DNA from: a virus
Virus record (IMG/VR): IMGVR_UViG_3300033571_018267
Span: 1 to 60,722 of that record
Length of the DNA stretch: 60,722 bases
Strand: one strand, 5' to 3'
Shown: in pieces, positions 1-60,722 of the stretch
How positions within the stretch are numbered: the first letter of the stretch is position 1
Layout: each line of letters opens with the position of its first letter
The notes under the pieces: generated by a model
The model's database searches: none
Seen by the model: only the letters and a program-made list of their open reading frames with translations
What the model was told of the DNA's origin: nothing
Translations under genes and position numbers: made by a program

Positions 1-46
1 CCGCCTTCTAAGCGGACGGTCGCTGGTTCGAGTCCAGCCGTACCCA
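1..46 (+). tRNA. tRNA-Arg(UCU), 3' part
   Basis: The window opens inside a tRNA gene. The anticodon arm is CCGC-CTTCTAA-GCGG, giving anticodon UCU. It is followed by a short variable loop, a perfect T-arm (GCTGG/CCAGC at 22-38), the 3' acceptor strand CGTACCC and discriminator A46. The 5' half lies outside the window. An integrase starts 127 bases downstream, so this is probably the attB/attL tRNA. Confidence 0.85.
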
Positions 47-55
47 TTCCCTGAA

Positions 56-80
56 AGTCTTGAGAAATCGAGACTTTTTT
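56..80 (+). terminator. Rho-independent terminator after tRNA-Arg
   Basis: An 8-bp stem (AGTCTTGA / TCGAGACT, one G-U pair) with a GAAA tetraloop is followed by six T residues. It closes the tRNA transcription unit just before the integrase. Confidence 0.85.
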
Positions 81-172
81 ATTTATCCGTAGCACTTACA
101 CGCGCTTGGAATATTGCTTTATATGGCTTTATATTGCATCCTGAGTAAATAATTTAGTTCAGGAATAGTTCA

Positions 173-1246
173 ATGAAATGGACCCTAGATGCGGTAAACG
201 AACGGCTAAAGGCTGGGATGATTGGAGTGAAAGTTTGCCAACGAGGCGATCGCCTTTCACTCCGTGCCACATTTCCACCAAAACCCGACTCACAAAAAAC
301 GGGACCACATCAACAATATTTGGCATTGGGAATTTATGCCAATGCCGCAGGACTGCAACGGGCTGAAGCTGAAGCCAAAATTGTCGGGGGACTATTGGCA
401 ACAAACTCATTTGATTGGGGACGATACCTAGAACCCGAACCGACAAACGTGGGGACGTGCGGGTATTGGATTGATAAATTCAAGATTGAATATTTTGCGG
501 CCAACGGGAACAGCATCACCACCCAGCAAACCTGGAAGAATCATTATCAATCTTGCTTTGGCAGATTACCCCAAGATGAACCGCTTACCCGTGAAATTTT
601 AATCGCAACTGCTATTCAGACAGAAGCCAACACATGGACCAGACAGCGGACTTGCCAAAAATTTGAACAATTAGCCAAATTAGCCGATGTGGCGTGTGAC
701 CTGAAAAAATATCATGGCAACTACGGCAGCAACAGCCAAGTCATTAAACAACTGCCGACAGAAGAGGAAATTATCGCCAATAGAGAGAAAATCACAAACC
801 CGTCTTGGGTGTGGGTATTTGGAGCGATCGCTTGCTACGGATTGCGCCCTCATGAGGCTTTATTTTGTGAAATTGAACAAACTGAACCGCACCGATGCAA
901 AATTCTAGGCGGCAAAACCGGAACACGCCTTGCTTATCCGTTGCCTGTGGAATGGGTGAAGGACTGGCAACTGTGGCAGATGGATAAACCGACTATCAAA
1001 ACTGACAATAGGACTTTAAAAGATATTGGCAGCGTTGTCTACAAGTCAATGAAGCGATACGGCGTGACTTTTGCGCCTTACGATTTACGCCATGCCTGGG
1101 CTGTTCGGGCTGCTTTAAAATACAAAATCCCTACGTCTGTGGCGGCTAAATGGATGGGACATAGCGTGACCGTACACCTAAAAGAATATCAGCGTCATAT
1201 CACTGACGCCGATCATTTGGAAATATTTGAGAAATTTACTAAATAG
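173..1246 (+). CDS. int: Phage integrase (tyrosine recombinase)
   Basis: This 357-residue protein has an N-terminal DNA-binding half and a C-terminal tyrosine recombinase catalytic domain. Visible catalytic elements are R225 in GLRPHE, the box II segment DLRHAW (R306/H307), H330 in WMGHS and the probable nucleophile Y339 in EYQRH. It would catalyse site-specific integration, presumably into the adjacent tRNA-Arg(UCU), although no core att duplication can be confirmed because the other end is outside the window. The length is normal for cyanobacterial prophage integrases. A truncated paralogue of its first ~134 residues is at 29539. HIP1 sites inside the gene indicate adaptation to cyanobacterial hosts. 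Confidence 0.93.
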   Translation: MKWTLDAVNERLKAGMIGVKVCQRGDRLSLRATFPPKPDSQKTGPHQQYLALGIYANAAGLQRAEAEAKIVGGLLATNSFDWGRYLEPEPTNVGTCGYWIDKFKIEYFAANGNSITTQQTWKNHYQSCFGRLPQDEPLTREILIATAIQTEANTWTRQRTCQKFEQLAKLADVACDLKKYHGNYGSNSQVIKQLPTEEEIIANREKITNPSWVWVFGAIACYGLRPHEALFCEIEQTEPHRCKILGGKTGTRLAYPLPVEWVKDWQLWQMDKPTIKTDNRTLKDIGSVVYKSMKRYGVTFAPYDLRHAWAVRAALKYKIPTSVAAKWMGHSVTVHLKEYQRHITDADHLEIFEKFTK

Positions 1247-1519
1247 TTTATATACCCCTAATCTAAAGGATAGCTTTTCATGCGACTTCTTTCTCTTCCT
1301 TTAATGATATTATTTCCCCCGCCAAATACTCTCTTTTAGCTGAATCCATTCTTACGCGGAAGCTATCATTATCCTCTTTGTTGCGTCCCATATATCTTAT
1401 TTTTGGTGTACAGTTTTATAATAACAAGATAGACGAAAGAGAATACTAACCATTTAAAAACTTTTAGCAAATCACAAATAGATAATTGTATAATTAAAGA
1501 CGATGCAAAGAAAAACAAC
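1247..1519. other. Intergenic, AT-rich, no gene seen
   Basis: No convincing gene is present. A TATAAT hexamer at 1489-1494 lies 26 bases before the next start and is a plausible -10 for that gene. The matching -35 is weak. Confidence 0.4.
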
Positions 1520-2143
1520 ATGATTGTGGATATTGAAAATCTACTGGCTAAATGCTCTGTATTCCGCGCGAATATTGAAAAAGACCAAATATTCGTAGTC
1601 TGCGATACGGATGAAACATTTATAGAAATAGCTAAAAGACAGAAAGAGTTTATCCAAGCCTTGACGGTTGATAGTGAATCTTGGGATGAAATCATCCTAA
1701 GATCAGAATTGGGGGGGAAGCTAACCACATTCTACCCTCCCAAATTCAGACCTCTTATTGCAGCTAAACCTATGGTGCATTCTAGCATACTGGTAATCCC
1801 TGAAGCGGAGATTATCAGTGAAATCATGAAATATCCTAATCCGTCGTCTCTCGTCGAATTTTCTAGTGATAGGGGGTGGTTCACTAATACTCACGTAGAA
1901 AAAAGCTCTGGTGCTAAATTCAGCGAATGGATCGGCGCAAACCAGGGAAGTTACTGGATACCCGAAGAATTGCAGCGATTCAAGCAATTACTTCTTAAAG
2001 ACAAGGAGTTACTGGGATTCAAATATCAGGCTTTTCTTTATACAGGGCAAAAAGCCGATTTTGAAGTTGATGCTCGACTTGTAACTTTCAATGGCAGTTT
2101 ATGCCGTTGGGTTCGGGTTGTTGACTGTCAAGTGATTTCCTGA
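1520..2143 (+). CDS. Hypothetical protein with PAS-like C-terminus
   Basis: This is a 207-residue soluble protein without signal peptide or membrane segment. The last ~40 residues (FLYTGQKADFEVDARLVTF, then CRWVRV) resemble the terminal strands of a PAS domain, and the N-terminus (KCSVFRANIEKDQIFVV) could be the start of one, so this may be a sensory or ligand-binding PAS protein. It sits between the integrase and the leftward repressor and converges with the latter, their 3' ends overlapping by 56 bases. That position is typical of lysogeny-module or lysogenic-conversion cargo. The precise family is not recognised. Confidence 0.6.
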   Translation: MIVDIENLLAKCSVFRANIEKDQIFVVCDTDETFIEIAKRQKEFIQALTVDSESWDEIILRSELGGKLTTFYPPKFRPLIAAKPMVHSSILVIPEAEIISEIMKYPNPSSLVEFSSDRGWFTNTHVEKSSGAKFSEWIGANQGSYWIPEELQRFKQLLLKDKELLGFKYQAFLYTGQKADFEVDARLVTFNGSLCRWVRVVDCQVIS

Positions 2144-2705
2144 TTTCGCAATAACTAATTAATTCCTCCCGGCTGCTAAACCCACCCTTAGTAGTCGGGT
2201 TTTTTAATGTTGCTGCAATCAACGTTAGTAGCACCTCCGTATCATCTACAGACGCAGGTAAAACGCCGTGCATCAGTGCCGTGTATTGGCTTTCAGTGAT
2301 TCCCGACTTTCTACAGAACTTCTCAATGGAAAGTCCAGAATCTCGAATTAAATCTATCAGGCAATTTACATCAATCATCTGCTGTACCTCTAGGCGTTCA
2401 GAGTATTTACCAGCTAATAGAGAAATTAATCGTTGTTGCTGAATCGGGTCTAATCCCAATGCCATGCCCAGTAAATCTTCAGCGGTGCGTGGTTTTGCCC
2501 CACCCAAGCCTAAGTATTGATCTAATTCATGTCCTGGGCGACATCCCATAGCTAGACATAAATCAATATATCTCTCTAGCCCTGGAGAGACTTTTTCTGA
2601 TTGCCATTCACTCAACGTCCCTTGACTGACCCCAGATTTTTTGGCGGCTTGATTCATGCTAGATGCACGACTACAAACCGATTTAATTAATTCACCCAAT
2701 CGCAT
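2088..2705 (-). CDS. XRE-family repressor (CI-like)
   Basis: This is a 205-residue DNA-binding regulator. The N-terminal helix-turn-helix is visible around residues 17-45 (MNQAAKKSGVSQGTLSEWQ), and the rest is helical with a second HTH-like stretch (LSIEKFCRKSGITESQYTAL). It lacks an obvious LexA/CI Ser-Lys peptidase half, so it is not a clear self-cleaving repressor. It is transcribed leftwards, divergent from the early operon, and the 106-bp gap holds three 20-bp-spaced repeats suitable as operators. That position is the classic one for the lysogeny repressor. The role is inferred from position plus HTH. Confidence 0.8.
   Translation of the reverse strand: MRLGELIKSVCSRASSMNQAAKKSGVSQGTLSEWQSEKVSPGLERYIDLCLAMGCRPGHELDQYLGLGGAKPRTAEDLLGMALGLDPIQQQRLISLLAGKYSERLEVQQMIDVNCLIDLIRDSGLSIEKFCRKSGITESQYTALMHGVLPASVDDTEVLLTLIAATLKNPTTKGGFSSREELISYCEIRKSLDSQQPEPNGINCH
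2168..2205 (+). terminator. Terminator of the PAS-like gene
   Basis: A 12-bp stem (CCCGGCTGCTAA with TTAGTAGTCGGG, two G-U pairs) is followed by TTTTTT, 24 bases after the stop at 2143. It lies inside the 3' coding part of the convergent repressor gene, so those codons also encode a terminator on the other strand. Confidence 0.75.
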
Positions 2706-2752
2706 ATTTTTAAATTTAAAAAACTACTTCCCATTTTCCCACCACTAAGCTA

Positions 2753-2804
2753 CGATAAAGTTATCAAAACTCCAATAAAGGCATAGAAAACGCGATAAAG
2801 ACAT
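2753..2804. promoter_or_regulatory. Triple 20-bp-period operator candidate
   Basis: Three direct repeats of CRATAAAG start at 2753 (CGATAAAG), 2773 (CAATAAAG) and 2793 (CGATAAAG). They are exactly 20 bp apart, so on one DNA face, in the gap between the leftward repressor and the first rightward gene. They are probably repressor or Cro-type binding sites. Confidence 0.6.
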
Positions 2805-2811
2805 ATAAACT

Positions 2812-3222
2812 ATGCAAAATAACAGTAGCACGGTGGAAGGGGGAAAGCCTCTACCACTAGACAGAGGGGAAATTGTCACAATCCCAAGATTGGAACTTGA
2901 CGCGCTGATCAATCGCGCTGCTTCTAGTGCGGCGGAAAAGGCTGTATCAGAAGCAGTCAAGCAGTTTGAGTCCCTATTTTTAAAAACCGTAGGGGAAAAA
3001 ACAGGGAAGGGCGAAAAGTGGCTTAATACTGCGGCGGCGGCTGTGCTACTAGGCAAGCGTCCAGAGCAATTACGGGAAATGGTAAACGACGGGAGATTAA
3101 GGGTAGGAAAGGAAGTGAGGGACGACCGACCTAAAAACGCCATACGCCCTGTCTATGTGTTCCATATTCCAAATTGTGAGCAACGCCTTTTGACCCCTCC
3201 AGAAAAACGGGGGAATAAATGA
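2812..3222 (+). CDS. Excisionase-like / MerR-type DNA-binding protein
   Basis: This 136-residue protein opens the rightward early operon. The segment from about residue 65 (KWLNTAAAAVLLGKRPEQLREMVNDGRLRVGKEV) reads as a winged-helix excisionase/helix_turn_helix_17 fold, in which a helix pair is followed by a strand with R-V-G. Residues 40-60 are likely coiled coil. First position after the divergent promoter suggests an Xis or early regulator. Its stop overlaps the next start by 4 bases, so translation is probably coupled. Confidence 0.6.
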   Translation: MQNNSSTVEGGKPLPLDRGEIVTIPRLELDALINRAASSAAEKAVSEAVKQFESLFLKTVGEKTGKGEKWLNTAAAAVLLGKRPEQLREMVNDGRLRVGKEVRDDRPKNAIRPVYVFHIPNCEQRLLTPPEKRGNK

Positions 3223-3443
3223 AACAATCTGTAAATCAGGAGTTGAATAAAAAGCAAAAGCAGCTTGGTTTTCGTAGTGGCGATGCCCTATTTGACAGCT
3301 ATTCCAGAAATGATGGAATAGAACCAAATACCGACTACAACACCTCATTGATCAGCGGGTTTTTGAGGTCTGTACCATCCTTTTCTGATGCTCAAAAACG
3401 GTTAATTTATGAACAGTTAATCAAATCAGGATTTACGCCATGA
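3219..3443 (+). CDS. Small hypothetical early protein
   Basis: This 74-residue hydrophilic protein is of no recognised family. Its start overlaps the previous stop (ATGA) and its stop overlaps the next start, placing it in a tightly coupled operon of small regulators. No Cys pairs, signal peptide or membrane segment are seen. Confidence 0.6.
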   Translation: MKQSVNQELNKKQKQLGFRSGDALFDSYSRNDGIEPNTDYNTSLISGFLRSVPSFSDAQKRLIYEQLIKSGFTP

Positions 3444-3631
3444 ATCCTGAGATTGAATGGGAACTTTTTGAGTTTGTCCAAACTGAAAAATCATGGAGTC
3501 AAATCTGTGCAAGGATTAAGCAGCCGTTACCCATAATCTCCATTGCACTTAAACAATTAGTGGACAACGAAAGGATAATCAAAATAGTCAAAGGCGACGA
3601 TATTTATTATGCCCAAAAACAGCATGATTAA
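3440..3631 (+). CDS. Small winged-helix-like protein
   Basis: This 63-residue protein has a helix-turn-helix pattern (WSQICARIKQPLPIISIALKQLVDNERI) followed by a short wing (KIVKGDDIYYAQK). This resembles MarR/DprA-type mini winged helices. It overlaps genes on both sides and is similar in plan to the next protein, which suggests an old tandem duplication. Confidence 0.6.
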   Translation: MNPEIEWELFEFVQTEKSWSQICARIKQPLPIISIALKQLVDNERIIKIVKGDDIYYAQKQHD

Positions 3632-3878
3632 CGACAGAATAATCGCTGAATTACGCAAGGGTGATATGTTTGCCCATGAGATTAAATCAGCCTTGAACGT
3701 CAAATACTCCGAACTTTGGGAAGCGATAAAGCAGCTAGAGTCAGAGGGGTTAATCCGCCGATATTTCCGCGAAACTCCACCAAGCGCGACACTGTGCTAC
3801 TGCTTATCGAGTAATCGAAAAGTGCCTTTATCGGTTCGATGGAATCAGGGGGGGATAAAAACATGGACACCCGCGTAA
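3624..3878 (+). CDS. Small winged-helix-like protein
   Basis: This protein of about 84 residues carries the pattern MFAHEIKSALNVKYSELWEAIKQLESEGLIRRYF, a typical winged helix that reads one DNA duplex. ATG 3624 is preferred over the in-frame start at 3609 because of homology in plan with the preceding protein; the upstream start would lengthen the overlap. It probably belongs to the same regulatory cluster. Confidence 0.55.
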   Translation: MINDRIIAELRKGDMFAHEIKSALNVKYSELWEAIKQLESEGLIRRYFRETPPSATLCYCLSSNRKVPLSVRWNQGGIKTWTPA

Positions 3879-4134
3879 CCATACCGCCATCGGATTTATT
3901 TGAACAAGCAAAACCGTATCTGCTTATCACAGTCCAAGGTATTGGGGGAAAGAAATTATTTTTGGGTTTCGCAAGCCATTAATAGAAATCCATGAACGCA
4001 CCAGAAACGACCATTACGTAAGCTGGGAAATCACCATAAACCTTAATCCTAGATTCGGCGTTAAAGCTCCCATGATTATAATTTCCGCATACGAAAAAGC
4101 AACAAACGCCGATACTTCGTTGATTTGGAAATAA
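3863..4134 (+). pseudogene. Small gene split by a -1 frameshift
   Basis: ATG 3863 opens a 39-codon frame ending at TAA 3980 (MDTRVTIPPSDLFEQAKPYL...GKKLFLGF). The -1 frame then continues from the T5 run at 3959-3963 with a sensible protein (RKPLIEIHERTRNDHYVSW ... NADTSLIWK) that stops at 4134. Together they would give about 90 residues. Either one T has been lost from the run or the gene uses a weak -1 slip. The family is not recognised. Confidence 0.5.
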
Positions 4135-4149
4135 CCTCATTTTGTCCAT

Positions 4150-4171
4150 AGCTATTGAGAAATCAATAGCT
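4150..4171. promoter_or_regulatory. Palindrome of the TTATTGA family
   Basis: A perfect 9-bp inverted repeat AGCTATTGA-GAAA-TCAATAGCT lies 20 bases before the next start. It resembles sites at 6981, 27716, 42706 and 59628. It could be an operator; a weak terminator is possible, but the following T-run is interrupted. Confidence 0.45.
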
Positions 4172-4191
4172 TTATTACTTCGTTAAACCCA

Positions 4192-4974
4192 ATGAAAATT
4201 TACACCTCATATTACGGCGGAGAACAAATAGGGACTTCCATCTGTATCTCTATCACCCAAAAACACGGGTGCAGTTTTCAGGATTTACCTTTATTCAAGC
4301 CATCGGACACACTATTTAAGTTTTGGAAAAACTCTAAAAAAGACGCTGAGGCAGAAAAACATTACACAGATGTGTTCATGGCGAATTTAGCGTCTGAATT
4401 TAACGATAAAGCGGTTGATATTTGGCTGCGTAAAGTGGCTAAATCAGGCAGTGATGTAACTTTGAACTGTCACGAAATCAAGGGGTTTTGTCACCGTCAT
4501 TTAGTAGGAAGAATTATCAAATCAAAACGCCCTGAATTATGGGGCGGTGAAATTAGCAAAATTCGACAACAACCCGATCAACTAACACTATTCCCGTCCA
4601 CCCAGGCAACACAAACCAATCTTCCAAATAAACAGACGGAACTGTCCAGACAAGAAAATCAAGCTGTCCAGATAGCGATCCAACGCCCAACACCCATTGC
4701 CTCAAGAAAACTGGAAATACACGAAATGGGATACACTAAGCCCCGTTACACTTGGGCGGATCAAGGTGCTTTGGCTAAATGGTGGAATCCTCACGGCGAG
4801 GAAATTTCGTTTATTAGTAATTTGGAGACTGGGGAAAACAAGTACAACATTCACAAAGCTGAAGACATCCCTGATGGTTGGGGCGCAATTTTGGCGTATG
4901 GCGGCATACCTATTCCTAAAAATGACTTAATTCTAGTTTTTGACCCTCACAAAGAAGCAAGGAAGGCAGGTTAA
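4192..4974 (+). CDS. DUF488-like protein with extra C-terminal domain
   Basis: This is a 260-residue protein. The first ~125 residues match the pattern of DUF488 proteins: YTSYYGG at the N-terminus, then DVTLNCHEIKGFCHRHLVGRI with conserved C and H residues, and ELWGGEI. A Gln/Thr-rich linker (130-175) leads to a C-terminal region (YTWADQGALAKWWNPHGEEI ... DLILVFDPHKEARKAG) not recognised. DUF488 proteins are of uncertain biochemical role. It is followed after 3 bases by the next gene, so it is in the same operon. Confidence 0.6.
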   Translation: MKIYTSYYGGEQIGTSICISITQKHGCSFQDLPLFKPSDTLFKFWKNSKKDAEAEKHYTDVFMANLASEFNDKAVDIWLRKVAKSGSDVTLNCHEIKGFCHRHLVGRIIKSKRPELWGGEISKIRQQPDQLTLFPSTQATQTNLPNKQTELSRQENQAVQIAIQRPTPIASRKLEIHEMGYTKPRYTWADQGALAKWWNPHGEEISFISNLETGENKYNIHKAEDIPDGWGAILAYGGIPIPKNDLILVFDPHKEARKAG

Positions 4975-4977
4975 GTC

Positions 4978-6054
4978 ATGTCAAGCGCACAGCAAGCCTT
5001 GGAATTTATTAAACGGAATAATGGTGTTGTTAAGTTGCGGGAATTAAGGCATTTTCCGCAACAATTACTTGAAAGCTTGGAGCGCAATCAATCCATTGAA
5101 ATAGTAAAAATTGATGGTGATTGGCAAGCACGCATTAATTCAGTGTTTGACCAAAAAACGAATGAATCACCTATCACAATTAACGCCAACAAACATCAAG
5201 AGTCAATCCGTAAAGATTGCGCCCAAAAGCCAAGAACTCAGCGGAGACAAATCAAAGCCACTCCCCAAGTTGTTCCAGATCCGAAACCATTGCGACAAAG
5301 AAAGCCCATACAGAAAAAACCGATAACTTGCGCAAAACCCAAAAAAATAAAGATAAAACCAAAGCGCGGATACGTATATTCTAAGGAGAAAATACTAAAC
5401 TTTCTCGCAACGTCAGAAAAAGCACTGACCGCGAGAGAGATAGTAGAAAGTGGATTGTGTGGGTACAAAACATCTGTCTACAAAACATTAAATCGGCTGA
5501 TAGAACTTGGTGATGTTGTCGCCTCTTCTGATAAAGCCAAAAACAGAGTATTCATTGATAAAGACCGAGTTCATTTATTGCAAGTTGAGCGAATTGTTAG
5601 ACGACGCGAATTTGTCCAGATGAACCGAAACAGGGTTTTAAACTACATAAAAAAAGAAGGTAGGATACTCGAAGTTGCTGACGTAGTAGCCGCAACAAAC
5701 ATCACGAAGAAAACAGCGATCAGGATAGTGATTTTTTGGGGAGAGGCAGGGGATCTCACTCTAATTAGAGACTCCGAAAGGGGGAATAGATTACATTTTG
5801 TACCATCAGAGAATGCTGAATTGGTAACGGAACTGATGCAATTAAACGAATTATCTACCGCCAATCAAGTTAGGAAAATCCTAGAATCTACCAATAGGGG
5901 CGTGTCTATTGGCGATGTGTTGGTAGCAATCGGCAAAGGACGGAGAAACGGCGGTTGCTACAAATACATTAAGAAATTATTCAAGCAATGGGGATGCAAG
6001 AACTACAGGCAAGGATGCGGACTTTATTATTATCTTGATCAGGAAACAAAATGA
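4978..6054 (+). CDS. Multi-winged-helix protein
   Basis: This is a basic 358-residue protein. Four segments look like winged helices: residues 1-45 (QQALEFIKRNNGVVKLRELRHF), about 140-185 (KILNFLATSEKALTAREIV), 218-265 (NYIKKEGRILEVADVVAAT) and a C-terminal one near 305-350. A Lys/Pro/Arg-rich linker occupies 75-125. The arrangement suggests a DNA-binding protein with several recognition units, such as an early regulator or replication accessory factor. No catalytic motif is seen. Its stop overlaps the next start as ATGA. Confidence 0.6.
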   Translation: MSSAQQALEFIKRNNGVVKLRELRHFPQQLLESLERNQSIEIVKIDGDWQARINSVFDQKTNESPITINANKHQESIRKDCAQKPRTQRRQIKATPQVVPDPKPLRQRKPIQKKPITCAKPKKIKIKPKRGYVYSKEKILNFLATSEKALTAREIVESGLCGYKTSVYKTLNRLIELGDVVASSDKAKNRVFIDKDRVHLLQVERIVRRREFVQMNRNRVLNYIKKEGRILEVADVVAATNITKKTAIRIVIFWGEAGDLTLIRDSERGNRLHFVPSENAELVTELMQLNELSTANQVRKILESTNRGVSIGDVLVAIGKGRRNGGCYKYIKKLFKQWGCKNYRQGCGLYYYLDQETK

Positions 6055-6218
6055 AGCCCATCAAAATAGGAACAAGATTCAAGGATTGTGACGGCGTGAA
6101 GTGGAAAGTTTATACAAAAGTGGGTGATCGTCAATGGAGTTGCTTGCCGGTGAGTGACAACTCGCGCCCTTTTACTATATTCACGGAAACCCAGATTCAG
6201 GAGTATTTGAGCAAATGA
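6051..6218 (+). CDS. Small hypothetical protein (55 aa)
   Basis: The frame begins MKPIKIGTRFKDCDGVKWKV and ends EYLSK. It starts in the ATGA overlap with the preceding stop, and its own stop overlaps the next ATG. This coupling plus a protein-like composition (alternating strands, SH3-like KPIKIGTRFKDCDGVKW) makes it a likely gene. No family is recognised. Confidence 0.55.
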   Translation: MKPIKIGTRFKDCDGVKWKVYTKVGDRQWSCLPVSDNSRPFTIFTETQIQEYLSK

Positions 6219-6562
6219 CAAAAATTAAATTAATGACTGATTATGGCTGTTACCCATTATGGTGGGCAGATGGCGACAAAGTTGGTAACATTGACCCAGC
6301 CAAACTGCCCCTCAGCCAAGAGACCGCCGCACGGCTACAAAAATGGGCGGACAGCTTTGATGACGGATTAGACTGGGACGATCCGGGTAATTCCCCAAGT
6401 CCAACCCCAGAGGAATTAGCAGCTTTTGAGAGGGAAGGTATTAGCCTATGGGAGCAACTGCAACAAGAACTCGCGCCTAATTACGAAGTTGTTTATTTTA
6501 GTCAGATATTGGGCAGGATCATGACTGGCGTAAATGAATTAGAAGAGGTGGATTATGGCTGA
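6215..6562 (+). CDS. Hypothetical acidic protein
   Basis: This 115-residue acidic protein starts MTKIKLMTDYGCYPLWW and contains the helical LSQETAARLQKWADSFDDGLDWDDP. The pattern occurs in many uncharacterised bacterial and phage proteins whose role is unknown. It is the last gene of this early cluster, 50 bases before a terminator. Confidence 0.6.
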   Translation: MTKIKLMTDYGCYPLWWADGDKVGNIDPAKLPLSQETAARLQKWADSFDDGLDWDDPGNSPSPTPEELAAFEREGISLWEQLQQELAPNYEVVYFSQILGRIMTGVNELEEVDYG

Positions 6563-6611
6563 AATGGAAGGTAAGGACTTGTTTTAGCCGAAGAACAGAA
6601 TAAAGGCACAG

Positions 6612-6633
6612 ACGGGTTTACAGCCCGTTTTTT
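6612..6633 (+). terminator. Terminator of the first early cluster
   Basis: The stem ACGGG/CCCGT with a 7-base loop is followed by TTTTTT. It ends the 2812-6562 gene cluster. Confidence 0.7.
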
Positions 6634-6639
6634 ATTTCT

Positions 6640-6703
6640 TATTGGTAAATCAATACCAGATATATAGATAGCTGTTGACAGAAAGGCGGTAAGATGTTAT
6701 CGT
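6640..6703 (+). promoter_or_regulatory. Promoter of the small XRE gene, with operator-like site
   Basis: TTGACA at 6675-6680, a 17-base spacer and TATCGT at 6698-6703 make a good -35/-10 pair 23 bases before the start at 6726. Just upstream, TATTG-GTAAAT-CAATA (6640-6655) is a half-degenerate member of the TTATTGA palindrome family. Confidence 0.55.
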
Positions 6704-6725
6704 ATTTATATTGAGTTGGGAATAA

Positions 6726-6932
6726 ATGAAAGTGAAGTGCAAGCTACGAGAGTTCATGGAAGAAAAAGAGCTAACTCAAATGGAAGTGGCGGGTAAAACA
6801 GGGTTGAGTCCTACCATAATTGGGCGGCTGTACCATAATCGGTTTAGCCGGCTCGACAATCAGACGGCCGCCAAGATATGCGAGTTTTTTGGGCTTTCGC
6901 TGGGTGAAATGTTCTACTTGGCTAACGATTAA
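6726..6932 (+). CDS. Small XRE regulator (Cro-like)
   Basis: This 68-residue protein consists almost entirely of an XRE helix-turn-helix: LREFMEEKELTQMEVAGKTGLSPTIIGRLYHN and KICEFFGLSLGEMFYL. The size and single-domain form match Cro-type or plasmid copy-control regulators. It has its own promoter and stands directly before the replication genes, so it probably controls them through the palindrome at 6981. Confidence 0.82.
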   Translation: MKVKCKLREFMEEKELTQMEVAGKTGLSPTIIGRLYHNRFSRLDNQTAAKICEFFGLSLGEMFYLAND

Positions 6933-6980
6933 CAGATTCGGCAAATCATCGGCGTGCTGCGGTGCTTCCGTGCGCCTATA

Positions 6981-7000
6981 GTTATTGAAAGATCAATAAC
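6981..7000. promoter_or_regulatory. Perfect palindrome before the replication gene
   Basis: GTTATTGA-AAGA-TCAATAAC is an 8-bp perfect inverted repeat centred 32 bases upstream of ATG 7023. It is the best copy of the dispersed TTATTGA-N4-TCAATAA family. Confidence 0.6.
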
Positions 7001-7022
7001 CCAATAAATCTTTTAATAGGCT

Positions 7023-8129
7023 ATGACAAAACATCTTATAAGGCATTACGGAAAATACATTTATCGTCACGAGGATTACCAGGCAATATGCCAAGGCGAT
7101 GATTGTGCATCCCAGATACTTAGTCTTTTCGAGTTCTGGACTATTTGTAGGATAGAAGAAATCAAGCGAGTAGAAAGCTACAACGAGCAAAACAAAAGGA
7201 GTAAAGCGCATCTGTTGCAGACACCAGATTTATGGCTATACGAAACTATGGAAGATATAAGTGGTGGCATGATTAACGCTTACGGTGATTCTTCTATAAG
7301 AAAATCGCTCAAAAAGCTTATTGCATGGGGATTTATTGATTCCCGAAAATCGAAAAATGATTTTGACAGAACTAAGGAATACAAGTTTAATACTGAGTCA
7401 ATTCAATCATCACTAGATCAGTGGTGGAACGCTCAAAGCATTGGAAATTCCGATCCGGTAAAAACAACGTTCGAGCCGTTAGAAAAAACGTTGGAAACGG
7501 TAAAAACAACGTTCGAGCCGTTAAAAAAAACGCACGAGCCGTTGAATTTAACGTCTGATCTATATTCTCTAAACAGTCTTAATAAACAATCTCTTTTAAC
7601 AGAGGACGAAGGGAGCGAAATTGAATTAAATCCAAATACCGAAGACCCCAACCCAGAATTAATCGCTCCGTTGGTAAATAAGCCAGAATCTTCGCAACCA
7701 ACCGATAACTCAGCCCTGGGGGCAATAATTCCGCCGCCCCGCCCCGCGTCGAGTCACAACAAAGCGGATGAGCTTTTTACTAACCCACGCGAATTTAACA
7801 GCGCAAAAGGAACTTATAAAAGCGCAAGTTCAGATCCTTGGATGTCGTCTGCTCATAACCCCGATAAAGGCTTTTCTGAGTGGCTATTTTCCAAAAGATA
7901 TAAAGATAAGCCTTCAGCTACATTAGCCGATGCTAAAGCCGAAATTAGGAACAGTTGGGAGCGTGCTAGTGACTTATGGGAGGAATACCAATTTGAACTA
8001 CTTAAAAAACAGCAGCGAGTAGAAATCATTGATCCTGTACCAGATGAACCATATAAGCCACAGCAGAAACCAGGGCGCATGACAGAAGAAGCCAGAAACG
8101 AATTTATCCAAAAACTTGCATCTAAGTAG
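7023..8129 (+). CDS. Replication initiator-like protein (lambda O type)
   Basis: This is a 368-residue protein. Residues 1-125 form a winged-helix initiator-type domain (SQILSLFEFW, the helix SIRKSLKKLIAWGFIDSRK). The middle is low-complexity and contains five heptapeptide repeats (PVKTTFE, PLEKTLE, TVKTTFE, PLKKTHE, PLNLTSD). The C-terminal ~100 residues are helical and charged, suited to bind a helicase. The repeats are produced by 21-bp DNA iterons inside the gene, as in the lambda O gene/ori arrangement, and the next gene is a DnaB-type helicase 8 bases downstream. It therefore probably binds the iterons and loads the helicase. The family name cannot be fixed by eye. Confidence 0.7.
   Translation: MTKHLIRHYGKYIYRHEDYQAICQGDDCASQILSLFEFWTICRIEEIKRVESYNEQNKRSKAHLLQTPDLWLYETMEDISGGMINAYGDSSIRKSLKKLIAWGFIDSRKSKNDFDRTKEYKFNTESIQSSLDQWWNAQSIGNSDPVKTTFEPLEKTLETVKTTFEPLKKTHEPLNLTSDLYSLNSLNKQSLLTEDEGSEIELNPNTEDPNPELIAPLVNKPESSQPTDNSALGAIIPPPRPASSHNKADELFTNPREFNSAKGTYKSASSDPWMSSAHNPDKGFSEWLFSKRYKDKPSATLADAKAEIRNSWERASDLWEEYQFELLKKQQRVEIIDPVPDEPYKPQQKPGRMTEEARNEFIQKLASK
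7451..7555. other. Putative replication origin: five 21-bp iterons
   Basis: Five consecutive 21-bp units start at 7451, 7472, 7493, 7514 and 7535. They share the core CGAGCCGTT/CGATCCGGT followed by an A-run and ACGTT. They are followed by an AT-rich stretch (7556-7605) that could be the unwinding element. They lie inside the initiator gene and encode its heptapeptide repeats. Confidence 0.7.
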
Positions 8130-8137
8130 GGGAATTT

Positions 8138-9469
8138 ATGGCGACAACACAATTGCAGCTACCACCTCAAAGCATCGAAGCAGAAGAAGCAATTTTAGGC
8201 GGTATCTTATTAGACCCTAATGCGTTAGGGATAGTGTCGGCAATTTTAGAGAAAGAGGCATTTTACCTCAACACTCACCAAACTATTTACCAAGCATTGC
8301 TTGACCTTCATTCACAAAACAAATTAGTTGACAACCGAGAAAATAAACTAATTTTACTTGCCGACCACTTAAGCAACCAAGAACAATTACAGGACGTGGG
8401 GGGGCGAAATAAACTAGCAACACTGGTTGACCGCACAGTTTCCGCAGTCAACATTGACGCGATGGCTCGACTGGTAATGGAGAAATATACTAAGCGGCGA
8501 TTAATTATGGCTGGTAATGCGATCGCTCACGCCGGGCAAGATTCTTGGACTGACCCCGACGATGCAATCCAATTTGCAGAAACTCAAATATTTGAGATAT
8601 CGCAAAAACAGCATGGCGATCGCTACCAGCTTGGTAGTGCTAAAGAAATGGCTATTGAACTATTTGACTACCTTGAATCTGGCAAAATGCAAGGGGTGAA
8701 AATCGGCTGGTATGACTATGAAAACCTAACTGGCGGATTGCATAAAAGTAAGGTGAAGCTAATTGGTGGTGAGTCTTACATGGGGAAGTCTCATACAATG
8801 CTTGCCGAAGCTTATGGGCTGTTACTTCAGGGATTGCCGGTTCTTTATATCAGCCCAGAAATGGACAAAAAACAAGTAAATGCCCGAATGCTGGCGATGA
8901 TTACGGGGATAGATTCAGCAGAATTGCTTGATAACTCCCATAAATATTTAGATCAAATAGTTGATGGCATAGACAAACTTTCAGAACTTCCTTGGAAAGT
9001 CTACGATCACTCCTCTCCTACAGTTGGAACAATTGCATCAACCGTTAGGCGTGCGATAACTGAATTTGGTTGTCCGTTAGGCGCAGTTTATATTGATTAT
9101 TTACAGCAAATACCACTTAGCGGGAAACAACTACTTTCCTATGAAATAGGGCAGGTAGTGAGAGGAATTAGAGACATTGCAAAATATCATGAAGTGCCGA
9201 TTATTCTTGGTTCTCAATTGAACCGAGGCAACGCGAACTCTGAGAATAAGCGACCTACTAAAGATATGCTCCGAAACTCAGGAGAAATTTACGAAATATG
9301 CGATCAAGTAGTGCTACTTTACCGCCCTGGATATTACTCAAAAGATCCATCCGATCAAACTATTGAATTGATAGTTGAAAAGAACCGAGTCACGGGTAAA
9401 TCAGGGACGGCAACCATGTTATGTGATCTCAGAACATCTAAGTTTATGAACTTGAAAAAGGGGTATTGA
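8138..9469 (+). CDS. dnaB: DnaB-family replicative helicase
   Basis: This 443-residue protein starts with the DnaB N-terminal domain (PPQSIEAEEAILGGILLDPNAL, residues 9-30), which is the most diagnostic segment. The RecA-type core has a Walker A variant GESYMGKS (211-218), a Walker B-like VYIDYLQQ, and the H4-type sensor ILGSQLNRG near 357. It would unwind the phage origin as a hexamer loaded by the upstream initiator. The length is close to bacterial DnaB (~450). It is 8 bases after the initiator gene, so the two form a replication cassette. Confidence 0.92.
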   Translation: MATTQLQLPPQSIEAEEAILGGILLDPNALGIVSAILEKEAFYLNTHQTIYQALLDLHSQNKLVDNRENKLILLADHLSNQEQLQDVGGRNKLATLVDRTVSAVNIDAMARLVMEKYTKRRLIMAGNAIAHAGQDSWTDPDDAIQFAETQIFEISQKQHGDRYQLGSAKEMAIELFDYLESGKMQGVKIGWYDYENLTGGLHKSKVKLIGGESYMGKSHTMLAEAYGLLLQGLPVLYISPEMDKKQVNARMLAMITGIDSAELLDNSHKYLDQIVDGIDKLSELPWKVYDHSSPTVGTIASTVRRAITEFGCPLGAVYIDYLQQIPLSGKQLLSYEIGQVVRGIRDIAKYHEVPIILGSQLNRGNANSENKRPTKDMLRNSGEIYEICDQVVLLYRPGYYSKDPSDQTIELIVEKNRVTGKSGTATMLCDLRTSKFMNLKKGY

Positions 9470-9476
9470 TTGCCGT

Positions 9477-9641
9477 ATGGAGCTATCAACCGATGAATTT
9501 TACCTTCAAAAAATGATTTCTGAAATACAAGAAATTTTGAAAATAATCAAGCCGGGAGAAGATGAGCAAAGATACAAAAACAGACTTGCAGATTATCAGA
9601 AACAACTTGAAATCATGACTTGTAGATATTCGGGAGGTTGA
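9477..9641 (+). CDS. Small coiled-coil protein (54 aa)
   Basis: The frame starts MELSTDEFYLQKMISEIQEI and ends CRYSGG. It is strongly helical (LQKMISEIQEILKIIK, QRYKNRLADYQKQLEIM). It starts 7 bases after the helicase stop and ends at a ribosome-binding-like GGGAGG for the next gene. No family is recognised. Confidence 0.5.
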   Translation: MELSTDEFYLQKMISEIQEILKIIKPGEDEQRYKNRLADYQKQLEIMTCRYSGG

Positions 9642-9649
9642 ATTTTGGT

Positions 9650-10399
9650 ATGAAAAACATAAAAAACTGGACAGATGAAGAGGATTCGTATCTTCTGAAT
9701 TTTGGGAATCAACTTACTTGCAGGGAGCTACAGGAACGTCTTTGTGTTGGTCGTTCACAGTTAGATCATCGCTGTAAAATTCTTGGTGTTTCCCCAAAGA
9801 AACTAAAACATCATAAAATCCTCACAGAAGAGGAAAAGGAGGTTTGCTTACAAGGCTATCTTCACCAAGCAGCGGAAAAGTTGGGAGTCTCTATTCCAAC
9901 TGCTAGACGACGTAGGAGGGAGCTTTTAAGAATAGATTGTCGTGGTTTTGATACGAGAACGCCAGTGTCATTACCGCCATCTACACCAACAAGATCGCTG
10001 ATAAATTTTGTTGGTTTCAGTAATGGCGAAAAACCCGTAGAACCACCCATAGAATCAAGCATGGAATCAATAGCAGATCCAACATGGACACCCGAAGACG
10101 ACAGGCTTTTAATTAAGCGAATTAGCAATAATTCCATTGATAAAGTCGCCGAATTATTTGGGCAGACCGAAGAGCAAATTAAGGAAAGATTACGCCATGT
10201 TTTGAAAAAAGAAAAAGCCAAGATTGGTATTAACGAAATTTTGTTTCAATTCCAAGGAATGACCGCCGAACAAATTCATCAGATGGAACTTATTTATTCC
10301 TATAACCCTAAATCAGCTGTGAGATATTGTGAGGTGATCAGGGAATATGCAAAGAACAGAGCCGCATATTCACCAGCAAGAATTAAGAACGACAGATGA
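9650..10399 (+). CDS. SANT/Myb-like DNA-binding protein
   Basis: This protein of about 249 residues has two Myb/SANT-like repeats. The first is at the N-terminus (NWTDEEDSYLLNFGNQLTC) and the second at about 145-190 (TWTPEDDRLLIKRISNNS, then VAELFGQTEEQIKERL), each with the W/aromatic spacing of the fold. A middle HTH (EKLGVSIPTARRRRREL) is also visible. Start ATG 9650 is preferred to TTG 9638, with GGGAGG 16-21 bases upstream. The role is probably DNA binding in replication or late gene control. Confidence 0.65.
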   Translation: MKNIKNWTDEEDSYLLNFGNQLTCRELQERLCVGRSQLDHRCKILGVSPKKLKHHKILTEEEKEVCLQGYLHQAAEKLGVSIPTARRRRRELLRIDCRGFDTRTPVSLPPSTPTRSLINFVGFSNGEKPVEPPIESSMESIADPTWTPEDDRLLIKRISNNSIDKVAELFGQTEEQIKERLRHVLKKEKAKIGINEILFQFQGMTAEQIHQMELIYSYNPKSAVRYCEVIREYAKNRAAYSPARIKNDR

Positions 10400-10542
10400 A
10401 CCAATTAACTTTAGATTTCACGACAGTTGAAACACCAAAACCAATCATGAAACGTCATGGTTTTGACAGATACGATAGTCCGCATTGGTTCGTAACTCAT
10501 TTACCTAATTACATCAAATTAGAGGTTAAATTCAATGACTGA
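10396..10542 (+). CDS. Small hypothetical protein (48 aa)
   Basis: The frame starts MNQLTLDFTTVETPKPIMKR and overlaps both neighbours (ATGA at 10396 and 8 bases at its 3' end), which supports translation in an operon. The leading QLTLDF pattern is a common N- or C-terminal clamp-binding-like motif in phage proteins, but this is only a resemblance. Confidence 0.5.
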   Translation: MNQLTLDFTTVETPKPIMKRHGFDRYDSPHWFVTHLPNYIKLEVKFND

Positions 10543-12049
10543 CGACGATCTAACACCCTGGAATCCCGCTTATTTTGGACACACAGATTTCCAAAAAGAA
10601 TCCGATGGGCAACTAACCATTTTCTTTGAAGATGCCCACGAACCACCAGACCCCGACGATTTCGCCAGTATCGCAGACTACGAAATCGCCTGGACTGAAC
10701 GGGAACAAACACAAACTTTACCACAAGAGGACACGATTATGAATTTTCAACTAACAACACCATTTGACAGCGAAATCGAACAACTCAAAGCTAGATTGGC
10801 AGAACTAGAAACACAAAAACACCGCGTCTCTACCTGTGCAAATAGGATTGTTGAACAGGTTGGGGAATGCGTTATTGAGATGAAAGAAGCGGGGGTGAGT
10901 AATGGAATTTTGAGCAATTGGGCGTGTGTGATTTACAAAGAAATAACAGGTGAAGATGTCCCCGCGCTGAGTAACTCGGATGTTTTGAAAGGTGCAATCG
11001 CATGGGAAGAAAAGTATAAAGAAGCGCGTCAAAAAGTAGTGGAATCAGTGGCTTTGTGCAAATTCTTCGCACTTGAAAACCAAAAAATAAAAGAAGAACT
11101 CCAAAAACTGCAATCTGGCAATAGCAAGGACACAGAAGAACCGTTTAAAATTGATTTGCTCAAAAAAGTTTCTGATTTAACTATTGAGCGTGATACAGCA
11201 TTGGAAAGATTAGCGGAACTGGAAAAACTAAATGCCAGTAATGCGCGGGGGATTGCACAACTTTCTGTAGCCAATCAGGAATTATGCGAGAAATTAGATA
11301 AGCTAAATAAACCTGAAGAATTAGAGGAAAGCTCCAGCCCCAGTCAAAACGATATTCCTGTGGGAGTGCGTGTAGAAGTGGCAGATCCAGCATACTCAAA
11401 TTATCCACGCGGAATAGTGGCTGCTGTATCAGATGACGGCGTATCCGTGCATTTTCACAAGACAGATGAAACCGAGGAAGAAACAGTTATTTTCCCTGCA
11501 TCTTCCCTTAATGTCATCCCCAAAGATCCCGGAGAGGAAGCCCAAGAAATAGTATCAGAATTTCTCAGAAAACTTGACAGAATTAGCCGCGTTGACAAAC
11601 TGGATTGGGTGAAAATTAAAGAACTACCCCTCAACATTGAAACCATGCGGGAATTAGGATTGCAAGCAAAACCCAAGTCCAAAACGCATAGTTATTTGCT
11701 AGAACAAATGCCCGTAATATGTGCTAGTTATGTCAGTGAAACAGGCGATAGATCAGACTTAGAATGGTTGCCCAAGCACTTTGTCGAAAGGGTGGAATAT
11801 TTGCTCAAAATAGAGGCGTTGGGCAGTGCCAGCCATGAATCAACTGGTGAGGAAGAAGAATCAAAAAAGCCTCCTCGGTCTACGTCCCTTTCTGAAGCAA
11901 AGCCGACTATCCAGCGTGGTGATAGCGTCCGTCACTTGGTATATGGGGAGCGCACAGTCTTAGATGTTAACGGCGAATGGATCAACGTCAAGGATCCAGA
12001 CGGATTAACCGATATGTGGAATATTTCAGATGTTGAATTAGTTGCATAA
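10535..12049 (+). CDS. Coiled-coil protein with C-terminal Tudor/KOW-like segments
   Basis: This is a 504-residue acidic protein. Residues 65-100 and 195-250 are coiled coil (EIEQLKARLAELETQ; ERDTALERLAELEKL). Two small beta segments follow: PVGVRVEVADPAYSNYPRGI near 270-320 and GDSVRHLVYGERTVLDVNGE at the C-terminus. Both have the alternating pattern of Tudor/KOW-like domains in which a modified position or structure is read. An internal ATG (10740, MNFQLTTPF) could start a shorter product. The function is unknown; it is co-transcribed with the replication genes. Confidence 0.55.
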   Translation: MTDDDLTPWNPAYFGHTDFQKESDGQLTIFFEDAHEPPDPDDFASIADYEIAWTEREQTQTLPQEDTIMNFQLTTPFDSEIEQLKARLAELETQKHRVSTCANRIVEQVGECVIEMKEAGVSNGILSNWACVIYKEITGEDVPALSNSDVLKGAIAWEEKYKEARQKVVESVALCKFFALENQKIKEELQKLQSGNSKDTEEPFKIDLLKKVSDLTIERDTALERLAELEKLNASNARGIAQLSVANQELCEKLDKLNKPEELEESSSPSQNDIPVGVRVEVADPAYSNYPRGIVAAVSDDGVSVHFHKTDETEEETVIFPASSLNVIPKDPGEEAQEIVSEFLRKLDRISRVDKLDWVKIKELPLNIETMRELGLQAKPKSKTHSYLLEQMPVICASYVSETGDRSDLEWLPKHFVERVEYLLKIEALGSASHESTGEEEESKKPPRSTSLSEAKPTIQRGDSVRHLVYGERTVLDVNGEWINVKDPDGLTDMWNISDVELVA

Positions 12050-12058
12050 ACATTGTTA

Positions 12059-12090
12059 TTGGCATATCAAATACTTTTAAGATATGCCAA
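12059..12090. promoter_or_regulatory. 10-bp inverted repeat before the methyltransferase
   Basis: TTGGCATATC (12059-12068) and GATATGCCAA (12081-12090) form a perfect inverted repeat with a 12-base loop, 32 bases before the methyltransferase start. There is no T-run, so an operator or an mRNA hairpin limiting methyltransferase expression is more likely than a terminator. Confidence 0.5.
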
Positions 12091-12122
12091 TAATTCACAT
12101 TATTGAAAGCAGGGATAAAACA

Positions 12123-13028
12123 ATGAGAATAGGTTCAATTTGCTCAGGCGGTGGAATTGCTTTACACTGGTTAGGAACAAATATTTGGGGGATTGAATGC
12201 GATGAGGCGATCGCCAATGTCTACGCCAAGAATCACCCCAGCAGCAAAATAATCACAGATTACGTCCAAAATGTTAGCCCGGAAGAATTAGAGGATGTAG
12301 ATTGTATAATTGCCACGCCTAGCTGTAGAAATGCCAGTATTGCTAATTCAAAAGCAGGTGAAACGGCGGATGATTTGATTGTGGCGGAATCTATAGCTAA
12401 CATCGTCAAAACAAAACTCCCAAAATTCTTTATCCTGGAGAATGTAGAAGGATATAGAAAATTTGAGAGCTTTGTAAATATCAGGGCGGAACTCATCAAC
12501 CAAGATTATTATACCACTACTCAAATTCTAAATCTACAAGATTTTGGCATTGCTCAAAGTCGGAAAAGAATGTATTTGTTAGCAGCCAGAAATCAAGAGA
12601 TTACCGATATCCAATTACCTCAAGTTGTACAAGCAGGATGGTATGAGGCGATCGCTGATTTAATACCTACACTCCCAGAAACATTCCTCTCAAAATATCA
12701 GGAAAAGTGCAAGGGCATGACTGATACCTGCTTAATTCGGCGCATTGGTGCTAACACGGCGAATAATCGGGCTTATCAACCGCATGAACCGTCATTCACG
12801 ATTCGTGCATTTGGGCGCAAAGCTGATAACCACTGGAATCAGGCAAATGTACTGATTGATGGCGTAGTTAAATCGGTTACGCCGCAAGCTTGCCTCAGAT
12901 TCTTTGGTGACAAGCAAACCGCCGATAAAATCTGGCTACCCGAACGAAAAGCACTAGCGATGGAGATAGTCGGGAATGGTGCATCGTGGGAAATTATGCA
13001 GATCCTCTTGAATCATATTTCGGTTTAG
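12123..13028 (+). CDS. C5 cytosine DNA methyltransferase
   Basis: This 301-residue Dcm-type enzyme would transfer a methyl group from AdoMet to cytosine C5. Motif I is IGSICSGGGIALHWLG, motif IV with the catalytic Cys is TPSCRNAS (instead of the usual PPCQxFS), motif VI is LENVEGY, motif VIII is QSRKRMYLL and motif X is GNGASWEI. The target recognition part is short. ATG 12123 is preferred to 12084 because motif I normally begins within a few residues of the start and AGGGAT precedes it. There is no restriction enzyme nearby, so it is an orphan that probably protects phage DNA. Confidence 0.88.
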   Translation: MRIGSICSGGGIALHWLGTNIWGIECDEAIANVYAKNHPSSKIITDYVQNVSPEELEDVDCIIATPSCRNASIANSKAGETADDLIVAESIANIVKTKLPKFFILENVEGYRKFESFVNIRAELINQDYYTTTQILNLQDFGIAQSRKRMYLLAARNQEITDIQLPQVVQAGWYEAIADLIPTLPETFLSKYQEKCKGMTDTCLIRRIGANTANNRAYQPHEPSFTIRAFGRKADNHWNQANVLIDGVVKSVTPQACLRFFGDKQTADKIWLPERKALAMEIVGNGASWEIMQILLNHISV

Positions 13029-13097
13029 GCTATATTATTGGTATGCCTATAACTGAATTGATATATTGAGCAAGCTTTACACCCCAATCACTCCATT

Positions 13098-13123
13098 GCC
13101 ACCTCTGCGCGGGGTGGCTTTTT
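13098..13123 (+). terminator. Terminator after the methyltransferase
   Basis: The stem GCCACC/GGTGGC with a 9-base loop is followed by TTTTT. It separates the early from the packaging region. Confidence 0.75.
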
Positions 13124-13254
13124 ATTGGGAATAATAAAATAAAAGCAGTTAAAATCCTTTGATTAATTAATAGTAATTTTATGCTAATTATGGTGTGACT
13201 ACATAATCCGTGCGCTAATATACGCTACAGTTTGATATATTACAGTTTGTGAAA

Positions 13255-13854
13255 ATGAAAAAAACAGGAAGGCCAAAAGGTAAAAGTCCGCGAACTTCTA
13301 TTCAAATTGAAAATGATAGAGTTTTTATTGCAGAGAAATACCTGCAAGGATGGACTCAACAGAAGATTGCTGATCACCTAGAGATACCTCAACAGTGCGT
13401 TTCAGATGAGTTAAAAACAATTAGAAAACGTTGGTTAGAATCTTCAATCAGGGATTTTGATGAGGCTAAATCACGAGAATTGGCTAGGATAGACTTGCTT
13501 GAAAAGGAAGCATGGGAGGCATGGGAAAAGTCAAAACTTCCTAAAACGACCAAGACTCATAAGCGGGGACAAACACCCAAGGGCGATATAAACGAAATCA
13601 CCGACAAGGTAGAAGAAAGGGAAGGTAACAAAGCTTTCTTGGATGTAATTGATAGGTGTATTTTACGCCGCTGCACAATCCTTGGTATTGATGCTGAAAT
13701 TAAATTCCAAGACATTAATTTAGCGATCGCAACCGCAGTTAGAGCCGGATTTAAAGTAGAAGCCCCCCGTGATGAAATTAACCAGGACAATGCTATTGCC
13801 GTCAACGGCGAAGCTGTTGACACCGACAGAGATAGCGACAAATCAGAGGAATAA
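13255..13854 (+). CDS. Terminase small subunit-like protein
   Basis: This 199-residue protein has an N-terminal HTH (FIAEKYLQGWTQQKIADHLEIPQQCVSDELKTIRKRW). A long helix and a Lys-rich middle follow. It immediately precedes and overlaps the large terminase gene, the normal position for TerS, which recognises the packaging site. ATG 13255 is preferred to GTG 13249. Family assignment rests on context plus the HTH. Confidence 0.65.
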   Translation: MKKTGRPKGKSPRTSIQIENDRVFIAEKYLQGWTQQKIADHLEIPQQCVSDELKTIRKRWLESSIRDFDEAKSRELARIDLLEKEAWEAWEKSKLPKTTKTHKRGQTPKGDINEITDKVEEREGNKAFLDVIDRCILRRCTILGIDAEIKFQDINLAIATAVRAGFKVEAPRDEINQDNAIAVNGEAVDTDRDSDKSEE

Positions 13855-15262
13855 ATACAACATCCCTGAATCCTACAAAGATTTTTTAACAGAATGTTGT
13901 CGCATCCGTTCGGGTAATAAATTTATCCCATTCCTGCCCTATGAGTATCAAGTGGTTATTTCCGATTTGATAGACAAGCATAGGGGCGTTATCGCATTTA
14001 AAACTAGACAGATGGGGGCTACCGAGTGCATAAGTGCTAAGTTTCTCCACAAAGCGTTATTAAATCCTGCTTATGCTGCGGCTGTGATGTCATTGGGGCA
14101 AAAAGAATCATCGAACGTAGCGACACGGATACAGGCGATGCCGTCAAATGTTCCTAATTTGGCGTTCCTGACTAAATCTAAAACTGAGATTCATTTTCAG
14201 GATGCGGGTAAGATTTGGTTTAGACCAGCGACGGATAACGCCACGCGATCGCTAGAATCAATTTCAGATTTACTATTTGATGAGGCCGCATTTCCCCAAA
14301 ACTTTGAGGAAATTTATTCAGCGTCCGCACCGTCACAAGAGGCGGTAGGGGATGAAGCGCGGACGATAATTGCATCTACCATGTCAGAACTTGGTAAACT
14401 CTCAAGATTTTGGCAGATATTTGACGACGCGAACCCAGTAGACGCAGATGAAATGGTGAACCGCGTCAAGGAAGGGAAGGAAGAACCGTGTACTCACTGG
14501 GTAGATGCAAACGGATGGGCTAAAGTAATCTTGCACTGGAGAGCGCATCCAGTTTATGTATCAATACCCGATTACCTGCAACGGACCAAGGACAAACACA
14601 AGCTAACCGACTCAAAGTTACAACGGGAATACAATCTGGGTATTCCTGCTTTTGGCGGGTCCCTATTTAATCCTGAAGCGATATCAGCTTGTGCAGTTGG
14701 TAGTTGGGAGTTGCCAAAACCCGGACGGCATTATTTGTCCATGCTTGACCCTAACTTTGGCGGTAGTGATTTCTGGGAGTATCTGATTTTGGATATTACG
14801 GAATTGCCTTATACCATCGTCGCGGAGTACAGGGAACAGAACCGACAATCAACATTTTGTGTAGAGAAAACTTTAGAATTATCTGATATTTATAAACCGC
14901 TGATGATGGTAATTGAGCATAATAGCGGCGGTGCCGTAATTGCTGAAAAGATTATCAAAACCAGACCGGAATTAAGAGTGGAAACTGTGAATACGTCCCG
15001 TGTCTCCAAAGTCCAAAATACTGACCGCATGGCGTTGATGATTGAACGGGGTGAGATTAATTATCCCCTTGACTGGGCTGGTATTGGGGAAATGAAAAAC
15101 TTTGGATTGCAAGACAGACGCGCAATTTCTGGGCATGACGACGCTGTTATGTGCCTTGCTATTGGGTTGGCTAAATTAGATGAGGCACTAAAACTCAGGG
15201 GCAACGAAATGGTGGGAGAATTGGGGACTGTAATACAGCCTCAGAAACGGCGGTTTAGGTGA
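13817..15262 (+). CDS. Terminase large subunit
   Basis: This is the packaging ATPase/nuclease of about 481 residues. The Walker A-type segment is FKTRQMGATECISA and the Walker B is LLFDEAAF with the following catalytic E. The C-terminal RNase H-like nuclease carries acidic residues in MLDPNFGG, VIEHNSGG and GHDDAVMCLAIG. The TTG at 13817 (then TPTEIATNQRNKYN) is the likeliest start, because the 16 upstream in-frame codons overlap TerS and look unrelated. The fold is that of gp17/T4-like terminases. Confidence 0.9.
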   Translation: MTPTEIATNQRNKYNIPESYKDFLTECCRIRSGNKFIPFLPYEYQVVISDLIDKHRGVIAFKTRQMGATECISAKFLHKALLNPAYAAAVMSLGQKESSNVATRIQAMPSNVPNLAFLTKSKTEIHFQDAGKIWFRPATDNATRSLESISDLLFDEAAFPQNFEEIYSASAPSQEAVGDEARTIIASTMSELGKLSRFWQIFDDANPVDADEMVNRVKEGKEEPCTHWVDANGWAKVILHWRAHPVYVSIPDYLQRTKDKHKLTDSKLQREYNLGIPAFGGSLFNPEAISACAVGSWELPKPGRHYLSMLDPNFGGSDFWEYLILDITELPYTIVAEYREQNRQSTFCVEKTLELSDIYKPLMMVIEHNSGGAVIAEKIIKTRPELRVETVNTSRVSKVQNTDRMALMIERGEINYPLDWAGIGEMKNFGLQDRRAISGHDDAVMCLAIGLAKLDEALKLRGNEMVGELGTVIQPQKRRFR

Positions 15263-15299
15263 CGTTAGTGATCGCTCACAAAGAACGACCGCCAAAATA

Positions 15300-15476
15300 C
15301 TAAATTACGTCAACTACGGACGGATACCACTGCAAAGATTGAACAGTTTTATTGTGACCTTTTGCCGTATCCAATACCAATCGAGAATATTCCTCACCCT
15401 GATCCGTTGGTAGCCAGCATGGGTTACCAGATGGGTTTTTGATTTGCAGCCCTTCATCCATCAGCAGCGTGTTCAT
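15300..15476 (-). CDS. Small antisense-oriented gene (58 aa)
   Basis: A leftward frame starts MNTLLMDEGLQIKNPSGNPC and ends QWYPSVVDVI. It fills the gap between terminase and portal, the only leftward gene in the packaging cluster. A TATAAT lies about 11 bases upstream on its strand. The composition is protein-like (strand-rich). The function is unknown; it may be a moron-type gene. Confidence 0.5.
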   Translation of the reverse strand: MNTLLMDEGLQIKNPSGNPCWLPTDQGEEYSRLVLDTAKGHNKTVQSLQWYPSVVDVI

Positions 15477-15547
15477 TTTCCGCGCTGATTATAACGTCGA
15501 AACATCAATAACATAGCGTATAATTACGATAAATACGTATATGGAAT

Positions 15548-16774
15548 ATGCCCGACTACAGAAATATAATTAATAGAATTTGGCAGTTTTTCCGAGGTAG
15601 TCCGTCCCGACAACCATTAGAAGGATACCGCCAATCAATTACCTACCCTGGAGCTTATCTACGGCATAACTTTGATTTACCGGAAACACCAATTCGACCA
15701 ACTTACGGCGACTTAAACCTAAGTTACGAACTACTAGAAATGTACCATTGGTGTTATGAATATCGCCACGCCATTGATGCAATAGCCGCAGATTGTTTTC
15801 AGCAGGTTGATGGTGAGGTTGGTAGCTGGTACGTGCCAGATGAGTTGTCAGACGGCACAAAAATCAGCCCAGAAATATCATTAATTGCTAAAGAATTAGC
15901 CACTGAAAGAAACGGTAAAAACTTAATTTTAGGTGGTGATTTTTTAGTGAGAGCCGCTATAGAATCACTCGCTTTTGGCGATAGTTTTGTAGAGTTGGGA
16001 ATTGATAAAGTTGATAATAAATGGGATATTGTTAGTAGCCAATATTTACCTACATTCTCAATGTTTGTAGATCAGGATCAACACAGTGGGACTAATGCCT
16101 ATATTCAACGGACAAAGTTAGCGCCATCCAATAATGATCTTGAGTTTGCACCATTAAAAATACTGCATTTTAAATACAAATCACGCGGTTTATACGGCAA
16201 CGCATTGGGGTTTCCATCAACTGAACCCTGGCGTAAATTCAAAGATGCTTCTATTGCCCTGGAGACAGCGGCTAGAGACGTGGGAATTGTTCCTTGGCTA
16301 CATATTATGGGTGAGGGGAAAACTGAGAATGATAGAGATTTGTACCGTCAACGTCATGAATCAATGTTGTCGTCTGGAGTTATCAGCAACTTATACTTGA
16401 TGCACGGCGCAGACGTTCGCAAAGCTGCTAACGAATCAGGGAACGCACTAAAACCGCTTATGGATTATTGGCTACAATTGCGGTTTCAATGTATCCCACC
16501 TAGAACGCCTGTATGGATGTTTCCGGGGTTATCAAATACCGGCAGCGGGGCTAAAGATTTGAACGGACAACCAGCTTTGACCTACGCCAGATTTGTTGCG
16601 GAAATTAGGTCAATGATTGGTGAGCAGGTTAGGTGGGCTATTTGTTTAAAGTATGTCTTGCGGCTTGGTAAATGGGATAATCCACAGTTTGATGTTAAAT
16701 GGCCTCATTGGGTTTTAACGCCATTATCAAATTACGCCCAAGAAATAAAGGGAGATAATCAAGATGGTAGATAA
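15548..16774 (+). CDS. Portal protein
   Basis: This 408-residue protein forms the dodecameric head vertex through which DNA passes. Supporting patterns are the N-terminal YELLEMYHWCYEYRHAIDAIA, typical of portal clip/wing helices that start with conserved Y/R residues, and ALGFPSTEPWRKFKDASIALE. It stands directly after the large terminase and before the Mu F-like gene. The length is in the usual portal range. Confidence 0.8.
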   Translation: MPDYRNIINRIWQFFRGSPSRQPLEGYRQSITYPGAYLRHNFDLPETPIRPTYGDLNLSYELLEMYHWCYEYRHAIDAIAADCFQQVDGEVGSWYVPDELSDGTKISPEISLIAKELATERNGKNLILGGDFLVRAAIESLAFGDSFVELGIDKVDNKWDIVSSQYLPTFSMFVDQDQHSGTNAYIQRTKLAPSNNDLEFAPLKILHFKYKSRGLYGNALGFPSTEPWRKFKDASIALETAARDVGIVPWLHIMGEGKTENDRDLYRQRHESMLSSGVISNLYLMHGADVRKAANESGNALKPLMDYWLQLRFQCIPPRTPVWMFPGLSNTGSGAKDLNGQPALTYARFVAEIRSMIGEQVRWAICLKYVLRLGKWDNPQFDVKWPHWVLTPLSNYAQEIKGDNQDGR

Positions 16775-16940
16775 ATTCATCCCCGCACCAAATCAACCGC
16801 CGTTAATCTCAATTTACACACTGCTGAATAAAGCTCAAATTACCCAAGAATCTATTGATGAAAGTGTTGAAGATTGGGACGAAAATAATCCTGATTACGA
16901 CGGATTACTAACAGCAGAAACTAAAAGCGAGGACAAATGA
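16764..16940 (+). CDS. Small acidic protein (58 aa)
   Basis: The frame starts MVDKFIPAPNQPPLISIYTL and ends ETKSEDK. It overlaps the portal stop by 11 bases and the next start as ATGA. Conserved coupling in a head operon supports expression. No family is recognised. Confidence 0.55.
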   Translation: MVDKFIPAPNQPPLISIYTLLNKAQITQESIDESVEDWDENNPDYDGLLTAETKSEDK

Positions 16941-18394
16941 CGTTCACTTTTGATCCGCGTTCCCAAAGATTCAGGTACACATCGGGCATCTATGCGGGTC
17001 AATTTGTCTCACGCAAAGATGTGGCGGAAGTAATTGAGAATAACATCACTCGAATTAAGGGTGATTTAGGAACAATTACAAACTTATTGCTTGAGAATAA
17101 AATCACCGTTGCAACTTGGGAAGATGCAGTTTCATCTACTATTAAAAAAGGTGTTGTTCAGTCTTACCTCGCTGGTAAAGGTGGCACGTATCAACTAAAG
17201 CCCAAGGATAAAGGTATTTTAGGTCAGGCACTTGGCAACGAATACGGCTACTTACGCCAATTCTCACAATCTATTTTGGATGGCGAATTATCAGCAGCAC
17301 AAATAGCAGATAGAGCCAACAAATACGCCGATTCATTCCATAAATATTATGAACGTGGCAGGAGTGAAGGGCATAAGGACAATGGCTATAAATGGGAATT
17401 ATGGGTAACATCTGGAGGTGGAAATATATGCCCTGACTGCATTGGCTATGCGACGCAAAGATGGCAGCGGATTGGCAGTTTACCCGGCATTGGTACAGCG
17501 TCAAGTTGTCGGATGCGGTGTAGATGTCACAAGGAATATTCCACCGAGCTAAACAAGCCTCAAGATAGTTTATTATTGAATAAATACGGATGGTTAAACA
17601 TGAAAACTACAGAACAAAGATTAGATGAAATCTCTCAAAAGGTGGAGGAAATTAGCAGTATTTTGATAGGTGATAAATTATCAACTGCCGATTTGGTGAT
17701 GTCATCTGGTAAACGGACTTTGTACATGGGTGAACCCACACCGGAAGATTTACAAAAGATTAAAATATTGACAGGTGATGATAGCTGGGAAGGCTCAGAA
17801 TGGTTTGTAGTTCCACTTCGCGCTTCTGATAATTTACTCAGTAGAAGTCTGAGAGTATGGCATGAAAATATTCTCAATCAAATGCCTAAGCAGTTGATTG
17901 GTAGAAGTTTATTAGAAGATCATTCTTGGGATGAGGTAGATGATTCAATTGGTGTTATTTTTGATAGCTTTGTTACTAATGATGTTGTCTCTGATGACGT
18001 AATTAATAGCGGTAATCGTGGTAAATTTAATCAACAAATAATTAACCAATCTGGGTGCAAAGCCGTCTACTGTTTAGCTGCTATTCATGCCTCTAAACCA
18101 GAAGAAATCATGGCAGTTAAAACCATGAGATTTGACAAGTGTTCCACTGGCGGAATGTTGTCAGATATTGACGTGATTTGCCCAAATTGCTCCGCCGAAT
18201 ATGGCAGGGAAGTTAGCTTTTTTGAAACTGATGATAGAGGCAATTATGTCTGCCCCCATGAGATGCCCGGCGGTTACTATTATGAAGAAGACAGCCTGAT
18301 TGCTGATTATGCAATTTGGGACGGTATATTTGATGGTGTGGAGTTGTCGCTGTGCGTCGTCGGGAATTTACCGGGCGCGGGCGTGGTTAGATAG
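16937..18394 (+). CDS. Mu F-like head morphogenesis protein with extra C-terminal half
   Basis: This is a 485-residue protein. Residues 1-205 match the Mu F/SPP1 gp7 type: helices, then WELWVTSGGGNICPDCIGYA and SSCRMRCRCHKEY with Cys/His clusters that may bind zinc. From an internal ATG at 17600 (MKTTEQRLDEISQKVEEI) a different domain begins, about 265 residues, with Cys pairs (VICPNCSAEYG, NYVCPHEM). It could be a fused maturation protein or scaffold. The internal start could allow a separate product, as with nested scaffold/protease genes. Confidence 0.7.
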   Translation: MTFTFDPRSQRFRYTSGIYAGQFVSRKDVAEVIENNITRIKGDLGTITNLLLENKITVATWEDAVSSTIKKGVVQSYLAGKGGTYQLKPKDKGILGQALGNEYGYLRQFSQSILDGELSAAQIADRANKYADSFHKYYERGRSEGHKDNGYKWELWVTSGGGNICPDCIGYATQRWQRIGSLPGIGTASSCRMRCRCHKEYSTELNKPQDSLLLNKYGWLNMKTTEQRLDEISQKVEEISSILIGDKLSTADLVMSSGKRTLYMGEPTPEDLQKIKILTGDDSWEGSEWFVVPLRASDNLLSRSLRVWHENILNQMPKQLIGRSLLEDHSWDEVDDSIGVIFDSFVTNDVVSDDVINSGNRGKFNQQIINQSGCKAVYCLAAIHASKPEEIMAVKTMRFDKCSTGGMLSDIDVICPNCSAEYGREVSFFETDDRGNYVCPHEMPGGYYYEEDSLIADYAIWDGIFDGVELSLCVVGNLPGAGVVR

Positions 18395-18402
18395 GAGATA
18401 TT

Positions 18403-18489
18403 ATGAAGTCAGCAGATATTTGGACTTTGGTTTTATTTGTGTCCGCTTTGCTTTCAATACTTGAGTTTCTATTCCCGGTTAGTCCGTAG
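18403..18489 (+). CDS. Membrane micropeptide (28 aa)
   Basis: The frame begins MKSADIWTLVLFVSALLSIL and is one transmembrane helix. AGGAGA stands 5 bases before the ATG, a strong ribosome binding site. It could be a holin-like or membrane-anchoring peptide; the size alone does not decide. Confidence 0.5.
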   Translation: MKSADIWTLVLFVSALLSILEFLFPVSP

Positions 18490-18767
18490 CGTTAAAACAG
18501 CGATCGCATCGAGTAGAACATTCTTTACTTGAAACTTTAGGAGCGACTAAAAGACGCAAAAAAATTGACGAAATTTACATTTGTAAAGCAAGAGCAAGTG
18601 ATGGCACAACAGTATATATTGCTAAACACGCAGGTAGCTCAATCAGTGAAGTTGTATTTTCTGTAATGAATAAAGCCAAGCAGGAAGGTTTTGAGGGTAG
18701 TTTTGAAGAAAGACTAGAAGAGTTGGGCTGGTCTGTGGTTAGAGCAAAAATAACGGAATTAGCTTAG
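18483..18767 (+). pseudogene. Open frame without start codon
   Basis: The frame has 94 protein-like codons (KQRSHRVEHSLLETLGATKR ... EERLEELGWSVVRAKITELA). No ATG, GTG or TTG is found near its 5' end. It is either a 5'-truncated gene or expressed by frameshift from the preceding micropeptide. The family is unknown. Confidence 0.35.
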
Positions 18768-18834
18768 TCAGGATGTCACGCGGTTGGCAAAAACAACTCT
18801 TCCACAGATACGCCTAATGCCTTGTCAACGACGT

Positions 18835-18876
18835 AAAAACAGTGATCGCACTCACCACAATGCGATCGCTGTTTTT
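18835..18876. terminator. Bidirectional terminator with HIP1 arms
   Basis: AAAAACAGTGATCGCA and TGCGATCGCTGTTTTT form a near-perfect 16-bp inverted repeat (one G-U). There is a T-run on both strands and HIP1-type GCGATCGC in the arms. It separates rightward and leftward genes. Confidence 0.75.
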
Positions 18877-18877
18877 A

Positions 18878-18976
18878 TTAATGCCCTCTATAGTGCCTGG
18901 GGTTAGCAGGTAGAGGTGATGGTTTTGGCTTACGTGGCTTATCTTTATCTTTCTTATCCTTGGGTTCTTTATTCAT
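18878..18976 (-). CDS. Lys/Pro-rich micropeptide (32 aa)
   Basis: A leftward frame starts MNKEPKDKKDKDKPRKPKPS. It lies 6 bases after the stop of the XRE gene 18983-19204, so it is probably co-transcribed with it. It is highly basic. Function unknown. Confidence 0.4.
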   Translation of the reverse strand: MNKEPKDKKDKDKPRKPKPSPLPANPRHYRGH

Positions 18977-18982
18977 AATTTT

Positions 18983-19204
18983 TTACCCTAACAACTTTTC
19001 CACAGATACATCTAACGCCCTGGACAGTGGCATGATCAGCGAAGGCTTTGCAATTCCCCTCTGTTCGGCACGGATAATAGTCATTCTCGACACGCCCGCG
19101 CATATTGCTAATTGCTGATGAGACAGCCCCTTTGCAATTCTCCTATCTCTAATAAAGCTCCCTTGACTTAGATTTCTCATAAACCTATACCAATATTGAT
19201 ACAA
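18983..19204 (-). CDS. Small XRE regulator
   Basis: This 73-residue protein has a textbook HTH: IRDRRIAKGLSHQQLAICAGVSRMTIIRAEQRGIAKPSL, then LSRALDVSVEKLLG. The conserved core begins at FIRDRR; M9 could also be the start. It is divergent from the capsid gene with 70 bases between, so it may repress it. A decayed copy of its 3' end (VDKALGVSVEELFL) remains at about 18785-18830. Confidence 0.8.
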   Translation of the reverse strand: MYQYWYRFMRNLSQGSFIRDRRIAKGLSHQQLAICAGVSRMTIIRAEQRGIAKPSLIMPLSRALDVSVEKLLG

Positions 19205-19274
19205 CTATCTAAATAATTGCCACCTATTGATTTATTCAGAATTTATTCTGAGAGTAGAGATACTGAATAATCAA

Positions 19275-21029
19275 ATGACTACACGAAAAATTATCAAAGA
19301 AGTCACTACAGAAGCGGCTGTAGTTGACTCAATAAATGCCGAAAAGCGAAAACAGCGAAACACGCCCAGAGGTTTTGCGGTTCAAAGTTCCGTCAAAATT
19401 CAAGATTCTGCGTCAGTAGATGAACCCACAGAACCCGAACCCGAAAAACCCGCAGAAACTAAAGAAGAAGCTAAAACTTCCCTGACTTTGGAAGACGTAC
19501 AGAAGCTTATTCAAAATCGATTAATTCCTGTTCAACAAACATTGTCTCAAGAACAAGAAAACCGCCAAAAACTAGAGGTGGAACTTGCGGCGGAACGTCA
19601 AGCCAAGTCTGAATTAGAGCAAAAATTAGCTGTAGCCCAGCAGGATCAAAAAGTTCTAGAGGCACTATCAAAATTACAGGGGCAGACTGTTACACAAGTG
19701 GCAAATTTTAACCGCATTGTCGGATCTAAATCCGATAAACCCGAAGGTGCTTTAAGAGATTGGTTTGATATTCAGTCACGCTCTGACAGATACGAAAAAC
19801 TCACCAAGAAAGGGCGGATCATCGAAACTGCCGACAATCGGGAATTGAACCAATTTGTCAAGGAAAACCGTCAAGCGTTGATCAAAGATTTAGAATCTTG
19901 GGCTAAATCTAACGGGTTGCTGCGTGGTGCTAGTATTTCCAAAAACGCGACAACTACCGCCGGCAATATCATGGGCGGCTTCTTAGCTGCTTTGTCTTCG
20001 TTGATGCGGACGAACAACCGTGAAGGCTTTATCTTTTGGCAGTTTGCGACTACTGAATTTGATTTTGCCAAAGGTGAAGGAGATACCATCAAAGTCCCCC
20101 GCGCGGCTTATCTGCCACCTCCAGCATCTTCTAATGATCGCCTATTATCAGGTGGTGGCACTTACACCGCTATTGATTCCGGCACTCAAAATCTCTCTAC
20201 CGGAACAATTAACCTCCAATTGGATGAATGGGGTTTGGGGCGCAATTCTCAATTCCCACCGGTGGCAATCAGTAATTTTGTCAAGTCTTATTCCCTGATT
20301 GGCTTGATGGATATTTTGGAAAGAAACCTGATGCGTGACTACTACGCTTGGGAAGATTTGAGAATCCGTGAATTATGGGAGCCAACCAGCCGCGTAGTTT
20401 ATAACAATGGCAACCGGGTGACAACTTCTGCGGGTGATGTTACCACTGGCGACGGTGGACAGATGACACGGCGTTTTGCGTCCGCACTGTATGGCTACAT
20501 GAAGGAGCTAAAAATTCCACCATTCAGAGGCAATAAGTACGGTTTGGCAATAAACACCACTGCCCTAACCCAGCTAAAACAGGATTACGATAGATTCTGG
20601 AGTCCCGCCACGCCCCAGCAATTGCAGTCTCTCACAGAATACCTGAACCCTGCATTGATCAGCCCTGGTGAAACTGATAGAGTTTCTGGCTATGTCGGCG
20701 ACTTCGAGAACTTCATGATCTTTGAAACTAACGCCTATGGTGTTGGTAGTGCTGGTTCTCCTGGTGTCCAAAATGAAACCATTAACAGTGGAACGCAGCA
20801 AACCCATAGTAGCTTTGCTTTTGGTGAGCAAACTATCGCGCGGGGTATAGGTACAGAAATGCAAATCTTGACTGATAACGATTTATTTGAGCGTTCCGAG
20901 CTTGCTATCTGGCACTCTGAGGAAGGCTTTGCAGCTATGGACGTTGACCCCACTGGATACAACGACACTAGCGATGTTCCTCAGCAACTCCGTGTAATTG
21001 AAGTTAGAAGTACAGCGAACGCAATCTAA
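19275..21029 (+). CDS. Major capsid protein with fused N-terminal scaffold
   Basis: This protein is about 584 residues. Residues 1-190 are charged and coiled coil (LSQEQENRQKLEVELAAERQ), like the delta/scaffold domain of HK97-type capsids. Residues 210-584 are a shell-protein-like beta-rich domain (TIKVPRAAYLPPPASS; MTRRFASALYGYMKELKIPP; FERSELAIWHSEEGFAAMD). Its place between the head genes and connector genes supports this. ATG 19275 is preferred to 19227, since the upstream part looks non-conserved. No protease cleavage site can be assigned. Confidence 0.8.
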   Translation: MTTRKIIKEVTTEAAVVDSINAEKRKQRNTPRGFAVQSSVKIQDSASVDEPTEPEPEKPAETKEEAKTSLTLEDVQKLIQNRLIPVQQTLSQEQENRQKLEVELAAERQAKSELEQKLAVAQQDQKVLEALSKLQGQTVTQVANFNRIVGSKSDKPEGALRDWFDIQSRSDRYEKLTKKGRIIETADNRELNQFVKENRQALIKDLESWAKSNGLLRGASISKNATTTAGNIMGGFLAALSSLMRTNNREGFIFWQFATTEFDFAKGEGDTIKVPRAAYLPPPASSNDRLLSGGGTYTAIDSGTQNLSTGTINLQLDEWGLGRNSQFPPVAISNFVKSYSLIGLMDILERNLMRDYYAWEDLRIRELWEPTSRVVYNNGNRVTTSAGDVTTGDGGQMTRRFASALYGYMKELKIPPFRGNKYGLAINTTALTQLKQDYDRFWSPATPQQLQSLTEYLNPALISPGETDRVSGYVGDFENFMIFETNAYGVGSAGSPGVQNETINSGTQQTHSSFAFGEQTIARGIGTEMQILTDNDLFERSELAIWHSEEGFAAMDVDPTGYNDTSDVPQQLRVIEVRSTANAI

Positions 21030-21265
21030 TGGCAACTAAACCAGCAATTGAAAAAACCGAGGATGAAACCGTTCTCACCGAACCTCAATCCGAGGACAAA
21101 TCCACAGGCGAAACCGTCCCCACCGAACCCGTACTGGAAGCTCCACCCCATGCGGGGTTCACAAAAAACGGCGGTTGCCTGACTTGTTCTGGAAAAATCA
21201 GGACTAATACCGAGGGTAAAATTTTTTGCCCCATTGATCACCCTAGCTGTCCAAGGAATAAATAA
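21029..21265 (+). CDS. Small zinc-ribbon-like protein
   Basis: This 78-residue protein has a Glu/Thr/Pro-rich N-terminus and a C-terminal Cys cluster (GGCLTCSGKI ... IFCPIDHPSC). The C-x2-C and C-x6-C pairs could bind zinc. Its start overlaps the capsid stop. It is possibly a capsid accessory protein. Confidence 0.6.
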   Translation: MATKPAIEKTEDETVLTEPQSEDKSTGETVPTEPVLEAPPHAGFTKNGGCLTCSGKIRTNTEGKIFCPIDHPSCPRNK

Positions 21266-21667
21266 ATGTCCCCTCCAATCCCCTCTAGGATGCAACTTGA
21301 TACCGTTGGTGGTATCGCTAAAGCTACTTTTGATCTTTCTGAACACGGCGGTGCAGTCGGTTCAATCCCTATTGAGTTAGAATTACCAGCCGGTGCAATC
21401 ATCCATCGTGGTTTTGTAGATGTCGTCACAGCCCCCACTAGCGGCGGTTCTGCCACTATCGCACTGAATTTCATCGGTAGTGGAACTCAGGCGATTTTGT
21501 CAGCAACTGCGATCGCATCCGTAACTGGAGTATTGGCACTTACAGCAAATACTACGCCCGTTAAGGTTGTTAGCACCACTGGCAAAGCAAAACTGAATGT
21601 CACCGTTGCAACTGCGGCGTTGACAGCGGGTAAATTTAACGTTTACTTACAATATTTCGGAGTTTAA
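21266..21667 (+). CDS. Capsid decoration / head fibre-like protein
   Basis: This 133-residue protein consists almost wholly of small and beta-branched residues (GSATIALNFIGSGTQAILSA). That is typical of beta-sandwich decoration proteins found right after the major capsid gene. It starts immediately after the previous stop. The role is inferred from composition and order. Confidence 0.6.
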   Translation: MSPPIPSRMQLDTVGGIAKATFDLSEHGGAVGSIPIELELPAGAIIHRGFVDVVTAPTSGGSATIALNFIGSGTQAILSATAIASVTGVLALTANTTPVKVVSTTGKAKLNVTVATAALTAGKFNVYLQYFGV

Positions 21668-21669
21668 AA

Positions 21670-22392
21670 ATGTCTTGGCTGTCCCCAGAAGAATGTTTAG
21701 AATATGCTCCAAACATGACCCTATCTGGGGCTGCCTTGCAGACGGCAATTGATATTTCTCAGATGATTGTGGAGGGGGTGAATGGCGCAGACCGCCCCCT
21801 CTCAGCCACGTCTTTCACTAAGGTCATAAAGATTCCCCAAGACAATAGGATTTTATTGCCAATTACGCCATTACTGGACGATCCCGCGCCTGTTGTAAGG
21901 CTAAGAGGTTCAGATTTAGCCCCAAGATTTGGCTCTTATTCTAGTCAAGAATGGGAGGTATTAAGTAATGATAATTATATAGTTGATTATGACAATAATG
22001 AGATTGCGTTATTGGGGTTGAATAGGCTTTTCTATAGAACAAATTCATCTGCTAATGTGGGTAAGTTTAGGAGACAGCAGCGGCAACCCACTGCGCCGCT
22101 TGGGCAAAGACAGGTAAAAATAACCTACTCAAGTGGGGTTGATTTTACTGCGGATACCCCAGAAGCCAATAGATTAAAAATGGCGTTAGCGTCAATAGTT
22201 GCGCTGAGAACTTCCGCTCAATCGCAAGGTGTAAAATCAGTGGAAATTAGCGATGAAGAATACAAGGTGATTTACGCCTCGCAGTCAGATTATATGGGTA
22301 TTTCTTCTCAAGGTGGTGGCGTAAACGGTTCACCAATTAATGAGCTATTATCTATTTTTAAAAAATACAAACCTCTTGATTTTGTCGCATGA
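21670..22392 (+). CDS. Head-tail connector protein (gp6/gp15-like)
   Basis: This 240-residue protein starts MSWLSPEECLEYAPNMTLSG and continues with ALQTAIDISQMIVEGVNG, the helical opening of head completion adaptors that bind the portal. A beta-rich middle and a helical C-terminus (RLKMALASIVALRTSAQSQG) follow. Its order after the capsid genes matches adaptor proteins. Confidence 0.7.
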   Translation: MSWLSPEECLEYAPNMTLSGAALQTAIDISQMIVEGVNGADRPLSATSFTKVIKIPQDNRILLPITPLLDDPAPVVRLRGSDLAPRFGSYSSQEWEVLSNDNYIVDYDNNEIALLGLNRLFYRTNSSANVGKFRRQQRQPTAPLGQRQVKITYSSGVDFTADTPEANRLKMALASIVALRTSAQSQGVKSVEISDEEYKVIYASQSDYMGISSQGGGVNGSPINELLSIFKKYKPLDFVA

Positions 22393-22832
22393 TTGATATT
22401 GAATCTATAGCAGCATTGGCATTGCAGCACATCCCAGATCCTTATTTTGGAACTGCAAACCTAACGTTAACTCTCAGCGTTGGTGACGGTGATTTTGAAG
22501 TTGACCCAGACACAGGAAACCCGATAGAATCATCTTCTGAATTAGTAATTGAGTGTAGTGTTTCTGAGGATAAGGACGCACGACCGAATCCGATAGAAGG
22601 CAATATTGGAACGACTGTTTTATATTTAAAAGGAAGGTGTTTAAATCCTAAAGTTTTGCCAGGTACTATTAATTTCACTAGCACGGGTGAGGCTGTATTA
22701 ACTAATCCAGACAATACTACTGTTTCTGGTAATTGGCGATTCACGGCAACTCCCCAGAATAGAATCAACTCCTATGTTGACAAACGTGGTAGTTTTATTA
22801 AAGGTATATTAGTTGTGCCAACGGCGGTTTAG
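22389..22832 (+). CDS. Probable head closure (stopper) protein
   Basis: This beta-rich 147-residue protein (VIECSVSEDKDARPNPI; VLYLKGRCLNPKVLPG; DNTTVSGNWRFTATPQNRI) starts in an ATGA overlap with the adaptor. The size, beta content and order match head closure proteins. The family could not be confirmed. Confidence 0.5.
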   Translation: MIDIESIAALALQHIPDPYFGTANLTLTLSVGDGDFEVDPDTGNPIESSSELVIECSVSEDKDARPNPIEGNIGTTVLYLKGRCLNPKVLPGTINFTSTGEAVLTNPDNTTVSGNWRFTATPQNRINSYVDKRGSFIKGILVVPTAV

Positions 22833-22843
22833 GAGCGTGATCT

Positions 22844-23089
22844 ATGCTAGATGAAAATGATGTTAAGCAGCTTGAGATAATTTACCAAACTGACAAAAAT
22901 GAGGCGAACAAGCGCGACTTATCTATGGCAATCCGCCATATAAATATGTTTGAATCTCAAGTTACGGCGGTCAAAGATATTTTGTCAAACTCTTTCGCTT
23001 CCAATAGGAGTAAAATCACGAGATTATTTGTATATACCAATATAATGGATATACAGCAAGGAATGGAATTAAAACGAGTAAAATATTGA
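22844..23089 (+). CDS. Small helical hypothetical protein
   Basis: This 81-residue helical protein (MLDENDVKQLEIIYQTDKNE) is preceded by GGAGCG. There are no known motifs. It is in the virion operon between the closure gene and an FHA gene. Confidence 0.5.
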   Translation: MLDENDVKQLEIIYQTDKNEANKRDLSMAIRHINMFESQVTAVKDILSNSFASNRSKITRLFVYTNIMDIQQGMELKRVKY

Positions 23090-23096
23090 CAAACCG

Positions 23097-23450
23097 ATGA
23101 TAATTTTATTGTTGCTATTAGACGGGGTTAGAAAAGAATACGACTTTGAAGCTAATAGTGGCATAAAAATCGGTAGCAGTCGTATTTGCGATGTAGTCGT
23201 CCCCGATATTGACAAGATACATTGCACTCTGGTTCTTTTTTATGAAGATAGTTTTTATTATTTATTGTTTGATGGAGAAATTCTAGGAAACCCTTCTGGT
23301 AATGGGGTTTGGGTTAATAACAAAAGGATTTTTTCAAAATGTAAGGTAAAAGATCGAGACGTGGTAACGTTCTTTGAAAATTCTATTTATCCTCATTTAA
23401 TATTATTTCCCGACGGAATACCAACGGAGTGTAAAATCAATGAAATTTAA
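23097..23450 (+). CDS. FHA-domain protein
   Basis: This is a 117-residue single-domain protein. The forkhead-associated pattern is visible: IKIGSSRICDVVVPDIDKIHCTLVLF (GR/S-S...H box) and then NPSGNGVWVNNKRI (N-G-V-x-V-N). FHA domains bind phosphothreonine. Such a gene within a head/neck module is unusual. It may bind a phosphorylated host protein or be a structural use of the fold. It overlaps the next gene by 11 bases. Confidence 0.75.
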   Translation: MIILLLLLDGVRKEYDFEANSGIKIGSSRICDVVVPDIDKIHCTLVLFYEDSFYYLLFDGEILGNPSGNGVWVNNKRIFSKCKVKDRDVVTFFENSIYPHLILFPDGIPTECKINEI

Positions 23451-23904
23451 TAGAAAGGAAGTTTTATTTGTCGCTCCTGTTTTGTCTGCCGCTTTTTTTA
23501 TTATTGGCAAAAAGCTTGGACTGACGTGGCTAGAATTGCAGGGCGTTTTCATCGCAATACTAGGGCTTATTGTATCCGTGTGGGCGGCTTTTAAATCCAT
23601 CGAGGACACAGAACAAGCATCAATTAATGGAATAAAACAGGAGCTAACCGCGTTAATTGAAGGCATCAAGCGTGACAAAGAGGAGATGGACAAATCTCAG
23701 TCTAAGGATCTTGAGTTTATCAAGCAGCAAGCAACTTTTTTGTCGGAGGTGGTTCAGGAGCAAAATCGGATCAACCTTGATATGGCACGAGGTTATGAGC
23801 AGCTATCAGCAGCGTTCGCTCAAAATGATAAGTATACAGGGACTATGAAGCTACTGGAGAACGCCATTAAACGGATTGAGGAGTTGGAAAATGCAAGTCA
23901 TTAG
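23440..23904 (+). CDS. Membrane-anchored coiled-coil protein
   Basis: This 154-residue protein has one or two N-terminal hydrophobic segments (VLFVAPVLSAAFFIIG; GVFIAILGLIVSVWAAF) and a ~90-residue coiled coil (IEGIKRDKEEMDKSQSKDLE). This plan fits holins or Rz/spanin-like proteins but is not specific. It is the last gene before the accessory region and overlaps the FHA gene. Confidence 0.55.
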   Translation: MKFNRKEVLFVAPVLSAAFFIIGKKLGLTWLELQGVFIAILGLIVSVWAAFKSIEDTEQASINGIKQELTALIEGIKRDKEEMDKSQSKDLEFIKQQATFLSEVVQEQNRINLDMARGYEQLSAAFAQNDKYTGTMKLLENAIKRIEELENASH

Positions 23905-23956
23905 TTATTGGTTGTTGTTATCGGTATTTTTATGGAGTTATTGGTAAATAAATGTA

Positions 23957-24038
23957 TTGACAACTGGTAGTTACCAGTTTAGGATTTTAAATATAAAGAA
24001 GGTGAACGCTTACTTTTCTCAGGAGGGCGTTCACCTTC
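23957..24038 (+). promoter_or_regulatory. Promoter with operator in the spacer and leader hairpin (copy A)
   Basis: TTGACA (23957-23962), a 17-base spacer and TAGGAT (23980-23985) form the promoter. The spacer is almost entirely the palindrome AACTGGTA-GT-TACCAGTT (23962-23979). The transcript then folds into a perfect 12-bp hairpin, GAAGGTGAACGC / GCGTTCACCTTC (23998-24038). Copies of this arrangement are at 24904 and 31249. Confidence 0.7.
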
Positions 24039-24072
24039 TAATTCACTCACAAGTAAATGAGAGAACTGTATT

Positions 24073-24165
24073 ATGGCACAAAAGTCAGGTGGCAGTAGTT
24101 TAACTTTGGTTTTAGAACAGGTTAAACAAGAAATTCAAGTTGATGCCGATGGTAATCCCGACTAG
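24073..24165 (+). CDS. Micropeptide ending in a CRISPR repeat (30 aa)
   Basis: The frame starts MAQKSGGSSLTLVLEQVKQE. It follows a strong promoter and leader hairpin. Its last codons and stop (GNPD*) lie inside a type V-K repeat-like sequence at 24157. It may be an original short gene truncated by arrival of transposon DNA. Function unknown. Confidence 0.4.
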   Translation: MAQKSGGSSLTLVLEQVKQEIQVDADGNPD

Positions 24166-24270
24166 GGGTGGGTTGAAAGTATATATAGGTTATTGACTTG
24201 CATTAACCATTAAAATGGTTGCAAAATAGAAATGATCATGGGAGGGTTGAAAGGCGCACTTCGTTCGGGA
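24157..24270 (+). CRISPR. V-K CAST terminal repeat and delocalised crRNA
   Basis: 24157-24179 reads CCCGACTAGGGGTGGG then TTGAAAG, nearly the 3' part of cyanobacterial type V-K (Cas12k) direct repeats as I recall them. Sixty bases later, GGGAGGGTTGAAAG (24240-24253) repeats its last 14 bases with one change. It is followed by the 17-nt segment GCGCACTTCGTTCGGGA (24254-24270). That 17-mer equals the D-arm/anticodon part of bacterial tRNA-Pro(CGG), where it follows GGTA, a GTN PAM. This is the known layout of a CAST homing guide. The rest of the array, tracrRNA and cas12k are absent. Confidence 0.8.
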
Positions 24271-24334
24271 TTATTCTGAGATGTTTTAGTATACTTAGAA
24301 GTGCAGTGGAATCAACTCCACTTCATCAAAATCA

Positions 24335-24494
24335 CGACATTAATTTGCGAAAACTCAGAATCATTAAATTGACTCCAAAAAACAGCAACCGCGACATTAA
24401 TCTGCGAATAACGACATTAATCTGCGAATAACGACATTAATCTGCGAATAACGACATTAATCTGCGAAATGCGACATTAATCTGCGAACGTACA
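24335..24494 (-). mobile_element. Transposon end of a Tn7-like type V-K CAST
   Basis: Six copies of CGACATTAATYTGCGA start at 24335, 24392, 24412, 24432, 24452 and 24472; the last five are 20 bp apart. The outermost is followed by the terminus CGTACA (TGTACG when read inward from 24494). This matches TnsB-binding arrays and termini of CAST elements. The opposite end and tnsB, tnsC, tniQ are not in the window, so this is a one-ended remnant. Confidence 0.82.
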
Positions 24495-24535
24495 GATTTT
24501 ATTGGATGAGTAACCAGTTTTCCTTATTCCAATAA

Positions 24536-24610
24536 GTTATTTGATTTTTCAATAACTAGAGCCACACAACCATTAACCCGTCTTTTGTGGCGAGACAGGT
24601 TAATGGTTGT
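24536..24610 (-). terminator. Palindrome and 13-bp hairpin after the XRE gene
   Basis: ACAACCATTAACC / GGTTAATGGTTGT (24566-24578 and 24598-24610) is a perfect 13-bp inverted repeat overlapping the stop region of the leftward XRE gene; it may end its transcript. Adjacent is GTTATT-N9-AATAAC (24536-24556), an imperfect TTATTGA-family palindrome. Confidence 0.5.
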
Positions 24611-24839
24611 CAAAGCTTACGCCAAAGTCAACGCCCAATACTTGTTCTAACTTTTTTAGGGTTGGGTAAGCGATCGCCTCAACTGCACCCTCTTCAAACC
24701 TTCGTAATGACAAGCGACTGATTCCAGCGTCTCTGGCAACTTGTGACAAGGGCGTGTCTCCCCTTGCTTCCTTTAGTCTTTGTGATAAGTCAGGAATTTC
24801 CGCTTCCTGGGTACGACGGACTTTCATGTTGGTAGTCAT
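24600..24839 (-). CDS. XRE regulator of the accessory region
   Basis: This 79-residue protein has a clear HTH: LSQRLKEARGDTPLSQVARDAGISRLSLRRFEEGAVEAIAYPTLKKLEQVLGV. The start at 24839 is supported by AGGAGAA 9 bases upstream. It lies between two promoters whose spacers carry AACTGGTA palindromes (23957 and 24904), and it is divergent from the second. It is therefore the best candidate for the protein binding those operators. Confidence 0.82.
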   Translation of the reverse strand: MTTNMKVRRTQEAEIPDLSQRLKEARGDTPLSQVARDAGISRLSLRRFEEGAVEAIAYPTLKKLEQVLGVDFGVSFDNH

Positions 24840-24903
24840 GATTAACTGTTCTCCTATGTTACGTGATACTTTCCAGATCCCATAATAATCTTTATTTTCC
24901 CTC

Positions 24904-24986
24904 TTGACAACTGGTAACTACCAAGTTACTATTATAAATATAAGGGAGGCAGCCGCTACACCTACCAAAGTTAAACGACTGCCTCC
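24904..24986 (+). promoter_or_regulatory. Promoter with operator and leader hairpin (copy B)
   Basis: TTGACA (24904-24909), a 17-base spacer and TACTAT (24927-24932) form the promoter. The spacer holds AACTGGTA-AC-TACCAAGTT, a one-base-interrupted version of the copy A palindrome. The leader forms GGAGGCAG / CTGCCTCC (24945-24952 with 24979-24986). It drives the gene at 25018. Confidence 0.65.
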
Positions 24987-25017
24987 TACCAACCCTATAA
25001 AAAGGATTTCTTAAATC

Positions 25018-26109
25018 ATGTCACATCCAATCTACTCAAGTCAACAGTTATTAAATCGTGGTTTAGCTAAAGTTAAAAAAATCGCTGCTGACTTGGGCGT
25101 TATCCCCACAGGCGATAAGAGACTTATCCAGTCATGGGTAGATGCAATTGTTGAGCATCAAGCCGCCCAGGTTAGTAAAATTGAAATCGTAGAAGCAACC
25201 ATTGAGTTTGACAATGGCTGTGGGGGACTCGTAGAACCGTATACAGCATTAATTGATGGGCAGGAAACTCTGCTCAATGGATGGAGTCACGAAGGACTGA
25301 CAGAGCCTTATATGGTTATGGTCAATGGTGAAGTCGTTCACAGAGCCGCAACCTACCAACAAGCTGAAAGATATTGCAAATGGCACTCCCTCACCCTTGT
25401 TGACAGTCAAACCTTAGCTCAAAATGAGCTAGAGGTTGAAATGGAACAGCAAGCCGCAACAAGGGCAGAGAAAGCCGCATCTGTAGAGGTTCTGGAACAG
25501 GTAGAGGATGAGGGCTTTGTTAAGTTTGTCGTCCAAAGTGGTGAAAACTTGTACACCGTCACACCTGCACACCCAGTGAATAAAGAGCGTTGTGAGCGTG
25601 GGGATGTGCATTTTAGGAGTGTCGAGTGTAAGCACCAAAACGCTGTCAAGAATGCTTTAATCGCCAAAATTCAGTTTATATCCCCTGCAGATTTTGGGGA
25701 TTGGGAGGCTATTGTAGACAATGAGGTCATCGGGACTATAGATCAGGATTTCGAGGCTGGGTTGTGGCGCGTGAATATGCTCCGAGAAACTCATAGCTTT
25801 AGCTCGTATCTAGAGGCGGAGCAATTTATCAAAGATCAATATGTGGGGGATGTTTTTATGAATGGCAGGGGTTCAGGCCGCATAGAGCAGCCTATCGAAG
25901 ACATCGGCTATTTAATCGAAGACATTAATTTTAGGGATGAAAGAGGACAGCAATATTCAGTTAGATTTCATGGGGTGCTGACTGGGTATATCTGGCTAAA
26001 TGATGATCTAGGTTGGACTCTCAATGGTGAGGATCACCAGGATGACTGGCGACCCGTAGCCAAGGAATTAGTCAAATTGACCAGACATGAGTATTTGGTA
26101 GCAGCTTAG
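25018..26109 (+). CDS. Cyanobacterial accessory protein with SAP-like N-terminus
   Basis: This is a 363-residue protein. The N-terminus (LLNRGLAKVKKIAADLGVIP then RLIQSWVDAIVEHQ) has the helix-extended loop-helix of SAP-like DNA-binding motifs. The remainder consists of beta-rich repeats about 90 residues long, each with a phrase such as IDGQETLLNGWSH or VDNEVIGTIDQDF. This suggests repeated small domains. The family is seen in cyanobacterial plasmids and phages but has no known function. It is controlled by promoter copy B. Confidence 0.5.
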   Translation: MSHPIYSSQQLLNRGLAKVKKIAADLGVIPTGDKRLIQSWVDAIVEHQAAQVSKIEIVEATIEFDNGCGGLVEPYTALIDGQETLLNGWSHEGLTEPYMVMVNGEVVHRAATYQQAERYCKWHSLTLVDSQTLAQNELEVEMEQQAATRAEKAASVEVLEQVEDEGFVKFVVQSGENLYTVTPAHPVNKERCERGDVHFRSVECKHQNAVKNALIAKIQFISPADFGDWEAIVDNEVIGTIDQDFEAGLWRVNMLRETHSFSSYLEAEQFIKDQYVGDVFMNGRGSGRIEQPIEDIGYLIEDINFRDERGQQYSVRFHGVLTGYIWLNDDLGWTLNGEDHQDDWRPVAKELVKLTRHEYLVAA

Positions 26110-26178
26110 TAAATCGGCTGGGTGCGATGCCTTATCAAATCCGCACAGATAAAACAATAAACGTACAGGACAAAAACA

Positions 26179-27093
26179 ATGACAAAAACAGCAGTAACCG
26201 CTCCAGATTTTGAAGATCAGTCTTTTAGCGCACCCGCAAGCGATCGCCCGCCATTTGCCCAAATAATTAATCCCAGATTTACCAAGAAGGGTATCGCGCC
26301 TTATGGTTTCGCATTAACCAAGAAAAATGCAGAGGCTTGTTCATTTTCGCCCCCAAGTCATTGGGACTTGGTAGAGCATGAGTTCGCTAGTGGGGATAAA
26401 GAGCCAGTCTTCATGACCCTTACTCCAAGGTTGCTGATTATCGCCCAAACACCTTTGTATCTAAAGCTTCGAGAAACAGGGGAGTTTCTAGGAGAGATGC
26501 GAGAAATTCCCGATTATTGGGATAACAAAAACCTTTACAAAATTATTAGCTATAAGTGGTGTTATGTGCTTGATGAAAATTCCAAGCCATGTAATGCCGT
26601 CCCTTTGCTGATATCCCTTGGAGGCGCAAGCGGCGCATCGTTCAACGCTTCATGGCTGCAATATCAGACAAAATCGGTATCTCGTAGCGGGTTCTGCTTT
26701 GACATGGAGAAAGCTTATGCTCAAAGCAGGAAACAAGATTACAAGCCGATGGGTGAACTATTTCACGCTCATTGTATCTACGAACCTATGTTTGACGCTG
26801 ACGAGCGTGGGACTAAACCCAATACGGCGTTAGTAGCTATTGTCGCAAGTTACAAACCTGCAAATATTGGCTCTTTGGTTGTTAACGGCAGTGATTTAAG
26901 CGAACAGATCAAAGTCGCTAGAGAGTCCGTAAAAGACTGGCAGCCCCGCAAAAAGGCAAACAAGCCAGAAGTTGAAGACGACGGATACAGCCCAAAAGGC
27001 AAGCCGTTAAGCGGCTTCAGCGAATATGATGCGGCGGCACAATCGGGGGTTTCCGGGCTTGATGATGACGATTTTGGCTATCCTCCCTACTAA
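26179..27093 (+). CDS. DUF5895-like protein
   Basis: This 304-residue protein starts MTKTAVTAPDFEDQSFSAPA, has a central alpha/beta part (PFAQIINPRFTKKGIAPYGF; FMTLTPRLLIIAQTPLYL; CNAVPLLISLGGASGASFNA) and a charged acidic tail (GLDDDDFGYPPY). The pattern resembles cyanobacterial DUF5895 proteins found near mobile elements. An acidic tail ending in aromatic residues recalls single-strand DNA-binding proteins, but that is only a suggestion. It is co-oriented with the gene at 25018. Confidence 0.55.
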   Translation: MTKTAVTAPDFEDQSFSAPASDRPPFAQIINPRFTKKGIAPYGFALTKKNAEACSFSPPSHWDLVEHEFASGDKEPVFMTLTPRLLIIAQTPLYLKLRETGEFLGEMREIPDYWDNKNLYKIISYKWCYVLDENSKPCNAVPLLISLGGASGASFNASWLQYQTKSVSRSGFCFDMEKAYAQSRKQDYKPMGELFHAHCIYEPMFDADERGTKPNTALVAIVASYKPANIGSLVVNGSDLSEQIKVARESVKDWQPRKKANKPEVEDDGYSPKGKPLSGFSEYDAAAQSGVSGLDDDDFGYPPY

Positions 27094-27150
27094 TTAATCC
27101 CATAGGGTGCAGCGATGCACCCTAACAAAAACTTTCACCATTTAAATAAT

Positions 27151-27321
27151 ATGAATATCTGGAAACCAACGACACAGCCTTTTATTATTTATTGCCGAAT
27201 CCCTGGCGAAAATGAGCTACGAATTGTCAGAGGATTTGATGATTCTGAAGAGGCTAATCAGGAATTGGAACGGCTAAATAAGCCGACAAATTCAAAGCCA
27301 TACAAACTAGGTGAATCATGA
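27151..27321 (+). CDS. Small hypothetical protein (56 aa)
   Basis: The frame starts MNIWKPTTQPFIIYCRIPGE and ends NSKPYKLGES. The internal ATG 27151 is preferred over 27115 because the upstream codons are A/C-rich and lack a ribosome site. Pattern IVRGFDDSEEANQELERLN suggests a small alpha/beta fold. Function unknown. Confidence 0.5.
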   Translation: MNIWKPTTQPFIIYCRIPGENELRIVRGFDDSEEANQELERLNKPTNSKPYKLGES

Positions 27322-27497
27322 TAGACCAATCTTTGATAGACCATTTTTAATCTCGCATCCATTCCCGTCGGTACACTTGTCAGGCAAAAATATTGTGATA
27401 GTGCTACCTACCCTCCATGTTTGCCCTCGCGTGGCAAGTAAGTCAAATAATCTCTCTTTCGCCATCATCGTGAGAGTTAATGATGATTGCTGCATTT

Positions 27498-28640
27498 TTA
27501 TTTATTTCCTCCAGTTTTCGCCGCCGCCGATTTAACCGCCGTCGTCACAGAACAGGCTAATTGTGATTTATTCATGGCCAAGGTCAACGCCTCTAACGCC
27601 GCTTCACGTTCCACAGTAACAGGACATTTTTTAACTATAAAATCCGCCAAATCAGCAAACTTTGCGGTTAGTTGCCATTGTTCAGTTAGTGCCATGTGCC
27701 GATAAGTTAATAGATTTATTGAACTATCAATAACATACTTTTTCCGCCATTTACAAGCACTTGCGACGCTAACACCCAAAAACATCTCGCACCACTGCAA
27801 AGATTTTCCACTATCAATTGCTTCAATAACTTTTGCCTTTAATTCCACGTCACGTCCAATATTGCCGACGGGCTTGGGGTTGACGCGAAACCAATATTTA
27901 CAATCCTTGCAAGAATATCTAACGCCACGTTTGACAGTGTTGTAGCTCTGACATTTTGGACATTTGACGCGCCCGTCAGCGATCGCGCGTAACTTCCCCA
28001 CCGCTTCTTTTTCAATTTGGCGGATCTTCCGCGTCCCCATGCCGTGAAGTCTGGCAAGTTCACCAATGGGGGCCCTGTTGATGTAAAGTCCGTTGATAAT
28101 CGCGGCGTGTATTTCCGGCAGTTGGTTTATTAGTGGCGTAATTCTATCTAGTTCCTCTTGCTGTTCATCCGTCAATGATTCTGGTAGTTCTGCGTTATGT
28201 TGGTTACACGCTGTGGCGCATTCTTTGGCAAAGTCTAAAGGAATGTCAAGGGATAAAGCGGCTTGTTCATAAGTAACACCGTGTTTTTGGGCATAGCGTT
28301 TAATCTTTTGATGAGTTTCTTGCAACTTTCTGGGGACTTTAATTAGTCGTCCTTTATCACGGATAAATTGCAACATTGCGCCATTGATATAAAAAACCGC
28401 AACACTTGATAATTTGCAGTTTCTACTAGGATCAAATTTCTCGATTGCTCTAATTAATCCTATTGAGCCAATCTGAATTAAATCCTCAAGTGGCAATGTG
28501 CAGCAATGAACCATTTTATTTGCAACTGCTTTAACCAATCCTATGTTATTGGTGACAATCTTGTTCCTAATCCTGATGTCTTTGGTGTTGCAATAATTTA
28601 TTAATAATTGAAGATTATCTGCATATTGATTATTTATCAT
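27498..28640 (-). CDS. Sigma-70-like factor fused to an IS1 InsA-like zinc ribbon/HTH
   Basis: This is a 380-residue protein. Residues 15-95 match sigma-70 region 2 (NKIVTNNIGLVKAVANKM; LEDLIQIGSIGLIRAIEKFD; KLSSVAVFYINGAMLQFI), followed by a region 3-like part and a region 4-like HTH (IGELARLHGMGTRKIRQIEK). Residues 227-255 form a zinc ribbon (CPKCQSYNTVKRGVRYSCKD, then C) like the N-terminus of IS1-type transposases, followed by an HTH (KSLQWCEMFLGVSVASACKW). It may redirect host RNA polymerase to phage promoters. From MALTEQWQ at about 27694 the tail may be a separate small gene read through in frame. Confidence 0.7.
   Translation of the reverse strand: MINNQYADNLQLLINYCNTKDIRIRNKIVTNNIGLVKAVANKMVHCCTLPLEDLIQIGSIGLIRAIEKFDPSRNCKLSSVAVFYINGAMLQFIRDKGRLIKVPRKLQETHQKIKRYAQKHGVTYEQAALSLDIPLDFAKECATACNQHNAELPESLTDEQQEELDRITPLINQLPEIHAAIINGLYINRAPIGELARLHGMGTRKIRQIEKEAVGKLRAIADGRVKCPKCQSYNTVKRGVRYSCKDCKYWFRVNPKPVGNIGRDVELKAKVIEAIDSGKSLQWCEMFLGVSVASACKWRKKYVIDSSINLLTYRHMALTEQWQLTAKFADLADFIVKKCPVTVEREAALEALTLAMNKSQLACSVTTAVKSAAAKTGGNK
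27716..27733. promoter_or_regulatory. Perfect TTATTGA palindrome inside the sigma-like gene
   Basis: TTATTGA-ACTA-TCAATAA is a perfect 7-4-7 inverted repeat. On the leftward strand it lies just before the in-frame ATG of the tail part (MALTEQWQ), where it would be positioned as an operator of a separate small gene. Confidence 0.5.
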
Positions 28641-28688
28641 ATTGAAGTTGTGATAAAATTGTCTGAATATTTATAATCTAATGCAAAT

Positions 28689-28862
28689 ATGGACAATTTA
28701 GCGCAGAAACTTCAATCATTGTTAGACGGATTTGGGAACAAGAACAATGGCAGAATTGAGAGACGGAGTGACGGTTTTTATTATGTGAATAGTGCTGTGA
28801 TTATGCACCTTGACAGCGATTATCACAGCGCAGTTTCAATAGTAAAGCAATTGTTTATTTAA
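28689..28862 (+). CDS. Small hypothetical protein (57 aa)
   Basis: The frame starts MDNLAQKLQSLLDGFGNKNN and ends SIVKQLFI. It is divergent from the sigma-like gene with 48 bases between. Its stop codon ends one base before the 3' end of the leftward tRNA gene. It may be a small alpha/beta protein; family unknown. Confidence 0.5.
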   Translation: MDNLAQKLQSLLDGFGNKNNGRIERRSDGFYYVNSAVIMHLDSDYHSAVSIVKQLFI

Positions 28863-28935
28863 TCCTGGATGCAGGAATTGAACCTGCTTGTGCCATATTA
28901 TGAGTATGGTGCTTAAACCAATCAGCCAATCCAGG
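28863..28935 (-). tRNA. Phage tRNA with CAU anticodon (Met or Ile2)
   Basis: The reverse strand gives a full 73-nt cloverleaf. The acceptor pair is CCTGGAT/ATCCAGG with discriminator A, the D-arm has GG, the anticodon arm is CCATA-CTCATAA-TATGG, and the T-arm is GCAGG-TTCAATT-CCTGC. No CCA is encoded. The C1-G72 pair argues against initiator tRNA. Elongator Met and lysidine-modified Ile2 cannot be told apart here. Confidence 0.88.
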
Positions 28936-28994
28936 AAATGCGATCGCATAATGACCAATGACCAAATCATTAGTTTGTAAACAAAGAGGACAAC

Positions 28995-29165
28995 ATGACA
29001 ATTACAGTTCAAGAATTAATGGACAGGCTTGAATTATCTGCTGATAGCCATTACTTAGTGAAAATCCAATCAAAAGGCACTGTCTTCGATGCCTATTCGA
29101 TTCAGGTAGATGACAGCACAGGGACGGCAATTATCTCTGTACGGGAATACGAAGACGAAGAATAA
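28995..29165 (+). CDS. Small hypothetical protein (56 aa)
   Basis: The frame starts MTITVQELMDRLELSADSHY and ends YEDEE; an AGAGG ribosome binding site stands 5 bases before the ATG. The pattern suits a small alpha/beta protein. No family is recognised. Confidence 0.55.
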   Translation: MTITVQELMDRLELSADSHYLVKIQSKGTVFDAYSIQVDDSTGTAIISVREYEDEE

Positions 29166-29195
29166 TTTCAAGACCTTGGTAGTGAGTTCTCTCGC

Positions 29196-29244
29196 TACCA
29201 ATTACCAATTACCAATTACCAATTACCAATTACCAATTACCAAT
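29196..29244. repeat. STRR-type heptanucleotide repeat (TACCAAT)x7
   Basis: Seven perfect tandem copies of TACCAAT lie between two genes. Short tandem heptanucleotide repeats of this kind are characteristic of heterocystous cyanobacteria such as Nostoc and Anabaena. Confidence 0.9.
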
Positions 29245-29272
29245 GACATATACCCTATTGGAGATAGCAGAC

Positions 29273-29539
29273 ATGGAAATCAAGCAAGAAGTCTTAGATA
29301 ACGCCGTTGAAATTTGGGACGGCATGAACGTTGAAAATATCGCTCCTTATATGCCCGCCAACGGGACGGAAGGAGATATTTTTGAAAGTCGTTGGTGTGA
29401 GAATTGTGATTTCGTTCCAGATATAGAAATAGGTGAATGCTCCATCCTCTCTAATGCTTACCGGGGCATTCAACCCGAGGAATGGATTTATTACAACAAC
29501 AAGCCAACCTGTACAGCATTTAAAAAGAGAAATAGTTAA
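29273..29539 (+). CDS. Small Cys-rich protein, probable zinc binding
   Basis: This 88-residue protein starts at ATG 29273 (MEIKQEVLDNAVEIWDGM) rather than 29243, which would run through the STRR repeat edge. Cysteines in WCENC, GECSI and KPTCTAF form two pairs that may bind zinc. The plan occurs in cyanobacterial mobile elements. Its stop abuts the next start. Confidence 0.55.
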   Translation: MEIKQEVLDNAVEIWDGMNVENIAPYMPANGTEGDIFESRWCENCDFVPDIEIGECSILSNAYRGIQPEEWIYYNNKPTCTAFKKRNS

Positions 29540-30069
29540 TGGTAGACATTAGCCAACGACTCAAAGAAGCTAACGGAAGATTAAAAGCTAATTGTTTTGG
29601 GGTAAGTATTGAGCAAATTGGAAATAGGCTCTATTTACGTGCTGTTTTACCCCCAAAACCTTCCTCCACTAATACCAATCCTCATCAGCAGAAAATTAGT
29701 ATTGCTAATGCTAATAATGAAGGAGTCAAGGTTGCTGAACGTGAAGCCAAGAAACTTAGCTCCAAGCTTGATGAAAAAACTTTTGATTGGGGTGATTACA
29801 TTACGGAACAGCAAAAGCAGCCCGTAACAATTGGTGAATGGATTTCTGCATTTGAAAAAGATTACTTTGAAAGAAGGGAGCGAACTTTCAAAACAGAAAC
29901 AACATGGAAGGTTGAATATCGTACAGTATTCAAAGTCTTACAACCCATCATTTTTATTTGCGCTATTGAACTCATGTTTTTTTACTTCTGCATAGTAATT
30001 AACCATGCCAAGTCTTTTATTGGCAGGTGGAAATATTTTGCATCCGTGCTTGATGTATCCGTTTTCTAG
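29539..30069 (+). pseudogene. Truncated second integrase
   Basis: Residues 1-134 align with the N-terminal domain of the integrase at 173: RLKxNCFGVSIEQIGNRLYL and PPKPSSTNTNPHQQ, FDWGxY, TTWKVEYRTVF. After VFKVLQP the frame changes to a hydrophobic tail (IFICAIELMFFYFCIVI) unrelated to recombinases, and the catalytic domain with R, H and Y is missing. It is therefore a 3'-truncated recombinase relic. Its presence suggests that an element with its own integrase recombined into this spot. Confidence 0.75.
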
Positions 30070-30084
30070 CCATTCAATTTTCAT

Positions 30085-30360
30085 TTATTTATCCGATTCC
30101 TCAATTAACTTAGACACAAATTCTGAGCGATCGCCCGTCGGGACTTTTTGCAGTTTCTCGTAAGCAGACGGACTTATACTAAATGCAACTTTATATGTTG
30201 CCGATTCTGCTTTTGGCGGTCTACCACCTAAGTTTTTCCTGTAATATTGGTTGAGGCAACCTTGACAAGTTACCTCTTCAATATTGCTTGATAGGCGCGG
30301 GGAAAAGCCTTGATTACTACAAGACTGTTTCCCTGAATAGTGGATTTTATTGGTTGGCAT
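30085..30360 (-). CDS. Small protein with CxxC and RHH-like C-terminus
   Basis: This is a 91-residue protein. The N-terminus has Cys residues (QSCSNQGF, VTCQGCLNQYYRK) suggesting a zinc site. The centre has the AT-hook-like/replication pattern GGRPPK. The C-terminus (YKVAFSISPSAYEKLQKVP then SEFVSKLIEE) resembles a ribbon-helix-helix DNA-binding domain. It is the last gene of a leftward operon. A broken copy lies at 31086. Confidence 0.6.
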   Translation of the reverse strand: MPTNKIHYSGKQSCSNQGFSPRLSSNIEEVTCQGCLNQYYRKNLGGRPPKAESATYKVAFSISPSAYEKLQKVPTGDRSEFVSKLIEESDK

Positions 30361-30616
30361 TTTCTAGATAGCCATCAACAAAGAATGGATCGAAGCCATC
30401 TAAACCTTCATGCCAAGCAGCCCTAGCATCCATAATCTGTTCAATCGTCCCTAGAAAAACCCATCCATCGGGAGGTATAGCTGCTAGATACCCCCCGGAA
30501 TTATTGGGGATTTCCCCCACGATAGCTTCTGAATCAGGGGTTGTTTTTTCCGCCCAAACTCCATGAGAGTTTGAATAATTATCAACTTGCTCAAAAAATT
30601 CAATTACTGTTTTCAT
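30347..30616 (-). CDS. Hypothetical protein (89 aa)
   Basis: This acidic 89-residue protein starts MKTVIEFFEQVDNYSNSHGV. It overlaps both neighbours in the leftward operon by 14-17 bases, indicating coupled translation. No family is recognised. Confidence 0.55.
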   Translation of the reverse strand: MKTVIEFFEQVDNYSNSHGVWAEKTTPDSEAIVGEIPNNSGGYLAAIPPDGWVFLGTIEQIMDARAAWHEGLDGFDPFFVDGYLENANQ

Positions 30617-30806
30617 CCCTTCCCTCGCAAAAAGAACAACGCCGCCGGACGGACTTACGGGCAGCTAAGGACGAGAAATGATCTCTGCCATCAACTCCAG
30701 TCCATTTAGCAAATAAATGACCGCATTCAAGAGCTTCCCAATATCTCAAAGCATCGCGGTCAAAATGCCTTGAAATAACTTTTTTAAGAGGGGCAATTTT
30801 TACCAT
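30600..30806 (-). CDS. Small zinc-finger-like protein (68 aa)
   Basis: It begins MVKIAPLKKVISRHFDRDAL. Residues ECGH and RRRCSFCEG provide C, H, C and C that could form one zinc knuckle. It is basic and overlaps the next gene. It may bind nucleic acid, but no family is identified. Confidence 0.55.
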   Translation of the reverse strand: MVKIAPLKKVISRHFDRDALRYWEALECGHLFAKWTGVDGRDHFSSLAARKSVRRRCSFCEGRDENSN

Positions 30807-30816
30807 TGCTTAAACT

Positions 30817-31083
30817 TTATAAAGAAAAAAGCTTTGAGTGCAAAACTTGATCGTTTTGATTTTCGATCCACCATGAGGCACGCAAGGGAATCTCTATATC
30901 TACATTTGCTGTAGCATAACCAAACCACCCTTTCCGAATGGCTTTGTCTATAATTGTTTTTGCGAGCTTAATTTGTTTTTCTGTCCCAATTAATTCTGAG
31001 GATTTTAGAAGATTAATTCGCTCTTGGACTGGCAAAGAATGCGGAATTAAAACTTCGATCATTGGCTTAATTTGTTCTGTCAT
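30817..31083 (-). CDS. Hypothetical protein (88 aa)
   Basis: The frame starts MTEQIKPMIEVLIPHSLPVQ. It is the first intact gene of the leftward operon below promoter copy C. It is helical with a beta C-terminus (IEIPLRASWWIENQ). Family unknown. Confidence 0.55.
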   Translation of the reverse strand: MTEQIKPMIEVLIPHSLPVQERINLLKSSELIGTEKQIKLAKTIIDKAIRKGWFGYATANVDIEIPLRASWWIENQNDQVLHSKLFSL

Positions 31084-31085
31084 AG

Positions 31086-31222
31086 TTTTGTAGTTTTTCG
31101 TAAGCAGACGGGCCTATGCTAAATGCAACTTTATATGTTGCCGATTTTGCTTTTGGAGGTCTACCACCTAAGTTTTTCCGGTGGTATTGGTTTAGGCAAC
31201 CTTGACAAGTTACCTCTTTACT
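31086..31222 (-). pseudogene. Broken copy of the 30085 gene
   Basis: About 120 bases match the 30165-30290 part of the 91-residue gene at high identity, including the segments for CQGCLNQY, GGRPPKAES and YKVAFS. There is no complete frame and the C-terminal part is missing. It looks like a direct duplication that decayed, now acting only as leader for the operon. Confidence 0.65.
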
Positions 31223-31249
31223 ATAACTAAACTATTACCAGTTTGTCAA
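31221..31249 (-). promoter_or_regulatory. Promoter with half-operator (copy C)
   Basis: On the leftward strand TTGACA (31249-31244), a 17-base spacer beginning AACTGGTA and TTATAG (31226-31221) repeat the arrangement of copies A and B. Only the left arm of the palindrome is conserved. It would drive the 31083-30085 operon. Confidence 0.6.
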
Positions 31250-31324
31250 TACTAAACTATAAAATAACTGAAAACTAGCAGATAAAAGGATTTTAGGTTA
31301 AGCGATCGCGTCGCAATATCTTTT

Positions 31325-31636
31325 TTGCCCCCTACGCAGTCGGCATCTAAACCCGAAAACGCAAAGCACCCCACAATAAAACCACTAGAAGTAATGAAGC
31401 GGTTAGTAGAAATGCTTACTCCTGAAGGTGGTACGGTTTTAGACCCCTTCTGTGGTAGTAGTACAACTGCCGTAGCCTGTAAAGAACTTGGCAGAAATTA
31501 CATCTGTATTGAGAAAGAATTGGAATATTATCAAATAGCTTGTCAGCGCATAAGCCAACCTATTGAACCGGAAAAAGAAGTAATTCCGGTAGTTGAGGAA
31601 TTGCCAAAAGTTAAGCAGTTGTCATTGTTTGGGTAG
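31325..31636 (+). pseudogene. C-terminal fragment of a DNA methyltransferase
   Basis: The 103-codon frame contains KHPTIKPLEVMKRLVEMLTP and TVLDPFCGSSTTAVACKELG, which are the C-terminal AdoMet-binding motif of beta-class N6-adenine/N4-cytosine methyltransferases. The N-terminal catalytic DPPY part and target domain are missing, so it cannot be active alone. The 5' end of the frame has no ribosome site. Confidence 0.75.
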
Positions 31637-31690
31637 TTATCGCAACTATCCCAAGCTCTATCCAAATCTCAATAACTCATGCTAAAATAA

Positions 31691-31726
31691 AAACACCCTC
31701 CCAAAAGCCAATCCGGGAAGGTGTTT
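31691..31726 (+). terminator. Hairpin between methyltransferase fragment and Rep-like gene
   Basis: AAACACC(C)TCCC pairs with GGGAAGGTGTTT (11 bp, one bulge), followed by CGTTTTC. It may be a weak terminator or a leader hairpin 25 bases before the next start. Confidence 0.5.
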
Positions 31727-31750
31727 CGTTTTCTATATAAACCTTGAATT

Positions 31751-32419
31751 ATGACTACTATAACATCATCCGGCTTTTTTACGCAAGTCTTAGGCGAAGT
31801 TTCTCACCCAATTAATATAGTGAGAGAATATTTAGAGGCATTCGGCAATAAATGTAAAGCTTCTATCTTGACTTGGCTTGATTCATGGACACGCACAAAA
31901 ATAGCACAGGGCAAGGATACATGGATTTGGGAGAGTCAACGCTCCTTAGCAGAAAAAATAGGGTACAACAAATCAACAGTCAATACCCATTTAAACGAGT
32001 TGATTGACGAGGGATTTATTGAAGTATCCCTACAATCGCCAAATAGTTGCTCACGTCTGCTTAAATACAGATTAAGAATTGACAACTTATCTGTATTCCT
32101 TAGTCAGTCAGGGTTTTCGCCATTAAGTCGGAATTCCGTACATGGTAAAACGGAAGCCCGGACAACGGAAGCCGGAAAACCGGACACTAACTTAAATCAT
32201 TCTCTTAATTCAAATATTCCTAATTCAAATGATAAATACAACAACAGTGATGATGTACCAAGCGAGTGTAATCTGGATTTAGAGGAATTAAGAGAAGAGA
32301 AGCCTACAGATATCTCGTTTGTTGAAAAACCAAAACTAAAATCTTCCACTCCACAGATAACCCCTCATGAGGGCGATAATTGCGCGGCGCGGCGCGCAAC
32401 ACAACAAATCCAGACGTAG
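31751..32419 (+). CDS. Winged-helix initiator-like protein
   Basis: This is a 222-residue protein. Residues 40-105 form a MarR/Rep-type winged helix (WESQRSLAEKIGYNKSTVNTHLNELIDEGFIEVSL). A low-complexity part follows (about 120-160) whose DNA contains ACGGAAGCC direct repeats (32150-32185). This plan resembles the initiator at 7023 and plasmid Rep proteins. The following frame (32380) may be its C-terminal half, displaced by a frameshift in the G/C-rich GCGCGGCGCGGCGCGC stretch near 32382. Confidence 0.6.
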   Translation: MTTITSSGFFTQVLGEVSHPINIVREYLEAFGNKCKASILTWLDSWTRTKIAQGKDTWIWESQRSLAEKIGYNKSTVNTHLNELIDEGFIEVSLQSPNSCSRLLKYRLRIDNLSVFLSQSGFSPLSRNSVHGKTEARTTEAGKPDTNLNHSLNSNIPNSNDKYNNSDDVPSECNLDLEELREEKPTDISFVEKPKLKSSTPQITPHEGDNCAARRATQQIQT

Positions 32420-32427
32420 AAATAAAT

Positions 32428-32865
32428 ATGCAATTAGTAGCGAGTTTAGGCGTTACATTGAACCCTAGGCTAAAACGGTTTCTAGCGTGCGTAACGGCAG
32501 AGGAAGTATTGAAAGGTCTTGCCGCTTACTACTACACCCTAGAGATTAAGCAGACGGGCGTTGAAAGCATACCTGGATTTATCATTGATTCCATCAGAAA
32601 TAACTACATCGAAGACACGAAGATGTGGATGGATTCTACCGAACCAACCCGGAAATTTATCCTACTAGCGGCTGGTGCGATGGGTATGGGGATGTCTTTG
32701 GACGGTGGATTTCTGATGGCAATGGATACAGGTAAATTAGTAGTTGTCGGGGAAAACAGCGATCGCTCATCGTTCCATCTTGACAGAATAATTGAATTGC
32801 TAGACAAAGCAGGTTACGCGGAAACATTGAAGATAATGTTGGATAGCTACCGCAATTTAACTTAA
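32428..32865 (+). CDS. Hypothetical protein, possible C-terminal half of Rep-like gene
   Basis: The frame carries MQLVASLGVTLNPRLKRFLA, then VTAEEVLKGLAAYYYTLEI and IPGFIIDSIRNNYIEDT, which resembles the C-terminal region of Rep/DnaD-like initiators that ends in a conserved helix. ATG 32428 or 32380 could start it. The preceding gene stops at 32419 in another frame, so either two genes or one frameshifted gene are present. Confidence 0.5.
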   Translation: MQLVASLGVTLNPRLKRFLACVTAEEVLKGLAAYYYTLEIKQTGVESIPGFIIDSIRNNYIEDTKMWMDSTEPTRKFILLAAGAMGMGMSLDGGFLMAMDTGKLVVVGENSDRSSFHLDRIIELLDKAGYAETLKIMLDSYRNLT

Positions 32866-32995
32866 TTTAAGAAAACCAGCGATCGCTAAAACATTGGAAG
32901 AATAGATGGTTAAGCTACTGGTGAAATTAGCAAAAGTTCCGTTTTAAATAGCCATTTTTCTGCAATAATAATGTTAGTTAATCCTCAAAAATAAA

Positions 32996-33511
32996 ATGAA
33001 CAACAATTATGGAATGCCTCAAACACGAGACAAATGTTATGGTATGTCCGCTTGCCTTACTTACTGGGCTTTTAAATGCCGTGACAGAAAACGCAGCCCA
33101 GCGATGGGTGCTAAAACATGGACTTACTTGGAATCCAGTATCAGAAATTCGGCGGAAATATCAACTAATTTAGAGGATTATTTGCAGCGACTTTGTGATA
33201 AACTTTGTTCACAATTACGCCCAGTTGAATTAACAAAAATAATTCAACCTACTCAAAGAATCCTGCGAGTAAATGAAGACGCTACGGAAATTAAAGAACT
33301 TCCCATTGACCAAAATCTTGTATTTATGGGATGGTTGGATTTAATTGCTGACATTCAACCACACGGATTTACAGAGTGGGATGTACTTGAATTATTGCGA
33401 ACTAAAGCAGGAATCATTCAAGTAATTTGCAGGTTACGATTCGAGGAAGATCGTAGTTTAGGGTTGGATGAGCCAGAGGAATTTATAGAAGTTGAGGTGA
33501 CAAATGTTTGA
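32996..33511 (+). CDS. Putative type IV-B small subunit (Cas11-like)
   Basis: This is a 171-residue helical protein (MNNNYGMPQTRDKCYGMSAC; EISTNLEDYLQRLCDKLCSQ). It has no catalytic motif. It is the first gene of a tightly packed operon whose next members look like Csf2, Csf3, CysH and Csf1. Known type IV-B loci contain a small helical Cas11 at this kind of position, where it lines the belly of the crRNA-binding filament. The call is mainly from context, and it could also be an unrelated accessory gene. Its stop overlaps the Csf2 start by 8 bases. Confidence 0.5.
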   Translation: MNNNYGMPQTRDKCYGMSACLTYWAFKCRDRKRSPAMGAKTWTYLESSIRNSAEISTNLEDYLQRLCDKLCSQLRPVELTKIIQPTQRILRVNEDATEIKELPIDQNLVFMGWLDLIADIQPHGFTEWDVLELLRTKAGIIQVICRLRFEEDRSLGLDEPEEFIEVEVTNV

Positions 33512-34634
33512 TAATTACAATGTTTTTGACCGTGAAAGATTGACTCTACATTGTGTGATTACAGCACAAACACCCTTATCACATATTGGGGAAGTGTCGG
33601 GAAATGTGAGCAACTTAAAAACACTAAAGTTACTTGATTTTGAAGGCAATCCTAGAAGTGTTTTCACCTATTCTGGTAATGCCTTGAGAAATGGATTGTT
33701 GCGGCGTGTTGGTGTGGCTGCGGCGTTAACTGAATTAGGGTTGCAAGTGAATCCTGATACACACCATACAATGTTTGCGGGTGGCAGAATTGATGCGGGT
33801 ACAGCTTCAGACATGGAGCTTGACAAAAAGATCCGGGTTTTAATGCCTTGGCTGTCGGTTCTGGGGACTGCTAAACCTGCCAAAGTTTTCGGCTCTAAAG
33901 ACGCTCAAATGGTGCAAGGCAGAATCAATGTAGGCTCTGCTTATTTGGCTTGCTATGAGTCAGCAGAATACATCTACAACCAGATACCAGCGATACTACC
34001 ACCGGAAATACAACCAGCTATTCAGAAGCTAATTGAAGCTAAAAATAGATTATCTTCAGACCCTTTTATCCCTACAAAGTCTGAGGACTTAGATAACTGG
34101 AATCAGGCAAAAAATGATTATTTGCCTTTAATTAGAAAGGTGATGAAAACTTGGACTGAGTATTTGACGATTGATCAAACTACTCGCAGGGATGCAACTT
34201 TAGACCCCAATTTAATTAAATTTCTGCCCACAGAGGTTCAGGCGCAATTAAAAGGCGACGGCACGGCTAAAGAGAAAAAATCAGATCAGATGATTGCTTC
34301 TGATAGATTAATTATGCCAGGAGCAAAACTATACTCAAGATGGGACTTGAACTGCACCAAAGTCGAACAAGGTTGGATTTTTGATACTTTGTTAAAATTT
34401 GCACAGTTCCCATATTTGGGCGGTAAAGGCAATCGTGGCAATGGTCGCGTTAGCATAAATTTCTGGTTTAGTTCCGAGTCAGAACGCGGATTATTGTGGA
34501 GCTCTGAAAGTGGTGTAGAGAGCGATAGATTCAATCTTGCACACGCTAAATACAGGGAGTATATCAGTCAATATCAACAGTTTTTAGGTGAGGCTAGAAC
34601 ATCAACTGAATTAAGGAGTTTGTTAGGTGGATAA
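33504..34634 (+). CDS. csf2: Csf2 / Cas7-type RAMP backbone protein (type IV-B)
   Basis: This 376-residue RAMP-superfamily protein starts with a ferredoxin-like strand-helix unit (RLTLHCVITAQTPLSHIGEV), has the Cas7-type element TYSGNALRNGLLRR, and ends with a glycine-rich loop (YLGGKGNRGNGRVSINFWF) typical of RAMPs. In type IV systems Csf2 multimerises along guide RNA. The start overlaps the upstream gene and the stop overlaps csf3 by 8 bases. No Cas6-like or nuclease subunit is in the operon, as expected for IV-B. The family is assigned by motif and by the neighbouring csf genes. Confidence 0.75.
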   Translation: MFDNYNVFDRERLTLHCVITAQTPLSHIGEVSGNVSNLKTLKLLDFEGNPRSVFTYSGNALRNGLLRRVGVAAALTELGLQVNPDTHHTMFAGGRIDAGTASDMELDKKIRVLMPWLSVLGTAKPAKVFGSKDAQMVQGRINVGSAYLACYESAEYIYNQIPAILPPEIQPAIQKLIEAKNRLSSDPFIPTKSEDLDNWNQAKNDYLPLIRKVMKTWTEYLTIDQTTRRDATLDPNLIKFLPTEVQAQLKGDGTAKEKKSDQMIASDRLIMPGAKLYSRWDLNCTKVEQGWIFDTLLKFAQFPYLGGKGNRGNGRVSINFWFSSESERGLLWSSESGVESDRFNLAHAKYREYISQYQQFLGEARTSTELRSLLGG

Positions 34635-35316
34635 CTTAAAAATAACGGCACATTTAGCAACATCTTTAGGAGCTTATGATAACTGGAGTCCGTCGCTAGA
34701 AGGTATTTTGGTGTATAGGCTTTTAGAAGAAAATAGTCTGCTTTCACCTAATCCCACGCCGGATCAAGTAGCAGAAACCAAAGAGTTTATTGAGCAGAAT
34801 TTACCACTAAAGCAAGGTGTCATTAAGTCAGAGAAATATTGGTGCGTGAGTTCACCTTGCTATGTTTTGCAGGGTGAAGCTACAGACAAATATAGAAAAC
34901 GATGGGATAATCACGAAAACAATTTAGACTGGGGTAAGCGCAAACCTAAGTTTTTAACAGGTGAAGGTGCGGAAAAATCCTATGATTTACCGCTTTACAC
35001 AAGGTCAATCAACTCTATTTCTTGGTTTGCTGTGGGCGATAAAACGGCAATCAAAAATCTTTTGTCGTCTGTTACTCACATTCAGAAAAAGCGTAGTTAC
35101 GGCAATGGTGAAGTCAGGGAATGGGAAATAGGGATAATTTACGATGATTATCATCTGTGGCGTGATAATAAATTAATGCGTCCTATTCCTGTTAGATTAA
35201 TTGATCGAAAAATAGATAATCCTCAGATGGTTTGGGGATGGAGAAGCCCCGCTTGGTTGGCAGCAAATAAAGAATTGTGCTATATGCCAAAGGATAGCGT
35301 GATTTATGCTAAGTAA
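34627..35316 (+). CDS. csf3: Csf3 / Cas5-type RAMP protein (type IV-B)
   Basis: This is a 229-residue protein. It begins with a RAMP strand (LKITAHLATSLGAYDNWSPS followed by LEGILVYRLL), a pattern typical of Csf3. It carries a glycine loop near 155-170 (HIQKKRSYGNGEVREW) and a C-terminal RPIPVRLI strand. Cas5-type subunits cap the 5' handle end of a guide complex. The gene overlaps csf2 by 8 bases and the CysH-like gene by 11 bases, so the five-gene operon is translationally coupled. Confidence 0.75.
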   Translation: MDNLKITAHLATSLGAYDNWSPSLEGILVYRLLEENSLLSPNPTPDQVAETKEFIEQNLPLKQGVIKSEKYWCVSSPCYVLQGEATDKYRKRWDNHENNLDWGKRKPKFLTGEGAEKSYDLPLYTRSINSISWFAVGDKTAIKNLLSSVTHIQKKRSYGNGEVREWEIGIIYDDYHLWRDNKLMRPIPVRLIDRKIDNPQMVWGWRSPAWLAANKELCYMPKDSVIYAK

Positions 35317-36052
35317 CGGATCTGGCGTTCAATATCCCTGGTTAAAAAAGAAAATAATCAGGGCAAAAGACTCAATTAAAATCTGGCTAGAACAATGCAA
35401 TCATCAAGTGTATGCGAGTGTTTCTGGCGGTAAAGATAGCCTAGTGATGTCTCATTTAATCAGGCAGGTTTACCCAGATTGTCCTTTGGTATGGGTAAAT
35501 CAGGGATTGCTTGCCGAATGGGATGATTGCGTTGAGCTTTTAGAGTATTTAAAAACTCAAAACTGGAATATTATTGAACTTTGCCCAGTACGTGATTTAT
35601 GGCATTTATACCTTGATTATGGCGTTCCACTTGAAGGAACAATGGATACAAAAGCCGACAAATTAATTAATCAAAAATTAATTTATGACCCGCTTAATGA
35701 ATACCAAGAATTAAATAATATCAAGGGTTATGCGTGGGGTATTCGTAAGCAAGAAAGCAGGAATAGGGCATTTTACCTTAATAAATATGGTGAAGTGCAT
35801 ACCCTTAAAAATGGGTTGATTTGTTGTTCACCTGTGGCATTTTGGACTACTCAAAATATTTGGGAATACATTGATATGTACTCGTTAAAATATCCTGCCA
35901 TTTATGATGTTGATAGAATGACAGTTAGGAATGGATGCCCAATCGGCACAACAGGTGCTAATTGGGGAAGACTGGCAGAATTAAGAAAGCATTATCCAGG
36001 TATTTATAATCAATTCGTTGTTAAATTCCCGCAAATATCAACCTATGTCTAA
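35306..36052 (+). CDS. cysH: CysH-like PP-loop protein of type IV-B
   Basis: This is a 248-residue adenine nucleotide alpha hydrolase-like protein. The PP-loop is VYASVSGGKDSLVMSHLI, followed by LVWVNQG and the PAPS-reductase-like PVAFWTTQNIWEYIDMY and GCPIGTTG. CysH homologues are the signature accessory of type IV-B loci, where they are not thought to act in sulfate assimilation. Their true reaction is not settled. It lies between csf3 and csf1 with overlaps on both sides, and no other sulfur-metabolism gene is near. Confidence 0.85.
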   Translation: MLSNGSGVQYPWLKKKIIRAKDSIKIWLEQCNHQVYASVSGGKDSLVMSHLIRQVYPDCPLVWVNQGLLAEWDDCVELLEYLKTQNWNIIELCPVRDLWHLYLDYGVPLEGTMDTKADKLINQKLIYDPLNEYQELNNIKGYAWGIRKQESRNRAFYLNKYGEVHTLKNGLICCSPVAFWTTQNIWEYIDMYSLKYPAIYDVDRMTVRNGCPIGTTGANWGRLAELRKHYPGIYNQFVVKFPQISTYV

Positions 36053-36797
36053 CTGCTACCTGTGCGCTAAACCCGGTTCTAATCCCTTGGAATTATCCAG
36101 CACCTTCACAATGCACTCATCAGCTAAATGTCCAGATTCTAAGGTGTTGTGCGATCGCTGTTACTCTACTATTTCTGGTAATCAAAAGCAGCTTTGGTAC
36201 TGGAATGAGGGTAAGAATAAATGGTCTAAATTGTGGGGGCGTTCTTTGTCCAGGGTGTATCAGGGTGATAAATTAATTGCACCAATAATTGAAGGGGAGT
36301 ACACAGAAGGTAAAGATACTTTTTCAATAGTTAAAAACTTAATGACCAGGGTAGAAATTAGAGAATATTTGTTGAATCCCCCTGAACCACCATTTACTAT
36401 CGCTATAGCTGAATCAGGGCAAAAACATATTATTCCTTGGGCGTTAGAAGCGCAAAGCCGGGATCTATTCCCTGCGCAATTTGAGCTTGATACTGTTTAT
36501 ATTGATGATAGATTTAGAGGGTTTTTGCAAGTATATGAGCAATTGATGGGGTTAGGATTTAGTAAAACTGAGATTGATTCAGGGGATTATCGAAGCGATA
36601 GATTGATGAAAGTTTTTGATAAATACTGGGAACTTGAGGATCGTATATCGGGTATTAGGGGGACTAGATTAATGCAATTGATAAGTTATATCGCTCAATC
36701 ACAGGATGTGCCACCAATTGCGGAAATAGTAGAAATTCCTGTAATCCCTGCCCAATCAAAAGTACCTAAAAAGCCATTGCAATTATCTTTGTTTTAA
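36045..36797 (+). CDS. csf1: Csf1-like protein with zinc fingers (type IV-B)
   Basis: This is a 250-residue protein. The N-terminus has C-x2-C pairs (MSNCYLCAKPG; KCPDSKVLCDRCYSTI), matching the zinc-binding start of Csf1. IREYLLNPPEPPFTIAIAES and HIIPWALEAQSRDLFPAQFE follow, with a helical C-terminus. In type IV complexes Csf1 stands in the place of a large subunit. ATG 36045 is preferred (8-base overlap with cysH) over 36018. The C-terminus ends in PLQLSLF, a clamp-like tail also seen in other genes here (31636). Confidence 0.75.
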   Translation: MSNCYLCAKPGSNPLELSSTFTMHSSAKCPDSKVLCDRCYSTISGNQKQLWYWNEGKNKWSKLWGRSLSRVYQGDKLIAPIIEGEYTEGKDTFSIVKNLMTRVEIREYLLNPPEPPFTIAIAESGQKHIIPWALEAQSRDLFPAQFELDTVYIDDRFRGFLQVYEQLMGLGFSKTEIDSGDYRSDRLMKVFDKYWELEDRISGIRGTRLMQLISYIAQSQDVPPIAEIVEIPVIPAQSKVPKKPLQLSLF

Positions 36798-36803
36798 ACC
36801 AGC

Positions 36804-37034
36804 ATGAACAAACCAACGGTCACGCCGGAACAAATAGCCGGCGATATGTACTATTTTGCTGGTGGCAAAATCATGAAGCGAAAACTAATTGGGGCGCGAG
36901 TGCGATCGCTTCATGATATGTCCACGTTTGGCAAAGTTCACCCTTCCCAGCAATGGCATAGGGTATGGGATAGAACCGAGGATGGATGGAAGTTTGTGGG
37001 GTTACAATTTGGTAGAGAGCCAATAGTAAATTAA
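36804..37034 (+). CDS. Small hypothetical protein downstream of csf1
   Basis: This 76-residue basic protein (MNKPTVTPEQIAGDMYYFAG; WHRVWDRTEDGWKFVG) starts 6 bases after csf1, so it is co-transcribed with the type IV-B genes. It could be an unrecognised accessory of the system. No motif is recognised. Confidence 0.55.
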   Translation: MNKPTVTPEQIAGDMYYFAGGKIMKRKLIGARVRSLHDMSTFGKVHPSQQWHRVWDRTEDGWKFVGLQFGREPIVN

Positions 37035-37046
37035 TGCGAAAATATC

Positions 37047-37259
37047 ATGACTAATTCTGTTGATGAATACGCAAAAACACTAATTGAATATTGGGAAGAA
37101 GGGATCAAGGATAATCAATTTAGAGAGTGTTCTTGCTCCTACGAGGAATATGTAAAATCTTGCTGCTTTTTTGTCTCAACAAGAGAGTCAATGGATATAA
37201 AATTAGGAGTCAGAATCTTTGAGATATTAGCTTTTATGAGAGACGCTTGCAACGAATAG
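37047..37259 (+). CDS. Small hypothetical protein (70 aa)
   Basis: The frame starts MTNSVDEYAKTLIEYWEEGI. It contains four Cys (CSCSYEEYVKSCCFF) and is helical. It is the last gene before the virion module resumes. Function unknown. Confidence 0.5.
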   Translation: MTNSVDEYAKTLIEYWEEGIKDNQFRECSCSYEEYVKSCCFFVSTRESMDIKLGVRIFEILAFMRDACNE

Positions 37260-37320
37260 CTATTATATTAAAGCCCTTGTCAGTAGTGGGAAAAATCAGA
37301 TCAACTTCACATAACCCACT

Positions 37321-37713
37321 ATGGTTCAGGTCAACTGGAATAAAATCAACATCCCCCGCAAACAGACGGCGACTCTTACATGGTCCGCTGACCACGCCGC
37401 GCTAGTTCATGAGGGGGCAACTTTACGCAACGGAACAGAATTACCTCCCCGTCCCTGGGTAGATGAAACGGTTCAACAATTTAACGCCCCCGAAAGTTAT
37501 GCGGAAAGTTTTCAAAAATCGGAAGATTTTGCACAGGCATTTACGGAAATGGCGATCGCATTTGGTGAGACGGCGCAGGAAATTATAGAAACGGAAATGT
37601 GGGAATGGCCACGCCAAACCATCAGACAAAACGGAACGGTAGCAGGTTCACCGCGTGACATTGTGGATACTGGAGAACTGCGCGACTCATACACAATCGA
37701 GGTGAACCAATGA
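37321..37713 (+). CDS. Neck / tail completion protein (HK97 gp10-like)
   Basis: This 130-residue protein carries ALVHEGATLRNGTELPPRPW and, at the C-terminus, IVDTGELRDSY. HEG...RPW and DTGxLRxSY are hallmarks of the gp10/Mu G-like head-tail completion family. It would sit at the head-tail interface. Virion genes resume here after a 13-kb interruption that began at 23904. Confidence 0.82.
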   Translation: MVQVNWNKINIPRKQTATLTWSADHAALVHEGATLRNGTELPPRPWVDETVQQFNAPESYAESFQKSEDFAQAFTEMAIAFGETAQEIIETEMWEWPRQTIRQNGTVAGSPRDIVDTGELRDSYTIEVNQ

Positions 37714-38087
37714 CAACAGCCGCAGAATTACGGGCAAAACTCACCACGCTGTTAGCACCGGAACTTGGTAAATATTCCAATAACCAGCCGTCCATCTGGG
37801 TTTACGGATCAAACGTAGATCCACCATCTGCTAGTGACGGGCTGGAATGCTTGATCAAACAAATGCCGTCTGGCGCGTCTCAAAGTTCAAGTGGCGGACA
37901 AAGATACAAACCTCAGCAGTTTGAAGTCACCCTGAAAAACTTTAAAAAATCTTCTAACTTAATCAAGGCACTGGAGAAAATCGAGATTCATTTTGTAGTC
38001 CAACGCTATACTCATTTCCCGTTTAGCCCAACAACAATCGAACAGGCGAGAATTTTGGTTTTCGCTCCAAAAACTATAAATATTTAG
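37710..38087 (+). CDS. Tail terminator-like protein
   Basis: This 125-residue protein overlaps the gp10-like gene as ATGA and precedes the tail tube gene. Order and size match tail terminators that cap the tail tube at the neck. The helix-strand pattern (ELRAKLTTLLAPELGKYSN; LEKIEIHFVVQRYTHFPFS) fits that fold. Confidence 0.6.
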   Translation: MTTAAELRAKLTTLLAPELGKYSNNQPSIWVYGSNVDPPSASDGLECLIKQMPSGASQSSSGGQRYKPQQFEVTLKNFKKSSNLIKALEKIEIHFVVQRYTHFPFSPTTIEQARILVFAPKTINI

Positions 38088-38125
38088 ACATGGGAAAGCT
38101 ATAGAAAATTCTCACAGGAATTACT

Positions 38126-38836
38126 ATGACTCGTCCCGTGCAAGATATTATTCTTCAGGATTACACCCTTGATATCCTACTTTTAGCAGCAAATAGCAGG
38201 GCTGTCACTAGAGCCACAATTACCGCAGATGCCGCAGCCGCAGTTGGTGACACTACCATTAGTTTGACCGCAGCCAGTAGCACCGTAATTAAAGCAGGTA
38301 CTTCTATTAGTTTTGCGGCTGCGTCTGGTGCTACCGAACGTCAGCAAGTGCTATTTACTGCTAACGCTACGATTACCGCCACTGCGGCTAGTTTTGCAAT
38401 TGCACCTCTCAAGAAAGCGATCGCAGATTCTTCCGTCGCTAGTTTTGTCGTTGGTACTGTGCCATTGTTCGGAATTCAGACAATGGATAAAACCAACCAA
38501 GAAACCCAAGTTGACACCACTAATTTCCAAAGCGGTTCAGGCACAGAAATGTCCATTGTTCGGAATGCCCGGACATTGAATATTTCAGGAATCGTCAAAG
38601 CCGGCGATTTAGCTTACGTGGACATTATCAAAAAAGTTTCCGACAATCCTGCATTCTTGAATAGGGAAATTTACGCGATTGCGACCTTACCGGACGGCGA
38701 AAAATTTGAGGGCGCGACTAAACTCATGGGATTGAACGAACCAGCGAACCAGAACGAAATCAAAAAATACACTTTTAATCTAACTTTCCAAGGTGACTCA
38801 TTCATTTGGACACCTGGTTATTACGCTGCTGCATAA
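38126..38836 (+). CDS. Major tail tube protein
   Basis: This is a 236-residue protein rich in Ala, Thr and Ser with beta strands. The second half contains FGIQTMDKTNQETQVDTTNF and ALNISGIVKAGDLAYV-like segments (here RNARTLNISGIVKAGDLAYV), then DGEKFEGATKLMGLNEPANQ, typical of tail tube proteins. It comes before the chaperone genes, as in other long-tailed phages. Confidence 0.75.
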   Translation: MTRPVQDIILQDYTLDILLLAANSRAVTRATITADAAAAVGDTTISLTAASSTVIKAGTSISFAAASGATERQQVLFTANATITATAASFAIAPLKKAIADSSVASFVVGTVPLFGIQTMDKTNQETQVDTTNFQSGSGTEMSIVRNARTLNISGIVKAGDLAYVDIIKKVSDNPAFLNREIYAIATLPDGEKFEGATKLMGLNEPANQNEIKKYTFNLTFQGDSFIWTPGYYAAA

Positions 38837-39075
38837 TGCAACTTTTGACTGACAAAACACAAGTATTGGCAGTTTTAATAAACTGCCGACTTGATGGCAA
38901 TTATATCAAGTGTGGCGCGGCTGTATTTAGGGGTGGGATGTCTGGAGAAATTGAAGTTTCAAACGAGTCCCAAAAGTTTAAAATCAAAATCCCTGAATCA
39001 GCCCAAAATTGCGCCACACATCAAATTTTCTCTGACAAAAACGATAACCTAGAAATTGAATTATGCGCCCAGTAA
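38836..39075 (+). CDS. Small tail-region protein (79 aa)
   Basis: It starts at ATG 38836, overlapping the tube stop (TAATG). MQLLTDKTQVLAVLINCRLD and the following beta strands suggest a small beta-rich structural protein. It overlaps the next gene by 13 bases. No family is recognised. Confidence 0.55.
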   Translation: MQLLTDKTQVLAVLINCRLDGNYIKCGAAVFRGGMSGEIEVSNESQKFKIKIPESAQNCATHQIFSDKNDNLEIELCAQ

Positions 39076-39917
39076 TTAACAGAAAATCTCGTTCCGAAGT
39101 AGTAGCAATTGGTGATGAAAATATTGGTATTATTTACTTAGAAAAACGTGGGTTTGTTTCCGTTGGGGAAAGAATGGAAATAGATGAATATGAACTAAGC
39201 AGAAGCAAAGCCCAAATTGTTGCCACAAAATTAATTAAGACTATTGCCAAAGATAGAAACATCAGTTTTGAATCTGCACAGGAATTATTGTCGCCAAAAC
39301 CCGTTGATGGTGTGGCAGTGGATAACAGCGATATTGTTTATGATTACGTGGAAGAGTTTGCGGAATTGCAGTCATTAAGCGCAGTTAATAGCAATACTTT
39401 AGCTGTGGCGATTGCAACTATTTTCATTCAGAATCGCGCTGCATATCCCATTCAAATTGATTACGACGCTGTTATTAATGCCACTGCATTAGACATCATT
39501 CCGCAATCACTCAACCTCAAAAATAAACAACAAATTGCATTTGGTGGGGTCACTGGACAAAAGGTAATTATTAAAGGTAATCAGTCTAGCGATGTTTCTG
39601 TAATTCAAGTTGAACCCATTGAACAGCCACTTACAGAAGGCGATATTGGCTTTTTAGTAGATGGCAGAAAATATATTGTCGGTTCTGATGAGTGGACAAT
39701 CGAAGATACAAAATCACTTGATGAAAGCCTGGTATCAGCAATCTATGAGTTCTATCAAAATGAGCGTTTAGGCTGGGTAAAACCTGAACCCGTTGCAACT
39801 ACAAGCGAGGAGGAAACGGCGGGGGAGTCCCTACAATTGACTGGAACGGACTCTACTGGAGAATCCAATACTACGGAATTGGAGACAGCCGATTTAGTAG
39901 TTACGACAGCTTCCTAG
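39063..39917 (+). CDS. Tail assembly chaperone, upstream (G-like) product
   Basis: This 284-residue protein is at the position of lambda gpG, between tail tube and tape measure. The N-terminal 250 residues are mixed alpha/beta, and the last 45 are Glu/Thr-rich (TTSEEETAGESLQLTGTDST). A second frame (-1) overlaps its last 130 bases and continues to 40210 without its own good start. This is the normal architecture for frameshifted G/GT chaperones that bind the tape measure. Candidate slip site: G-GGG-GAG at 39821-39827. Confidence 0.6.
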   Translation: MRPVINRKSRSEVVAIGDENIGIIYLEKRGFVSVGERMEIDEYELSRSKAQIVATKLIKTIAKDRNISFESAQELLSPKPVDGVAVDNSDIVYDYVEEFAELQSLSAVNSNTLAVAIATIFIQNRAAYPIQIDYDAVINATALDIIPQSLNLKNKQQIAFGGVTGQKVIIKGNQSSDVSVIQVEPIEQPLTEGDIGFLVDGRKYIVGSDEWTIEDTKSLDESLVSAIYEFYQNERLGWVKPEPVATTSEEETAGESLQLTGTDSTGESNTTELETADLVVTTAS

Positions 39918-40210
39918 AACAACCCGACTACGTGGTTTTTGATTGTGTTAACAACCTTGAAAAACTGCGTAGGGAAAAGGCAAATACAGAAGCCAGGGTA
40001 CACGCGATTGGGTGGTCTGGCTTGTTTAATGCTTTCAAAGGTAAAGACGACGCACCAATGGAGTTTATAGACTTATTGCCGTTTGTTGATGATATTAGGA
40101 GTGATCGGAAACGGATAAGTCTAGCCACTGAAAAGGTCATTAAAAAGTTGGTCAAAAACGAATCTTTACCAACTCAAATATTATCTATTTTGGGGATGTT
40201 GCTAGAATGA
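39788..40210 (+). CDS. Tail assembly chaperone, -1 frameshift extension (T-like)
   Basis: The -1 frame is open from 39788 to the stop at 40210. It encodes GGVPTIDWNGLYWRIQYYG and DSFLEQPDYVVFDCVNNLEK, followed by a helical end. There is no ATG, and GTG 39932 would discard the conserved-looking DWNGLYW part, so frameshift expression as a G-T fusion is more likely than an independent start. Confidence 0.6.
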   Translation, partial: TRCNYKRGGNGGGVPTIDWNGLYWRIQYYGIGDSRFSSYDSFLEQPDYVVFDCVNNLEKLRREKANTEARVHAIGWSGLFNAFKGKDDAPMEFIDLLPFVDDIRSDRKRISLATEKVIKKLVKNESLPTQILSILGMLLE

Positions 40211-40282
40211 TCTGTGATATAATCGTCGCATATATTGAACTTTTATAGCACTGCTATCTCCTTCTTGGCCTCCAGATGCCTT

Positions 40283-41026
40283 TCACCCCGTCTCCTTGGA
40301 CGGGGTTTTGTTTTGAGCTAAGAATGTATTGAGTATTTTTAGTAACTCTAAAACAGCGTCACCAGATATTTGATCACGGTTTGATAATTGCAATAGTTCA
40401 CGCCCCAATAATTCGTGATTTAATTCAACTAAATTAACGACTACAGGGTGCTTTGACTTCAGTATTAATGCTTTATTGATAGCGTCAAATTTCCAGTACA
40501 GCGACACATCTATTAGTATTGAATCCTTCTGAAAACTCAAAACTAATGATTGTGTAATGTACCATGCGCTACAATCATTAGTTTTGATTTTTCCGTCGTT
40601 ATCTTCAATCAGAGTAACTAGATTGGGCTTCAGTTCTTCTAATTCCTGTTCTAGTGATTTCTGAATCATCTTTATCTCTTTATACCGTGCGAGATATTGG
40701 CTTTTGTCGTAGCCTAAATCAATAATAGGTGATTCAGAGTCAACATCATTATTGTTTAGCGGTGGGTTGAATTTCTGGATGTATTCATGTTCCCATTCCT
40801 CTAAATCATCTAAGTCATTCCACGTCAAATAACTGATGTATTGCACGTTGTTGATGATAAGATCGCTTGTATCGTGGTGTTTAAATACATCTTGTAAACT
40901 GGATGAAATGCCGATATACCAGACACGATATGCAGCATCACAGGCGAAATAAATGCCGGGTGAGTCAGGTAAATTATGAGCGTTATTTAGTGTGACTTTA
41001 GCGAGTTTCTTGATTGTTAGGTTCAT
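40283..41026 (-). CDS. GIY-YIG nuclease-domain protein
   Basis: This is a 247-residue protein. Residues 23-90 show the GIY-YIG signature: DSPGIYFACDAAYRVWYIGI, followed by HHDTSDLI and EEWEHEYIQKFNPPLNN with the catalytic-type Glu and Asn. The rest is coiled coil and a beta-rich domain. Such enzymes nick or cut DNA and often are homing or selfish genes in phages. It is leftward, opposite to the tail genes. The first codons are duplicated at 41333-41371. Confidence 0.8.
   Translation of the reverse strand: MNLTIKKLAKVTLNNAHNLPDSPGIYFACDAAYRVWYIGISSSLQDVFKHHDTSDLIINNVQYISYLTWNDLDDLEEWEHEYIQKFNPPLNNNDVDSESPIIDLGYDKSQYLARYKEIKMIQKSLEQELEELKPNLVTLIEDNDGKIKTNDCSAWYITQSLVLSFQKDSILIDVSLYWKFDAINKALILKSKHPVVVNLVELNHELLGRELLQLSNRDQISGDAVLELLKILNTFLAQNKTPSKETG
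40286..40309 (+). terminator. Terminator after the tail chaperone genes
   Basis: The perfect stem CCCCGTC / GACGGGG is followed by TTTTGTTTTG. It overlaps the 3' end of the convergent GIY-YIG gene and isolates the accessory block from tail transcription. Confidence 0.8.
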
Positions 41027-41029
41027 TGG
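40991..41029. repeat. 39-bp direct repeat, copy 1 (copy 2 at 41333-41371)
   Basis: The two segments, differing at one or two bases, both encode the leftward start MNLTIKKLAKVT of the GIY-YIG gene. In copy 2 the frame ends after 12 or 13 codons. The DUF4031-like gene lies between them, so it may have been inserted or duplicated by recombination at this repeat. Confidence 0.75.
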
Positions 41030-41301
41030 CTTTGAGTGTGATTTTGTTGTTTTATTCTTGATTTAATAAAGTCTCGCAATTCTATCTCTACCGCGCCATT
41101 ATTTATTGCTAATTGCCTTTTAGATGGCGTTAGATCGTAGTGGGGAAATTGATGCGCTTTCCGTTGATTATTCTGAAAATAAGATTGTTTTAACCCTATT
41201 TTTTGAGCCATTTCATGCAGTTCGGTCAAGTCACTAGAATCCGTGAAAAGATGACACCACTGATTGCCATGCTTTTGCGCTTGGCGTGTTTTTGGTGTCA
41301 T
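41023..41301 (-). CDS. DUF4031-like protein
   Basis: This 92-residue protein has the pattern GNQWCHLFTDSSDLTELHEM, AQKIGLKQSYFQ and HQFPHYDLTPSKRQLAINNG, which matches small DUF4031 proteins (HYDLTxxKRxxAixxGA). The function of the family is unknown. It overlaps the GIY-YIG start by 4 bases. Confidence 0.7.
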   Translation of the reverse strand: MTPKTRQAQKHGNQWCHLFTDSSDLTELHEMAQKIGLKQSYFQNNQRKAHQFPHYDLTPSKRQLAINNGAVEIELRDFIKSRIKQQNHTQSQ

Positions 41302-41372
41302 TGTAAAAGGCTATCTACGTATACTGTCATAGCGTGACTTCAGCGAGTTTCTTGATTGTTAGGTTCATTGGT

Positions 41373-41714
41373 TTAGTGTGCCACAAATAACATAACTCTG
41401 TTCTTTTCTGGGCTGATATTACAAGCTGCTAAAGTTCTATTCCCCCAAACTAGAAGCAATCCTAGCGGGAATTTATCAGCAATATCTGGTGTAATAATTT
41501 CTGCACTGTTAGCCGCTTTAGCAAATTCTATTACTTGTTGGTGAGATATAGAATCAGTTGATAATGTATCTCCTGATTGGGTATCATGGTGTATTTGGAT
41601 AGCGCGATCTCCTATCAAGTACAACCATCCAAATACAGATATTTTAGACATAAGCTCTGAGTGGAATAACCAATCATCAAGCCTTTTTTGGTTTTCGGTT
41701 CTTTGATCATTCAT
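41373..41714 (-). CDS. Hypothetical protein (113 aa)
   Basis: This leftward protein starts MNDQRTENQKRLDDWLFHSE. Alpha/beta composition is visible (FGWLYLIGDRAIQIHH; FPLGLLLVWGNRTLAACNI). No family is recognised. It stands between the GIY-YIG and PLD remnants in a leftward accessory cluster. Confidence 0.5.
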   Translation of the reverse strand: MNDQRTENQKRLDDWLFHSELMSKISVFGWLYLIGDRAIQIHHDTQSGDTLSTDSISHQQVIEFAKAANSAEIITPDIADKFPLGLLLVWGNRTLAACNISPEKNRVMLFVAH

Positions 41715-41800
41715 GGTTTAATTCCTGTTGATTGCTTATGGTAGAAAGAAAGAGGTTATTTCACTAACTGATACTTTTTCTGGTTGTTGGTTATTCATGA

Positions 41801-42292
41801 TTAACTTCTCCATTCAGCTTGTGCTGGGCTACACCATTTTTGCGTCCAATTCAAGTTCTCGGACATTGCGTAAACATAAGCCCATTCTTGCCAGTAAGCA
41901 GCTACAATTTCAGGTTCGCTGATGACAACTGCATTTTCTAAAGACCTTGTACCATTTTGAGTGAAATTAAATGAACCAGTCCATACTTTGTAAGGAATTG
42001 ATTTTTCGTTACAAAACAGCATGAACTTATGGTGCATCCTGGGCATGGCGGGTGATTTATCTGTGTTTAAGTTTCCAGCGCATCTAATAGCCTCACTTTC
42101 CCAAGGATCGTGCCTACCATGATTCACATACGTAACCGATCTAAATGGTAGCTTGGATTTGCCTTTTTCTCTGCTATTCCGGGCTGATAAAACAACTGAA
42201 TTACCGTCTCTATCATTCTTGCCCTCATCCTCCCAATGATCGTCTGAGGGATGCTGTGGCGTGCGATCGCTGTAGTGCCAGTTGACATCAAA
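41801..42292 (-). pseudogene. Phospholipase D-like nuclease, N-terminally incomplete
   Basis: An open frame of 163 codons reads WHYSDRTPQHPSDDHWEDEG ... and contains the PLD signature HHKFMLFCNEKS, then WTGSFNFTQNGTRSLENAVV. There is no start codon near its 5' limit (stop at 42293-42295), and the first HKD half is not seen. It directly continues the KilA-N remnant in another frame, so it is probably a broken fusion or broken neighbour. Confidence 0.65.
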
Positions 42293-42593
42293 TTAAAAAT
42301 ATGTCCGTCACACCACACAGCAAAATCTGCGCTAATCCATCGAGCCAGGTTAATTGCTAGACTAGGATGCCCCAAGTTCCCTGTAAATCGGGTTCTCCGC
42401 CTTGTACTACCTGCGTTACCACCATCTGGTGTGAACGCTCCAAGCAGTCAATATATTCTTTGGTTTTCTGGGCTTTCATGAAAACATCAAGCCGTTTACC
42501 GTTTGCTTGACACATTTGGGTTAAATTAATAAACCCATTCTGACGGCGAGAAATTACTTGTCCGTTGTAGTCAAATGTTGCTATGGTGTTCAT
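42124..42593 (-). pseudogene. Frameshifted KilA-N domain gene
   Basis: From ATG 42593: MNTIATFDYNGQVISRRQNG, FINLTQMCQANGKRLDVFMK, then QGTWGILV*. In the next frame the homology continues directly as GHPSLAINLARWISADFAVW, the classic KilA-N continuation (TW-hHPxLAxxxArWxSxxFa). One base appears lost in the G4 run near 42364-42367. KilA-N proteins are phage DNA-binding or antirepressor proteins. Confidence 0.75.
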
Positions 42594-42705
42594 AACAAAG
42601 TAACCCGCCTTTATCGGGTGAAAAACTAACCATTGGAACCACCGGAATACCGCAAATATTCCTGCGTGGTATGGTTTCAATAATTATATCATTGTTTCGA
42701 TACTC

Positions 42706-42736
42706 TTATTAATTCTTCAATAACTTAGGATACAAT
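42706..42736 (+). promoter_or_regulatory. Operator-like palindrome and -10 before the Cas12-like gene
   Basis: TTATTAA-TTCT-TCAATAA (42706-42723) is a one-mismatch member of the TTATTGA family. A TACAAT at 42731-42736 is a plausible -10. A hairpin-capable stretch (GGTGTTGGTAGCACC, near 42752-42766) lies in the presumed leader. Confidence 0.45.
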
Positions 42737-42819
42737 ATTATCCAGTCGCGTGATGGTGTTGGTAGCACCGATTCACCACTGGCTGTAGGTCTTGTACACC
42801 CACATTGATATTATTCCCA

Positions 42820-44736
42820 ATGAAAACTATTAAAATCAAGGTCAAACTTTTTGCTGAACAGGCGCAATCATGCGATCGCTACCTAGAAGAATTGACATGG
42901 CTATGGAATCAGGTATTGGCTAATCAATTGCATAACCATTGCATCACCTGGTACAACTGGGCTGGTAAGTTGAGCGCAGATTTAGCTAAGGCGACGGAAA
43001 AGTTAGAGAAGCTAAAACCGGAACAACAGCAGCTTGTTAGGAACTACTACCGCAGCAAAGACAAGCCAAAACTCAACAAAAAAGAACAGGAATTAGTTGC
43101 CAAATTTGATATATTTTCCCGGTGGTTGCCGTTTGACTTAGAAAATATTATTCCCGTACCTTTGCGAGTTGGCAACAGTGGCTACGAGGGCTTATCGTGC
43201 CAGATTGCTACAGGCGGAAGTTACTGGAAACGGGACGATAATTTTAATATTCCAATCAAAACCAAAAAGGGGATTATTCACGTCAAAGGGTCTAAATTGG
43301 TTAAGGGTGATTGCCCCTGGAAACGAATACAAATAACGCCGCATAATTATAAAACTTTTCCCAGTGGTAAGTTTGAGGGGAGGGAATTAATAGATGTGAT
43401 GAAGTTTGATAATTTGAACGGACTAAACGGGCTGAGAGCGATGCAGAATCTACCTGATTTATCCGTTTCCTCGCACTACGTTGGAGGCTTGTTAGAGTTT
43501 TTTAAACAGTCATGGTTAGCGTTTTTAGACCCCAAAAGGGTGAATAGCAGGAAACCAAAGTTCAAAAAAGACGCTGATAAAATTACCACCTTGTCGAATA
43601 ATCAGTGTGCGCCAAATAAGATAGACGTGGCGAATGATTGGATTGATATTACTGGGTTCAATAAGTTGATTGTTGCTGACAAGAACTGGGTTAAAAGATT
43701 AAACATAGACGAGGTTCTACCCAGGACGTATATGCTCACGAAAAAGACATCAGGGTATTACATAAATATCGTCGTTGCTCATCCATTACAAGAAGAAAAA
43801 GCAGCTTTAACAAAGAAATTACTCAAGGTCAAAAAAGAGTTTGGCGAAGATAGTCAAGAGTACGAAGATACTAAGTCTAAAATCAAATTTATTGAACAAC
43901 AAATCAAAGATTCATCAATTACACAAGGTAAGAATTTAAGCGCAGGGATTGACCCTGGGGTACAGGCTACTGTGGCGACGGATCATGGGGCGCTGTTTCT
44001 CCCAAATCTAAGCAGGGAGCGCGTGTCAATCCATATCGAGGAACTACAATCAAAGCTTGATAATCTTGAGTTAATTAATGATAAAAAGTGGAAAGATTCA
44101 GGGCGCAAAGGTACTCGACCTAAGACAAAAAACGAGATTAAGATACAAGATAAAATTACCAGATTGCATGAACGTGGTGCTAATTCTTCTAATGCCTTTA
44201 ATCATAAAATGTCAACTAGATTAAGCAGGACTTACGAGCATATAGCATGGGAAGATACCCAGCTAACTAATCTTCTGAAACAAACAGAAGCTAAAGCATT
44301 ACCTGAAGGCGTGGGATATGCTCACAATGGTGCGTCTGCTAAACGGGGTTTAAATTGGATTATGAGACAAAGATGCTTAGGTGATTTAAAAACTAAAACT
44401 AAGCAAAAAGTTGAGAATAGAGGCGGTAGTTTTCATGAACCACCTGCTAACTACAGTTCTCAATTGTGCCATTGTTGTCATCAAAAAGGTGAACGATTAT
44501 CACAGTATGAGTTTATCTGCAAAAACTCTGATTGTGAGTTATTTGAACAGGTGCAACAAGCTGACACTAATGCTGCTAGAAACCACAAACATAATAGTAG
44601 TTTTGAGCTAGGAGAAGTCAAATATCACAACACTAGATTAATCTATCAGAAACCCAAAAGATTTAAAAAGAAACGCTTGACAAAGCAGATGGTTTTAGTT
44701 AATATTAATTTACCGCAGTTTGGACGGGATGACTAA
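42820..44736 (+). CDS. Cas12/TnpB-like type V effector with intact RuvC
   Basis: This is a 638-residue protein from ATG 42820 (a TTG at 42805 would add five residues). The RuvC acidic residues are present: D378 in AGIDPGVQATVATDHG, E478 in EHIAWEDTQLTNL and D582 in QQADTNAARNH. A zinc ribbon lies between the last two (LCHCCHQKGE, then FICKNSDCELF). The N-terminal ~370 residues are much longer than in TnpB (~200), consistent with a guide-binding REC/WED part. Two CRISPR arrays begin 315 bases downstream. There is no cas1/cas2. This resembles the miniature type V-U class of cyanobacteria; it is not Cas12k, whose RuvC is dead. The exact subtype is unresolved. Confidence 0.82.
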   Translation: MKTIKIKVKLFAEQAQSCDRYLEELTWLWNQVLANQLHNHCITWYNWAGKLSADLAKATEKLEKLKPEQQQLVRNYYRSKDKPKLNKKEQELVAKFDIFSRWLPFDLENIIPVPLRVGNSGYEGLSCQIATGGSYWKRDDNFNIPIKTKKGIIHVKGSKLVKGDCPWKRIQITPHNYKTFPSGKFEGRELIDVMKFDNLNGLNGLRAMQNLPDLSVSSHYVGGLLEFFKQSWLAFLDPKRVNSRKPKFKKDADKITTLSNNQCAPNKIDVANDWIDITGFNKLIVADKNWVKRLNIDEVLPRTYMLTKKTSGYYINIVVAHPLQEEKAALTKKLLKVKKEFGEDSQEYEDTKSKIKFIEQQIKDSSITQGKNLSAGIDPGVQATVATDHGALFLPNLSRERVSIHIEELQSKLDNLELINDKKWKDSGRKGTRPKTKNEIKIQDKITRLHERGANSSNAFNHKMSTRLSRTYEHIAWEDTQLTNLLKQTEAKALPEGVGYAHNGASAKRGLNWIMRQRCLGDLKTKTKQKVENRGGSFHEPPANYSSQLCHCCHQKGERLSQYEFICKNSDCELFEQVQQADTNAARNHKHNSSFELGEVKYHNTRLIYQKPKRFKKKRLTKQMVLVNINLPQFGRDD

Positions 44737-44908
44737 CTTGTTTAGTCTATGGCTTGATGAGTTTAGGCTCAAAAAGCAAGAGAGATGGCGACTACTCTTA
44801 TAGACCAGCCGGAACTATGGCTGGCAGACTCTCAAAGGGATTACCGAACTTGCAATTTTTTGGCGAACCATAAGCGCGGTCAAAAACCTCGGACATTCGC
44901 CAAAATCT

Positions 44909-45051
44909 CAGAACCTAGACAAGCAAAGGGATTAGGGCGGTCTTTGCAGAATATTAAAAGGGATTGAAGCGGCTAAAATAGACTTTTTGATCCGATCTGC
45001 CAAAACAGGCTTCAGGATTCAGCTATGTCAAGGGTTCTAGATCCCGGCTTA
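44909..45051 (+). ncRNA. Leader / tracrRNA-like element 1
   Basis: About 143 bases directly before array 1 are repeated, at roughly 75% identity, before array 2. AAAGGGATTAG (44925-44935) is complementary to CTAATCCCTTT of repeat 1, and TTTGCA (44943-44948) to its 5' end. A second complementary segment, AAAAGGGATT, is at 44956-44965. These anti-repeats suggest a tracrRNA or a leader pairing with pre-crRNA. A 60-codon frame across it is not protein-like. Confidence 0.65.
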
Positions 45052-45752
45052 TTGCAAGGCGGCTAATCCCTTTTAAGGGACTGAAACTTATCACTCATGA
45101 TGTATTGCAGTTTATAGAGTTATTATTGCAAGGCGGCTAATCCCTTTTAAGGGACTGAAACTAGCGCGTTATGCTGATAGTTTGAGTATTTCTCTGATAT
45201 TGCAAGGCGGCTAATCCCTTTTAAGGGACTGAAACTCAGAGTCAGATAACTTATTTATAATATAGCTTAGTATTGCAAGGCGGCTAATCCCTTTTAAGGG
45301 ACTGAAACTTCCGCGTATCCTGTCACCTGTTGCGCTAAATCGAATATTGCAAGGCGGCTAATCCCTTTTAAGGGACTGAAACTAACCTAACCAGAAAAGC
45401 AGATTTGATCATTGAATTATTGCAAGGCGGCTAATCCCTTTTAAGGGACTGAAACTCTTTAAAGCGGCATTTTATTGAGATGGCTGTAAAATTTATTGCA
45501 AGGCGGCTAACCCCTTTTAAGGGACTGAAACTGGGAATTTTCCCTATGGCTTATCTATCTCTTCAGATTGCAAGGCGGCTAACCCCTTTTAAGGGACTGA
45601 AACAGTTCCCTGTCGCTGCAATCATCTAATTGCCAGAACTTGCAAGGCGGCTAATCCCTTTTAAGGGACTGAAACCTTGACAGAAATAGTATTTTATCGG
45701 GTGCATTTCCATTTTCTTGCAAGGCGGCTAATCCCTTTTAAGGGACTGAAAC
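45052..45752 (+). CRISPR. CRISPR array 1: 10 repeats, 9 spacers
   Basis: The 36-nt repeats start TTGCAAGGCGGCTAATCCC and end AAGGGACTGAAAC. They start at 45052, 45126, 45200, 45273, 45347, 45420, 45496, 45568, 45640 and 45717. Spacers are 36-41 nt. Repeats 7 and 8 carry one T-to-C change (CTAACCCC). The repeat contains the hairpin CCCTT-TT-AAGGG. An A usually precedes each repeat, except the last two. No spacer matched the rest of the window by eye. Confidence 0.97.
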
Positions 45753-45811
45753 TTTCATCCATCTGGAAAATTAGCGGGCGGGCGTGGCTAAAACAAACCC
45801 CCGCGCAAATC

Positions 45812-45953
45812 CAGAACCTAGACAAGCGAAGGGATTAGAGCTATCTTTGCAGAATATCAAAAGGGATTTAAGCGGCTGCAATGGACTTTTTGGATTAGCT
45901 CGCGCAAACAGCCTCTAGGATTCAAGTATATCAAGGGTTTCAGGTTGCCGCAC
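45812..45953 (+). ncRNA. Leader / tracrRNA-like element 2
   Basis: This is the second copy of the 44909 element, before array 2. GAAGGGATTAG (45828-45838) pairs with the array 2 repeat CTAATCCCTTC. It has a G exactly where element 1 has A, following the base difference between the two repeats. TTTGCA (45846-45851) and AAAAGGGATT (45859-45868) are also kept. Confidence 0.65.
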
Positions 45954-46134
45954 TTGCAGGATGACTAATCCCTTCTGAGGGATTGAAACAGAGTGTGGAA
46001 AAATGAGTTATTTTTTCTTAGAAACTTGCAGGATGACTAATCCCTTCTGAGGGATTGAAACACAACCGTGTTACAGCAAAATCACAGAAAACGCATTCTT
46101 GCAGGATGACTAATCCCTTCTGAGGGATTGAAAC
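45954..46134 (+). CRISPR. CRISPR array 2: 3 repeats, 2 spacers
   Basis: The 36-nt repeats start TTGCAGGATGACTAATCCC and end GAGGGATTGAAAC, at 45954, 46026 and 46099; spacers are 36 and 37 nt. The sequence differs from array 1 at about 9 positions, but the central hairpin is kept (CCCT-TCTG-AGGG). The last repeat ends only 44 bases before the tape measure start. Confidence 0.95.
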
Positions 46135-46178
46135 GAGGCGTGGCAACTATAAGGAAAATCCCTTACCAGTTGCCAGTT

Positions 46179-49100
46179 ATGAACTTAGGCGAACTAATTG
46201 TCGACCTCTCTCTCGACTACGCAGAATTTAACCAATCCCTAGAACAGGCAAAAAAAGCCGCATCTAACGCCGCCGCAAGTATTGAGAAGTCATTCCAGAA
46301 ATTATCATTGACCATTGAGGTTGACGACTCCGCACTGTACGACCTCAACAAGCACTTAGACTTGAAGTACAGGCACTTCAGGGAAGTTAACCAATATTTT
46401 AAAAACAACCCCCTCACGCCAACTGTAGATGATGGGGAATTGACAGAATTAAATAAAACCCTAAAAGAACTCACTCAGAATAAACACACCGTCACCATTG
46501 AGCAACGGATCAACGCCAAATTGACGGATACATCTAAACGTGATATCGCCAAGTCCGTAACCGATGGCGTGGCGGACGGCGTGGAGAAAGGAGTCAGCAA
46601 GGGGCTTGACGGTATGGAAGATATGATCGCCAAAGCCGTAGCAGATGGAATTAAAGCAGGTAGCAAAAGTTTTAGCGGCGGCGGTTCTTCAGGTGGTAGT
46701 AAGAAACAAGAGGGAATTGAAGATATTGTTGGTGAACTTAAAAGCGGTTTTGGAGACTTACAAAAGCAGATTGGCAATCAGTTAATAGGCGATGCGCTAA
46801 AAACGGTTTTAAAACCTGCTAAAGACTTAATCACGGGATTCTCTGAAGGCATTTCCAATGACTTAGGGAAACAGGTTAGCAAGGGATTACAAGACACTTT
46901 TGCCAAACAACTTGGCATGGACTTTAAAAAGATGGGTGAGCAAGCTGGAAACAACTTGTTAGGCGCATTTGGAATTAAAGTCAAGAAGGAAAATAAGCTA
47001 TTGACAGCTATTAGTGACGGTTCACAAATAGCTGTTAAATCATTAGGTAAATCCGTTCAAACTTACGCTGTTAGTAAATTAAATAAAGCGTTGACTGATT
47101 CGCTTGATAGTATTTTCAGTGAATTGTTCAAAGGTGATTTTAGTGCAAGCTCTAAACAAAAAGCTACGGCTACAGCGCAAAGAGCGACCACCGCATCTAA
47201 GTCCGCGCCGCCATCAACAGAAGCCGCTAGACCATCACGGATCATTATTCCTATTGATGAAGATGAAAAACCTACTGTAGTACAAGCACCACTAAATATT
47301 CCTGTTGTCAAAAAACCTGAAAAATTACCAATAGTTGATATAAAACCAAAAGCTCAAAAAGTATTACTAGAAAACACATTTACACCATTTGAGAAAGCAG
47401 CACATGAAAGTAACAAAAACTTTGGTTATGTGCTTGAAGAAATAGGCAATTTTAACGTAAAAGGTAGTCCCGTCGGTGGCGGGAATCAGACAGTAAAAAG
47501 AGTCGCCAATGAAATAACTAAAATTAAAACAGCACATCAGAAGGCTTATTCAACATTCAAAAATTTACTAGAATCTGCCAAAGATTTAGGCGACTATGAC
47601 TTAGCTGATCAGATTTATAGAGACTTCACCAAAAATTCTGAGACGGCTAAAGCCAAGATTGACGAGTTACTAAAAGAAGGACAAGCAGCGGGTTTAAAGC
47701 AGAAAGGTTTTAACAAGTTACGCGACACAAAAGCACCAATTACTCGCAGTGTCAACAATATCAGATCGGCATATTTTACAGCAGGAAGACAGGCGGAAGG
47801 TGAAGCGGCGGTTATTGGTAAAAACGTCGTAGCAGGCTTAGGAATTGGTGTTGACAACAAAGCTTTTGCAAAGTTTGGTATTGAAAATGCGACGGCTTAT
47901 TTATTAGCAATTAAAAAGGCTTTTGGTATTGCGTCACCTGCTAAAAACATGATTCCTATTGGGGTTAATATACTCCAGGGTTTGTCTATTGGGTTACAAC
48001 AAGGATTAGGAATTTTAAAAAATACGGTTGAAGGTGTCACAGGTACAATTAAAAAAGGTCTGCAAATACCTAATTTAATACCATCCGAAAGCATTAAATC
48101 GTTTGATGCTGTAATTGAAAATTCCCTCGGCGGTGCAGCACAAGCTACTAAGAACGTTTATGAAAGCGGCAGGAGTAGAACGACTTTACCAGGGGTTATT
48201 TTAGGCAATATGTTGAGCGGTGCTGTGAATATGGGGATAGTTCCTAAAAGTATCGCAACCCCTGTTAGACATCTGGGAGCTTTTTATCAAGGTGCAACGG
48301 ATGTCAATCGAATGAATCCTCAGATAGCCAAAGAAGCTGAAATATTAACAGTATTTCGGATGATTGAAGAGGCTCAAAAATCTAAAGGTGTTTTGCCTGA
48401 CAGTGGTGTTGTTCCAAGTCGTTATGGTGCAAAATTACCGGATACTCGCTACACACTAGGTGGTTTTAATTACAATCAAAATAAACAAGGTGGACTAAAC
48501 ATAAATGATGTTTACGACTGGGCAGATGATGACTCTCTGACACCTTTCAAGCTTCCCAAGGACATGGGATCTAAAATATTTAAGTTACTTCAAAAGCATT
48601 CAGGAATTAGTAAATTACTGGGATTTAAACTAGAGGATTTAGGTGGTGAACAAGCATTTACTAAAACCAATTCAGAAGGTAAAGCATTATTCAGTTTTAT
48701 CAATTCTAAGAATAAAGATTTTGCATTAGGACACGCTTTTCATAATATGGTTGGAGGAAAACCATATATCCAAACTCATGAAGTATCTGCGCGTCGTACC
48801 GATGAATTATTAAGTGTTGGGACTAAAGCATATAAGGACAGTAAAGGCGATTTAAACAAGTTCTTATTACACCCTGAAATTCAGAAACAATTAAAACAAC
48901 AGGGTGATCAAATAGGTGAAAATCTACCTAATGCCTTTGTCAGCGGTTTTAGCAAGGGTAGATCCCCAATGCTGGAAGCAATACACACTGGATTTAGCAG
49001 TGTGATTGGCGCAACTAAGGCGGTATTTCAGATTGCATCACCATCCAAAGTCATGCAGTCCATAGGTTTGGATTTTGGGAAAGGTTTTGAAAATGGTGCT

Positions 49101-52100
49101 GTAGCATCCCTGGTTTTAGCTAATAAGAGAATTGCTGATTTAATTCTGAAAACTGTTAACGAAAGTGAGACAGCGACAGAGTATCAAAAAGCTAGTGCTG
49201 CTAATTACGCTGCTAACGTAGAAGCTGAAAATAACAGGATATCCAAATTAGTTAGAGAAGGAAAATATAGTAACGAACAAGCATCACAGCATTTAGCGGT
49301 TGGCGTTAAATACGGCAAAGAAGCGGCAGACTATACCGGAGTGAGTACATCCGAAATACCTAAAATATTACAACAAGCAAAACGCGACGTTACCGCCACT
49401 TCTGTTAATATGCAGCGTTCCGTTGGCTTACCCACTCCAATGGAAATGATGTCTAGAAATCGAGCAATAAATGGGATACCTGATCCCTGGAACACTTCAA
49501 TCGGCTACGGAATACCTAATATTCCTAACACAAGTTCAAAAAATAGTTCCTTTGTGACTTCCGATCCTTGGGGTACTCAAAACCCACATAAACCATCATC
49601 AGATCCAAATTGGGTTTTTCATGCACAACAAACACAATATAGAAGAAATAACAGTTTTAATCCTCTTCCAGACCAACCCATCACACCTATACATCCAGGG
49701 CAAAAACTTTTTGATAACACGCAATCCACGTTCCAAAATCTATTCCAGACGCTACTAAGAAGTTTTACAGACACACAAAAACAGGGTAACGCTACATTGG
49801 GTGTATTTATTAGTAACGCCCTTAGAGCAGGTGGTGGATCGTTACTAGGAAGCGCTGGGATTGGTGCATCAGGAATGGGTTCTATATTACGGACTTTAAC
49901 AAGCGGAAATACTGCGGCGTTAATTCCTCAGCTACTACCTTTGTTAGTGCCAATATTAGGATTAAAAGGATTAAATTTAGGTGACACAATTGTTAAAATT
50001 CTCAACAACAATTTAGCAATTAAACCAGGATTCCTAAACGATTTATTCAAATCTCTAACGGGTATTAAGTTAGAGAAAACAGGCTTCATGAGTGCCGTCA
50101 CAAACACTCTAGGAATATCCAAAGGTAGTAAGTCTCCAATTACTTCACCAATGGAAGTAATCACCAAACAAATAAGTGCAAATCTTGGGGGTGTTGGTGC
50201 TAGTGGTAATGTTTCCAAATTAGTTGAAAACACTGGACAAATGTTAGTTTCCGCTGTTCTAAAACAGTTCGGCGTGTCCGGTGCGGTCGGTGTAGCTATT
50301 GAGGCAATGGTAAAAGGGCGTATAGCCAACTTTGCTAACTTAGGTATCTTCACCAATACAGGTGGCAAGGGCATTGGTGGGCGTGTGAGAGGTATTGCCG
50401 AATCCTACGCACAGGGTGATGTAGAGGGTGTAATAGGCAAATCTTCCAAGCTTGCGGGTACGATTCTACGGACAATCGGCTTCAAAGTGGACATGAAGCA
50501 GCTAACCCTAGTAATGGGTACTGCTATAGCGGGTATTACAGCATTTCATAAAGCCTTTGCTGAAGAGGGTTTAGGATTAGGTCAAGCATTGCTGAAAGGT
50601 TTCAAAGAAGCCCAGAAGAATTGGGGTAACGCCTTTGATGACATGAAAATCAAGGCAAAACAAGCAATGGGGATGGATGTTTTAGGAGACTTAACCGGAA
50701 ACATAATCAAGAAAATTAAACAAGGTACGGTTGTCTCCAGGGAAACTTTTAGCGACTTCTTTGATGAGATTGGTAAAACTTTCAAGAATAAAGCACTGAA
50801 AGGTGACAAAGAGGGTGTTTTTGGCAATATACTAGGGTTTGGTGCAAGTATCTCTACAATGATTGCACCGATTACCACGATAGCGGCCAGCTTGCTACCG
50901 CTGCTAATCCCCTTAATGCCGTTGATGGGGGCTTTGGGCGGATTGGCTGTAATGGTCGGTGGAAAAATAGCAGGGTTAGCAAACGCCATTAAAGAGGTTG
51001 AACCATTACAACGTCGCCTAAACTTTTTGGGTGGTTCACCTGCGGGTGGTGAACGTGAAATGAAGTATGCCCAAGGTGTCGCTAATCGGTTAAATGTTCC
51101 GGTTAGAGAAGGTATCCAAGCTTATTCTCAGTTAGCGATCGCTGCTAGAGGCACAAAATTAGAAGGCGATGGCGTTAGGGAATTGTATGAGGGTATTTCC
51201 GCTTCATTAAGTGCGTTAGGCATAAACGGGCAAGATGCAGGTTTAGTGTTTATGGCATATACGCAGATACTCGCAAAAGGCAAATTAAGCATGGAGGAAC
51301 TGCGTCAACAATTAGGTGAAAAATTTCCCCCAGCGATGGGTGTTTTCGCTAAATCAATGGGTGTCTCCGTTGCGGAATTAGGGCAATTAATCAGCAAAGG
51401 CGCAATTCTGTCAGAAGACATTCTTCCTAAAGTCGCCAAAACTTTAAGCGAGGATTACGGTAAATCTGCGGCTAATGGTACAGCAAGTTTCACGTCTGCG
51501 TTAACCAAATTAGGCAACATAGGCTTTGATATTGCTATCAAACTGACTAAGGCATTTGGCGGAACATTTGCAATGTTCACCAACTTTGGGGCAGGGCTGC
51601 TAGGAATATTCAGAGACGCTTTAGACCAGATAATTCCGTTGTTTAATTCTCTGATGATTGGGGTAACGGCTGTTGTCGGTGTGGGGTTGGCTGTAATTTT
51701 GCAATCTAATCCTATAGCTAAATTCCTGACAAATATGCAAACCATGATCACTGTCGGGTTAGGTAAATTAATGTTGCAACTCGCACCGTTTTACATAGGA
51801 ATCATTGCCGATGTAGCAGATGGTTGGCTAGGAGCGCAAAATGACCTGATGGATAACATGATGAAGGGTGTAGGTAGCATGGCTGTGGCTATGGCAACCG
51901 CCCTAGATAATCTAAATAGAGCATTTGCAGGTAAATCTCTGTTTAGCGACATTGTAGGCAAAAAAGAAGCGGGGAATCCGTTCCAAGGCATGATAGACGG
52001 GCTTGGTGGTTTATTTAGAATAATTCCGTCTGGCGTAGTGGAATTGGGTGCTTTGGTGTTGATGTTTGAACAGGTTCAGACATTAGCTAAACTGTTTTTA

Positions 52101-55100
52101 TTCCCAACAGGGATGAATATTTTTAAAGGGTTTGGAGATATTTTGGGTAACTTTGCAGGAATGCTTAAACCCATAGGCACAATTATTCCAGAGTTGTTTG
52201 TCAATACGTTTGACATGGCGCGAAATGCTGATGAGCAGCGTAAATATACCCCAAGGAGGCAAGTAAGCCCCGGACAAGGGATTAGTAACGTATGGAGCGG
52301 ATTTACTAAGGGTGTGGACAGCGCAAAAACGTCCGTAACAAATTTTGGTTCTAATGTTTGGGACGGTTTTACACAGGGTATTGATAGAGCTAAAAATTCA
52401 ATGTCACAAATTACATGGACTGGGTTTGTGCAGAAAGTTGATAACACAAAATCAGCAGTTAAAACTTTTGGGTCTAACGTATGGAACGGATTTACACAGG
52501 GTATTGACAGAGCTAAAAATTCGCTAGGTACAATACTTACCCCACTAACAGCCTTATTTAGTGGCGACAAATTAGTTAGGCAGTCTGCGAGAAGTGACTG
52601 GGGAAATATTGTCAGTTTTGGGATTAACAAAATTGGTTCATCCCTAAAAATGCTGCTTCCAATAGCCGCAGAAGCCGCATTAGCATTAGGTGTAATTCTG
52701 TTTGCTAGAAGTGATTTCACGAACCCAGTCAGCGATTCTATTGGTAAGATGGCAACGGGGATTAATAACGCTATTAAATCAATAAACGGGTCTTTGGATG
52801 AGTTAGCGAATAAGTTTGATAATGCTGGTAAGTCTGCTAAGGATATGGGTAGTAATCTACCATCTAAAGGACTTGAATTAAACATACAATATGCCCTTGG
52901 GGTGGGCGGTAAAAGCTTTAAATCTGATGATTTTATAAACCAAGCTAACGCTAGTGAAGGTTTTGGTGGTAACATCCAAAGAAGCTTGATTAGGTCTTTA
53001 TCGGGTGGCTTGAACAACTTAAATCCTATTTACAACGCTAAGAGTTTAGCGTCAATACTTGGATATCAAGAAACTCCAGAATCAGTCAAACAAAATAAAA
53101 TAGATGCTGATAAATACGGTATTGGTAAATACTTTACCGGGAAAGAAACGACAACTAGTTTAGCTCAAACCCAACTCCTAAACCAAGTCAAAGACATTCA
53201 ACTTAACAAAGACGGACTGAATAAATTCCTTAGTGAAACCGGACTAACTGCGGGTACAGACTTCTCTACAAATGTCAAACAAGCCGCTAATCAAGTCAGA
53301 GAATTAGACAAGCAATTATTCAGTTTAGGACAGAAACGCTCTAAACTAGGATTGTTAAATACCAGTGCATCTAAAATACAAATTGCTGAACTTGACAAGC
53401 AATTAATGGCACTTGAAAAACAGCGCGGGGTTGCTGCAGAAGAGATTGTCAACATTGATGCACAGGCCAAAGAAATCGGAGTATTTGATCCCAAAACAGG
53501 TGAAATAAAATCAGGTTGGCTTAAAGATACGATGGATGCAATCAGAGACAATAAAGAAATGCCCCTTGATGTCAGAATGAAACTGATTGCAGACTTAAAG
53601 CCGATGGAAGATGCAATCAGAACCGCGTCTCAAAAAATAGCTAAATTACCTGTAGATCCGTTAAAGGAAGTTTATACACAGACTATAAACTCACTGCGAG
53701 ATTTTGAGCTTGTCTACGAAAGATCACTCAGCGGATTAGCAATTCAAACCGCGAATAGACAAGAGGCATTAAATAATTCAAATTTGAATCCTGGTAATTT
53801 TAATAGAGAATCCAGTCGCAACGCACTAGAAGAACAAGAAGCACGAAAAGCAGGTGTTGAGGCAATTCTAAAGATTAGAGAGCGAACACTCAATAATCTG
53901 AACTCAATTACCGGTTTCGGCAAGACTGATGAGCAGAAAAAAGAGTTAGAAGACTTACGTAAAAACATCAGAGACGATAAAGATAACTTAGCTAAATTAG
54001 GCAATGATATATCTAAGGCAAAACGTGATATTCGTCAAACTTTGGTAGACCAAACCAAACAAGTAGCCGACTATTACCGCACCGCAACTAGAGAAGCGCA
54101 AGCCGTTAGTATTGAGTTCCAAAAAGCGCAAAAGACCCTAGAAAACTCTAGGATGCAAAACAAACTGAGAGAGGCTTTGATAGGTGCTGGCGATAACATC
54201 TATACTCAGTTTATCGAAGGAATTATTAACATAATTTCGCAAACAACTGAAATCGAAAAACAGCAGTTAGAAGCTAGAAAGCAACGGGTTGATTACGAGA
54301 ATAATGTTCAGGATATTCAACTACAAGCATCTGAATTGCAGCGAAATTTACCAGGGAAAATAATTCCATTAGATTCTAGTGTTGCTGATAATTTTAACCT
54401 CAGTCTTGAGGAAATAGACGGAACAGTTGAAACTATCAATAGCAGTGTTAAAAACGTTGCGAGTAGCTTATCAAATGACGTTGTAGAGGCTGCTAAAAAA
54501 GCTAATGCAGAACTGGATAAACTAAACCAAAGTATTCAAGATTTAGACAATAGCAGCAATTCATGGATAGAAGGATTTGGCGGCAGGTTCGCTGGTTTAT
54601 TCAATGTTTTTGAAAACGGATTTGACGGAATTGGCAATAAAATTAATGATTTGCAAGTTAAAACAGCAACTTGGCTAGGTTCAATTAGCAATGCTCCCAG
54701 TTTGTTGCAGAATGTAGCTAGTGGGGTGCAATCTGCGGTTACTGGCATATTTGGAAAGGAAGCGGGTCAGCAACTAGAACAGGGTACAAACCAGCTTGGC
54801 GGTGATCCGGTTGGGGCTATCACTAATTTCTTGGGCGCAAATAAAAACAAAATTTTCTCACCAATCCAAGGTACAACGGTCGAGGATCTACTTAGATACA
54901 AGCCAACTCGACAGCAGGGGTTCTACGGTTCTAGGGATAGAGGCGCAAGGCAACATAGTAAGATAGATTTTGACTCAAGAGCTAAAGCTGGTCAAGATGC
55001 GGGAATTTTAGCTAGTTTGCCTGGAGTGGCCACCTCTAAGAAGTGGACGGGCAATAGCGGTGGAGTTTTTGTAAATAGCGTTTTACCGTCAGGGCAAAAA

Positions 55101-58100
55101 ATAACACTGGAATACGGTCACTTGTCTTTAGCTAGTATCAAGGATGCTCTAGGCGGTATCGGTAAACAGGTGCAGGTACAGGCGGGGCAAAAGTTAGGCA
55201 AGGTGACGATGGACGCTTTATCTACCGGAGCGCATCTAGATTTCGGGGTCAGAGTCAACGGGAAATACACAGACCCTCAGAAATTTCTACAGGATTTCAT
55301 GGGCGGCAAGTATGGCGGCGTGGCGACTGGCAAACAGTCCTCTCAATCCGTTAAACCCGTTGCACAATCACAAGCCCCCCAATTAGGCGGCGTTTTATGG
55401 GGTAAAGCGGCTAATTATGCGCCATCTGATTTATCCGGCTTGACTGCTAGGGGCAAAAAAGCTATGGCAGCGTTGCAAAACCCAAATGTTAGGGCGTTCT
55501 TGGATGCCATTGCAGTAGCGGAAGTAGGAACAAAAGGCGCGGAGCAAGGTGGCTATGGTTACTTGATTGGCGACGACATCAAGGGCAGAGAGTCTTTTGA
55601 TCCCAACAAACTAGGATCACACCCTGGCAGAAGAGTCCGGTATGGCAGGGGTAGAAATCAAGTCTCTAGTGCCACTGGGCGTTATCAGACAATGGATTTT
55701 GTAGCTAAAGAAGAATTTAGCAGATTAGGGTTGAGGGACTTTAAGCCACAATCACAGGAGATTCTAGCAGTATCTCGCTTGATGTACCGAGGCATATTGG
55801 ACGACATCAAGAAAGGTAATTTTAAATCGGTTATAAACCGCCCTGGATACATGGATGCCTCTAGCGAATGGGCATCTTTGGCGGGAAACCCCTACGGGCA
55901 AGGATCTCCTACTGGCAAAACGAACGTATTTTTTAGCAACATTCAGCGCAATCTACAAGCGTTGAACAACAATGTTATGCAGGGTAGACCGATCAACCCT
56001 AACAGCCAGCAAAATCTAGTTACACAAGCTGGTCGACTCAGGTTAAATACAGCAGCCCAGCAACTCGAAACTAATCAAATTAACAGCAATTTAGACCCTG
56101 AGCAAATCGAGGAAAATGCACTGAAGCAAAGGTTAGAAGCTTACAGATTTATTAGATCAACTCGAAAATCGGCATTGGGAGACATCAGCAGCACGAAAGA
56201 TTCTACATTAGGAACGCAAAGAACCGTATTAGAGGGGCTATCCCCTAATATGAGCAATGCTGACAGATTTGGAATTCAGCTTGCTGATTTGCGCCGAAAA
56301 ATCGAGAAGGATATAGAGGCACTACAGCAGATTATTGATGATACGGATGGAGCGATCGCACAAAAACCAGATTTACAAGCTGCGTTTAATCTGGCAATGA
56401 AGAGATTCCCTAATGATCCGAAGTTAGCCGCAGATGCAATTCAAACAAATGACTTAACTTTCAAAGCGACAGCGTTCCGTAATGCAGAAGCTAAAAACAA
56501 TCTGGCTTTCTTAAAATCTAATGTTGATGACATACTCAAAGCGTCAATAGCAGATTTTGACAAGAAAGAATTTTTCAGATTAAGTGAACAGGATATAGCG
56601 CAACAAACAAAGGCCATTGAACAGTTACAACAGCAGCTACAGGCACTACAGAAATTAGATGAGATTGACCCGCTAAATCCATTGGTTTTGAGTATTCCAG
56701 CGCTCCAGAAAAACATTGATTTATTGAGCATAAACCGTGATCAATACCAACAATTGCTAGACCTCCAAAAGCGATATTATGAAGGCGGTGGCAAGGGCGG
56801 TAACATGAGTGAAGATGCTTTTCAGAAGGAATTTAAAGCCATTCTCAATGTTAATTCTGTGAAAAAAGAAGGCATTGACCTTAACTTTAATTATGCTGAT
56901 ACGGTTAAGCGGATTGATCAAGCCACCAAGGAATTAACCAAAGCGCAAACTATCCAGTCCTCGCAGATGAAATCATTGCAGTTGGATAATGAACGGTTTG
57001 CGATCGATAACAAGGATGGCATGGTGAGTTTGGTTGGATTAACCAATGAATTGACCATGAAAACCAATGAATTGACTAATGCTTACAAGAAACAGTTACT
57101 AGAGATTGAGGGTAATGTTTTGTTAAATAAGCCTGGTGAAAAGTTGAGAGAGCAATTGAAGGCTAATCGCAATTATCGGCAAGAATTATCTAACGCCGAA
57201 GCGGACAACGCATACCAAATCAAACTTGCGGAACTTGTCACAATCCCACAGGCTAAACTAGATGCTTCTAGCAAAAAATTCGACCTTTTAAACCAGAATA
57301 AATTTGACCTTCGATCTTCTAGTATTGAAACTTTAAAAGGTGGCAGGGCAAATCAGTTCTTAACTAATAGACTGACAAGGGAACTGGAAATAGAGAAGCA
57401 GATGGAAGCCGCCCGACGCTCTCAGGAACAGTTGATGATTAGCATCAATGAATATAATCTCAAGTTTCCTAAAGATGCATTTAACGCGGATCAGATCAAG
57501 GAAATGTCCGCCGCGTTGGATGAGTTAAATAAGAAGAAATTGGACGACATCACTAAGTCCGCCAAAACTTTTGATATGGCGATAAAAGATATGTTGCAAG
57601 AGCAATTAATATCTGGATTCTCCACAGGAATAAAAGAGGTAATCCTCGGAACGAAGTCACTAGGAGACGCACTTACAGACATCTCGGACAAGATTCTTAA
57701 TGGTGTGCTGGACATGGCTCTAAATTCCCTCTTCTCCGGGTTGTTTGGTGCAGGTGGTGTCGGCGGTGGTTTGTTTGGTTTTAGTAAAGGCGGTAAAGTC
57801 CCCAACTTTGCTGATGGTGGTGTAATTGGGGCGATCAGCGACGCGATGAACCGAGAGAGGATTCAGTCCGGCGGCAGAACACCAATATTGGGAGTTTTCA
57901 ATGGCGGGGAGAGGATATTAAACCCCAAGCAATCTAAGCGGTTTGAAGAATTGCAGATGGAACGGGTGTTGAATTACGCCGGAGGTGGTGTAGTTGGTAG
58001 CACGTCTACGCCTAACATGAACTTTTCCGCGCCCAGCCAGTCATCAACCGTGAATATCAGCGTACCCGTCAGCGTAAACGGCGGACAGAGTGATACATCC

Positions 58101-58193
58101 GTGAACGTGCCACAGTTGCAAAATGCCGTCCGTTCTGCCGTGTTGGCGGAAATTCAGAAACAACAGAGACCCGGCGGAGCGTTGAATAAGTAG
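46179..58193 (+). CDS. Giant tape measure protein with M23-like and lysozyme-like domains
   Basis: The preferred start is ATG 46179 (MNLGELIVDLSLDYAEFNQS, a typical tape measure opening); an in-frame TTG at 46128 lies inside a CRISPR repeat. The 4,004 residues include ASPAKNM/SPSKVM motifs near residues 580 and 960, hydrophobic segments around 1,550-1,900, and a repeat GSNVWxGFTQGIDRAKNS near 2,060-2,110. An M23/LytM-like domain lies near 2,920-3,040 (HSKIDFD, YGHLS, GAHLDFGV; the usual second HxH His is Asp). A GH104-type muramidase-like domain spans about 3,090-3,265 (FLDAIAVAEVGTKG, SSATGRYQ). The C-terminus is GGxVxxFADGG-like. It sets tail length and probably opens the cell wall. Confidence 0.93.
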   Translation: MNLGELIVDLSLDYAEFNQSLEQAKKAASNAAASIEKSFQKLSLTIEVDDSALYDLNKHLDLKYRHFREVNQYFKNNPLTPTVDDGELTELNKTLKELTQNKHTVTIEQRINAKLTDTSKRDIAKSVTDGVADGVEKGVSKGLDGMEDMIAKAVADGIKAGSKSFSGGGSSGGSKKQEGIEDIVGELKSGFGDLQKQIGNQLIGDALKTVLKPAKDLITGFSEGISNDLGKQVSKGLQDTFAKQLGMDFKKMGEQAGNNLLGAFGIKVKKENKLLTAISDGSQIAVKSLGKSVQTYAVSKLNKALTDSLDSIFSELFKGDFSASSKQKATATAQRATTASKSAPPSTEAARPSRIIIPIDEDEKPTVVQAPLNIPVVKKPEKLPIVDIKPKAQKVLLENTFTPFEKAAHESNKNFGYVLEEIGNFNVKGSPVGGGNQTVKRVANEITKIKTAHQKAYSTFKNLLESAKDLGDYDLADQIYRDFTKNSETAKAKIDELLKEGQAAGLKQKGFNKLRDTKAPITRSVNNIRSAYFTAGRQAEGEAAVIGKNVVAGLGIGVDNKAFAKFGIENATAYLLAIKKAFGIASPAKNMIPIGVNILQGLSIGLQQGLGILKNTVEGVTGTIKKGLQIPNLIPSESIKSFDAVIENSLGGAAQATKNVYESGRSRTTLPGVILGNMLSGAVNMGIVPKSIATPVRHLGAFYQGATDVNRMNPQIAKEAEILTVFRMIEEAQKSKGVLPDSGVVPSRYGAKLPDTRYTLGGFNYNQNKQGGLNINDVYDWADDDSLTPFKLPKDMGSKIFKLLQKHSGISKLLGFKLEDLGGEQAFTKTNSEGKALFSFINSKNKDFALGHAFHNMVGGKPYIQTHEVSARRTDELLSVGTKAYKDSKGDLNKFLLHPEIQKQLKQQGDQIGENLPNAFVSGFSKGRSPMLEAIHTGFSSVIGATKAVFQIASPSKVMQSIGLDFGKGFENGAVASLVLANKRIADLILKTVNESETATEYQKASAANYAANVEAENNRISKLVREGKYSNEQASQHLAVGVKYGKEAADYTGVSTSEIPKILQQAKRDVTATSVNMQRSVGLPTPMEMMSRNRAINGIPDPWNTSIGYGIPNIPNTSSKNSSFVTSDPWGTQNPHKPSSDPNWVFHAQQTQYRRNNSFNPLPDQPITPIHPGQKLFDNTQSTFQNLFQTLLRSFTDTQKQGNATLGVFISNALRAGGGSLLGSAGIGASGMGSILRTLTSGNTAALIPQLLPLLVPILGLKGLNLGDTIVKILNNNLAIKPGFLNDLFKSLTGIKLEKTGFMSAVTNTLGISKGSKSPITSPMEVITKQISANLGGVGASGNVSKLVENTGQMLVSAVLKQFGVSGAVGVAIEAMVKGRIANFANLGIFTNTGGKGIGGRVRGIAESYAQGDVEGVIGKSSKLAGTILRTIGFKVDMKQLTLVMGTAIAGITAFHKAFAEEGLGLGQALLKGFKEAQKNWGNAFDDMKIKAKQAMGMDVLGDLTGNIIKKIKQGTVVSRETFSDFFDEIGKTFKNKALKGDKEGVFGNILGFGASISTMIAPITTIAASLLPLLIPLMPLMGALGGLAVMVGGKIAGLANAIKEVEPLQRRLNFLGGSPAGGEREMKYAQGVANRLNVPVREGIQAYSQLAIAARGTKLEGDGVRELYEGISASLSALGINGQDAGLVFMAYTQILAKGKLSMEELRQQLGEKFPPAMGVFAKSMGVSVAELGQLISKGAILSEDILPKVAKTLSEDYGKSAANGTASFTSALTKLGNIGFDIAIKLTKAFGGTFAMFTNFGAGLLGIFRDALDQIIPLFNSLMIGVTAVVGVGLAVILQSNPIAKFLTNMQTMITVGLGKLMLQLAPFYIGIIADVADGWLGAQNDLMDNMMKGVGSMAVAMATALDNLNRAFAGKSLFSDIVGKKEAGNPFQGMIDGLGGLFRIIPSGVVELGALVLMFEQVQTLAKLFLFPTGMNIFKGFGDILGNFAGMLKPIGTIIPELFVNTFDMARNADEQRKYTPRRQVSPGQGISNVWSGFTKGVDSAKTSVTNFGSNVWDGFTQGIDRAKNSMSQITWTGFVQKVDNTKSAVKTFGSNVWNGFTQGIDRAKNSLGTILTPLTALFSGDKLVRQSARSDWGNIVSFGINKIGSSLKMLLPIAAEAALALGVILFARSDFTNPVSDSIGKMATGINNAIKSINGSLDELANKFDNAGKSAKDMGSNLPSKGLELNIQYALGVGGKSFKSDDFINQANASEGFGGNIQRSLIRSLSGGLNNLNPIYNAKSLASILGYQETPESVKQNKIDADKYGIGKYFTGKETTTSLAQTQLLNQVKDIQLNKDGLNKFLSETGLTAGTDFSTNVKQAANQVRELDKQLFSLGQKRSKLGLLNTSASKIQIAELDKQLMALEKQRGVAAEEIVNIDAQAKEIGVFDPKTGEIKSGWLKDTMDAIRDNKEMPLDVRMKLIADLKPMEDAIRTASQKIAKLPVDPLKEVYTQTINSLRDFELVYERSLSGLAIQTANRQEALNNSNLNPGNFNRESSRNALEEQEARKAGVEAILKIRERTLNNLNSITGFGKTDEQKKELEDLRKNIRDDKDNLAKLGNDISKAKRDIRQTLVDQTKQVADYYRTATREAQAVSIEFQKAQKTLENSRMQNKLREALIGAGDNIYTQFIEGIINIISQTTEIEKQQLEARKQRVDYENNVQDIQLQASELQRNLPGKIIPLDSSVADNFNLSLEEIDGTVETINSSVKNVASSLSNDVVEAAKKANAELDKLNQSIQDLDNSSNSWIEGFGGRFAGLFNVFENGFDGIGNKINDLQVKTATWLGSISNAPSLLQNVASGVQSAVTGIFGKEAGQQLEQGTNQLGGDPVGAITNFLGANKNKIFSPIQGTTVEDLLRYKPTRQQGFYGSRDRGARQHSKIDFDSRAKAGQDAGILASLPGVATSKKWTGNSGGVFVNSVLPSGQKITLEYGHLSLASIKDALGGIGKQVQVQAGQKLGKVTMDALSTGAHLDFGVRVNGKYTDPQKFLQDFMGGKYGGVATGKQSSQSVKPVAQSQAPQLGGVLWGKAANYAPSDLSGLTARGKKAMAALQNPNVRAFLDAIAVAEVGTKGAEQGGYGYLIGDDIKGRESFDPNKLGSHPGRRVRYGRGRNQVSSATGRYQTMDFVAKEEFSRLGLRDFKPQSQEILAVSRLMYRGILDDIKKGNFKSVINRPGYMDASSEWASLAGNPYGQGSPTGKTNVFFSNIQRNLQALNNNVMQGRPINPNSQQNLVTQAGRLRLNTAAQQLETNQINSNLDPEQIEENALKQRLEAYRFIRSTRKSALGDISSTKDSTLGTQRTVLEGLSPNMSNADRFGIQLADLRRKIEKDIEALQQIIDDTDGAIAQKPDLQAAFNLAMKRFPNDPKLAADAIQTNDLTFKATAFRNAEAKNNLAFLKSNVDDILKASIADFDKKEFFRLSEQDIAQQTKAIEQLQQQLQALQKLDEIDPLNPLVLSIPALQKNIDLLSINRDQYQQLLDLQKRYYEGGGKGGNMSEDAFQKEFKAILNVNSVKKEGIDLNFNYADTVKRIDQATKELTKAQTIQSSQMKSLQLDNERFAIDNKDGMVSLVGLTNELTMKTNELTNAYKKQLLEIEGNVLLNKPGEKLREQLKANRNYRQELSNAEADNAYQIKLAELVTIPQAKLDASSKKFDLLNQNKFDLRSSSIETLKGGRANQFLTNRLTRELEIEKQMEAARRSQEQLMISINEYNLKFPKDAFNADQIKEMSAALDELNKKKLDDITKSAKTFDMAIKDMLQEQLISGFSTGIKEVILGTKSLGDALTDISDKILNGVLDMALNSLFSGLFGAGGVGGGLFGFSKGGKVPNFADGGVIGAISDAMNRERIQSGGRTPILGVFNGGERILNPKQSKRFEELQMERVLNYAGGGVVGSTSTPNMNFSAPSQSSTVNISVPVSVNGGQSDTSVNVPQLQNAVRSAVLAEIQKQQRPGGALNK

Positions 58194-58607
58194 TTATCGG
58201 GACCGCATTAATACAAACTCTACTTCCCACTTCCGATCATCTAATTCTTGTTGGGAAAAAATGGCTGCCCCTCTATCTCCTATTCCAATGCTGTAAAACT
58301 TTGATTTTGGTATGCTTTTAATGTTGAAAGAAAAGATACACCTAACAGTAGGGTTTTCTGTTGGGCGCTTGCCGGGCTTGGTAGATCCTGTAGCAATTAT
58401 CTTTTCCTGCTCATCTTTAACAATCACAGGCATTGATCCAGTTACGTCACCAAATCTTCCCGTCCCATAACAGTCATCGTCCGTTCCCTCAATACCAGCC
58501 GCAACTAATTCCAAGTATCCCGTCAATGTGTTGCCTGCTGGAAGATTTTGCGCCATTGTCGGAATTGGTAGCAACGAGAGCGCGATCGCAAGAGGTAGAA
58601 TTTTCAT
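58194..58607 (-). CDS. Secreted/periplasmic protein with signal peptide
   Basis: This is a 137-residue protein with a clear signal peptide (MKILPLAIALSLLPIPTMAQ, cleavage probably after TMA). The mature part has two Cys (DDDCYG, TVRCIF) that could form a disulfide, and it is beta-rich. It is leftward and ends 1 base after the tape measure stop. It may be a lysogenic-conversion protein. The family is unknown. Confidence 0.7.
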   Translation of the reverse strand: MKILPLAIALSLLPIPTMAQNLPAGNTLTGYLELVAAGIEGTDDDCYGTGRFGDVTGSMPVIVKDEQEKIIATGSTKPGKRPTENPTVRCIFSFNIKSIPKSKFYSIGIGDRGAAIFSQQELDDRKWEVEFVLMRSR

Positions 58608-58646
58608 AAAAAAACAGGTAGATTTTACATTAATCTACCTGTTTTT
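58608..58646 (-). terminator. Terminator hairpin touching a start codon
   Basis: AAAAACAGGTAGATT and AATCTACCTGTTTTT form a perfect 15-bp stem with a 7-base loop and a T-run on the leftward strand. It ends the Rha-like gene transcript. The T-run runs directly into ATG 58607, leaving no room for a ribosome binding site of the secreted-protein gene. Confidence 0.75.
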
Positions 58647-58689
58647 AACCATAATTACTGATTTGTGATTAATCAAATTGTCAGTAATA

Positions 58690-58707
58690 CTATTGATTTT
58701 CTAATAG
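58690..58707. promoter_or_regulatory. Imperfect TTATTGA-family palindrome
   Basis: CTATTGA-TTTTC-TAATAG is an imperfect member of the dispersed family, 26 bases beyond the 3' end of the Rha-like gene. Only the resemblance supports it. Confidence 0.3.
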
Positions 58708-58732
58708 GCATGGACGCAGAACTACTCGCTAA

Positions 58733-59524
58733 TTACTCCACAAACCACAATTGACGGGAATCATCAAGAATCTTCTTGTCCAATTTCTCCAGGTAGTCGC
58801 GGCGTAATTCTTGGTTTTCACGGACGCTTGGTACATTTTCCCAAGCGTAATCAGGGATTTTGAGTGATTCAAGGTGTTTATTTAGTTTTGCGTAATCTGG
58901 TTTTCCGCCTTTAGTCATAAACCCGTAACGTTTGCATAGCGCGGCTTTGTTGACTGTTGTCCCATCGTTAATAATTTGGTTGTCTTGAATAATCCGATCC
59001 CTGTATTCAATTTCCTTGACAACCTCAAACCCTAATATTTTCTGCTGCATGGGTTCAGGACAGGTGGCGACAATTAAATGGCGTGTGTCAAGTACGGATT
59101 TTTCTGCAAGCGCTTTTTGCATTTCCGCCTGTGCAAGTTGCAATCGTAATTCTAATTCGCGGATCTGATCATTCTGTTGAGGAATTACGGTTTTTATTAC
59201 GGACTTGGCTCTTTCAAATGCTTCTATAAGTGCTAATTTGCAATCTACAACCTTTTCTGTGTTTTTAGAAAATGTCATCAGTGTGGTTGCTTGTGGCTCG
59301 GTCAAAAGTGCATATTTCTCAGGACGACCGCCCTGACTACCCTCTAGGGGTTTATCTACTACAAATCGAACAACCCCAAACCTTGATTCAATGCGGTCAA
59401 GGTATTTATTTACCGTTTTCAGGAAAGTGTGATGCTCAATCCCCAACTCATCGGCAATTAGCCGAGAATCTACAACTAAAACATCACCTTGTTCAATTAC
59501 GTCAATCTTTGTTAAACTATCCAT
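58733..59524 (-). CDS. Rha-family phage regulatory protein
   Basis: This is a 263-residue protein. The N-terminal ~95 residues match the Rha domain: VLVVDSRLIADELGIEHHTFLKTVNKYLDRI, then KYALLTEPQATTLMTFSKNT and VDCKLALIEAFERAK. A coiled coil follows (RELELRLQLAQAEMQKALAE), then a C-terminal region with the HTH-like TTVNKAALCKRYGFMTKGGK. Rha proteins control phage growth by unclear means. It is divergent from nblA with 124 bases between, including operator-like palindromes. Confidence 0.85.
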   Translation of the reverse strand: MDSLTKIDVIEQGDVLVVDSRLIADELGIEHHTFLKTVNKYLDRIESRFGVVRFVVDKPLEGSQGGRPEKYALLTEPQATTLMTFSKNTEKVVDCKLALIEAFERAKSVIKTVIPQQNDQIRELELRLQLAQAEMQKALAEKSVLDTRHLIVATCPEPMQQKILGFEVVKEIEYRDRIIQDNQIINDGTTVNKAALCKRYGFMTKGGKPDYAKLNKHLESLKIPDYAWENVPSVRENQELRRDYLEKLDKKILDDSRQLWFVE

Positions 59525-59608
59525 AGTTCATTTTTTCGGTTGAGTGGACTGTCGGCTGTAACGGACTGGGAAGTAGTAGATGGCTTCCCTCGCCGTGCTG
59601 ACACTACC

Positions 59609-59645
59609 TATTGATTATACAATAATTTTATTGATACTCTAATAA
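59609..59645. promoter_or_regulatory. Two operator-like palindromes before nblA
   Basis: TATTG-ATTATA-CAATA (59609-59624) and TTATTGA-TACT-CTAATAA (59628-59645) lie in the rha/nblA intergenic region. The second ends 3 bases before the nblA ATG, so a bound repressor would block nblA expression. Confidence 0.5.
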
Positions 59646-59648
59646 TGT

Positions 59649-59816
59649 ATGCAATTAACTACTGAGCAGCAGTTTCAAATCGCCGCTTTTAAGATGCAAG
59701 TACAGCAGATGTCACCGGAACAGGTGAAGCAGCAGCTTGTGGCGCATTACAAACAGATGATGATCAACGATGTTGAGTTTTTAAAATTACTTGGTGACGC
59801 GTGGGGTATGGGGTAA
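59649..59816 (+). CDS. nblA: Phage-encoded NblA (phycobilisome degradation)
   Basis: This is a 55-residue protein that reads as NblA along its length: LTTEQQFQIAAFKMQVQQMS, PEQVKQQL, YKQMMINDVEFLKLLGDAWG. NblA family proteins (50-60 residues) share EQQF..., QV..MS.EQ, MM and LL...WG. NblA binds phycobiliproteins and delivers them to Clp protease, dismantling the antenna. No Shine-Dalgarno is seen, and an operator-like palindrome touches the start. Homologues in freshwater cyanophages are thought to supply amino acids or limit light damage during infection. Confidence 0.88.
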   Translation: MQLTTEQQFQIAAFKMQVQQMSPEQVKQQLVAHYKQMMINDVEFLKLLGDAWGMG

Positions 59817-59883
59817 TTCAGTTTATGATGGATTTGTCAGACAACATGGCGCTGCCCAACAAAATCCGGTGAGAGTATGTATC

Positions 59884-60333
59884 CTACGTCAATTTAAGGA
59901 AAGTCGTACTCAACTGGTACGCTCCTTCTCCTAGTGTCCTTACCGTCCAAGCATCTGCCGTGTACCGCTTGCGTGGCACAGTTATTCCGTTGTCAGGACT
60001 CCACGAAAAGCCGCCCACAGTGAACTCGTTTAATTTTGCAAGTTTGGAATCAATATCCACTTCATTGAAAATCGGGGATGTGATTTGCCATTCTTCTTTT
60101 TCTTCTAATCCGTTCCACACTATTTGAATGTAGCCATCCCCTAGCTTTGAATTATTGAATGGTGGTGTTACCCGCATCGAAGCTTCCCACGTTGGGGGCA
60201 AAACCAGGATGTTGCAATATTCAAAAGTCCAATCAACGATTACCTGTTCAAAGGCACGGGTCTTTACGGCTTGAAAAACCGCTGTAGCTGTTTTTGTAGT
60301 TCCATTAAGTTTGACTGCGGGGAAATTTGGCAT
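59884..60333 (-). CDS. Probable tail protein
   Basis: This 149-residue protein starts MPNFPAVKLNGTTKTATAVF. It is beta-rich with many aromatic residues (VDWTFEYCNILVLPPTWEAS; IQIVWNGLEEKEEWQI). Such composition suits tail or baseplate-associated proteins, which are expected after the tape measure gene, but the leftward orientation is opposite to the tail genes. It starts at the stop of the next gene upstream. Confidence 0.5.
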   Translation of the reverse strand: MPNFPAVKLNGTTKTATAVFQAVKTRAFEQVIVDWTFEYCNILVLPPTWEASMRVTPPFNNSKLGDGYIQIVWNGLEEKEEWQITSPIFNEVDIDSKLAKLNEFTVGGFSWSPDNGITVPRKRYTADAWTVRTLGEGAYQLSTTFLKLT

Positions 60334-60722
60334 TATACAACCCTCACGGCGAATCTAGCGAGACTAGTCGGCGCAGCGGCTCCGTCAAAAAGCTGATATT
60401 CCTCAGCCCCCGGAGTTACCTGAAAAACGTCTAAAGCACTCATGCCATTGGATGCGCCTAGCACGCAATCACTGGAAAATTCCGCGATACTGTCGCCAGT
60501 CCGGCTTATGGCTGCGGGGACGAGTAGTCTTTTATTCCCTCTCGTTGCGTCGGGTTCTGTCATCCTTACATCAATTGTCTCAAGCGTAATAACACCGTAG
60601 GGATGCGATGATGATATGGGTTTAAGCCCAGTACTGGATTGCCAGCTTGTAGACCCCCCCGATTCTATAAATGCAAAGGGATATAGATCTTCGTCATAAC
60701 TAGGCGTAAGTGGTCGGAAATA
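60333..60722 (-). CDS. Partial virion-like protein running off the edge
   Basis: A leftward frame remains open from the window edge at 60722 to the stop at 60333, 129 codons. The edge part reads FRPLTPSYDEDLYPFAFIES and SSHPYGVITLETIDVRMTEP, followed by LARFAVRVV at the end. A start at 60563 would discard this protein-like sequence. It is probably a tail-associated protein; family not recognised. Confidence 0.5.
   Translation of the reverse strand, partial: YFRPLTPSYDEDLYPFAFIESGGSTSWQSSTGLKPISSSHPYGVITLETIDVRMTEPDATRGNKRLLVPAAISRTGDSIAEFSSDCVLGASNGMSALDVFQVTPGAEEYQLFDGAAAPTSLARFAVRVV

Follow-up and report, generated by a model that had tools for sequence, protein, structure and literature searches.

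The stretch of DNA analysed here, referred to throughout as the window, is a 60,722-base virus record that belongs to a cyanobacterial virus. It opens within a tRNA gene, the 3′ portion of which occupies 1-46, and an integrase-like gene comes next at 173-1246; together these are likely the attachment site of an integrated phage, and the window has the appearance of a prophage or temperate cyanophage. The locus of interest is an initiator-like gene that carries a tandem array of 21-bp units in its middle, with a gene for a DnaB-type replicative helicase directly 3′ of it. The presence of this helicase gene after the repeats bears out the original prediction for the region. The features of the locus are listed below, where class A denotes a set of close relatives defined in a later section and L003 and L004 are two of its members.

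7023-8129, + strand: initiator-like gene (368 aa, 368 codons), an open reading frame with a weak PHROG 6493 match, directly 5′ of dnaB
7023-7412, + strand: N-terminal domain (codons 1-130), proposed to bind the iterons, based on identity within class A, free synonymous sites and profile similarity
7413-7607 (about), + strand: proposed origin, the block with frozen synonymous sites, from the codon comparison with L003 and L004
7451-7471, + strand: iteron 1, CGATCCGGTAAAAACAACGTT
7472-7492, + strand: iteron 2, CGAGCCGTTAGAAAAAACGTT
7493-7513, + strand: iteron 3, GGAAACGGTAAAAACAACGTT
7514-7534, + strand: iteron 4, CGAGCCGTTAAAAAAAACGCA
7535-7555, + strand: iteron 5, CGAGCCGTTGAATTTAACGTC
7542-7601, no strand: proposed DNA-unwinding element, the least stable 60 bp of the gene by nearest-neighbour stacking energy
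7620-8126, + strand: C-terminal part (about codons 200-368), proposed to recruit the helicase, swapped independently of the N-terminal domain and array
8138-9469, + strand: dnaB-type replicative helicase gene (Pfam DnaB E 1.4e-26, DnaB_C 4.4e-44; PHROG 19 1.5e-80)

Several further features of the window lie apart from this locus. Near-perfect 20-bp repeats (CGACATTAATCTGCGAATAA) occur at 24336-24488 in a stretch without long open reading frames, with 4.8 copies at 24392-24488 and a degenerate copy upstream, and we take them to be similar to the ends bound by transposase in Tn7-like/CAST elements. The phage also carries the gene for a sigma-70 family factor at 27498-28640 on the − strand (Pfam Sigma70_r2 5.6e-13, PHROG 351 7.7e-43), near a tRNA-Met gene at 28862-28936. 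At 42805-44736 lies the gene for a TnpB/Cas12f-like protein of 643 aa (Cas12f1-like_TNB, OrfB_IS605), adjoined by a CRISPR-like array with repeats of about 37 nt (45050-45603). A CRISPR array beside a TnpB-like gene has previously been described for Aphanizomenon phage vB_AphaS-CL131 (hereafter CL131), in a passage of its genome paper (PMC6293099).

The initiator-like protein matched no Pfam family at E<0.1, with no match to Phage_rep_O or RepA_N, and no family was matched at E<0.05 by its homologues from CL131 (L013) and from Nostoc HK-01 plasmid 2 (L014). The N-terminal half is matched by PHROG 6493, 'DnaD-like helicase loader', weakly in the window copy (E 0.0019) and at 2e-5 in the CL131 homologue, 3.9e-7 in the distant L028 and 1.7e-11 in L014. 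In profile comparison, the window N-terminal domain aligns with the L014-type domain (E 4e-5, probability 70), and its profile resembles the N-termini of O-like/DnaD-like replication proteins of phages; through this similarity it is proposed to be a putative DNA-binding domain. The AlphaFold2 model of the domain (pLDDT 55.7) is too poor to confirm a DNA-binding fold such as a winged helix, a Foldseek search with this model gave a best E of 0.31, and a sequence search of solved structures returned weak, unrelated matches alone.

The array and its 3′ flank

The array spans 7451-7555, corresponding to codons 144-178 of the 368, between the N- and C-terminal parts of the initiator gene. It has a Tandem Repeats Finder score of 109, above chance, and the motif GAGNCGKTRRAAANAACG forms an array solely at this site within the window. 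The five units, most of which contain an A-rich run, keep an exact 21-bp period as predicted, but the copies themselves are inexact, with a mean pairwise DNA identity of 0.72. The array is in frame in the open reading frame and, as had been read from the sequence, encodes a heptapeptide repeat, its five heptads being DPVKTTF/EPLEKTL/ETVKTTF/EPLKKTH/EPLNLTS. Codon-shuffled controls that encode the same peptide with the codon usage of the window reached an identity of only 0.58 ± 0.02, and 0 of 20,000 attained the observed 0.72. At the DNA level the copies are more alike than the encoded peptide demands. A spacing of two helical turns had been proposed from the period; this suits the 21 bp found here but is no general rule, as relatives have periods of 15, 16, 22 and 23 bp.

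The AT-rich stretch expected after the array is weak by base count, since 7556-7620 is 66% AT and 16% of 65-bp windows are equally rich, but it stands out by nearest-neighbour stacking energy, where no other 60 bp of the gene is as unstable as 7542-7601, which ranks at the 99.2th percentile for low stability within the window. Two origin markers were tried and rejected. GC skew, expected to change at this site, runs on without a switch in both the window and CL131, and gene direction confounds it; for DnaA boxes, two box-like sites alone were found (7887 and 8104), both outside 7413-7607.

Class-A relatives and their codon usage

The initiator-like gene has close relatives in 11 virus contigs and in CL131, with the gene of contig L002 being identical to that of the window. 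Class A comprises the relatives that share the N-terminal ~143 residues, the 21-bp array and the residues DLYS..KQS after the array. In the relatives compared, four to six 21-bp units lie between the N-terminal domain and DLYS..KQS, with four in L007 and six, nearly identical to one another, in L009. Identity within codons 1-130 is 72-87%, while the remainder of the protein beyond DLYS..KQS differs widely, and the same N-terminal domain is accompanied by the same 21-bp array whichever C-terminal part follows. The dnaB gene is directly 3′ of the initiator-like gene in the window and in the class-A relatives checked. When 2.9 million virus contigs were scanned for the 21-bp motif, more than one unit was matched in the 11 class-A records and in no others; a further 10 contigs gave single isolated matches, which were taken as chance. 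A peptide-pattern search of GTDB genome contigs found no relatives, and searches of the virus contigs for the C-terminal part, L014, L016 and L031 found no new ones. L004 carries a further 21-bp array at 4614-4750 (6.5 copies, CAAAAATAAACCCAAAGAAAT), upstream of and outside its initiator gene.

As unit number is equal in the window, L003, L004 and L013, these genes can be compared directly, codon by codon. Between the window and each of the other three, synonymous change (pS) is 0.04-0.13 in the array versus 0.51-0.59 in codons 1-130, whereas nonsynonymous change (pN) is not reduced, at 0.09-0.22 in the array versus 0.06-0.08 in codons 1-130. In all six pairs among the four genes, no 35-codon stretch of the N-terminal domain is as low in pS as the array. 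Recent transfer of the segment would reduce both types of change, and thus does not explain this contrast. Sliding windows over the initiator gene reveal a single synonymous trough, with a sharp onset at codon 130/131 (7413) and an end at about codon 195-200 (7607), such that the frozen sites run on into the non-repeated 3′ flank of the array and the frozen block, about 7413-7607, contains both the array and the low-stability stretch. Among unchanged residues in codons 131-210, the same codon is used at 58 of 59 positions versus L003 and 48 of 50 versus L004; the corresponding counts in codons 1-130 are 80 of 114 and 71 of 109. The threonine at heptad position 6 is encoded by ACG in 23 of 26 distinct units, although ACG accounts for 14% of threonine codons across the window and for none of the other 13 in the initiator gene, and heptad residues 2, 4, 5 and 7 vary (for example K/E, T/R/K/I/L, H/L/F/S/Q) with the codons otherwise kept. 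A closer pair, L007 with four units and L009 with six, displays no freeze (pS 0.22 in the array, 0.14 in the N-terminal domain); here the copy numbers are unequal, and the units compared are perhaps not the same ancestral copies. Judged by these codon comparisons, the array is under selection as DNA, not merely as code. The idea that double use constrains both code and binding site needs adjusting, in that the DNA is constrained more strongly than the peptide, which is drifting.

Arrays and N-terminal domains in Nostoc plasmids

Beyond class A, the protein of Nostoc HK-01 plasmid 2 (L014) matches residues 164-325 of the window protein at 40%, with an N-terminal domain that differs from that of the window and an array of 16 bp. 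The Nostoc plasmids L030-L036 have a common C-terminal part and DnaB (75-97% identity) joined to several N-terminal domain types: one type with 15-bp arrays in L030, L035 and L036, another with a 23-bp array in L031 and L032, and a type of its own with an alternating 22/23-bp array in L033. In L034 (Nostoc sp. MS1 pNSMS101, 580-3223), the initiator gene is without an N-terminal domain, with the 23-bp array, C-terminal part and dnaB kept; a transposase gene lies immediately upstream. In L036 (Nostoc sp. C057 p057_A, 2779-4103), the initiator is intact with a 9.5-copy array, and dnaB is shortened, annotated as the N-terminal domain only, and adjoins TnsA-like and integrase genes. A Halobacillus plasmid protein with the L014-type N-terminal domain has a 23-bp array, and a 22-bp array is found for a Deinococcus plasmid protein that is a distant relative of the window domain. 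Because several of these periods (16, 22 and 23 bp) are not codon multiples, successive copies of the DNA unit are translated in two or three different frames in L014, L033, L034, L038, L016 and L031, and a peptide repeat cannot account for such arrays. Short-period arrays are concentrated in the initiator genes, which hold 18 of the 22 found in 210 kb of related loci while making up 12% of the DNA, a census that speaks for concentration within the loci and not for natural frequency, as the set was gathered by gene similarity.

The low-stability stretch recurs beside these arrays. In the class-A relatives tested, as in L014, L030, L035, L036, L034 and L016, the 60 bp with the lowest stability in the gene begins no more than about 30 bp from where the array ends on its 3′ side; in L031, L033 and L038, it is not beside the array. 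Over eight representatives the combined p for adjacency is 1.3e-5, a value that is indicative, as the representatives are not fully independent and the array ends come from Tandem Repeats Finder.

The same slot in the gene is used by at least five distinct classes of N-terminal domain with different iterons, and array type is linked to domain type. From these sequences, related viruses and plasmids seem to exchange the repeats together with the part proposed to bind them, as a single cassette. We lean, if only slightly, towards a wider reading, in which origin specificity in cyanobacterial phages and plasmids would be an exchangeable cassette made up of a DNA-binding domain, its own iterons and, in most classes, an unwinding stretch, which forms the 5′ half of the gene and is fused in frame to a common helicase-recruiting tail. 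If this is true, a single in-frame recombination would switch the origin and its reader together.

A candidate origin, its rivals and known systems

The block at 7413-7607 is, in our judgement, very probably a cyanophage replication origin inside its own initiator gene, to which the N-terminal domain of the encoded protein would bind and DnaB would be recruited. The frozen sites, the linkage of arrays to N-terminal domains and the non-codon periods all point to what was originally predicted, namely origin iterons within an initiator gene in the style of lambda O. In the mechanism that we infer for origin activity, the N-terminal domain would bind the five 21-bp units, with neighbouring protein copies spaced by roughly two turns of the helix along one face of the DNA. 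This complex, once assembled, would then open the adjacent low-stability stretch at 7542-7601, and the C-terminal part would bring in the DnaB helicase encoded by the adjacent gene at 8138-9469.

The main rival is that the initiator binds the repeats for autoregulation of its operon or for copy control, making them an operator instead of an origin. An in-gene binding site could serve as a roadblock or operator, and would give identical DNA-level constraint and linkage to the N-terminal domain; however, the constrained block includes a low-stability stretch, at the place typical of the class, that an operator would not need, and the array lies about 430 bp into the gene with no more copies upstream. 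We consider this explanation improbable. Far less likely is that slippage expanded the repeats neutrally within a disordered linker, giving a functionless tandem duplication. The peptide is of the linker type, and the variable copy number (L007, L009) together with the near-identity of the L009 units indicates that duplication happens, yet nonsynonymous divergence alongside static synonymous sites largely refutes this account, the synonymous freeze extends to the non-repeated 3′ flank, array type follows N-terminal domain type, and arrays recur in the same place across domain classes. Selection on the peptide, with the heptads acting as a coiled or repeated protein-interaction element, would fit the clean heptad period preserved in all class-A relatives, but is scarcely credible given that four of the heptad residues change while codons stay and that 16-, 22- and 23-bp arrays in the same slot yield no peptide repeat of that period. 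Equally hard to credit is constraint from an overlapping gene or RNA structure: the window does have a 72-aa antisense open reading frame at 7433-7651, but its third positions fall on those of the sense frame and it would therefore leave these free to change, every antisense frame across the array and flanks has at least one stop in each of six class-A genes (at least two in four), and the region has a folding z-score of 0.13 and no Rfam match.

An origin within the initiator gene would allow origins to be predicted at base level in phages and plasmids from filamentous cyanobacteria, where the genes concerned carry the annotation 'hypothetical'. An array in an initiator gene before dnaB would provide a practical rule for finding origins, and hence for building shuttle vectors. 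The matched pairs of N-terminal domain and iterons on a common tail would amount to a natural swap experiment on initiator-origin coevolution, and the frozen synonymous sites offer a clean example of a sequence doubling as code and putative binding site.

In lambda O, iterons and an AT-rich tract lie in the middle of the initiator gene, and among lambdoid phages the number of iterons differs between relatives, which alters protein length (PMC7466680). The window resembles lambda O/ori-lambda in having in-gene iterons, an easily melted tract and a helicase-related gene next downstream. It differs in showing no detectable sequence relation (no Pfam match), in its five units of 21-bp period, and in that its neighbour is the DnaB helicase itself, where that of lambda is a P-type loader. 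In P22, the neighbour is likewise the DnaB helicase. Staphylococcal pSK41, one of the RepA_N plasmids, has a Rep whose N-terminal domain binds Rep boxes central in its own gene, and the origin-encoding central part forms a linker in the protein (PMC5703833). The layout is the same, with repeats central in the initiator gene, whereas pSK41 Rep interacts with DnaG primase and the window gene adjoins dnaB.

The closest named homologue is Cl131_gp081/gp080 of CL131 (58.5% over 95%), with the array in the same position and dnaB next; the C-terminal part and DnaB are of another type, and Cl131_gp081 is annotated as hypothetical. The CL131 genome paper, in its replication passages, names ORF080 (DnaB) and ORF132 (DnaD) and neither names gp081 as an initiator nor gives an origin (PMC6293099); the DnaD-domain ORF132 of those passages is a second candidate initiator, located elsewhere in CL131. 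Pairs of initiator and dnaB on Nostoc plasmids (HK-01 plasmids 1 and 2; C057 p057_A and p057_H; pNPM1; UHCC 0870; MS1; SO-36) share the order of N-terminal domain, in-gene tandem array, C-terminal part and then dnaB. They differ in having other classes of N-terminal domain (HTH_36 in several) and arrays of 15, 16 and 22-23 bp, and their DnaB is 36-39% identical to the window DnaB over its full length. In-gene origins as such are already known. A search of the open-access literature, with subscription papers mostly outside its reach, found no account of such in-gene arrays for phages of cyanobacteria or for plasmids of Nostoc. Neither the family to which the window protein belongs nor its swappable cassettes seem to have been described before, and the pattern of cassette exchange would be the part worth specialist interest.

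What the first reader, a model, noticed from the sequence alone, without database searches (positions are those of the whole stretch)
32996..36797. Type IV-B CRISPR-Cas operon with CysH inside a cyanobacterial prophage
Sequence: five overlapping genes encode a helical small protein, two RAMP-fold proteins (glycine loops GGKGNRGNGR and KKRSYGNGE), a PP-loop SGGKDS protein and a protein with paired CxxC. Known: type IV-B loci combine Csf1, Cas11, Csf2, Csf3 and a CysH homologue, lack arrays and nucleases, and are mostly reported from plasmids. Inference: the prophage carries a guide-RNA-binding complex of unknown purpose, perhaps directed against competing plasmids or phages. It splits the virion module between head and neck genes. 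The gene order (small subunit, csf2, csf3, cysH, csf1) differs from orders I recall with csf1 early.
Basis: partly seen in the sequence, partly recalled or inferred. Interest (0 to 1): 0.88.

Follow-up and report, generated by a model that had tools for sequence, protein, structure and literature searches.

The report
Mobile CRISPR cassette in cyanobacterial viruses
A virus of cyanobacteria carries a complete type IV-B CRISPR gene set, of a kind best known from plasmids, that moves as a block between otherwise unrelated viruses and sits near a second CRISPR system whose stored spacers match rival plasmids, which suggests that these viruses use CRISPR parts to fight plasmids.

Summary
Five overlapping genes at 32996-36797 are cas11, csf2, csf3, a cysH-like gene and csf1 (HMM E-values 1e-5 to 3e-42), all under strong purifying selection (dN/dS 0.02-0.08). 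This is a type IV-B operon in a temperate cyanophage: terminase, tape measure and integrase are present, and the HIP1 motif occurs 28 times against 0.4 expected. Phage-borne type IV is already known, so that part is not new.

What the tools add:
(1) The operon is a mobile cassette, shared by viral records whose terminase, head and neck proteins are otherwise unrelated.
(2) Its cysH slot is exchangeable: one relative carries a 29%-identical CysH plus an extra gene inside an operon otherwise 94-95% identical.
(3) A sister group and a Gloeobacter plasmid carry Cas6 in the operon.
Window spacers match Anabaena plasmid pANA03 (33/36) and a primase-like gene (31/37). All seven assessable viral records with this Cas12 also carry IV-B.

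Most likely role: an RNA-loaded Csf complex with an exchangeable PP-loop effector, used against competing plasmids. Targeting by IV-B itself is inferred, not shown.

The parts
32996..33511 (+). cas11 (type IV small subunit)
   Evidence: PADLOC typeIV_Cas11 1e-5; 63-96% identical relatives in the same slot in all compared records; dN/dS 0.031
33504..34634 (+). csf2 (Cas7-like backbone)
   Evidence: PADLOC Csf2_0_IV 1.8e-36; TIGR03115 8e-8; PDB 7jhy 4e-4; fold matches to type IV-A Csf2 3e-10 and IV-B 7jhy 8e-6 (model pLDDT 73); dN/dS 0.021
34627..35316 (+). csf3 (Cas5-like)
   Evidence: PADLOC Csf3_0_IV 2.9e-42; TIGR03116 3.5e-10
35306..36052 (+). cysH-like PP-loop gene (class A), no C-terminal catalytic cysteine
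   Evidence: Pfam PF01507 3.8e-15; model pLDDT 86 matches PAPS reductase 6vpu 6.6e-12; PP-loop and GxR..E..R invariant, no invariant Cys
36045..36797 (+). csf1 (Cas8-like, paired CxxC)
   Evidence: PADLOC Csf1_0_IV 5.3e-22; TIGR03114 4e-8
32925..36796 (+). extent of the conserved cassette (DNA homology to L005 and L007 starts and stops here)
42805..44736 (+). Cas12/TnpB-like nuclease (V-U2-like), 643 aa, RuvC D/E/D and zinc ribbon present; co-resident with IV-B in related phages
   Evidence: PADLOC Cas12u2 2.5e-53; Pfam Cas12f1-like_TNB 8e-8; motifs GIDPG, WED, DTNAA; co-occurrence
45052..45752 (+). CRISPR array A: 10 repeats of TTGCAAGGCGGCTAATCCCTTTTAAGGGACTGAAAC, 9 spacers
45383..45419 (+). 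spacer A5, 31/37 to a primase/helicase-like reading frame in cyanobacterial contig G097:C29 (first 24 nt identical)
45604..45639 (+). spacer A8, 33/36 to Anabaena sp. 90 plasmid pANA03
45954..46134 (+). CRISPR array B: 3 repeats of TTGCAGGATGACTAATCCCTTCTGAGGGATTGAAAC, 2 spacers
44895..44950 (+). possible anti-repeat / tracrRNA-like element upstream of array A (a diverged second copy lies at about 45810-45870 before array B)
   Evidence: 11-nt complement to the repeat with a matching change between A and B; duplex energy only modestly better than shuffles

Best explanation
This is a genuine type IV-B CRISPR-Cas operon carried as a mobile accessory cassette by temperate cyanophages. Most likely mechanism: Csf2 and Cas11 form a type III-like filament on a guide RNA, capped by Csf3 and Csf1; this complex recognises nucleic acid of a competing element; and the CysH-like PP-loop protein, probably an ATP alpha-hydrolase without the reductase cysteine, is the exchangeable effector that acts on the bound target or RNA (for example by adenylylation), silencing competing plasmids in the same cell. 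Shown here: the gene identities, purifying selection, spread of the cassette across unrelated viral backbones, clean exchange of the CysH module, and co-residence with a Cas12 system whose spacers match Anabaena plasmids. Inferred: that IV-B itself is guided, that its target is plasmid nucleic acid, and what CysH does.
For: Identity. Selection: dN/dS 0.021-0.083 over all five genes. Mobility: Csf2 is 59-96% identical in 10 of 11 compared records; in eight of the eleven (G006, G008, G009, G011, G012, G016, G018, G023) the window's integrase, head, neck and tail proteins have no detectable homologue and only G012 has a TerL relative (39%); G023 keeps only remnants of the operon. CysH as plug-in: L009 and L010 are 94-95% identical across the operon except that cysH-A is replaced exactly by cysH-B plus a 230-aa ORF; L015 carries one cas11-csf2 pair with three csf3, two cysH (one of each class) and two csf1. 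The CysH fold is PAPS-reductase-like with an intact PP-loop but no C-terminal catalytic Cys. Guide link: Cas6 inside the operon in L021-L025 and L001; short repeat pair next to csf1 in L013; all 7 assessable viral contigs with this Cas12 carry IV-B. Conflict with plasmids: array spacers match pANA03, pANA02 and pANACY.03 far above shuffled spacers.
Against: The one biochemically studied IV-B complex bound heterogeneous RNA and not co-expressed crRNAs (PMC7937560). The arrays here belong to Cas12, which occurs without IV-B: the sequenced phages with related Cas12 genes have no Csf2 relative. Records with Cas6 in the operon lack this Cas12. No array adjoins the window's operon. The co-occurrence counts come from related cassettes and are not fully independent. 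G023 has lost csf3, cysH and most of csf2 and csf1, so the cassette is dispensable.
Confidence: 0.45

Rival explanations
1. Guide sponge / counter-defence: the Csf filament binds host small RNAs, in particular host crRNAs, and so blinds host CRISPR immunity during infection or lysogeny; Cas6, where present, helps to harvest host crRNAs.
For: Non-specific RNA loading of the Mycobacterium complex (PMC7937560); no array or Cas6 next to most copies here; location in viruses; Cas6 of the MYXAN type carried by L021-L025. Sponging is a published proposal (PMC8175902).
Against: Does not explain the constant presence and the exchange of the CysH module, nor the selection on it and its invariant PP-loop. 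IV-B also sits on plasmids.
Confidence: 0.25
2. Hybrid system: the Csf complex is loaded with crRNAs of the phage's own Cas12 arrays, so that one spacer set serves a Cas12 nuclease and a IV-B silencing complex.
For: All 7 assessable viral contigs with this Cas12 carry IV-B, in several backbones; repeats lie next to csf1 in L013. A IV-B plus V-B3 plasmid locus with a mini-array is published (PMC12669027).
Against: Sequenced phages with related Cas12 lack IV-B; many IV-B records lack this Cas12 (some of them fragments); Cas12-type crRNAs would have to be accepted by a Cas5-like Csf3.
Confidence: 0.15
3. Two independent cargo items: IV-B and Cas12 simply share accessory regions and have separate functions; IV-B has a role outside interference, such as RNA modification or regulation.
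For: They sit 6 kb apart in the window with unrelated genes between; each occurs without the other.
Against: Repeated joint presence in backbones without shared virion genes.
Confidence: 0.15

Closest known systems
Type IV-B CRISPR-Cas of Mycobacterium sp. JS623 plasmid (7jhy; PMC7937560)
   Same: csf1, cas11, csf2 and csf3, with cysH typical of IV-B; no nuclease and no array in the operon; Csf2 sequence and fold similarity
   Different: Carried by phages; order cas11-csf2-csf3-cysH-csf1; Csf2 clade deeply separated from actinobacterial and archaeal plasmid forms; exchangeable CysH and optional Cas6
Fuxivirus (Bathyarchaeia virus) type IV-B (PMC10848311)
   Same: Virus-encoded IV-B with a CysH-like gene beside csf3
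   Different: Archaeal virus; its mini-array is in the IV-B locus itself; no Cas12 reported there
Gloeobacter morelensis plasmid pGMOR1 locus (L001)
   Same: Same overall order, Csf2 51% identical
   Different: Plasmid; has cas6 between csf2 and csf3, a class-B cysH and a cupin gene
Cyanophage vB_AphaS-CL131 V-U2 system (PMC6293099)
   Same: Cyanophage Cas12/TnpB with an array, one spacer to a DNA primase gene
   Different: Only 27% identical Cas12; no IV-B relative found
Actinomyces plasmid with IV-B and V-B3 (PMC12669027, Extended Data Fig. 7)
   Same: IV-B co-located with a type V effector and a mini-array
   Different: Plasmid of an actinobacterium; inactivated Cas12b3, whereas the Cas12 here has all three RuvC acidic residues

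Membership tests
Type IV CRISPR-Cas | Csf2 (Cas7) and Csf3 (Cas5) of the type IV families | tested here: met
   PADLOC 1.8e-36 and 2.9e-42; NCBIfam hits below the curated cut-off (divergent)
Type IV CRISPR-Cas | Csf1 large subunit | tested here: met
   PADLOC 5.3e-22
Subtype IV-B | Cas11 small subunit present | tested here: met
   PADLOC 1e-5, weak alone, supported by position in the relatives
Subtype IV-B | cysH-like gene in the operon | tested here: met
   Pfam 3.8e-15; fold match 6.6e-12
Subtype IV-B | No Cas6 and no DinG in the operon | tested here: met
   Five-gene operon only; but sister loci L021-L025 and L001 do contain Cas6
Subtype IV-B | No CRISPR array | tested here: inconclusive
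   None next to the operon; two arrays 8-9 kb downstream beside Cas12
Subtype IV-B | Csf2 clusters with IV-B in a tree with IV-A and IV-C references | not tested
   My tree had no IV-A/IV-C references; by sequence 7jhy (IV-B) 4e-4 beats 8rc2 (IV-A) 0.42, while the fold search with a medium-quality model ranks IV-A first
Subtype IV-B | Forms an RNA-bound filament | not testable with these tools
   Needs purification and cryo-EM
PAPS reductase (true CysH) | C-terminal catalytic cysteine | tested here: not met
   No cysteine is invariant; the C-terminal tail has none
Type V-U2 / V-F (Cas12 at 42805-44736) | RuvC D/E/D, zinc ribbon, adjacent array | tested here: met
   Motifs, Pfam TNB, PADLOC Cas12u2 2.5e-53, best stretch in the C-terminal half only, arrays
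Temperate cyanophage | Virion genes, integrase, cyanobacterial host signature | tested here: met
   TerL 1e-23, tape measure 2e-38, neck, DnaB; weak integrase match 2.5e-5; partial tRNA at the contig end; HIP1 28 vs 0.4 expected

The most novel reading that the evidence does not exclude
Cyanophages carry a composite class 1 plus class 2 weapon: one phage-encoded spacer set, directed at rival plasmids, serves both a Cas12 nuclease and a IV-B complex whose CysH-like effector is exchanged as a module between phages. That would give type IV-B a defined guide source, target and effector for the first time.
Probability: 0.15. Interest if true: 0.92.

Novelty: new variant of a known kind. Interest (0 to 1): 0.64.

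Why it matters
The function of type IV-B has been open since it was named: no guide source, no target and no role for CysH are known. These phages offer handles. There is a natural swap experiment (two CysH classes on an operon otherwise 94-95% identical), there are sister operons with a Cas6, and a co-resident array has spacers that name the probable rivals (pANA03-type plasmids). The set also shows that IV-B is a cassette that moves between viruses, with a relative on at least one plasmid.

Tried and rejected
True PAPS reductase in a sulfur operon: rejected, no catalytic cysteine and no sulfur genes. Non-CRISPR RAMP: rejected. Array inside or beside the window operon: none found. The 300-nt insert between cas11 and csf2 in L007 looked like a possible array but encodes a small ORF. 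Missing csf3 in L021-L025 was an artefact of my ORF picking; in L023 the gene lies at about 10794-11522. Cas12 stops reported inside relatives lie near the C-terminus, as their ORFs are 622-623 aa, not decay. Rfam finds no RNA relevant to the operon in the window. Spacers against 50,697 phage records: no credible match. Repeat B and this Cas12 in 386 cyanobacterial genomes: none, but the Cas12 search had no positive control. tracrRNA: a short complement exists, but duplex energies are only slightly better than shuffles for arrays A and B and not for L010, so only a lead. PAM: 5' flanks GTT, GTT, GTT, GTC at four protospacers of array-B spacers, but TA-ending for the two array-A ones; too few to claim.
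Full report
OBSERVATION. The five ORFs exist as described. They overlap one another and form one compact + strand operon. Profiles assign them to type IV Cas11 (1e-5), Csf2 (1.8e-36), Csf3 (2.9e-42) and Csf1 (5.3e-22), with the fourth in the PAPS-reductase domain family (3.8e-15). NCBIfam agrees but below its curated cut-offs, so the family is divergent. By sequence the best solved relative of Csf2 is the IV-B Csf2 7jhy. The AlphaFold model of Csf2 is of medium quality (pLDDT 73) and matches type IV-A Csf2 chains first (3e-10), then IV-B 7jhy (8e-6) and Csm3. All five genes are under strong purifying selection (dN/dS 0.021-0.083, window against L005).

CONTEXT. The window is an IMG/VR virus record of 60,722 bases. 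It encodes a terminase, DnaB, a head protein, a neck protein, a tape measure protein in a 4,021-aa ORF, a sigma factor and a weakly matched integrase, and starts with the 3' part of a tRNA gene, as expected of a temperate phage attachment site. GCGATCGC (HIP1) occurs 28 times against 0.4 expected, which points to a cyanobacterial host. The IV-B operon lies in an accessory block between head and neck genes.

RELATIVES AND MOBILITY. Scans of viral contigs gave 24 loci with a Csf2 match. The Gloeobacter plasmid pGMOR1 has a 51%-identical Csf2. Of 386 cyanobacterial genomes sampled only the one used as the centre of the sample, a Spirulinaceae MAG with one such contig, has this Csf2, and the genome-contig scan returned the same contig only. 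DNA homology to L005 and L007 begins at 32925, 71 bases before cas11, and ends at the csf1 stop. In eight of eleven compared records (G006, G008, G009, G011, G012, G016, G018, G023) the window's integrase, head, neck and tail proteins have no detectable relatives, and only G012 has a TerL relative (39%), while Csf2 is 59-96% identical wherever it is present among the eleven. One record (L028/G023) has an internal deletion from csf2 into csf1. The cassette therefore moves between viruses and can be lost.

THE CYSH MODULE. L009 and L010 are 94% identical from upstream of cas11 to the end of csf3 and 95% identical again from the start of csf1, but between these points L010 has cysH-A and L009 has a cysH-B (29% identical to the window's cysH-A) plus a 230-aa ORF of unknown family. 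Class B also occurs in L001, L019, L020 and in the first module of L015. L015 holds one full cas11-csf2 pair (and short fragments of both) with three csf3, two cysH and two csf1. Both classes keep the PP-loop and a GxR..E..R motif, and neither keeps a catalytic cysteine. The class-A model (pLDDT 86) resembles PAPS reductases most (6.6e-12), then other PP-loop ATPases. Loss of the cysteine in CRISPR-associated CysH and the idea of ATP alpha-hydrolysis are published (PMC8175902); the module exchange is, as far as I know, not.

CAS6. L021-L025 carry a Cas6 (2e-49 for L023) between csf3 and cysH, and pGMOR1 one between csf2 and csf3. IV-B is described as lacking Cas6 (PMC7937560, PMC8175902). The L021 record also holds cas6e, cas7e and cas5e genes and two five-repeat arrays with a different repeat.

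THE MISSED CRISPR SYSTEM. At 42805-44736 the window encodes a Cas12/TnpB-like protein (Cas12u2 2.5e-53, best stretch in the C-terminal half; RuvC D, E and D present), followed by a 10-repeat and a 3-repeat array. Relatives have 11 to 28 repeats with mostly different spacers. A scan for this Cas12 gave eight viral contigs: seven also carry IV-B and the eighth is a 7.6-kb fragment. L013 has instead a different V-U2 gene (3e-165) beside csf1 with a short repeat pair between. Related Cas12 genes occur in sequenced phages of Aphanizomenon and Cylindrospermopsis that have no Csf2 relative, and a V-U2 system in CL131 is published (PMC6293099).

TARGETS. Against 72,556 plasmids the spacers hit almost only Anabaena plasmids. 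Without gaps: window A8 33/36 in pANA03; G002 spacers 33/35, 30/35 and 28/38 in pANA03, one of them also 30/35 in pANACY.03; a G004 spacer 28/35 in pANA02; a G008 spacer 29/39 in pANACY.03. Of 20 shuffled sets of 102 spacers, one contained a single spacer at 75% or more to pANA03 and nineteen none. Window A5 matches 31/37, its first 24 bases perfectly, in a contig whose reading frame holds a Walker A motif (GNCGAGKS), read by eye from the sequence, as in plasmid primase-helicases. Two further targets lie in annotated DUF3987 and DUF5906 genes. The spacers therefore point to replication and other genes of plasmids in filamentous cyanobacteria.

MECHANISM. Shown: identity, selection, mobility, CysH exchange, co-residence with a Cas12 system aimed at plasmids. 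From the literature: a IV-B complex forms an RNA-filled Csf2/Cas11 filament, but the Mycobacterium one bound mixed RNA, not crRNA (PMC7937560). Inferred: the same filament forms here, uses guides, and recruits CysH as an exchangeable effector against plasmids. I give this 0.45, against 0.25 for a guide sponge, 0.15 for loading from the Cas12 arrays and 0.15 for unrelated functions.

NOVELTY. Phage-borne IV-B, phage-borne V-U2 and IV-B beside a type V effector on a plasmid are each known (PMC10848311, PMC11656645, PMC6293099, PMC12669027). New as far as I could check: the cyanophage IV-B clade with its gene order, its spread over unrelated viruses, the CysH exchange, Cas6-bearing members, and steady company with a plasmid-directed Cas12 system. 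The papers by Pinilla-Redondo (2020) and Moya-Beltran (2021) were not readable here, so earlier mention of part of this cannot be excluded.

LIMITS. Viral records are metagenome contigs and mostly fragments. PHROGs on G008, one of the unrelated backbones, show DnaB, ParB, anti-repressors and virion-protein matches, but no terminase among the families shown, so that record may be a phage-plasmid. Co-occurrence counts are not corrected for relatedness.

Noticed in passing
window:42805-46134: Cas12 (V-U2-like, RuvC residues intact) with two CRISPR arrays of different repeat type, each preceded by a related element of about 110 bp with a short anti-repeat; spacers match Anabaena plasmids.
   Followed up: yes
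L045:2210-4609 with arrays at 6124-6443 and 14644-14968 (record of L021): Viral contig with cas6e, cas7e and cas5e and two five-repeat arrays, besides a IV-B operon that contains its own Cas6; no cas8e was recognised by PADLOC in the neighbouring minus-strand ORF.
   Followed up: partly
L009:11806-13207: Exact replacement of cysH-A by cysH-B plus a 230-aa ORF of unknown family in an otherwise 94-95% identical operon.
   Followed up: yes
L015:1402-8665: Partly duplicated IV-B locus: one cas11-csf2 pair (plus fragments of both), three csf3, two cysH of different classes, two csf1.
   Followed up: partly
L009:9267-9412: Remnant resembling the upstream region and N-terminus of the Cas12 gene lies just before cas11, a trace of an earlier Cas12 copy or a recombination point.
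   Followed up: no
L028:9493-10431: IV-B operon with internal deletion joining csf2 codon ~50 to the end of csf1; no array was found in this 65-kb record.
   Followed up: partly
L001:11384-11779 and L020:3869-4237: Homologous small genes (annotated as cupin in L001) follow class-B cysH, a possible partner of that CysH class.
   Followed up: no
L014:7198-7430 and 8092-8324: 233-nt direct repeat (91%) upstream of two small ORFs, encoding a recurring GCRPRFVSKKVI-like peptide that also appears in L016:4114-4563.
   Followed up: no
window:30146-30284 and 31086-31224: 139-nt direct repeat (91%) near small ORFs in the accessory block upstream of the operon.
   Followed up: no
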